Source of the DNA: a virus
Virus record (IMG/VR): IMGVR_UViG_3300032088_000059
Span: 1-26,809 of that record
Reading direction: 5' to 3' (one strand)
Length of the DNA stretch: 26,809 nt
Under the pieces are notes generated by a model. It saw nothing but the letters and a program-made list of their open reading frames with translations. It was not told the DNA's origin and did no database searches. Within the stretch, counting starts at the first letter, position 1. Each line of letters starts with the position of its first letter. Below are positions 1 through 26,809 of this stretch, one piece after another. Position numbers and translations under genes: made by a program.

Positions 1-26
1 AGCTGACGCGATAAGGAGACTATAAT

Positions 27-467
27 ATGGCGATAACTCAAGCAATGTGTACGTCCTTCAAGCAGGAACTTCTGCAAGGCCAACACAATTTTACCAATGG
101 TGGTAGTACTTTTAAATTAGCTCTGTTCACAAGCAGTGCAAGTTTAGGTGCTGCGACAACAGATTATTCAACTTCGAACGAAGCTTCGGGTTCTGGATAT
201 ACTGCGGGCGGAGCGGCGTTGACAAACGTTACACCGACAACAAGCGGAACAACAGCGTTCTGTGATTTCAACGATCTGACATTTAGCTCTGCATCTATCA
301 CTGCTAACGGTGCGATGATCTACAACACCACAACAGGTGGTGGATCGAACACTACAGACTCTTGTATTATCCTAGCATTTGGTGCGGACAAGACGGCGAC
401 TAACGGTGATTTTACTATTCAGTTCCCAACAGCGGATGCTTCAAACGCGATCATTCGCATCGCGTAA
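27..467 (+). CDS. Putative phage virion/tail appendage protein (146 aa)
   Basis: I do not recognise a named family beyond a general resemblance to small structural proteins of marine phages. The protein is rich in Ser, Thr, Ala and Gly, has no signal peptide or membrane segment, and alternates short beta-prone stretches with Asn/Gly/Thr-rich loops, as virion surface proteins often do. Its N-terminal part has a KLALFTSSASLG motif after a short helix-prone start. The start is supported by an AAGGAG ribosome binding site about ten bases upstream. It is the first gene of a plus-strand run of fibre-like genes and ends 13 bases before the next start, so it is probably co-transcribed with them. A role in the tail or tail appendage is inferred from context; the exact role is unknown. 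Confidence 0.6.
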   Translation: MAITQAMCTSFKQELLQGQHNFTNGGSTFKLALFTSSASLGAATTDYSTSNEASGSGYTAGGAALTNVTPTTSGTTAFCDFNDLTFSSASITANGAMIYNTTTGGGSNTTDSCIILAFGADKTATNGDFTIQFPTADASNAIIRIA

Positions 468-480
468 GGAGTAGCCTCCG

Positions 481-1380
481 ATGGTAGACATCACAGGCTG
501 GGGCAGAGGTACATGGTCTGAAGGACCCTGGGATTCCGCTATTCCTGTGACAGTCACGGGGGTAGCCGGAACTGGTGCCGTTGGCTCAGTTGGCATCGTT
601 GCGGAAGCTAATATCCCAGTAACGGGGACGGTCGCCACGAGTGGGGTCGGATCAGTTACAGTATCTGCGGATGCGAATGTAGGGGTAACAGGCTTACAAG
701 CGGCAGGAAGCGTCGGCACAGTTAGCGTCACTGCTGACGCTGTTGTTTTACCTACGGGCATTGCCGCTACAGGCGGTGTCGGATCAGTGGTTGTTATTGC
801 GGAGGCACTCGTTCTACCTACAGGGGTAGCCGGAACTGGTGCATTAGGGACTGTCGTAGTCACCGCAAACGCTGATGTTGATGTCACGGGTTCTACTGGA
901 ACCGGTGAAACAGGGACTGTAATAGTCGCTGCGGAAGCAAATGTCCCTGTATCGGGACTGGTAGGAACGAGTGGTGTCGGATCTGTAGAGGTCTTAGCCA
1001 ACAGTGTCGTTGAAATACCTACTGGTGTAGCCGGAACAGGAGCAGTTGGATCGGTTGTAGTAGCCGCAGACTCCATTGTTTTACCTACTGGAGTAGCCGG
1101 AACAGGCGAGATTGGCGACGTAGAAGTCGGTATTCGTGTAGATGTTCCAGTTACAGGGTTGGAAAGTACGGGAAATGTTGGTACTGTAACCGTAGTCGCG
1201 GAAGCAAATGTCTCAATTACAGGCGTTTCTGCAACTGGTGGTACCGGAACTGTGTTTGTTTGGAGCCAAATAGACCCGAACCAGACACCAGGTTGGAATG
1301 GAATAACACCGTCGCAAACACCCGGTTGGGACGAAATCACACCGTCGCAGTCCCCTGGTTGGACAGAAGTAGCGGCATAG
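481..1380 (+). CDS. Repeat-built virion/appendage protein with eleven 22-aa repeats
   Basis: This 299-aa protein has three parts. Residues 1-22 are Trp/Gly-rich (GWGRGTWSEGPW). Residues 23-265 are eleven tandem units of 22 residues with the pattern VxVTGxxxTGxVGxVxVxAEAN; unit 8 carries one extra residue. Residues 266-299 are three copies of an 11-residue Pro/Trp unit (PSQTPGWDEIT type). The regular hydrophobic alternation and Gly positions suggest a repetitive beta fold, such as a fibrous shaft or a decoration of the virion; that is inference. There is no signal peptide and no Cys. An AGGAG sequence lies about eight bases before the ATG. It sits among fibre-like genes. Similar Trp/Gly-rich N-termini occur in marine phage structural proteins, but I cannot name the family. 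Confidence 0.7.
   Translation: MVDITGWGRGTWSEGPWDSAIPVTVTGVAGTGAVGSVGIVAEANIPVTGTVATSGVGSVTVSADANVGVTGLQAAGSVGTVSVTADAVVLPTGIAATGGVGSVVVIAEALVLPTGVAGTGALGTVVVTANADVDVTGSTGTGETGTVIVAAEANVPVSGLVGTSGVGSVEVLANSVVEIPTGVAGTGAVGSVVVAADSIVLPTGVAGTGEIGDVEVGIRVDVPVTGLESTGNVGTVTVVAEANVSITGVSATGGTGTVFVWSQIDPNQTPGWNGITPSQTPGWDEITPSQSPGWTEVAA
547..1275 (+). repeat. Eleven in-frame tandem repeats of 66 bp
   Basis: The DNA encoding residues 23-265 of the repeat protein has a 66-bp period, with one extra codon in unit 8. The word GTAGCCGGAAC(T/A)GG recurs at 562, 826, 1027 and 1093. Its spacings of 264, 201 and 66 bp equal four, three (plus one codon) and one periods. Most units have diverged at the DNA level while keeping the protein pattern, so the expansion looks old, with the more similar units possibly younger. 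Confidence 0.85.
1276..1377 (+). repeat. Three 11-residue Pro/Trp repeats at the C-terminus
   Basis: Three consecutive units, PNQTPGWNGIT, PSQTPGWDEIT and PSQSPGWTEVAA, close the repeat protein. Each has the core (S/N)Q(T/S)PGW. They are distinct from the 22-residue units and may form a separate tip or binding segment. Confidence 0.8.
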
Positions 1381-1389
1381 GAGAAACAG

Positions 1390-1968
1390 ATGGCGAGTAC
1401 ATACACTAGCGCAAACGGCATTGAGTTGATCGCCACAGGTGAACAATCGGGTGCTTGGGGCGACACAACAAACGTTAACCTTCAGATTATCGACAGGATC
1501 CTTACTGGGGTTGGAACGATTACTTTGTCTGGTACGACGCACACCCTAACAACTACAGACGGTACATTATCGGATGGTATGTATAAGGTCCTGGTTTTAG
1601 GAGGATCTCCTTCTGGTACGAACACTATAACGATTGCACCAAACAATGCACAAAAGACATACATGGTGTACAACAACTCTGGTCAATCAGCTGTATTTTC
1701 ACAGGGATCAGGAGCTAACGTTACAGTAGCCAACGGGGATACAAAACTAATTTACACAGATGGTGCGGGTTCCGGAGCCGCAGTATTTGATTTCACTGCT
1801 AATTTAGCAATGTCGTCAGTAAACATTACAGGCGGCGTAATTTCTGGTATAACAGACTTAGCGGTTGCGGATGGAGGCACTGGTGCTTCTAACGTTGCAG
1901 GCGCACAAGCAAACTTAGAAGTAGACCCTGCTGGCACGGCAGTGGCTTTGGCAATTGCGTTGGGTTAG
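1390..1968 (+). CDS. Tail-fibre-like protein (192 aa)
   Basis: The sequence contains a phage fibre-type motif, ADGGTGASNVAGAQANLEVD, near residues 160-179. Many tail fibre and appendage proteins carry a similar 'GGTGAs...Ar.NL' segment. The N-terminal part has NGIELIATGEQSGAWGDTTN, also typical of phage receptor-binding-type proteins, in which fibre subunits are placed on a structural scaffold. The composition is Thr/Gly/Ser-rich and there is no membrane segment. The start ATG has a GGAGA sequence eight bases upstream, and the gene begins ten bases after the preceding stop. A fibre or baseplate appendage role is likely from family resemblance and position; the receptor is unknown. Confidence 0.7.
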   Translation: MASTYTSANGIELIATGEQSGAWGDTTNVNLQIIDRILTGVGTITLSGTTHTLTTTDGTLSDGMYKVLVLGGSPSGTNTITIAPNNAQKTYMVYNNSGQSAVFSQGSGANVTVANGDTKLIYTDGAGSGAAVFDFTANLAMSSVNITGGVISGITDLAVADGGTGASNVAGAQANLEVDPAGTAVALAIALG

Positions 1969-1976
1969 GATAGACA

Positions 1977-2309
1977 ATGGCAAACACGTTTAAAAGAAAA
2001 CTTTCACGGACTGTTGGTACTTCGCTTACTTCGGTAGGCAGCTACACTGTCCCCTCATCAACAGCTACAACGGTTATCGGATTGACGGTATCGAACGTTA
2101 CAGCCTCCCAGGTTTTGATTACAGCGGTGGTAAACGACGGATCAAACGACACACATTTAATTAAAGATGCCCCAGTTCCAAGTGGCGGTTCTATAGTTAT
2201 TGTTGGCGGAGATCAAAAAGTAGTGTTAGAAACGGCAGATAGTGTTAAGGTAAGTTCGAACACTGCAAGTTCTGTTGACGTAGTAATGAGTATACTGGAG
2301 ATCACCTAA
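1977..2309 (+). CDS. Small tail/appendage protein (110 aa)
   Basis: This is a 110-aa beta-rich protein with the sequence VGSYTVPSSTATTVIGLTVS near its N-terminus and a hydrophobic C-terminus (VDVVMSILEIT). It has no Cys, signal peptide or membrane segment. Proteins of this size and style occur next to tail fibre genes in marine phages, where their role is usually unknown. The gene starts nine bases after the preceding stop, and its last base is the first base of the next ATG (TAATG), which suggests translational coupling to the following fibre gene. A structural role is inferred from context only. Confidence 0.6.
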   Translation: MANTFKRKLSRTVGTSLTSVGSYTVPSSTATTVIGLTVSNVTASQVLITAVVNDGSNDTHLIKDAPVPSGGSIVIVGGDQKVVLETADSVKVSSNTASSVDVVMSILEIT

Positions 2310-3496
2310 TGGCCACACTTGGTAATGTACCTGCGGAAGCATATACAAATACAGTAAAGGATAGCTTTAGTGGCAACGGTTCAGCCACCGCCTTTACAAT
2401 GTCATTGCCGACCGTAACAAACGACGTCAGGGTCGTAGTAGAGAACGTCATACAAGACCCGACGGTCGCGTACTCTGTATCGGGAACCACGCTTACATTT
2501 ACTTCAGCGCCTCCAACGGGGACGAATAACATTTACGTTGTTCACCTAGGACCGGCGGTCATGACGACTGTACCACCGGCTGAGATAGCGGATGCCACGA
2601 CGTTTGCTTCGAGCCTCACAGTTCAAGGTGCGTTCACCTCTGTAGGCATTGACGATAACGCAGACGCAGTGGCACTTACGATTGATGGTAGTGAGAATGT
2701 GTTAATCGGTAAGACTGCTACAGGTGGTAATGTTGCTGGTATGCAGATTATTAATGGTAGCTTCTTTAGTCATGTTCGTGATGGTGGTGTTGTTCAAGTA
2801 TTAAACCGAAAAAGTAGTGATGGTGATATTCTTAGCTTTGAAAAGGACAACACCGCTGTAGGTAGTATTGGGAACGGATCTAATAACTTAGTCTTTTATT
2901 TAGCTGGGACACAAAACGCTGTAAAACTGGTTGGCCCTGCTGGGGGGGTAGATGCTTTTGCTCCTGCTTCTACAAGTGGATTAAACAGAGACAATGCAAT
3001 GGACTTGGGGTGGTCATCCAACCGTTTCAAAGACGCTTACCTATCAGGCGGTGTCTACCTCGGCGGTACTGGGTCGGCTAATAAGTTGGACGATTTCGAA
3101 GAGGGTCTATATACTGTTTCTGCTCAAACTGGTTCAGGTAGTATTACTTTAGATTCTACTAACAATAAATATTCTTATGTAAAAGTTGGTAAGTTAGTAA
3201 CTGTTACAGGTAGAATAGATGTATCATCCGTAAGTTCACCCTCAGGCTCTCTAGCTTTAACTTTGCCTTTTACCGTTTCTACTGGAGTAAAATATGAATC
3301 AGCAGTTAGTCTATTTATATGGAGCGCAACTTCTTCTGCACCAGAAACTGGCCTTTGGATTGGTTGGGTAACTAACGGTAGTAACACTATTTCCCTACGC
3401 TATGGAAACTCAAATACACCTTCTGCCAATGTTGCTAACTATATTCAAGCAGGCACAGAATTTAGAATAGGTGTAAGTTACGAAACAGACGCATAA
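2309..3496 (+). CDS. Tail-fibre-like protein A (395 aa)
   Basis: The N-terminal 90 residues (DSFSGNGSATAFTMSLPTV onward) resemble the short beta domain found at the start of many marine phage fibres. The middle has a SENVLIGKTATGG segment and an NRKSSDGDILSFEKDN segment ending in VGSIG. Around residues 235-270 is the conserved RFKDAYLSGGVYLGGTGSAN block followed by KLDDFEEG, which often precedes a variable C-terminal domain in such proteins. The last 125 residues are probably the distal, receptor-facing part. The gene shares several blocks with the gene at 3846, so the two are paralogues. It is coupled to the preceding gene by a TAATG overlap. The fibre call is from family resemblance; the target on the host is unknown. 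Confidence 0.75.
   Translation: MATLGNVPAEAYTNTVKDSFSGNGSATAFTMSLPTVTNDVRVVVENVIQDPTVAYSVSGTTLTFTSAPPTGTNNIYVVHLGPAVMTTVPPAEIADATTFASSLTVQGAFTSVGIDDNADAVALTIDGSENVLIGKTATGGNVAGMQIINGSFFSHVRDGGVVQVLNRKSSDGDILSFEKDNTAVGSIGNGSNNLVFYLAGTQNAVKLVGPAGGVDAFAPASTSGLNRDNAMDLGWSSNRFKDAYLSGGVYLGGTGSANKLDDFEEGLYTVSAQTGSGSITLDSTNNKYSYVKVGKLVTVTGRIDVSSVSSPSGSLALTLPFTVSTGVKYESAVSLFIWSATSSAPETGLWIGWVTNGSNTISLRYGNSNTPSANVANYIQAGTEFRIGVSYETDA
3023..3106 (+). repeat. 84-bp segment shared by two fibre genes, copy 1
   Basis: This segment encodes the RFKDAYLSGG...LDDFEEG block of fibre A. By eye it matches 4263-4346 at about 76 of 84 positions, much more closely than the flanking DNA. It marks a shared domain boundary between the two paralogous fibre genes and could serve as a site of homologous exchange. 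Confidence 0.8.
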
Positions 3497-3557
3497 CCCT
3501 TTCGGAGATTGGGTAGTCAGGTGGTAATAACGCCACGATAAAACAAAGGAGGCCAAT

Positions 3558-3836
3558 ATGGCACTAACAGAAACACAAGTAGAAGATAAAATTGAAGTCG
3601 TTGGAGATCACAAGAATGTGCAAGTTCGTACAGCTACAGTGATAGCCAGAGATGGAACAGAGATCAGCAGATCATTCCATCGTCACGTCTTACAATGCTC
3701 AACTAAATCAGGTGATACATGGGGTGACACGGACATCTCAAGTGAGTCAACAGAAGTACAAGCAATATGCAATGCCGTTTGGTCAGACGCAGTGAAGACT
3801 GCATACCAGGCAGCTATGGATGCAGCAGAAATATAG
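3558..3836 (+). CDS. Conserved-looking small hypothetical phage protein (92 aa)
   Basis: I cannot assign a function. The protein is short and mixed in charge. Its centre is HRHVLQCSTKSGDTWGDTDI and its C-terminus is a predicted helix (VQAICNAVWSDAVKTAYQAA). Small proteins of this appearance lie between fibre genes in marine phages. The ATG follows a strong AAAGGAGG ribosome binding site with about six bases spacing, suggesting good expression. The 61-base gap upstream holds that site and no clear promoter or terminator. The next gene starts nine bases after its stop. It could be a fibre-associated accessory or chaperone; this is inference from position. Confidence 0.6.
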   Translation: MALTETQVEDKIEVVGDHKNVQVRTATVIARDGTEISRSFHRHVLQCSTKSGDTWGDTDISSESTEVQAICNAVWSDAVKTAYQAAMDAAEI

Positions 3837-3845
3837 GAGACTAAC

Positions 3846-4721
3846 ATGAGTCGCGCAAGAGATACCGCAGATCAAATAAATAGAGTAAACTCTAGCGCGG
3901 CTGATGCTACCGCCATAACTGTGGACAGTTCAGAGAATGTTTTAATCGGTAATACTGATGCAACGCCATATGATAGAACGTCAGGCAATGCCATTGCTAT
4001 GGGTGATGGCCTTATATCTTCAGCGCAATCTGGCGGTAATGCGGCAATCTTTAATCGTATGACAAGTGATGGCTCTATCGTAGGTTTCCGCAAAAACGGC
4101 TCTGAAGTAGGTAGTATTGGTGTTACTCAAGGAATATATCCTTTTATGGGGCATTCTGGTACAGGTATAACTTTCGCCCATAATGTAAATGCTATAATGC
4201 CGTATAGACCATTAAATAATGATTATGGTGATGGCTTAATAGACATAGGCAGAACAAATGGTCGCTTCAAAGACGCTTACCTATCAGGTGGAATATACCT
4301 CGGCGGTACAGGGTCGGCTAATAAGTTAGACGATTACGAAGAGGGTACTTTTGCTCCGTCTTTCCAGAATGGTAGTTTTACTTACTCTAAACAGAAAGGT
4401 TACTATACTAAAATTGGAAATGTTGTGACTATTTCATTAACAGTTGGTTGGAGTTCTAGGTCAGGTAGTGGGGGTTTAACTGTGCAAAATCTACCTTTCA
4501 CTCCTCTTAGTGATAGTAATCAATATAGGGCCGGTGCTAGTCTAGGTACTACATCAGGATTACCAAAGCCTGATGTATATCAAGTTACAGCAGGTATAGA
4601 TGGAGGGATTGCCACTATAGCTATACGACACCTTAGAAATAACGCCTCTTGGGGTGGTGTTGATGTTTTAAATATAAGCAATGGTGGTGAGGTTCAAATT
4701 ACAGCTTCTTATCATGTATAA
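3846..4721 (+). CDS. Tail-fibre-like protein B (291 aa), paralogue of fibre A
   Basis: The protein begins MSRARDTADQINRVNSSAAD and then follows the same order of blocks as fibre A: DSSENVLIGNTD, NRMTSDGSIVGFRKNGSEVG, and RFKDAYLSGGIYLGGTGSAN followed by KLDDYEEGTF. It lacks the roughly 100-residue N-terminal domain of fibre A, and its last 115 residues are unrelated in sequence. This is what is expected of fibres that keep an attachment region and exchange the distal domain. The start has an AGGAGA site seven bases upstream. A 56-base gap follows with no other gene. A receptor-binding or appendage role is likely; the receptor is unknown. Confidence 0.75.
   Translation: MSRARDTADQINRVNSSAADATAITVDSSENVLIGNTDATPYDRTSGNAIAMGDGLISSAQSGGNAAIFNRMTSDGSIVGFRKNGSEVGSIGVTQGIYPFMGHSGTGITFAHNVNAIMPYRPLNNDYGDGLIDIGRTNGRFKDAYLSGGIYLGGTGSANKLDDYEEGTFAPSFQNGSFTYSKQKGYYTKIGNVVTISLTVGWSSRSGSGGLTVQNLPFTPLSDSNQYRAGASLGTTSGLPKPDVYQVTAGIDGGIATIAIRHLRNNASWGGVDVLNISNGGEVQITASYHV
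4263..4346 (+). repeat. 84-bp segment shared by two fibre genes, copy 2
   Basis: This is the second copy of the block at 3023-3106, encoding RFKDAYLSGG...LDDYEEG in fibre B. The differences are mostly single-base changes, with a cluster at the GVY/GIY codons. The reading frame is the same in both copies. Confidence 0.8.
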
Positions 4722-4777
4722 TAGCCCACTGCATAGCTTTGGGTCAAAGACAACAATGAATAATAAAGGATAAACAA

Positions 4778-5275
4778 ATGGCATATCAAGGACGACAACC
4801 GGGAGTAGGTGTACGAAACCGCTTCATCTATTCTGCTACGGGTGGTCAGACGTCCTTTAGCGGCGCTGATAGTAACGGGCTAACACTCGCCTACGCAGAC
4901 GCAACATATGTCGATGTATTCTTAAACGGAACGCTTCTCGTTCCCGTAACGGATTACGCGGCCACAACTAAAACGTCCGTGGTCCTTGGATCGGGAGCCG
5001 CGGCTTCTGACATTGTGGAGATTGTAGCGTATGACATTAGTTCTATAGCAGACACGGTAAGCGCATCTAACGGTGGATCGTTCGGGGGGAACGTTATAGC
5101 ACCTAAGTTTTTAAGCACGACAACTAAGATTGAAACTGCTATATTTAGAATTAACGATCAAACGCTTAGTACGGACACAACAATTGACGCAGACGAAAAC
5201 GCTAGTGCGGCAGGGCCTTTGGCTGTAGCATCTGGTGTAACCCTAACGGTCAATGGAAACTTAACGGTGATATAG
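4778..5275 (+). CDS. Tail-fibre/appendage protein with fibre N-terminal-type domain (165 aa)
   Basis: Residues 1-90 contain RNRFIYSATGGQTSFSG and then YVDVFLNGTLLVPVTDY, a pattern seen in the N-terminal beta domains of many marine phage fibre proteins (a 'v.vflNG..l.p..DY' segment). The C-terminal 60 residues (RINDQTLSTDTTIDADENAS...) resemble a short beta-solenoid-like end. There is no membrane segment. An AAAGGA site lies about nine bases before the ATG. The stop TAG abuts the next ATG directly, so ribosomes may reinitiate on the following cassette. The structural role is inferred from sequence style and neighbours. Confidence 0.7.
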   Translation: MAYQGRQPGVGVRNRFIYSATGGQTSFSGADSNGLTLAYADATYVDVFLNGTLLVPVTDYAATTKTSVVLGSGAAASDIVEIVAYDISSIADTVSASNGGSFGGNVIAPKFLSTTTKIETAIFRINDQTLSTDTTIDADENASAAGPLAVASGVTLTVNGNLTVI

Positions 5276-5854
5276 ATGAGTACATTACAAGTTGAAAACT
5301 TAATAGGACCAACATCTGGGTCTAATGCGAACAAGGTGATAATACCAAGTGGTCAAACACTTTATGCACCGGGGCATGTTATACAAACTTTAACAGATGT
5401 TTCTGTTATAACTGAATCTACTACCACTAAAGCATCTGACAATTCTTTTGCAAATTCAAGTTTATCAATAACTATAACTCCAAAAAGTGCTTCATCAAAA
5501 ATAATTGTGAGTGCAGTAGCAAGTACGGGTTCAAGTAATGGTGCAGATGGATCTACTATTGTACGGATGATAAGAGATTCCACACCAATAGGTATTGGTA
5601 ATGCAAGTGGTAGTAAAATTAGAGCAGGAAGTGGGCGTGGTACTAATAACCAAGATGGTAACACTATGCTTAATATACCACTACAGGTAACAGACACACC
5701 TAATACTACTTCAGCAGTAACCTACACATTACAATTTGCTGTACGAGGAACAGGTAATTTAACGGCTTACCTTAACCGCAGTGGAAGTGATGCTGATACT
5801 GCGGAGTATCAAAGAACTTCATCGTCTTTAATAATACAGGAGATCGCGCAATGA
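5276..5854 (+). CDS. Paralogous fibre cassette protein 1 (192 aa)
   Basis: This is the first of three adjacent related genes. It opens with STLQVENLIGPTSG, has an APGHVIQTL segment near residues 31-39, then a SLSITITPKSASSKIIVSAV segment, and ends IIQEIAQ. The same layout (STLxVD start, GHV(I/V)Q segment, TITPK segment, EIAQ end) recurs in the next gene and more weakly in the third. The TPK-S-x-SK block is frequent in phage tail fibre-like proteins. The gene starts immediately after the preceding stop with only a weak ribosome binding site, which suggests reinitiation. A distal fibre or adhesin role is inferred. Confidence 0.7.
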   Translation: MSTLQVENLIGPTSGSNANKVIIPSGQTLYAPGHVIQTLTDVSVITESTTTKASDNSFANSSLSITITPKSASSKIIVSAVASTGSSNGADGSTIVRMIRDSTPIGIGNASGSKIRAGSGRGTNNQDGNTMLNIPLQVTDTPNTTSAVTYTLQFAVRGTGNLTAYLNRSGSDADTAEYQRTSSSLIIQEIAQ

Positions 5855-6336
5855 GTACATTAAAAGTCGATAGCGTCGTTGAGAAGACCAGTGGCAATGG
5901 TGTGCAAATTGCAGGGCATGTGGTGCAAGTAGTTCATAACATTTCAACTGGTCAAGTTAGCACTGGTGGAACGTCATATGTAAATACTGGATTAACTGCT
6001 ACAATTACACCTAAATATTCAAACAGTAAAGTTTTGGTTATTGTTGGACAACCTATGTCGTTTAGCACGTCAACAAACTCTAGCAGAGAGGGGTATTGGA
6101 ATATATGTCGTGGTACTACTCAACTCATAGAAGGAGGCTCTGCTTTTGACTTAACCGAAAATAATGCGTTTCAGATTACAGCATTTGGAAATAATCTGAC
6201 TATCTTAGACTCTCCAGCTACAACAAATGCAACTACATATAAGACTCAAATGAAGGTAAGTGCTGGGACATGTGACATTTATGTAGGATATGGAAATACA
6301 AATGGTTCAATAGCTTTAATGGAGATCGCACAATGA
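5851..6336 (+). CDS. Paralogous fibre cassette protein 2 (161 aa)
   Basis: This is the second member of the cassette set. It starts STLKVDSVVEKTSGNG, continues with QIAGHVVQVVHN, has TATITPKYSNSKVLVIVGQP, and ends ALMEIAQ. The start codon overlaps the upstream stop as ATGA, with GGAG eight bases ahead. The same GGAGATCGC(G/A)CAATGA string occurs at the junction to the third member. The hypervariable part lies between the TITPK block and the C-terminal EIAQ. No enzymatic motif is visible. It probably contributes a fibre or appendage subunit; whether the three proteins assemble together cannot be told. Confidence 0.7.
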   Translation: MSTLKVDSVVEKTSGNGVQIAGHVVQVVHNISTGQVSTGGTSYVNTGLTATITPKYSNSKVLVIVGQPMSFSTSTNSSREGYWNICRGTTQLIEGGSAFDLTENNAFQITAFGNNLTILDSPATTNATTYKTQMKVSAGTCDIYVGYGNTNGSIALMEIAQ

Positions 6337-6902
6337 CCAGTATACTAAAAGTCGATACTCTACAGAAAGCCAATGGTGGTACACCAACGGCGGCTGACTT
6401 AGGGATTAATACATCAGGTAATGTTTTACAGGTTGATAATGGACTTTTTACAGGTCACATGAGTATAGGCACTTATAATTATACTAATGTTACAAACCTA
6501 AGTGTAACACTTACACCTAAATCAACAAACAGTATATTTATACTAAAACCATCTCTCTCTATTTCTTGTAACTATTTTTCTATGGGCTTTCGCATACTGC
6601 GTGATAGCAATATCCAAAGTGACTATATAGCGTCAGGGGTTGAAAGTAGACAAGCAACAACAGCCCATGTAAACCCATACAAATCTGGAGACACTACGGG
6701 TTCAAACTCTTACCAAGCCTTCTATGTGAGTGGTGAGTATGTAGACAATACATCTGCCCCCGATACAACAACTCCTATAACATGGCTGATACAAGCAAGT
6801 TGTTACAATGGTGGAGCTATTAATAGAGGTCAATCTGACTCTAATTCATCTGCATACTTTCAATCTGTATCTTCATTTGTAGTGTACGAAATACAAAAAT
6901 AA
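6333..6902 (+). CDS. Paralogous fibre cassette protein 3 (189 aa)
   Basis: This is the third and most diverged member. It starts TSILKVDTLQKANGGTP, then GNVLQVDNGLFTG, has LSVTLTPKSTNSIFILKPSL, and ends VVYEIQK instead of EIAQ. The SILKVDTLQ opening is a common N-terminus among phage fibre-like proteins. It overlaps cassette 2 by ATGA with the same upstream GGAGATCGCACA string. Its C-terminal half has few motifs, consistent with a variable receptor-facing domain. It is followed, after a 22-base gap with a strong AAAGGAGG site, by the tail-assembly-chaperone-like gene. Confidence 0.7.
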   Translation: MTSILKVDTLQKANGGTPTAADLGINTSGNVLQVDNGLFTGHMSIGTYNYTNVTNLSVTLTPKSTNSIFILKPSLSISCNYFSMGFRILRDSNIQSDYIASGVESRQATTAHVNPYKSGDTTGSNSYQAFYVSGEYVDNTSAPDTTTPITWLIQASCYNGGAINRGQSDSNSSAYFQSVSSFVVYEIQK

Positions 6903-6924
6903 CGGCTAAAGGAGGCCAAATAAA

Positions 6925-7308
6925 ATGACAACAATATCAACAGCATTATCAGAGTTGGGTGTTACAGAGTGGGTACTCCGTGGCGAACCAACAACAGAAG
7001 CTGAGTTTACAACCATGTACGCCAAAGTAACTGGCGCAGATGCAAATGGTTCAGCTATTGAGAGCCAAGACCCATCTGATTGGGGTACAACTTGGTCGGC
7101 AGTATCAGCTAAGAAAGATGAACTTATTGCGGCTGAACCTATGAAGGCACTCAGGGCAGAACGTGATCGTTTGATTGCCGTTACTGATTGGTGGGCAGGG
7201 TCTGATCATACGATGACAGATGCACAGACTGCATACAGACAAGCACTACGTGACATTACATCAAGTGCAACATCATTAGATGATGTGACGTGGCCTACAA
7301 AACCATAA
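6925..7308 (+). CDS. Probable phage tail assembly chaperone-like protein (127 aa)
   Basis: The C-terminal half contains MKALRAERDRLIAVTDWW followed by MTDAQTAYRQALRDIT. This 'RaeRDrLLaetDww...yRqaLRdi' arrangement is characteristic of the small helical phage tail assembly chaperone / DUF4376-like proteins encoded beside tail fibre genes. The N-terminal 60 residues are acidic and Trp-containing (EWVLRGEPTTEAEF). There are no membrane segments. A strong AAAGGAGG ribosome binding site precedes the start. Its position between fibre cassettes and a further fibre gene fits an assembly helper for fibres rather than a virion component. The family assignment is from memory of the motif and has not been searched. 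Confidence 0.7.
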   Translation: MTTISTALSELGVTEWVLRGEPTTEAEFTTMYAKVTGADANGSAIESQDPSDWGTTWSAVSAKKDELIAAEPMKALRAERDRLIAVTDWWAGSDHTMTDAQTAYRQALRDITSSATSLDDVTWPTKP

Positions 7309-7319
7309 GGAATAAATAA

Positions 7320-8360
7320 ATGGCGATTTCAACAATTGACAACAACGGCGCGAACCTCGGTCAACTGGGGAGTCGTAATATAGTGACCAATGGTTCAATG
7401 CAAGTGTCCCAAAGATCAACGTCAGAGACAGGTCTTAGTAGTACAAACTCTTACAAAACAGTAGATCGTTATACTACTTATATTTCGAGCCTTGGTACAT
7501 GGACGCAAAGCCAAGACACTGATGCACCTTCTGGTTTTGGTCATAGTTTAAAAATGCTATGCACAACAGCAGATGCGTCTCCTGCATCTACAAATAGAAT
7601 GTTAATCCAAACTAACCTTGAAGGTCAGGATATACAGAGTTTGGGTTTTGGAGACACAAGCAACACGTATACAGTTAGTTTCTATGTAAAGTCTAATGTA
7701 ACTGGAACGTACATTTTAGAACACCTTGGAGGCACTGCATCGGCTACAAATCACCAAATATCAACATCATACACTGTAAATAATGCAAACACTTGGGAAC
7801 GTAAGACTATTACTTTAAACGTAGACTCTGGTGCTATGACATCAGACAACACGGGTGGTCTTACATTGAGTTTCTGGTTAGGCACAGGTAGTAATTACTC
7901 ATCAGGTACGTTGAATACATCTTGGTCATCTCCAAGTGCTGGAAATCGTGCAGTAGGCCAAGTAAACCTAGCTTCTGCCACAAGCAATTACTGGCAAATC
8001 ACTGGACTTCAACTAGAGGTCGGCGACACTGCAACTCCATTCGAACACCCTCGGTCATACGGAGATGAACTGGCGAAGTGTCAGAGGTATTATTGGGTTC
8101 TTCCAAGTGGTTATGATGATGGCTCTACTGGTAAAAAAGCATCTACTGGGTCAATTTTATCGTTTAACTCAACAGGGACTTTTCCAGTAACTATGCGAGC
8201 TACCCCGTCAGCAACAGTTAGTACGGGGTCAGTTAATTATGAAAACTGTAGTGGTGTAAGTGTTAATAGAAGTGAAAATAGTTATCAATCTAGAGTTTCA
8301 AGTTCAGGCGGCAACTATAGGGCTTGGGGCTGGTCTTGTACGTTTGATGCCGAGCTATAA
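7320..8360 (+). CDS. Tail-fibre-like protein with carbohydrate-binding-type beta domain (346 aa)
   Basis: The N-terminus has LGSRNIVTNGSMQVSQRSTS, a motif often seen at the start of phage fibre domains. Residues 50-245 form a long beta-rich region ending in ITGLQLEVGDTATPFEHPRS, which is typical of jelly-roll, carbohydrate-binding-module-like domains in phage fibres. YGDELAKCQRYYW follows, a conserved join to a C-terminal tip domain of about 85 residues. The likely role is adsorption by binding surface glycans; that is inferred from the domain type. The start lies eleven bases after the preceding stop with an AAGGAA site. It is followed by the small accessory gene at 8375. Confidence 0.75.
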   Translation: MAISTIDNNGANLGQLGSRNIVTNGSMQVSQRSTSETGLSSTNSYKTVDRYTTYISSLGTWTQSQDTDAPSGFGHSLKMLCTTADASPASTNRMLIQTNLEGQDIQSLGFGDTSNTYTVSFYVKSNVTGTYILEHLGGTASATNHQISTSYTVNNANTWERKTITLNVDSGAMTSDNTGGLTLSFWLGTGSNYSSGTLNTSWSSPSAGNRAVGQVNLASATSNYWQITGLQLEVGDTATPFEHPRSYGDELAKCQRYYWVLPSGYDDGSTGKKASTGSILSFNSTGTFPVTMRATPSATVSTGSVNYENCSGVSVNRSENSYQSRVSSSGGNYRAWGWSCTFDAEL

Positions 8361-8374
8361 TCATGGAGAAGAAT

Positions 8375-8545
8375 ATGAACATTACAACAGCACAATATGT
8401 TGCAGAGGACGGTGCTAACATAGACATCCAAGCAACAATAGACGGACAAGAGATGTTTGTCCCACTAGACCCAGCCAATCGTCACTACGCAGAAATACTC
8501 AAGCAAGTCGAAGCTGGAACCTTAACAATCGCAGATGCGGAGTAA
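8375..8545 (+). CDS. Small conserved fibre-linked protein (56 aa)
   Basis: The sequence MNITTAQYVAEDGANIDIQA is followed by GQEMFVPLDPANRHYAEILK. The VPLDPANRHY segment is a recurring feature of small proteins next to tail fibre or chaperone genes in marine phages; their function is not known to me. I chose the ATG at 8375 rather than the in-frame ATG at 8363 because GGAG lies six bases before 8375, whereas 8363 has no ribosome binding site. The longer form would add only MEKN. It is acidic, soluble and lacks Cys. It ends six bases before the next gene. Confidence 0.65.
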   Translation: MNITTAQYVAEDGANIDIQATIDGQEMFVPLDPANRHYAEILKQVEAGTLTIADAE

Positions 8546-8551
8546 TGACAT

Positions 8552-10423
8552 ATGCCTTTAACAAAGCTAGTATTCCGACCTGGTCTTAACCGCGAAGGAA
8601 CCAATTACTCAAATGAGGGTGGTTGGTATGACGGAGACAAGATACGTTTCCGCTCTGGCTTTGTCGAGCGCATAGGTGGTTGGGTCAAGGTAGGGGCGTC
8701 CGCGTTCCTTGGAACATGCCGCTCGATGCATGATTTTGTAACTCTAGCCTCAGAGAACCTGTTGTTCCTAGGCACAGAGAAGAAAGCATACCTAGAAGAC
8801 TCAGGCGCACTCTATGATATAACGCCTATTCGTCGAACCGTGACCCTTGGAGCTAACCCTCTTAACACATCTGGGGGTGCAGGTTCTGGTGTTATTACCG
8901 TTACAGACACTGGGCATGGCGTAACTCTTGGTTCATACGTTACGTTCTCTGGTGCTACAGCCTTTGACGGATTAACCACGGCAAACCTAAACAAAGAACA
9001 GGTAGTTACAGAGGTAGTTAATGCTAATTCCTACAAAGTAAACACAGGTGGAACAGCGTCTTCTGGTAGTACAGCGGGCGGTGGATCCTCCGTTGTAGCT
9101 GCATATCAAATTAACATTGGTCTAAACACCACGATCCTTGGTCCAGGGTGGGGTGCAGGAACCTGGGGTCGTTTTACCTGGGGCTCTGGTGCAGGTTCGT
9201 TAGCCGGTAATACGTTACGACTTTGGTTCGCAGATGACTTTGGTGAAGACTTACTTATGAATATTGCAGACGGACAGATATTTTACTGGGACGCTACAGG
9301 CACAACAAACACAAGAGCCGTTGCTCTAACTTCGTTAGCCGGTGCTTCCAATGTTCCTACTGTAGCGCGTAAGGTTCTGGTATCAGAGACTGACCGACAC
9401 GTTATCTGCTTTGGAGCCAACCCATTAGGAGAAACAGCGCAAGATCCGTTGTTGATCCGTTGGTCAAGCCAAGAGAGTTTAACTGATTGGACACCTACAG
9501 CTACGAACACAGCCGGTGATTTACGTTTATCACAAGGTTCAGAGATTGTAACAGCAGTTAGAACTAGCCGTCAGATCCTAATCTGGACAGATCATACGCT
9601 GCATAGCTTACAGTTCCTAGGACCACCATACACATTTGGTACAGCTATGTTGGGTGACAACATTAGAATTGCCGGACCTAACACTGCAATCAGTGTCAAC
9701 GACATCGTTTACTGGATGGGTCAAGAGAACTTCTATATGTACGATGGTCGTATTCAACCTATCCCATGTACTGTACGCCAGTATGTGTTTGATGATCTCA
9801 ACAGAAACCAATCGTTTAAGTTCCACGCAGGCAGTCTGGCTAGCCAAAGTGAGGTTTGGTGGTACTATTGCTCTGCTTCTAGCGATGAGATCGACAGTTA
9901 CGTTGTGTATAACTACCTCGAGCAAACGTGGGTGTATGGTAAACTAGCCCGTACCGCATGGAATGATAGAGCGGCAGGGCAACGTTCATTCCCTCAAGCA
10001 ACAGGTGTAGACAGTTATTTGTACAACCAGGAGAATGGTTTGGATGATGGAAGCACAAGCCCCGCATCTCCAGTAGATGCATACGTTCAGTCATCAGACT
10101 TTGACATAGGCGACGGCGATCACTTCATGTTGATCAACAAGGTTATACCAGATTTAAACTTTAGCCAGTCAACAGCTGCGGCACCAGAAGTAGAATTTAC
10201 TATGGCTGCACGTAACTACAACGGTAGTGCGGCAGGGCAAGGATCAGATAGTGGCGATGTTATTAGAACATCTGTGGTATCTGGCACAGATAATTACACT
10301 AAACAATTGTTTATGAGACTACGTGGAAGGCAGATGAGCTTGAAAGTATCTAGTGATACAACAGGAGTTAAATGGAGATTGGGAGCACCAAGACTTGAAA
10401 TGCGCCCCGATGGTCGTAGATGA
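8552..10423 (+). CDS. Putative packaged-DNA stabilisation / tail accessory protein (P22 gp10-like, 623 aa)
   Basis: The N-terminus LVFRPGLNREGTNYSNEGGW, then YDGDKIRFRSGFVERIGGW, resembles a podovirus head-completion or tail-accessory family often annotated as phage stabilisation protein. P22 gp10, the best known protein of that type, is 472 residues and helps close the portal after packaging. Later blocks such as LLIRWSSQESLTDWTPTATN and LVYVDDIVYWMGQ-like text (IVYWMGQENFYMYDGRI) suggest a repeated beta or propeller-like fold. It is the first gene after the fibre region and precedes ejection-type genes, matching P22-like order. The last four bases overlap the next start as ATGA. I am fairly sure it is structural, less sure of the gp10 equivalence. 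Confidence 0.65.
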   Translation: MPLTKLVFRPGLNREGTNYSNEGGWYDGDKIRFRSGFVERIGGWVKVGASAFLGTCRSMHDFVTLASENLLFLGTEKKAYLEDSGALYDITPIRRTVTLGANPLNTSGGAGSGVITVTDTGHGVTLGSYVTFSGATAFDGLTTANLNKEQVVTEVVNANSYKVNTGGTASSGSTAGGGSSVVAAYQINIGLNTTILGPGWGAGTWGRFTWGSGAGSLAGNTLRLWFADDFGEDLLMNIADGQIFYWDATGTTNTRAVALTSLAGASNVPTVARKVLVSETDRHVICFGANPLGETAQDPLLIRWSSQESLTDWTPTATNTAGDLRLSQGSEIVTAVRTSRQILIWTDHTLHSLQFLGPPYTFGTAMLGDNIRIAGPNTAISVNDIVYWMGQENFYMYDGRIQPIPCTVRQYVFDDLNRNQSFKFHAGSLASQSEVWWYYCSASSDEIDSYVVYNYLEQTWVYGKLARTAWNDRAAGQRSFPQATGVDSYLYNQENGLDDGSTSPASPVDAYVQSSDFDIGDGDHFMLINKVIPDLNFSQSTAAAPEVEFTMAARNYNGSAAGQGSDSGDVIRTSVVSGTDNYTKQLFMRLRGRQMSLKVSSDTTGVKWRLGAPRLEMRPDGRR

Positions 10424-10704
10424 CCAGGAAGATCATCCGACAAATAATTCCTATTGCTCCCTTGGAGTATAGCGCGGCTTATGTTAATCAATTAGCACGA
10501 ACATTAGACAACTTCATTGACGAACAGCGTAGTCCTATAGTAAATTTCCAAGGAATACCTAGCGATGGCGCGGCAAATACGCTAGACTTAGGGGATGTAT
10601 TCGAGGCAAATGGCTTTTTGAAAATCATTCGACAGGGTGATACCTACTCAGGAAGCGTTTCGGCAGCTAGTTCAGTCGGCACAGTAACGGTGGTAATAAC
10701 ATGA
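10420..10704 (+). CDS. Small virion-operon hypothetical protein (94 aa)
   Basis: I do not recognise the family. Residues 1-40 are mainly helical and contain YVNQLARTLDNFIDEQ. Residues 41-94 are beta-prone with Gly/Ser/Val repeats and end TVTVVIT. The start is an ATGA overlap with the preceding gene, and the stop overlaps the next ATG in the same way, so it is translationally coupled on both sides. Its place after the stabilisation-type protein suggests a small tail or head-completion component; this is position-based inference. Confidence 0.6.
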   Translation: MTRKIIRQIIPIAPLEYSAAYVNQLARTLDNFIDEQRSPIVNFQGIPSDGAANTLDLGDVFEANGFLKIIRQGDTYSGSVSAASSVGTVTVVIT

Positions 10705-10928
10705 GTGATCAAATAATTCAAATGCCTAACGGTACACAGTGGAAACCTTCTACAAGTTCTGATATAGTGCATTGTGTAAGCTGCGAAAACGCAGTCGATA
10801 CGCCAGAAGAGATTGCATCCTACCCAAGTGGTAACTGCCCTGACTGCGGTGAACCATGGACAGGATCCGAGCGGCGCAGTACAACGATCGTGGTTACAAT
10901 GCCCGAGCAGATAGTAGGTGAGGCGTAA
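10701..10928 (+). CDS. Small zinc-ribbon-type protein (75 aa)
   Basis: Two CxxC pairs are visible, C25-V-S-C28 and C46-P-D-C49, separated by 17 residues. This is the spacing expected of a zinc ribbon or rubredoxin-like knuckle. The remainder is short and polar, with a hydrophobic TTIVVTMPE segment near the C-terminus. Zinc binding is likely from the Cys arrangement; the partner (DNA, RNA or protein) is unknown. It overlaps the genes on both sides (ATGA at its start, TAATG at its stop), which places it within the virion operon. It may be a structural clip or a regulator of late genes. Confidence 0.65.
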   Translation: MSDQIIQMPNGTQWKPSTSSDIVHCVSCENAVDTPEEIASYPSGNCPDCGEPWTGSERRSTTIVVTMPEQIVGEA

Positions 10929-11557
10929 TGGGTTTAGGTAATTTAATTAGTGGATTTATAGGCAACGCTATAGCACCTGGGCTTGGTGGCCTTTTAGCGA
11001 CTACAGGAATCGGAGCTCTGGTAGGCAAGTTGTTTGACGATGACGATGACGGTGGTGCAGCTAACGAAGCACGGATGGCTAAGTGGAACAAGGGACCTAG
11101 TCAACAAGATGGTTGGGATCAAAACCTATTCAAATCTAGATACACGGGTTCTGATGGCAGAGCCCCTGCGTTTACCACAGAAGAAGAACGAGATATCCAT
11201 GACAAGATGGTGGAAGCTAAAGAAGCCCAAGCCTCTGCAATTAAACCTGTATACCAATCGGCGGCAAATGGTGGGTTGATGCAGTTTGCAGGAGGAGGCA
11301 TGATCCAAGGTCCAGGGACTGTGACAAGCGATTCAATACCAGGAGTTATCACACAGAACGGTCGCCCTGTTGAGGAAATCGCGGTAGCTAACGGAGAAGT
11401 TATTTTGTCAGGGAAAGATTTGGCTAACATGGATCCCGATGGAAACATGAAACGAGCAGGAATGCGCCTTGGTGGCGCGGCAAACGGAACACGCGGAGCG
11501 GAAGCAGCTAGAATGTTTGCTGAAGTTAGAAAGATGAAGGGTACTCAACATGGTTGA
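10928..11557 (+). CDS. Virion-associated protein with Gly-rich hydrophobic N-terminus (209 aa)
   Basis: Residues 1-36 form a Gly/Ala/Leu-rich hydrophobic segment that could insert in membranes, followed at once by a run of five Asp (FDDDDDGG). Residues 110-160 contain GGGMIQGPGTVTSDSIPGVI and then AVANGEVILSGKDL. Similar 'GPGTgtSDsIPa...dGEyVi' blocks occur in many phage structural or ejection-linked proteins, usually of unknown function. The C-terminus is basic and helical (AARMFAEVRKMKGTQHG). The gene is coupled to its upstream neighbour by TAATG and overlaps the next gene by eight bases. A role in the tail or ejection apparatus is plausible but not shown. Confidence 0.6.
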   Translation: MGLGNLISGFIGNAIAPGLGGLLATTGIGALVGKLFDDDDDGGAANEARMAKWNKGPSQQDGWDQNLFKSRYTGSDGRAPAFTTEEERDIHDKMVEAKEAQASAIKPVYQSAANGGLMQFAGGGMIQGPGTVTSDSIPGVITQNGRPVEEIAVANGEVILSGKDLANMDPDGNMKRAGMRLGGAANGTRGAEAARMFAEVRKMKGTQHG

Positions 11558-12554
11558 AAACTACACAACAACTTCGGTAACCGACTTACCAGATTGGCAG
11601 AAGAAATACATGAAGGAGATCCTTGACAGGGGTCAAGCTCTTGGTAAGCAAGATTATACATTACCTGGTTATCAGGTTGCAGGGCGAAGCCCGATGCAAC
11701 AACAGGCTACTAGCCTAGCTACTCAAGGTGTAGGAGCATACGCTCCAATGCTACAAGCAGGGGCAGGAAGTGTCGGCACAGGGTTGGCTGCGGCACAAGC
11801 AGGATTAAATCCGTTAGCTGCATCTATTACGTCAGCAGGGCAGATTGGTCAGCAAACAGCGGCAAACATATTAGATCCGAACGCAACACAAGCATACATG
11901 AATCCGTATGAAGATGCGGTTGTTCAGCAAAGTATGAAGGATATAGCTCGTCAGGGTCAGATACAACAGCAAGGTCTAGCGGCACAAGCCGTAGGCGCAG
12001 GAGCTTTTGGTGGATCACGTCAAGGTATTCAAGCGGCAGAGCAAAACAGAAACACATTAGAAACACAAGCCCGAACCGCTGCGAACTTACGTCAGTCTGG
12101 TTACGGACAAGCACAGCAACAACAATTAGCTCGAGCGCAAGCGGCAGGGCAGGCAGGATTAGCCGGTGCACAACTTATGCAACAAGGCGCAGGCCAGTAT
12201 GGTCAATTGGCGCAGGGCATTGGTAGCTTGGGTATGCAACAGGCTAAACTAGGCGAGGCGTTCCAAGGATTAAACATCAACGATATCAATACGTTATCAA
12301 GTCTTGGTGGACAAGAGCAACAGCAACAGCAGTCCGAGATGGATGCGGCACGTCAGACTCAGTACCAGAATGTTATGCAACCATACCAACAGTTGGGTTT
12401 CTATTCAGATATATTCCAAGGCATGCCAACGTCTCAATCTACATTTACAAATCAGCAAAGACCTAGCCCGAGTGCGATCTCACAGTTTGCAGGTCTAGCG
12501 GGCGGTCTATATAGTCTAGGTCAAACAGGAATGTTTGGCGGCGGAGGACAATAG
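11550..12554 (+). CDS. Gln/Ala-rich ejection-type virion protein (334 aa)
   Basis: The protein is strongly rich in Gln, Ala and Gly. It contains YMNPYEDAVVQQSMKDIARQ near residues 115-134, a GAFGGSRQGIQAAEQNRNT segment near 150-168, and MQPYQQLGFYSDIFQGMPTS near the C-terminus. This combination is seen in marine podovirus proteins located where P22 encodes its DNA-transfer (ejection) proteins gp7 and gp20, which leave the virion to help carry DNA across the envelope. Most of the middle should be helical, probably coiled coil. It has a Gly-rich hydrophobic end (GLAGGLYSLGQTGMFGGGGQ). It overlaps the upstream gene by eight bases; the next start is two bases after its stop. Confidence 0.65.
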   Translation: MVENYTTTSVTDLPDWQKKYMKEILDRGQALGKQDYTLPGYQVAGRSPMQQQATSLATQGVGAYAPMLQAGAGSVGTGLAAAQAGLNPLAASITSAGQIGQQTAANILDPNATQAYMNPYEDAVVQQSMKDIARQGQIQQQGLAAQAVGAGAFGGSRQGIQAAEQNRNTLETQARTAANLRQSGYGQAQQQQLARAQAAGQAGLAGAQLMQQGAGQYGQLAQGIGSLGMQQAKLGEAFQGLNINDINTLSSLGGQEQQQQQSEMDAARQTQYQNVMQPYQQLGFYSDIFQGMPTSQSTFTNQQRPSPSAISQFAGLAGGLYSLGQTGMFGGGGQ

Positions 12555-12555
12555 T

Positions 12556-14391
12556 ATGAACAATGTATTAAACCGAAAGATGTTTGTGAACCGTAATGCT
12601 CGTGCCAAGCTTGCGAACATGGGTGGAATACTAGCGTCATCTCCTGAGATGATTGATGAGACACAGCGCTTTGCTCCTGGTGGCACAGTTACTACGGACG
12701 CCAACGGTATGACAGGAACGTTTAGTACAGAGCCACAGCCTTCGTTTTTAGAACGGTTGATCGAAGACCTAATGAGAAAGGTCAAAAACAACGAGCCATT
12801 CAATGACCGAGATGTGCAGGTATATGAGTCTTTGCCTACAGAAGTAAAACAACGTATCAACGTTAACTCTGCTGAAGGTCTGGACACCACGGACAATGAT
12901 CGAGCGCGACGTGGACCTGGCAGAACAGCAATGGATTTCTCCTCTAACGTTGGAATTATGAGTGCTGCTCCGTCTGTAGAAGCAGTAAATCCCGCACTTG
13001 ACGATCCTACTACTAAACTAGATCAGACTCCTCAGTTAGACATAGGGTTATCTGCGTTTCAACTACAGGATCTTCAAAAGAAAAGAGACGCATATCAAGA
13101 AAACCTTAGAAAATACCAAGAAGACTACCAAGCACCAGAGCTAGCTAGCGCAGAAATACTTAGTGAACCAGAAATTGCACCAGAACGGATCAATGTTAAC
13201 TCCGCAGAATTATTAGATACCTCTGATAACGATCGGGCGCGCCGTGGTCCTGGAAGAACAGCAATGGATTTTTCAACGGAGACTATTCCTACGGCTTCTG
13301 TTGACAATAACGAAGCTAGCTTAATGGAAATAATAGATCAAAAGGTTGCTCCGGCAGCAAAAGGCAACCGAGAAGACGCGATATCTACTATTGCTAACTT
13401 TAACGAAGCTGAGAAACAAGGCGCTGCTATGGGTGCGGCGTCAGAAATGTTTACTCCACCAAGTCCTTACGAAGAAAAAATGCAAAAGAAAGAAGACGAC
13501 GCTGACCGTGCTGAACGTATTGCGGCGGAAGATGAAGCTTTTGCCCAGGATGTTCCACCGGCTCCTTTTGTAGGCGAAAAAAATAAAGGCGATGTATACG
13601 AAGGCGATGGTAAATGGACGATAGAAAAGTTTCTTGAAGGAAGTGCGGGGCCATCGGGTCTTTCATCAAAGAAAATAGGCGATGAGATTGAAGGGTCATC
13701 TAATCCAAGTGAAGACATGGCCAATGCTGTAGGGGACGCACTAGGCGAGGACTTTGAAGGCATGGACATGCCCGAAAGAATTTCATCGTACAAGAAAATC
13801 TTGAGCGATCTCCTAGGAACTGACACCAAAGAAGACAAGAAGGAAGAGTTCTGGATGAACATGGCAATGGTGGGTTTTGCTGTTGCGGCAGGGGACGATC
13901 CAAGTGCAATTAAAAATATTGCGGATGGTCTTCTCGCAGGGTCTAAAATGATGAAAGAAGACAAAGCGTCTAATCAAGCGCGTGAGGATAAGATCAATAT
14001 GATGGCGCTAGAAGAGTCTAACAAAGACAAACGTTTAGCGGCTAGAAATAGAAACGCAGAACGAGTTGCACAAATTCGATCAACAGGATCTACATCTTTT
14101 GCTACAGTAGACCGTATGTTTAAATCTGTATTGGATAATGCGTTAGATGGATACAAGCTTCAAATAGAAGACGGATCAATATCTTCTGCGGAAGCTGCGT
14201 CACAAGCGATAAAGATTGCATCCGAATCGTTTCCAAACTCTCAGTTTGCTATAGGCAACTCTGGGGCAGAAAGTAGTGAGGATAATGTACCTGTGGTTTC
14301 TACCCAAGCTGACTTTGACGCATTAAAAACGGGTACTGTTTTCTTACAAAAAAATGATAAAGGTGTGTTTGAGAGACGAGAGAAAAAATAG
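12556..14391 (+). CDS. Acidic virion/ejection-type protein with internal duplication (611 aa)
   Basis: I chose the ATG at 12556 because GGCGGAGGA lies seven bases upstream; an in-frame TTG at 12535 would add seven residues but has no ribosome binding site. The protein is acidic and Lys/Glu-rich with long helical, low-complexity stretches (for instance EKMQKKEDDADRAERIAAED). A block of 30 residues, beginning RINVNSAE and ending MDFS, occurs at residues 100-129 and again at 211-240. A hydrophobic helix-rich part follows around residues 430-470 (FWMNMAMVGFAVAAGDDPSA). There are no catalytic motifs. It lies between the Gln-rich and the very large virion genes, which corresponds to the P22 gp20/gp16 region, so an ejection or internal scaffold role is likely. 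The family is not known to me. Confidence 0.6.
   Translation: MNNVLNRKMFVNRNARAKLANMGGILASSPEMIDETQRFAPGGTVTTDANGMTGTFSTEPQPSFLERLIEDLMRKVKNNEPFNDRDVQVYESLPTEVKQRINVNSAEGLDTTDNDRARRGPGRTAMDFSSNVGIMSAAPSVEAVNPALDDPTTKLDQTPQLDIGLSAFQLQDLQKKRDAYQENLRKYQEDYQAPELASAEILSEPEIAPERINVNSAELLDTSDNDRARRGPGRTAMDFSTETIPTASVDNNEASLMEIIDQKVAPAAKGNREDAISTIANFNEAEKQGAAMGAASEMFTPPSPYEEKMQKKEDDADRAERIAAEDEAFAQDVPPAPFVGEKNKGDVYEGDGKWTIEKFLEGSAGPSGLSSKKIGDEIEGSSNPSEDMANAVGDALGEDFEGMDMPERISSYKKILSDLLGTDTKEDKKEEFWMNMAMVGFAVAAGDDPSAIKNIADGLLAGSKMMKEDKASNQAREDKINMMALEESNKDKRLAARNRNAERVAQIRSTGSTSFATVDRMFKSVLDNALDGYKLQIEDGSISSAEAASQAIKIASESFPNSQFAIGNSGAESSEDNVPVVSTQADFDALKTGTVFLQKNDKGVFERREKK
12853..12942 (+). repeat. 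30-residue duplication in acidic virion protein, copy 1
   Basis: This encodes RINVNSAEGLDTTDNDRARR followed by GPGRTAMDFS. The second copy is at 13186-13275, 333 bp downstream and in the same frame, with only two conservative amino-acid differences (G/L, T/S). The DNA has diverged at many third positions, so the protein sequence appears to be selected. Confidence 0.85.
13186..13275 (+). repeat. 30-residue duplication in acidic virion protein, copy 2
   Basis: This encodes RINVNSAELLDTSDNDRARR followed by GPGRTAMDFS, matching copy 1. The basic RARRGPGR core inside an otherwise acidic protein suggests a binding patch, perhaps for DNA or for another virion protein; that is inference. Confidence 0.85.
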
Positions 14392-14400
14392 GAGTTCAGT

Positions 14401-17400
14401 ATGGCTGAAAAAATGTTCGGTGCACCTATCAAGGTAGAAGAAACTCCTATGTTCGGTGCACCTGTCGAAGATCAACAAGAAGACGAATCCGATCAAACAG
14501 TCATTGGTTCTATTGCTCGGGGTGCCGGTGCAGGGATCGTGGACATTGGACAGGGGATCTCGGAACTTGGTGCTGCGGGACTAGAAGCCGCAAATATAAT
14601 TGACGAAGGTAGTCAAGAAGCTACGACTGAGTTTTTTGAAAATGCAAAAACCAACCTTGGTTTAACGCCAGAACGTACCGCAGGAAAAGTAGTAGAGACT
14701 ATAGTAAACTACGGCGCTCCAGGTATTGGTGTGTTTAATTGGGTTTCAAAAGCAGACAAAGCTAGGAAAGCTTTGCAGTCTGGTACAGCGGTGAAGAAAG
14801 CACAAACATGGTTTGGCAAATCAGCGCAGGCGTTCGGACGTAAAGCTCCGGGGGCTCTTACACAAACACGAGCAGGTCGAGCGGCTTTAACTACAGCAGG
14901 CACTGGCGTTGCCGATGTGTTTGTTTCTCCTAGCACCATGACTACACTGGCAGATAGTTGGGATGCTATGCCTGAGTTCTTACAAACTGAGGACGAAGGA
15001 TCTTTGACAGGGAAAGAACTAGCTGCTGTTCGTCTTAGAAATAAATTTCGTTTAGGGTTTGAAGGAGCAAGTTTCAATCTTGCAGGCGAGATCGTACTAC
15101 CCGTAGCAGGCGCCGTGATTAAAGGAGTAGGAAGCAGTGAGCTTTCGGGTATGCCTACTTTGGCTAGAGGTTTACAGTCTGGTATGGGTTTTCTTGGGGA
15201 AAAAGCAAAGGGTAATTTCCCTGGTGCCGCAAACTTTCTGAAAAGAAACTTCACTGCGGACGCCGGTGCTCCAGAAGAAATAGGTGCAGCTGTTCGAACG
15301 ACAGAAGGTATGACAGACTCTCAAGAAGCTGCCGCTACTAGGCTACTTAATGAGTTCGACAAAGCTGTTAAAAAATCTATTAGATTACAAAAGCTTACAG
15401 GTCGAGGCAAGAAAGCTACGCAACGAACGTACAATGACACGATGGATTACCTTACAGGGGAGTATACCCCTACAGATTTAGACAAAGGGAAAACATTTGC
15501 TGAAAACTATGGTGAGGACGTATCCAAATCTGTAGACGCTATGCGAGATAAAATAACAGAACTTAGTCGAGAGTTTAAAATTTCCGTAGATTCTGCCCCT
15601 AACTTAACACAAGATAATAAAGAACTTTTAAAGACTCAATTTACAAACAACGAAGGCACATACATCCGACGGTTATATGAACTACACTTAGATCCCAAGA
15701 AGTTTAGTGACGTTGATTTTAAAACTATGCCTCAGTATGAACAAGCTAAAGAACAACTTCGAAAAGTAATTCAAACAAAAAAACCAGGAACTCCAACGGA
15801 ACTTGCGGATCAACAGGCTGAGTTGTTTATCTCTGAGGTTTTTGATAGAGCTGCCACCAATTCTTTTGGCTTAACCCCAGAAGCTGCGGCACGGCAAAAG
15901 GCTGCAGGTGTAGCTCAAGGCGCAAAAGAAGTTGTTGGTCGGACATCTTTGTTTAAGTTAGCCGGTGGAATGCTCAAGGATCGAGACGATTATTTAAATG
16001 CGGCCCCTATGTTGCGAGAAATGATGGGGGAAGTTCGCAATCCTAGGGATGCTTTCTTACTTACAGTGGACAACATGGCGACAACCATGGCTTCTCAAAA
16101 GTTATTTGACTCTATTAGTAACACAGCGCAATCAGTTAGATCCCCTGGTCAGGTTCAATACTTTGATGAAGCCGTTGCAAAGATGAATGCGGGAGGAAGA
16201 CCTTTTGCTATTAACGGCAGCGCTTTAAAAGAAGATGATAACATTGCTAAAGCTTTAACAAGTGAATATAACTATACTAAGTTGGGCGAAGCTAACATAG
16301 ATCATCCTTTTGGTGGTCCATATGGTTCATTGTCTGGTCATTATGTACCTACTGAAATAGCTAACAGCTTGACTACTCCTGGTCGAACACAATCATTTGT
16401 ACAAGATGCACTAGCTGTATCGTTACAACTCAAAGGTATCTCTCAGATGTCAAAGACAGTGTTGAATCCCCTGTCTCAAGTTCGTAACTTCCTATCCAAC
16501 ACATTTGTTGTTGGAGCAAACGGGTTGCTCGGACGTAACATGGGTATCTTTGAGAGTGGACAGGTACTACTAGCCAACGCTATAGACAGTCCCGAACAGT
16601 TCAGACTTCTAAAGGCTATGCAGGACGAGGGTGCTATCGGGCAGAACATCCAACTTAGCGAAGTTAAGAATCTGTTAAAGGAACAAACAAAATCAGGTGT
16701 ATCTGCTATGTTAAATACAGGGGGTAAGCTTCTCCGTAAGACCCCAGTTGCAGGAACCACGATCAACTTTATGGAGAAGACATATCAACTAGGCGATGAC
16801 TATTGGAAAGTAGTTGGCGCGCTAGGAGAGAAAGCTAGGTATGGAGCGGCACTAAGAAAAGCAGGGTTAGATATTGAGAATGTTAATCCCGCGGTTCAAG
16901 ACGCATTGGTTAACGCTAGGATAGCAAAACGTAAGACATCTATAGCAGGCACAGATTTTGGTGATATGCTAGCCGTGGATGTGGTCAAACAAACGATGCC
17001 TGTGTATTCCATGGTTCCCGAAGTTATCAAGTCGCTTCGTCGGATCCCGGTCATGGGTAACTTTATGGCGTTTCCCGCAGAGATTATTCGTACATCAGGG
17101 AACATCGTAAACAGATCAGTTAGAGAGATGGGTTTCAAAGCAACTGATGAATTGGTTGCGGCGATGGGCGAGGAGCAAGCTAAAGCGTTTGCTCGGCAGA
17201 TCCGCGGCATCGGAGCGGAACGTCTTACAGGATATATCTCTATGGCTACGGTTGCACCAGGAGCTATGCGTAATGCAGCGCATGACGTTCTAGGTATTAC
17301 TGAAGCTGAAGAGGATCTACTAGAGCAGAACAAACCTTACTGGTCTGAAGGTAATACAATGATGTATCTAGAGAAACCAGATGCAGACCTAAATGCTGAA

Positions 17401-18537
17401 GCTGTAGATCTATCTTACATGCTGCCGTATGAATTTATGTTGGCTCCTGCTCGTGCGGCGATGGAAGTATACAGAAACAAGGGTGCAGTCGGAGCTAATG
17501 AGGCAGAGCAACTTGGGTTCGCGGCCATGGCTGCGTTTAAAAAGTTTGCAGAACCATTTGCTTCCGAAGCTATGGCCACGGAACGTCTCGTCGATGTTAC
17601 TTTACGTGATGGTAAAACTCAGACGGGTGCTGAAATATACGAGCCTGGAGAGATGTGGGGCGATAAGCTTTCTAAGTCTATCAACCACGTTGCCGGAGCG
17701 TTTATACCTGGAATTGTAGAGCAAGCCTACACTGTTAAAGGCGGAGAGATTACTGAGGGCAGGATCAATCGCGCCTTCACAGATACTCCAAGTAAGTCAG
17801 GGGATGAATATTCTGTGGCAGAAGAAGCAGGCACCATGCTCACCGGACTACGGCCAATGAAAGTAAACATCGGCAGAAGTCTTGGGTATGACGGTGGAGC
17901 TTACTCAGCAGATAGATCAAGTGCTGTTCAGATATTTACTAAGGTAGCTGATGACAACGATGCTACTGCCGAAGATGTAATGGCTGCATACGTTAAAGCT
18001 AACGATGCCAAACGTAGACATCAGAGCCTGTTGAAAAACAAAATAGATACGGCCATGGATGCAGGATTTACTCGCGCTCAGATATATAGGTCGTTGAAGA
18101 ACAGTGGTGTATCTAGGAAAGAAATTAGAAATATTATTGGAAACAGGTTTGAGCCTATTAAGATCAGCAGAAATCTAATTAGAGAAGTTAGTAACGAAGT
18201 AAACGTCAAGAAAGAAAACCGAATCTTGCAAAGACTTCCTGTTGCAGAGATTAACGAAATCAAACGTTCTTTGATAAACAGTGAGGTTGTTTCTACTCAA
18301 GCAGAAGAACCTGTGGAATTATTTGGATCTCCCATTGTTGAAGACGCGGCTCCTCAAGTACAAGCTGCACCAACTCAAAACTTCGTGGGTCAAGTATCTA
18401 ATACGTTTGATAACGTCACAGATTCCGTTGTTGAGAAAGGAGGCAAAGTCTTTGATCGTGTCAAAGCATTCGTGCCATCGTTACTAGGCGACCGAGCTAA
18501 CCAAGAGATAGCCGATCGCGCTAGAGATAATCAGTAA
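14401..18537 (+). CDS. Very large internal virion/ejection-type protein (1378 aa)
   Basis: This is the largest gene in the window and the last of the plus-strand block. The N-terminus carries FGAP at residues 6-9 and again at 18-21, and the C-terminus carries FGSP at 1308-1311. Residues 33-65 are Gly/Ala-rich and hydrophobic. The middle is helical and basic to neutral, with YIRRLYELHLDPKKF near residue 420 and TVLNPLSQVRNFLSNTFVV near 690. Size, helix content and position fit the large internal proteins of podoviruses (T7 gp16-like or P22 gp16-like), which travel into the host with the DNA. I see no clear lysozyme or transglycosylase catalytic motif. The start has GGAG six bases upstream. Its stop overlaps the convergent minus-strand gene by seven bases. 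Confidence 0.65.
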   Translation: MAEKMFGAPIKVEETPMFGAPVEDQQEDESDQTVIGSIARGAGAGIVDIGQGISELGAAGLEAANIIDEGSQEATTEFFENAKTNLGLTPERTAGKVVETIVNYGAPGIGVFNWVSKADKARKALQSGTAVKKAQTWFGKSAQAFGRKAPGALTQTRAGRAALTTAGTGVADVFVSPSTMTTLADSWDAMPEFLQTEDEGSLTGKELAAVRLRNKFRLGFEGASFNLAGEIVLPVAGAVIKGVGSSELSGMPTLARGLQSGMGFLGEKAKGNFPGAANFLKRNFTADAGAPEEIGAAVRTTEGMTDSQEAAATRLLNEFDKAVKKSIRLQKLTGRGKKATQRTYNDTMDYLTGEYTPTDLDKGKTFAENYGEDVSKSVDAMRDKITELSREFKISVDSAPNLTQDNKELLKTQFTNNEGTYIRRLYELHLDPKKFSDVDFKTMPQYEQAKEQLRKVIQTKKPGTPTELADQQAELFISEVFDRAATNSFGLTPEAAARQKAAGVAQGAKEVVGRTSLFKLAGGMLKDRDDYLNAAPMLREMMGEVRNPRDAFLLTVDNMATTMASQKLFDSISNTAQSVRSPGQVQYFDEAVAKMNAGGRPFAINGSALKEDDNIAKALTSEYNYTKLGEANIDHPFGGPYGSLSGHYVPTEIANSLTTPGRTQSFVQDALAVSLQLKGISQMSKTVLNPLSQVRNFLSNTFVVGANGLLGRNMGIFESGQVLLANAIDSPEQFRLLKAMQDEGAIGQNIQLSEVKNLLKEQTKSGVSAMLNTGGKLLRKTPVAGTTINFMEKTYQLGDDYWKVVGALGEKARYGAALRKAGLDIENVNPAVQDALVNARIAKRKTSIAGTDFGDMLAVDVVKQTMPVYSMVPEVIKSLRRIPVMGNFMAFPAEIIRTSGNIVNRSVREMGFKATDELVAAMGEEQAKAFARQIRGIGAERLTGYISMATVAPGAMRNAAHDVLGITEAEEDLLEQNKPYWSEGNTMMYLEKPDADLNAEAVDLSYMLPYEFMLAPARAAMEVYRNKGAVGANEAEQLGFAAMAAFKKFAEPFASEAMATERLVDVTLRDGKTQTGAEIYEPGEMWGDKLSKSINHVAGAFIPGIVEQAYTVKGGEITEGRINRAFTDTPSKSGDEYSVAEEAGTMLTGLRPMKVNIGRSLGYDGGAYSADRSSAVQIFTKVADDNDATAEDVMAAYVKANDAKRRHQSLLKNKIDTAMDAGFTRAQIYRSLKNSGVSRKEIRNIIGNRFEPIKISRNLIREVSNEVNVKKENRILQRLPVAEINEIKRSLINSEVVSTQAEEPVELFGSPIVEDAAPQVQAAPTQNFVGQVSNTFDNVTDSVVEKGGKVFDRVKAFVPSLLGDRANQEIADRARDNQ

Positions 18538-18740
18538 CTTTCAATCTTTAATCTAACACCGTTGCCACCGAACAATCTAATCAGTTCGTCGGCTTCGGCT
18601 TCAGCCTCGTCCATAATATCCTGGTCACCGCACATAGCTGCAAGGTTCAATCCCATATTAACAAAGTTCATCAACGCTTCTATCTGCATAGAATGCATTT
18701 GGTGGAAGCCTAGTGTTTCTACTTTTTGAGGATCAATCAT
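18531..18740 (-). CDS. Small acidic hypothetical protein (69 aa), last gene of replication operon
   Basis: The protein is helical and acidic in its second half (DIMDEAEAEADELIRLFGGN), with a Met-rich middle (HQMHSMQIEALMNFVNMGLN). I do not recognise a family. Its ATG shares one base with the methyltransferase stop (TAATG), so it is probably translated by coupling. Its stop lies inside the 3' end of the convergent virion gene, a seven-base overlap of stops. It might be an accessory to the methyltransferase or simply a small early protein; there is no sequence evidence for either. Confidence 0.55.
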   Translation of the reverse strand: MIDPQKVETLGFHQMHSMQIEALMNFVNMGLNLAAMCGDQDIMDEAEAEADELIRLFGGNGVRLKIESY

Positions 18741-19915
18741 TATAGTTCTCCTTTTTCGACCATATCAATACGTCGCCCTATCCAATTCATGACAGGAACT
18801 GCCATACTATTGCCTAACGCCTTGTATCTATGGCCATTAGGGCAATCCTCTGGCTCTTTATTCCTCCATGGTATCCTACTAAAGTCATCAGGGAAACCCT
18901 GTAATCTCTCACATTCTTTTGGAGTAAGCCTCCTGACTGTACTGGAACAGACCATTGGCTTGGTTGCTAAGTCCGCGCCTCCCTGTCCATAGCTTGCAGT
19001 AAGAGACATCGTCACATCAGATAAGGTTGTTTCTCCTGTAGCTTTCGAAGCGGCAACTAGATCTGTAGCATCTTTGTCATCCCGTGCTTTGACTGTGCTT
19101 GCCGTTCCGTCATCCGTGTAGTCTCCAAACCCACGCATCCTTGAAGCAACGATAGCATGAACATCGGTTGCCGTTTGACAGGGGGACAGATCAACAAAGG
19201 GTTCTACCTGATTGCCACCGTTCTCTGGCTTACGACCAATCCAATTCCCAGGCAGAGCGTAGGTAACTAACGCTTCGGTTTCTACTCTGGAGTTTCCTGT
19301 GCGACTGAAAGGAGGGCCGACTGTAACTGTGGGGGCAACTCTTTGCCCCGCCTCTCGGCTCGGAGGAGGATTCCCCGACATGCTTTCGGGCTCAAATAAA
19401 ACACTTGCGGCACGTCTCCAGTCTCCAAGATATCCGACAACGAACACACGGCGGCGTCTTTGTGGAACTCCGAAGAATTGTGCGTCCAGCACTCTGTAGG
19501 AGAACCCGTACCCGATTTTCCCCAACGCCCCGAGGAAGGTACCAAAATCCCGTCCTCCGTTGGAGGACAAGACACCGGGGACATTTTCCCAGACAATCCA
19601 CTTGGGCTTAAATTGTTCAGCCATTGCAAGATATGTAAGCATGAGGCTTCCTCTCGGGTCCGAGATTCCTTTTCTAAGTCCGGCGACGCTGTAGGACTGA
19701 CATGGTGTCCCGCCAACAAGAAGCTCAATTGTTCTGTCATTATTCCATTCCTTAAATTTGGTCATGTCTCCATGATTTGGTATGTGTGGATAGTGATGTT
19801 GCAACACGGCACTTGGAAAAGGGTCAACCTCACTGAACCATTGTGGCTCCCAACCCAATGGGTGCCAAGCGGCAGTAGCCGCCTCGATGCCCGAGCATAC
19901 TGATCCATACTTCAT
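18740..19915 (-). CDS. DNA (cytosine-5) methyltransferase
   Basis: The enzyme transfers a methyl group from S-adenosylmethionine to C5 of cytosine in a specific DNA site. All main motifs are present in order: motif I GSVCSGIEAATAAW (residues 4-17), motif IV GGTPCQSYSVAG with catalytic Cys72, motif VI ENVPG with Glu110, motif VIII QRRRRVFVVG (152-161), a variable target-recognition region at about 165-325, motif IX RRLTPKECERLQGFPDDF, and motif X GNSMAVPVM. At 391 residues the length is normal, so it should be active. The start overlaps the polymerase stop as ATGA. No restriction endonuclease is visible, so it is an orphan methyltransferase here, likely protecting phage DNA or altering host marks. 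The recognition site cannot be read from sequence. Confidence 0.93.
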   Translation of the reverse strand: MKYGSVCSGIEAATAAWHPLGWEPQWFSEVDPFPSAVLQHHYPHIPNHGDMTKFKEWNNDRTIELLVGGTPCQSYSVAGLRKGISDPRGSLMLTYLAMAEQFKPKWIVWENVPGVLSSNGGRDFGTFLGALGKIGYGFSYRVLDAQFFGVPQRRRRVFVVGYLGDWRRAASVLFEPESMSGNPPPSREAGQRVAPTVTVGPPFSRTGNSRVETEALVTYALPGNWIGRKPENGGNQVEPFVDLSPCQTATDVHAIVASRMRGFGDYTDDGTASTVKARDDKDATDLVAASKATGETTLSDVTMSLTASYGQGGADLATKPMVCSSTVRRLTPKECERLQGFPDDFSRIPWRNKEPEDCPNGHRYKALGNSMAVPVMNWIGRRIDMVEKGEL

Positions 19916-21822
19916 TCTATTTCTCCCCAGTCATCTTGTATATCCACGTCGATCTTAGACGGAACCTTTAGGTTAACGCCTGTCTCCATGATCTCTTTGA
20001 TCCGATCGCTCTGTTCTGGACTGTCTATGTTGAAACAAAGTTCGTCGTGTACTGTAAGCATAGGAGTAAGTCCCTCCTTGTAGCAATCAAGCATAGCTTT
20101 CTTTGTTTGATCGGCTGCCGATCCTTGGATCAATCTGTTCAACGCCTTGTAGGTAAACGCTCGACGAATACCTGCGCCGTTAACGCCGCCATATTCTTTC
20201 AACGCCTCATCATGTGGTAAAGGTTTGCCTGCACCAAATGTCTTAGGTTCCCAGAGATGAAACCTACACTTACGTCCTAGTAAGGTTCGGATCTGACCAT
20301 TGCTTGCCGCTCTTCTAGAGGCCATCTCAGCCAACGCTTTAACAAACGGAACCTTGTCTCGGTGCTGTTGCAATAATTCCTTGGCTGTATCTGGATCGAC
20401 GTCAATCTGATTGGCTAACTTAGCTACGCCCATGCCGTACATGATCCCAAGGTTCACGGCCTTTGCTTCTTTACGAGTGATGCCCGCTAAGTCCGCAACC
20501 ATCTGGTGTAGGTCTACGTCTGAAGTATTGTATTGATCTACGATGTCCTCGAGTAGATCCTGCCTTGGCATGTCCCCAACACTGGCGGCGAAGTGTACCA
20601 ACAATCTTGGTTCTTGGCTAGAATAATCGAACGATCCCCACTTATATCCATCTTCTGGTATAAACAAACCACGGATCAGTTTCTTGATGTCCTTATCTCT
20701 GGCAGGGATCTGCTGCAGGTTTGGGTTGCTCGAAGAAAATCGCCCCGTGACTGTGCCCCCTTCGTCTCGACGAGTAGAGTGTAGCTCCGTATGGATACGA
20801 CCATTGGTTTCGTGACGTAGTATACTGTCGATAAACGTACTGTCGGCCTTATCAAACTCACGGAGTTTAACTAAGTCCTGACACACCTTGGATGGATGGC
20901 TACTGAGATAGCCCTTGTTAAACGAGGGCGCTCCCTTGTCGGTTCTCGGGTACTCTAGTCCCAACTTATCAAACATCTTAGCTATGGACGCTGACGCCCA
21001 TATGTCTACGTCTCCGCCTGCTTGCTTCTCTATTCCTCGGCGTAGTTCATTTGCTTTGCCGCGGATTAATTTCTTGTTCTTGCTTGCTTTGTCGAGGTCA
21101 ACACGCACACCATTACTTCGCATGTCTAGCATGCAAGGTATCAGATCAGTTTCTATGTTCCAGATTTCCCATAGCTGTTCTTCTTCTAGCTTAACCTTTA
21201 GGAACTGCCAGAGTTTTAGTGTGGCTACAGCATCTCGCTCGGCGTAGGCTCCCACATACATCGGAGGTAACTGCCACATTTCTGCTTTGGGATCTATGCC
21301 CCATGCTTTGGCGGCGGCCTTCAACATCTTCTCGTCTTTACGAATGCCTGCGTAGTCTCTAGCCATAGCATCTAGGCCAAACGACCAACGGTTCTCGTCA
21401 ACCAACGCGCCTGTAATCATGGTGTCAATGATACGACCTTTGATCTCGACGCCCTCGGCTCTCATCCAACCCGCATCGTAAGTTGCGTTGTGCATAATCA
21501 CCTTCATCTCAGGTACAGACATCTGTTTCTTTAACCACTTCAGTGCAAACTTAGGGTCCAGGTTGTGTCCGTTCTCATGTCTGATAGGAAAGTATCCTTT
21601 GTATTCTCCCGCAGCTACAGCAATGCCTATGATGTGCCCATCTTTTCGCGCCCATCCTGGTCCAAGGTTCTTAATGTTTGGGTCTTTGGTTTCTAAATCC
21701 ACAGCAACTTCGCTGTAACCAGTGAGATCAGGGAACTCTGGCGGGATGTTCCAGTCGGAATCAATCATATCCATCTCACCTTTAAACTGATGATGCAGAT
21801 CGCTACCAAACAACGTACTCAT
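19912..21822 (-). CDS. polA: Family A DNA polymerase with 3'-5' exonuclease
   Basis: This is the replicative polymerase of the phage. With the start at 21822 it has 636 residues. The exonuclease domain shows DLET (Asp42, Glu44), NATYDAGW (Asn112, Asp116) and YAERD (Tyr193, Asp197). The polymerase domain shows TGRFSSSNPNLQQIP, motif A FDYSSQEPRL (Asp399, Glu404), motif B RKEAKAVNLGIMYGMG (Arg450, Lys454, Tyr462) and motif C LTVHDELCF (Asp593, Glu594). Leu458 replaces the Phe762 of E. coli Pol I. There is no 5'-3' exonuclease domain. An in-frame ATG at 21861 would add 13 residues; I prefer 21822 because it forms an ATGA overlap with the 35-aa ORF and has AGG eight bases upstream, as at other junctions of the operon. 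Confidence 0.93.
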   Translation of the reverse strand: MSTLFGSDLHHQFKGEMDMIDSDWNIPPEFPDLTGYSEVAVDLETKDPNIKNLGPGWARKDGHIIGIAVAAGEYKGYFPIRHENGHNLDPKFALKWLKKQMSVPEMKVIMHNATYDAGWMRAEGVEIKGRIIDTMITGALVDENRWSFGLDAMARDYAGIRKDEKMLKAAAKAWGIDPKAEMWQLPPMYVGAYAERDAVATLKLWQFLKVKLEEEQLWEIWNIETDLIPCMLDMRSNGVRVDLDKASKNKKLIRGKANELRRGIEKQAGGDVDIWASASIAKMFDKLGLEYPRTDKGAPSFNKGYLSSHPSKVCQDLVKLREFDKADSTFIDSILRHETNGRIHTELHSTRRDEGGTVTGRFSSSNPNLQQIPARDKDIKKLIRGLFIPEDGYKWGSFDYSSQEPRLLVHFAASVGDMPRQDLLEDIVDQYNTSDVDLHQMVADLAGITRKEAKAVNLGIMYGMGVAKLANQIDVDPDTAKELLQQHRDKVPFVKALAEMASRRAASNGQIRTLLGRKCRFHLWEPKTFGAGKPLPHDEALKEYGGVNGAGIRRAFTYKALNRLIQGSAADQTKKAMLDCYKEGLTPMLTVHDELCFNIDSPEQSDRIKEIMETGVNLKVPSKIDVDIQDDWGEIE

Positions 21823-21926
21823 TTCTTGAGCCTGAGTTTCTTCAGTAGTTTCTTGAACCATTTGCTATTGCGAATGTCCTGTTCCATCTGTCCTAGCATC
21901 TCTGCCAAACGATCTATCTCTCTCAT
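21819..21926 (-). CDS. 35-aa cationic mini-protein coupled to polymerase
   Basis: A short reading frame fills the space between the DUF6378-like gene and the polymerase. It translates to MREIDRLAEMLGQMEQDIRN followed by SKWFKKLLKKLRLKK. Its ATG overlaps the upstream stop as ATGA, with AAAGGA about eight bases before the ATG, and its TGA overlaps the polymerase ATG at 21822 as ATGA. The C-terminal 14 residues hold eight Lys/Arg spaced as an amphipathic helix. It could act in DNA or membrane binding, or serve mainly as a leader that feeds ribosomes to the polymerase gene. It overlaps a possible longer polymerase N-terminus (from 21861), so the two readings compete. The function is unknown. Confidence 0.55.
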   Translation of the reverse strand: MREIDRLAEMLGQMEQDIRNSKWFKKLLKKLRLKK

Positions 21927-22225
21927 GATCTAATTCCTTTTTCTGCTCGTTCAGAGAACTCTCCTCCCAACGCAGTGTACCCTGCTTTGTCGATCCATGA
22001 ATCCTGGTGGTCTATAGTTTCCAGTAACCTAGAAGTTTTCAACCAGTCCATCATCAGTACGACATGTTGTTCAGTGACCTCACCATGACTTAGTATAGCA
22101 CCACGGACAATTATATTCCAACCCTCGGCTATACGACTGTGATTATCAAACGCATCCCCGTAATCCTTGGCTCTCTGTCCACTGATTAATTCCTTGGCGG
22201 TGTCTAAGATTTCTGTACGTTTCAT
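21923..22225 (-). CDS. DUF6378-like small phage protein (100 aa)
   Basis: The sequence KDYGDAFDNHSRIAEGWNII (residues 20-39) is the hallmark of a small phage family that I remember as DUF6378. The remainder (VLMMDWLKTSRLLETIDHQD and then SWIDKAGYTALGG) also fits that family. Its biochemical role is not known; a helical all-alpha fold and acidic residues recall MazG-type nucleotide pyrophosphohydrolases, but the catalytic motif is not clear and this is only a comparison. The start overlaps the helicase stop and its stop overlaps the mini-ORF, both as ATGA. Its position among replication genes suggests a role in nucleotide or DNA metabolism. Confidence 0.75.
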   Translation of the reverse strand: MKRTEILDTAKELISGQRAKDYGDAFDNHSRIAEGWNIIVRGAILSHGEVTEQHVVLMMDWLKTSRLLETIDHQDSWIDKAGYTALGGEFSERAEKGIRS

Positions 22226-23751
22226 AATGTATACCTGTATTTGTTATCGGATTGTAATATGTATAGTCGTCGTCGGGCTCTTGTTATCCCAACATAGAAT
22301 GCTCGATGCTCGTCTTCTGGGAACAGTGTTTCATAGCATGCCTTAGTGGACGCTGTGTACACCACGCAGTTGTCATCTTCTCCACCTTTCATAGCATGGA
22401 ATGTGGACAACTTAATCCTTGGCGCAGACAGAAGCCCCTCGCCCCTTCGTTCTATAGCCTCGATATAATTTCTCTCAGACGTACTGACCTTCAATACATC
22501 ATACGCAGAACTCTCTGCTCCACATAACAGACCAAGATCGTTCTGAAGTTGAGCCATACCTATCAAAGCCTCGGGATCTAACGCATCCAGTAGCTTGGAC
22601 GACGCTCGTTTAAGCTTGGCATCCTTACCTTGTTTAGGCAGGGCAGAGTACAGCTGCCGAATCCGTTCTAAACCCACGGACTTATCCTGACATAGATCGT
22701 TCCATGTTAAGATGTTGCCCACCAATTTGTCTGAGATACTAGGATATCCACGGACAGAATACTTGAACCCTGACTTACGAAACCATTTAGCTAGCTCTAT
22801 TACATAGAAGTTTGTTCGACACATCACTGTCCACGTTCCTTCTTGGAAGGGAATGGAGTCCAGATGATAAGTGTATTCAACCATGCCCTCCTCTTCACGA
22901 GGCTCGAACTCTTTCTCTAAACGGCCACCTATCCTTTCGGATATAACACTAGCCAAACGATGTACTGATCTAGGTATACGATAGGATTGTGTGAGACGCT
23001 CGACGTTGTCAGAAGATTTGATAAACAAATCAACATCAACACCCGTCCATCTGTGAACAGCCTGGTCATCATCTCCTGCAATAATTACTCTTCCTGCTTT
23101 GGAAGCTATGAACTTAGCCATCTCCCACTGGAGCGGTGTGAAATCCTGGGCTTCGTCTATGAACAGATAGTCTAAGCTCGGTGGATCGCCTACATCAATG
23201 TACTTCTCTATCATATCTACGAAGTCATACTTGCCCATTGCAGATTTGTATTCGCTCAGTTGTTGGCTCAACTGCAACAGCTTCGGGTAGAACAGTTCTC
23301 TGTTTGCCGCATGGTTGAACTCTTCTTCCAGATTAACCATTCTGTATCGAGCTCGATGCTCTAACTGTAGATACTGTGATCCAGATCCTCCGATGGTAGG
23401 TAACTGAACACCATCATCGATACTTGTCTTGTCATCTCCCTCAAAGTTAAGACCAAGATCCGATCCAACAACAGCATAGTCCTCGGCACTCATAACATCT
23501 TGCCGCTGTAATCCTAATCCATTGAACCCAAACGAATGACTGGTTCTCATGTAAGGAAAATCCTTGGGGGTTAGGTTGAACTCAGCACAAGCTCGAGACA
23601 CCATCTCCTCAATAGCCTTTCGGGTAAACGAGATCACACCAATACGAGAAGGATGCACCCCAGAATCTAAGGCGCTCTTGATCTCCTGTATCAACCGATA
23701 AGTTTTACCACAACCAGGAGGACCCAGTATAAGTAGAGAGTTATCGATCAT
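22222..23751 (-). CDS. UvrD/Rep-family SF1 DNA helicase
   Basis: The protein unwinds DNA with ATP, probably at the phage fork or in recombination. Visible motifs in its 509 residues are Walker A GPPGCGKT (10-17), motif Ia GVISFTRKAIEEM (38-50), Walker B LFIDEAQD (196-203), motif III AGDDDQAVHRWTG (225-237), motif IV-like LTQSYRIPRSV (253-263), motif V LSTFHAMKGGEDD (448-460) and motif VI FYVGITRARRRLYI (485-498). The length is shorter than UvrD (about 720), with reduced accessory subdomains, which is common in phage versions. It overlaps the upstream HTH gene and the downstream DUF6378-like gene, both as ATGA. No hexameric replicative helicase appears in this window, so this may be the main helicase or an accessory one. 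Confidence 0.92.
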   Translation of the reverse strand: MIDNSLLILGPPGCGKTYRLIQEIKSALDSGVHPSRIGVISFTRKAIEEMVSRACAEFNLTPKDFPYMRTSHSFGFNGLGLQRQDVMSAEDYAVVGSDLGLNFEGDDKTSIDDGVQLPTIGGSGSQYLQLEHRARYRMVNLEEEFNHAANRELFYPKLLQLSQQLSEYKSAMGKYDFVDMIEKYIDVGDPPSLDYLFIDEAQDFTPLQWEMAKFIASKAGRVIIAGDDDQAVHRWTGVDVDLFIKSSDNVERLTQSYRIPRSVHRLASVISERIGGRLEKEFEPREEEGMVEYTYHLDSIPFQEGTWTVMCRTNFYVIELAKWFRKSGFKYSVRGYPSISDKLVGNILTWNDLCQDKSVGLERIRQLYSALPKQGKDAKLKRASSKLLDALDPEALIGMAQLQNDLGLLCGAESSAYDVLKVSTSERNYIEAIERRGEGLLSAPRIKLSTFHAMKGGEDDNCVVYTASTKACYETLFPEDEHRAFYVGITRARRRLYILQSDNKYRYTL

Positions 23752-23963
23752 AGATCCTTGCCCCTCGGTCTAGAGTTTACCCAGTCCTCGATCTCTGTCA
23801 GAACCCAACGGCTTGACGATCTCTTACTGTGCTCATCTCCTAGAACTATTGGCTGCGGAAAGTCTGTCTTCTGAGCAACCAACTTATAGATGTAGGACTT
23901 GGATACCCCTAGCATCTGAGCTACTTCTCCTACGCGCAGTAGTCTATTAGAATGGGATGTCAT
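23748..23963 (-). CDS. AlpA-like helix-turn-helix DNA-binding protein (71 aa)
   Basis: The sequence LLRVGEVAQMLGVSKSYIYK (residues 8-27) is an AlpA/MerR-type winged helix-turn-helix, followed by DFPQPIVLG and RWVLTEIEDWVNSR, the usual AlpA wing and final helix. AlpA-type proteins act as transcription regulators or recombination directionality (excisionase) factors. Here the gene sits inside the replication operon, overlapping the end of the primase by 17 bases and the helicase start by four (ATGA). No integrase is visible, so a role in excision cannot be supported from this window; control of early transcription or origin binding are alternatives. Confidence 0.88.
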   Translation of the reverse strand: MTSHSNRLLRVGEVAQMLGVSKSYIYKLVAQKTDFPQPIVLGDEHSKRSSSRWVLTEIEDWVNSRPRGKDL

Positions 23964-25470
23964 TGTTCATCTCCCTTACTGATAATTCTATTTCTTCTTG
24001 TTCGAAGGCGGGTATTTGCCAACACCTAATGTTCGTTCTTTTGCCGTCGGACTTATGGATGTTAACTTTTGTGTTATCCCCACCCATATCACGGATCATC
24101 TGGATTAGGTGTCCTCTGTTGTCCACCTTAAATCTTCGGTGATGCAGATACTCGATTAAACCCTCAAGCTTAAACTTTGTGACTCCGTCATCTGTCCATG
24201 GCTTATTCATTTCCATCTCCTCGGGAGCCATCGCTCGAATGTGGCTCGTGCAATAAGATTTAAGATGCTCCTTAAACTGTCCCTTGACTGTGGCTTCTTC
24301 TGGGACTTCAAGCACAGTGGCGTCTTGCATCAACTGGTTAATCATCTGCTGCCACTTCTGTGGCTTAACTGTCGGAGGCATGATGTTCATCTGCTCCATG
24401 CATGCTCGTTGCCAAAGCACTTGGTTCTGCAATTGCTCTGTTGAAATCTGTATGCGTGACCCATCAACATCCATGAAGTATACTCTAGGTTCGGATAACA
24501 TGATAGTTAGTCCGCCAACACTAGGCATGTCAGGGGATTCATTACCTATCCCATGCTTACGACTAGCGCACAGCGTAGGATCACAGTAACTTTTGAAAGG
24601 TTCTTCTTTACATTTGTACGCCCAATCCTTCTTGTCCAGGGATTTACCTAGGTTGATTACTTCGTGAGAAGGTAACGGCTCAGTACACAGTGTTCGATTG
24701 AACTCTTCTAGCTTGCTCTTCCAGTTATCAGGTTCAGATAACTTAGCGTAGATCCCGCACTGATACATGCAAGTATTACGTGGTGTATCGATAGGACCAT
24801 CCGCAAACAAATGCTCAAGGCAGGGCGGACCATCGGTGAAATACTTACGTTTGCCAGAGAAGCGCAGACCTTCAAGCTCGGACTCTGTTACACGGATCTC
24901 TTCGACCGCATCGAGGAACTCGTCTAGTTCTAATGCTTCACACTTAGCATTGAATGCGTAGCGTTGTGGCATCTCAGCATTGAAGTAAGGCATGTTAATA
25001 AAGTTACCCACATCTCCACGCTCTGCAATAATAGTATCTTGTTTCGGAAAAATCTCACACCCACTGAACCCTAGAGCTATAGACATCTCAGTCAGGTAGT
25101 CTCGGATGTTAGCTGCAGGAACCCAGTCTTTCAAGAATAGATAGAGGTGAGCTCCACCTGATTTAGATCGGCAGTGCATCAACGGAAGCTTTAGCTTCTG
25201 GATCTTTGCCTGTAGTTCATTGTGGTTTAAATCGTAGACGTCAATGTCCAACGCCGCAAACTTGCATACATTCTCTTCGTTGATCGGGATTGCGCCCACG
25301 CCCTGCTTACCATCGATATGGTCCTGGACTAAGTCAACAGTCAGAGGAGATCTTATGATCATGCTCTTGGATTCTGCTTTTCCATTTCGCCCTATGCGTC
25401 CGACAGTTGTCGTACCATGGGCTGATTTTGCTCCGATGAAAACGGAGAGTAGTCGTTCTGCCTGTGTCAT
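23947..25470 (-). CDS. Archaeo-eukaryotic-type primase (TOTE primase-like) with Cys-rich middle and SSB-like tail
   Basis: This 507-aa protein probably makes primers for the phage polymerase. The AEP catalytic signs are FAALDIDVYD (Asp75, Asp77), CRSKSGGAHLYLFL (Ser104 to His108) and CEIFPKQD followed by GNFINMPYF (residues 138-163), an arrangement I associate with the primase domain of TOTE conflict systems. Residues 215-305 hold seven Cys (217, 234, 238, 262, 287, 296, 301), suggesting a zinc or iron-sulphur site. The C-terminal 200 residues look like a helical regulatory or DNA-binding part, with WQIPAFEQEEIELSV near the end. The last residues are NNDIPF, like the tip of bacterial SSB. AGGAG lies six bases before the start. 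A hairpin terminator precedes the gene by only a few bases. Confidence 0.85.
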   Translation of the reverse strand: MTQAERLLSVFIGAKSAHGTTTVGRIGRNGKAESKSMIIRSPLTVDLVQDHIDGKQGVGAIPINEENVCKFAALDIDVYDLNHNELQAKIQKLKLPLMHCRSKSGGAHLYLFLKDWVPAANIRDYLTEMSIALGFSGCEIFPKQDTIIAERGDVGNFINMPYFNAEMPQRYAFNAKCEALELDEFLDAVEEIRVTESELEGLRFSGKRKYFTDGPPCLEHLFADGPIDTPRNTCMYQCGIYAKLSEPDNWKSKLEEFNRTLCTEPLPSHEVINLGKSLDKKDWAYKCKEEPFKSYCDPTLCASRKHGIGNESPDMPSVGGLTIMLSEPRVYFMDVDGSRIQISTEQLQNQVLWQRACMEQMNIMPPTVKPQKWQQMINQLMQDATVLEVPEEATVKGQFKEHLKSYCTSHIRAMAPEEMEMNKPWTDDGVTKFKLEGLIEYLHHRRFKVDNRGHLIQMIRDMGGDNTKVNIHKSDGKRTNIRCWQIPAFEQEEIELSVREMNNDIPF

Positions 25471-25485
25471 GTACTGCTCCTAGTG

Positions 25486-25525
25486 AAAAAGGGGAACGGA
25501 AAAATGCGCCCGCACTCCGTTCCCC
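25486..25525 (-). terminator. Intrinsic terminator or attenuator before the primase gene
   Basis: Read on the minus strand, a perfect 10-bp stem GGGGAACGGA / TCCGTTCCCC (25525-25516 and 25500-25491) encloses a 15-base loop and is followed at once by five T. The loop can form a further small stem (TGC/GCA). This is the standard form of a Rho-independent terminator. It lies seven bases after the stop of the ssDNA-binding-type gene and about 16 bases before the primase ATG, leaving no room for a separate promoter between them. Partial read-through is therefore the simplest model for primase expression. Confidence 0.85.
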
Positions 25526-25532
25526 AGACTGT

Positions 25533-26327
25533 TTAAAACGGGATACTGTCATCCTGTTCAACAGATGAAGAGGTTGGCACACTCTCCTCTGCTACAGCCT
25601 TCGCTTCGCCTGCCGCGACAGAGTCACGGAAAGCTTTTGCCTCGAGCATTAGGTCACGTTCACCAACTAATCCCACCTTCTCAACGGATGGATTGAACCA
25701 TGAACCCTGGTCATTGCTTTCTTCAACAGTAGTAATCTTCCACTCTGTTGCAAACAATGGAGGCGTAATCATCTGCCCAGTCTTTGGGTGTTTGATCTTC
25801 TGCATTGCAATCTGTGTCTTCCACCGACGGCTGACCTTCAACTGCGTTGACTTCATGTCGATCACAGCAGGTTGGAATGATCCTTCGCCATCCAACACCA
25901 AGCAATAGTGTTGATCAGATTTAACCAGTTCATTACCAGTCGGCAACAGTTCCTTGGAACCCTGACGTGTCGTCTGTTGTAGAACAGGATTGGTTGGAGA
26001 TATCTCTCCGCGGAAACCACCACCCATATCACGAGGTGTAAACTCTAGATACTTTGTTACTTGATAGCATGGAATAATAGTGACGCCTTCTTCACCCTTC
26101 CATACCTGACCAGTCACAGTGTTGAACAAATCTCCTTGCTCCGCACCATCAATATACTCAGGTTTCTTTTTGTTTAGTTGTGGTGACAGAGCCTGTAACG
26201 CACGGATGAATGGGATCTGCATCTCATCAGCACCAAACGCGGCACCCTCTCCTGCAAACTCTAGGATATCATCCATCAAGTCTGTGCTTAACTCTGCATT
26301 TTTTTTCGTTGCTACTTCATTAGCCAT
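25533..26327 (-). CDS. Putative single-stranded DNA-binding protein with SSB-type acidic tip (264 aa)
   Basis: Residues 37-104 (QIPFIRALQALSPQ to MGGGF) and the segment DMKSTQLKVSRRWKTQI (158-174) resemble a phage family often annotated as ssDNA-binding or recombination-associated proteins. The last 15 residues are acidic and unstructured, SSSVEQDDSIPF, matching the protein-docking tip of bacterial SSB (DDDIPF in E. coli). The central region contains several aromatic residues that could stack on DNA (WKGEE, WKITT, SWFNP). The likely role is coating ssDNA during replication and recruiting partners through the tip. Its start shares a base with the previous stop (TAATG). It is followed by the terminator, so its transcript would be the most abundant of the operon. 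Family membership is inferred, not searched. Confidence 0.7.
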   Translation of the reverse strand: MANEVATKKNAELSTDLMDDILEFAGEGAAFGADEMQIPFIRALQALSPQLNKKKPEYIDGAEQGDLFNTVTGQVWKGEEGVTIIPCYQVTKYLEFTPRDMGGGFRGEISPTNPVLQQTTRQGSKELLPTGNELVKSDQHYCLVLDGEGSFQPAVIDMKSTQLKVSRRWKTQIAMQKIKHPKTGQMITPPLFATEWKITTVEESNDQGSWFNPSVEKVGLVGERDLMLEAKAFRDSVAAGEAKAVAEESVPTSSSVEQDDSIPF

Positions 26328-26809
26328 TATGCTTTCCTCTTAATTACTGCGGTGTTAGAAATAAATGCCCCGAATAGATCGAGGTCGATAGGCTTGCCAT
26401 CAGTGATGCGCTCTTTAACGAACGCCTTTAATGTGGATGGGTGAACGTGGGTCTTGGTCTTGGGATCAAAACCTTTACTCTGTAGCATGCCAACGACATC
26501 TCCCGCTACATTGTCTTCGCCCTTACCAAAGGACACAGTGATATCGTTCTTGATGATATCATCTAGGCCATTGGTTCTTAACCATGCAAACGCATCGTCT
26601 TTATTAGCGACAGGTATAGAGGCGGCTACGATCATACGACGCTCAACGGACATGCCGTCTACATCTAATCGTTCCACACCCATCTCATCCATTAACGCAG
26701 GGATGTTCTCCACAGAGAGCTTATGCTTCTCTTGCTTCAGTGATTTTAAATGTTGCTCCGCATCGTCGATCTGTTGCTCAACGTTACGAAGGCTTCGAAC
26801 CAGTTGGCT
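26327..26809 (-). CDS. Hypothetical phage protein, 5' end beyond the window (at least 161 codons)
   Basis: The frame stays open to the right edge. A GTG at 26713 would give 128 residues, but the 32 codons before it continue a plausible coiled coil (SQLVRSLRNVEQQIDDAEQH then LKSLKQEKHKLS), so the real start lies outside. The rest contains VENIPALMDEMGVERLDVDG, then SFGKGEDNVAGDVVGMLQSKG and HVHPSTLKAFVKERI. This layout, a coiled coil followed by a small domain ending in VHPSTL and a helical tail, is familiar from phage early regions, but I know no function. It is coupled to the ssDNA-binding-type gene by TAATG, which suggests a replication-linked role. Confidence 0.75.
   Translation of the reverse strand, partial: SQLVRSLRNVEQQIDDAEQHLKSLKQEKHKLSVENIPALMDEMGVERLDVDGMSVERRMIVAASIPVANKDDAFAWLRTNGLDDIIKNDITVSFGKGEDNVAGDVVGMLQSKGFDPKTKTHVHPSTLKAFVKERITDGKPIDLDLFGAFISNTAVIKRKA

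Follow-up and report, generated by a model that had tools for sequence, protein, structure and literature searches.

Two neighboring genes in the replication operon of a marine phage encode proteins that end in almost the same residues, which raises the question of why a primase and the protein encoded upstream of it should share a C-terminal tip and on what these tips might dock. The window analyzed here is a 26,809-nucleotide stretch, positions 1 to 26,809 of the 26.8-kb viral record IMGVR_UViG_3300032088_000059, which is probably a fragment. A sequence-only reading of the window had reported that the primase ends in NNDIPF and the upstream protein in DDSIPF, and translation of the open reading frames (ORFs) confirmed both endings. 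If the two tips dock on a shared partner, they are expected to be conserved beyond their surroundings, to be nearly private to these two proteins, and to stay alike when they depart from IPF.

The Operon and the Two Tip-Bearing Proteins

The operon lies on the minus strand in the order gp33-like (DUF7307), gp34-like (PF23977), AEP primase (PF22548), AlpA-like helix-turn-helix (HTH), UvrD-type helicase, DUF6378, family A polymerase, and C5 methylase. The Pam3 gp33-like protein (26327–26713; PF23984, E 7e-22) is a conserved neighbor of gp34 and carries no IPF-type tip; its true start may lie upstream of the annotated one. The next gene (25533–26327) encodes a 264-aa member of the Pam3_Gp34 family (PF23977, E 5e-67, 226.7 bits with a cut-off of 27), referred to here as gp34, which also matches phrog_2402, a family of unknown function. 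Its acidic, probably disordered tail reads EQDDSIPF at the C-terminus, and the codons for D-D-S-I-P-F occupy positions 25536–25553.

The AlphaFold2 model of gp34 had a pLDDT of 88, with a low-confidence tail from about residue 241 (tail pLDDT 54–62). Its structural neighbors were mostly OB folds, including those of BRCA2 (Z 6.9), T4 gp32 (Z 6.8), and RB69 gp32 (Z 6.7), the last two over 153–160 residues, followed by many SSBs. The likeness to gp32 and other OB-fold ssDNA-binding proteins is structural and without a sequence match, with Z values too low to distinguish relatedness from a common arrangement; the Foldseek matches were likewise weak (E 0.01 at best), and the best SSB-type Z was 6.8. 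No solved structure matching gp34 by sequence was found. The model therefore suggests an OB-fold ssDNA-binding-type protein, with ssDNA binding predicted from the fold. The top structural neighbor was the phiC31 recombination directionality factor gp3 (Z 8.9), which is said to have a role in phage replication too (PMC5311408). As a sequence relative of gp34 this protein was rejected: the hhalign probability was 0.2%, it has no tip, and it belongs to another Pfam family.

The primase gene (23947–25470) encodes 507 aa ending in EMNNDIPF, with the codons for N-N-D-I-P-F at 23950–23967. It matched PF22548 (AEP-TOTE; E 9e-15, 55.3 bits with a cut-off of 27) and phrog_21866, annotated as "primase" (E 7e-97). 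The catalytic DxD and sxH motifs (D75, D77, S104, and H108) did not vary in sets of 13 and 56 sequences, and by profile and catalytic motifs the protein is an AEP (Prim-Pol) enzyme. In the model (pLDDT 87 overall), residues 1–204 matched the CRISPR-associated Prim-Pol CAPP (Z 21.2, 186 residues, rmsd 2.5), residues from about 395 to 490 matched winged-helix chains (Z 5–7), and the tail, residues 488–507, had no secondary structure (pLDDT about 61–66). The AEP domain is thus common to the phage primase and to the CAPP (Marinitoga) and TOTE primases (profile match E 1.6e-14); unlike these, the phage enzyme is encoded in a replication operon and has its own C-terminal half, with a winged-helix-like domain and the tip. 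Between the Prim-Pol and C-terminal domains, four cysteines (217, 287, 296, and 301) were invariant in 56 diverse primases and likely form a zinc or iron-sulphur site.

Tips in the Window Clade and the Overlap with the AlpA-Like Gene

Primase relatives were collected from IMG/VR viral contigs with six internal search patterns, none of which contained the tip. For gp34, one of the six search patterns contained the tip, and the loci found via the primase gave the same picture. Among the distinct primase tails, 55/60 ended in IPF and 4/60 in VPF (59/60 together), and 52/53 distinct gp34 tails ended in IPF. In 59 aligned distinct primase tails, P and F were conserved at 100% and D and I at 93%, compared with 39–58% for the three preceding residues; in 51 distinct gp34 tails, I, P, and F were conserved at 98% each, compared with 20–63% identity in the preceding spacer, which also contained indels. 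Both proteins have a flexible acidic tail with a terminal aromatic residue, the gp34 tail being strongly acidic and the primase tail less so. A tip of the DDDIPF type (DDSIPF and NNDIPF here) is conserved in the window clade only.

We then compared the tips with other ORFs of 13 phage genomes or large fragments, where 15 of 800 ORFs of at least 80 aa ended in xP[F/Y]. Eleven of the 15 were primases or gp34s, three were a small SSB-like protein, and one was unrelated. The occurrence of one tip on two proteins of an operon, which had been considered unusual, is therefore upheld, as the tip is nearly private to the primase and gp34 in each genome.

The primase gene ends within the AlpA-like gene (23748–23963; 71 aa; Phage_AlpA PF05930, E 3e-11), whose product starts MTSHSN and whose ATG lies inside the primase gene, so that positions 23947–23963 are read in two frames. 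This agrees exactly with the earlier statement that the tip codons fall in a 17-base overlap and encode MTSHS in the other frame. The start codon was located 17 bases ahead of where the primase stop codon ends in 146/150 clade loci, and among distinct windows it was ATG in 62/63 and GTG in 1/63. The primase tip could in principle be a by-product of this overlap, and the Phe codon, TTC in 63/63 windows compared with 47% TTC elsewhere in these genes, implies that the AlpA frame constrains it; from the codons, Ser5 of the AlpA-like protein seems to be constrained too. Against such an origin, the Ile position is encoded by ATC or ATA (with Val in four of the 63 windows) and the Pro codon takes all four forms, and these changes are silent or conservative in the primase while they alter AlpA residues 3 (S/Y/F) and 4 (H/P/R/L). 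Because codons that are silent for the primase alter the AlpA-like protein, the tip is under selection in the primase frame, and the other frame constrains it to some extent. Tips were also found in clades without the 17-base overlap, which is a feature of the window clade and not the cause of the tip. The codon analysis contradicts the overlap as the origin of the tip, and we regard this explanation as extremely unlikely.

Tips in Distant Relatives and Their Covariation

Distant relatives (roughly 24–39% identity) were obtained from named phages, from viral contigs found via further primase queries, and from prokaryote assemblies; no viral contig matched the primase of the Providencia phage Kokobel2. 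The primase and gp34 of the window clade paired DIPF with DxIPF (141 pairs), those of the HTVC027P clade ENIV with QDIV (57), those of the DSL-LC04 clade RSPF with APF, TPF, or IPF (76), and those of the 023Pt clade SKTPYQxENF with DSTPY (56). Single Pelagibacteraceae loci paired TDII with KSII (L638), PETPY with SEAPY (L628), and EEAPY with KQPY (L603), while KSEF was found with SGEF in Acinetobacter SH-Ab 15497 and KAEF with HSEF in Kokobel2. Mismatched pairs were also present: SEF with DM or EM in PSA28, PMBT28, and VLCpiS6a, SEF with DEY in JeffCo, and many in clade F. In Nanhaivirus and the HTVC023P clade, gp34 keeps its tip and the primase has no hydrophobic tip. In the HTVC023P clade (L516–L595), the 3' end of the primase gene shares about 35 bases with the start of the helicase gene, and the primase has a conserved HTGKFRT end without a tip. 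A hydrophobic gp34 tip is also kept in PB1-like and other phages in whose replication region gp34 was the only protein observed to carry it. Conservation of the terminal tip among aligned homologues, which had been proposed as a check, therefore holds within the window clade and is not a universal rule, and the description of the tip as SSB-like does not extend beyond that clade: the endings NIV, SPF, KSEF, TPYQxENF, and APY, among others, occur on primases of this family, and two clades lack the tip.

The presence of a tip is solid. A terminal F or Y was present on 46 primases and 51 gp34s from 65 primase clusters (71–78%), compared with 7% in the background of 800 ORFs. Between clades the two tips clearly covary; the evidence that they change together is nevertheless suggestive and becomes borderline once relatedness is controlled. 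The last two residues were identical within pairs in 35% of clusters and in 14.5% after shuffling (0/5000), in a permutation with no correction for relatedness. Conditioned on patristic distance, a partial Mantel test gave r 0.34 (0/2000), with control positions near 0; partial Mantel tests are liberal. In 53 independent sister pairs, the last two residues differed in both proteins in 20, in only one in 14, and in neither in 19 (Fisher p 0.0007), and shuffling within distance strata reached this result in 306/5000 (p about 0.06). A within-versus-swap test gave 14 to 4 for the tips and 26 to 12 for an upstream control stretch, so the tips performed no better than the control. The simple permutation was accordingly rejected as proof of covariation.

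These borderline sister-pair results, the equally strong upstream control in the swap test, and the many mismatched pairs suit an explanation without any common partner, in which each protein independently maintains an acidic-hydrophobic C-terminus of a generic kind that serves autoinhibition, solubility, or stability, and the likeness reflects shared ancestry and a similar composition. We consider this improbable, since it leaves unexplained a terminal F or Y in 71–78% of clusters compared with 7% in the background, the sharing of uncommon tips (IV with IV and II with II), and the near-zero controls of the partial Mantel test.

The resemblance to the C-terminal tip of bacterial SSB (DDDIPF) allows another explanation, namely that the IPF tips imitate it and bring PriA, RecQ, DnaG, HolC, and other host proteins that bind SSB to the phage DNA. 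The clade consensus DxIPF matches the SSB consensus and likewise forms the very end of a flexible C-terminal tail. AEP-helicase fusions in alphaproteobacterial assemblies, with no gp34 nearby, end in DExIPF, DEDLPF, or DDDVPF, which also fits such mimicry. However, gp34 and the primase are not PF00436 proteins, and the same genes in other clades end in NIV, SPF, SEF, TPY, and others. Pelagibacterales host SSBs end in DDDIPF or DDEIPF, whereas the tips of pelagiphage HTVC027P and of phage loci in Pelagibacterales genomes are PY (TPY, APY), II, or IV (DIV). A PF00436 SSB was matched neither in the window nor in any of 27 related phage records. Six phage records contain a separate small SSB-like protein, ending in DDDIPF or DDDLPF in the five that were read, and gp34 in all six ends otherwise (SEF, GEF, DEY, NDM, EEFA, and DEM); the primase tips of such phages differ as well. 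The Pelagibacterales SSB tips and the phages with a separate DDDIPF protein rule out host-SSB mimicry as a general explanation, and we judge it quite improbable as the reason for the IPF tips. A host SSB partner, which had been offered as one possible docking protein, is disfavored on the same grounds.

The small SSB-like proteins are 99–127 aa long (L422:11877–12176, W05:C1:2578–2904, and W04:C1:17673–17990), and the one tested had no Pfam or NCBIfam match. The AEP-helicase fusions noted above (L636, L641, L651, L655, and L657) end in DEDIPF, DEDLPF, DEIPF, or DDDVPF, and no gp34 relative was found within about 8 kb of them.

Candidate Docking Partners

The retention of tips in relatives despite changes in their letters suggests that both proteins dock on a common replication protein, which is likely phage-made. 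In the proposed mechanism, gp34 would be an OB-fold ssDNA-binding-type protein of the phage that carries a flexible acidic tail, and the flexible primase tail would present a tip of the same kind, acidic residues followed by a hydrophobic end (IPF in the window clade). A replication protein encoded by the phage would receive both tips, in a single pocket or in equivalent ones, and the docking would hold primer synthesis beside gp34-coated ssDNA. The family A DNA polymerase (19912–21861; PF00476, E 8e-59) and the UvrD/Rep-type helicase (22222–23751; PF00580, E 4e-25) of the same operon are the most plausible candidates and the constant neighbors: the polymerase was present in 18/18 phage records of the first relative set, each with an AEP primase, and the helicase gene comes after the primase gene in most relatives. 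A search for a further tip-bearing phage protein that might serve as a hub returned only a few short unrelated ORFs in genomes of clades A, B, and D and one unrelated 149-aa ORF ending in KPY in clade C.

The closest working parallel is phage T7, where the acidic, flexible tails of both gp2.5 (SSB) and gp4 (primase-helicase) contact the family A polymerase gp5. Phage SSBs have an acidic C-terminal tail, and that of gp2.5 has been implicated in contacts with the polymerase and the primase-helicase (PMC5686142); the C-terminal tails of gp4 act on gp5 (PMC8472574, PMC8835902), and the terminal Phe of gp2.5 is described as essential with T7 polymerase (Ghosh 2009, as cited in PMC9917605). Unlike in T7, the phage primase is a separate AEP enzyme, gp34 was not retrieved as a gp2.5 relative, and docking is here a prediction.

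The idea that one protein binds both tips was thus retained in part. Their conservation, near-private occurrence, and joint resemblance in the clades (DIPF/DxIPF, ENIV/QDIV, RSPF/APF, SKTPYQxENF/DSTPY, TDII/KSII, PETPY/SEAPY, and KSEF/SGEF) fit a common partner, and the mismatched pairs, the clades without a primase tip, the phages in which gp34 alone was seen to have such a tip, and the borderline stratified covariation speak against it. Docking of the gp34 and primase tips on a common phage replication protein is in our analysis the best explanation, and we give it an even chance of being correct.

The data are accounted for almost as well if gp34 itself is the docking site of the primase tip. 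An SSB can accommodate its acidic tail in its own DNA-binding cleft; a primase tip in the gp34 cleft would recruit the enzyme to gp34-coated ssDNA, and the two tips would be alike through this common cleft. Such docking would account for the restriction of the tip to these two proteins and for the way their tips track each other. In crystals, the C-termini of Enc34 ORF6, DUF2815 proteins, and T7 gp2.5 lie on neighboring molecules, and removal of the tail alters DNA binding (PMC5686142), in line with docking on gp34. Self-docking was nevertheless absent from the gp34 model, a weak indication at a tail pLDDT of 54–62, and gp34 tips remain where the primase has none. We consider docking on gp34 unlikely, though more plausible than the mimicry or generic-tail explanations.

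Docking on a common phage protein would make these tips a variation on the docking tails of phage SSBs, with a candidate partner, as the data suggest, and offers a prediction of what keeps a stand-alone AEP primase at the phage replication fork. More tentatively, the matched tip might be a lineage-specific docking code of phages with a separate AEP primase, distinct from host and extra phage SSB tips, in which both members of the pair drift from IPF to IV, SPF, TPY, or EF together with a phage-encoded receptor. If so, the clades would supply docking codes that vary naturally and could be used to test the specificity of replisomes. No description of the gp34/AEP-primase tip was found in open-licence papers. 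Pam3_Gp34/phrog_2402, a large unexplained family with 504 phage records matched in one search, now has a hypothesis for its function.

The UvrD-type helicases have a different ending. The helicase of the window ends in YTL, and the endings YIL, YQL, YQI, and FRL occur among those of L158, L159, L160, and L169; the aromatic residue two positions before the final L or I is possibly a tail motif of their own.
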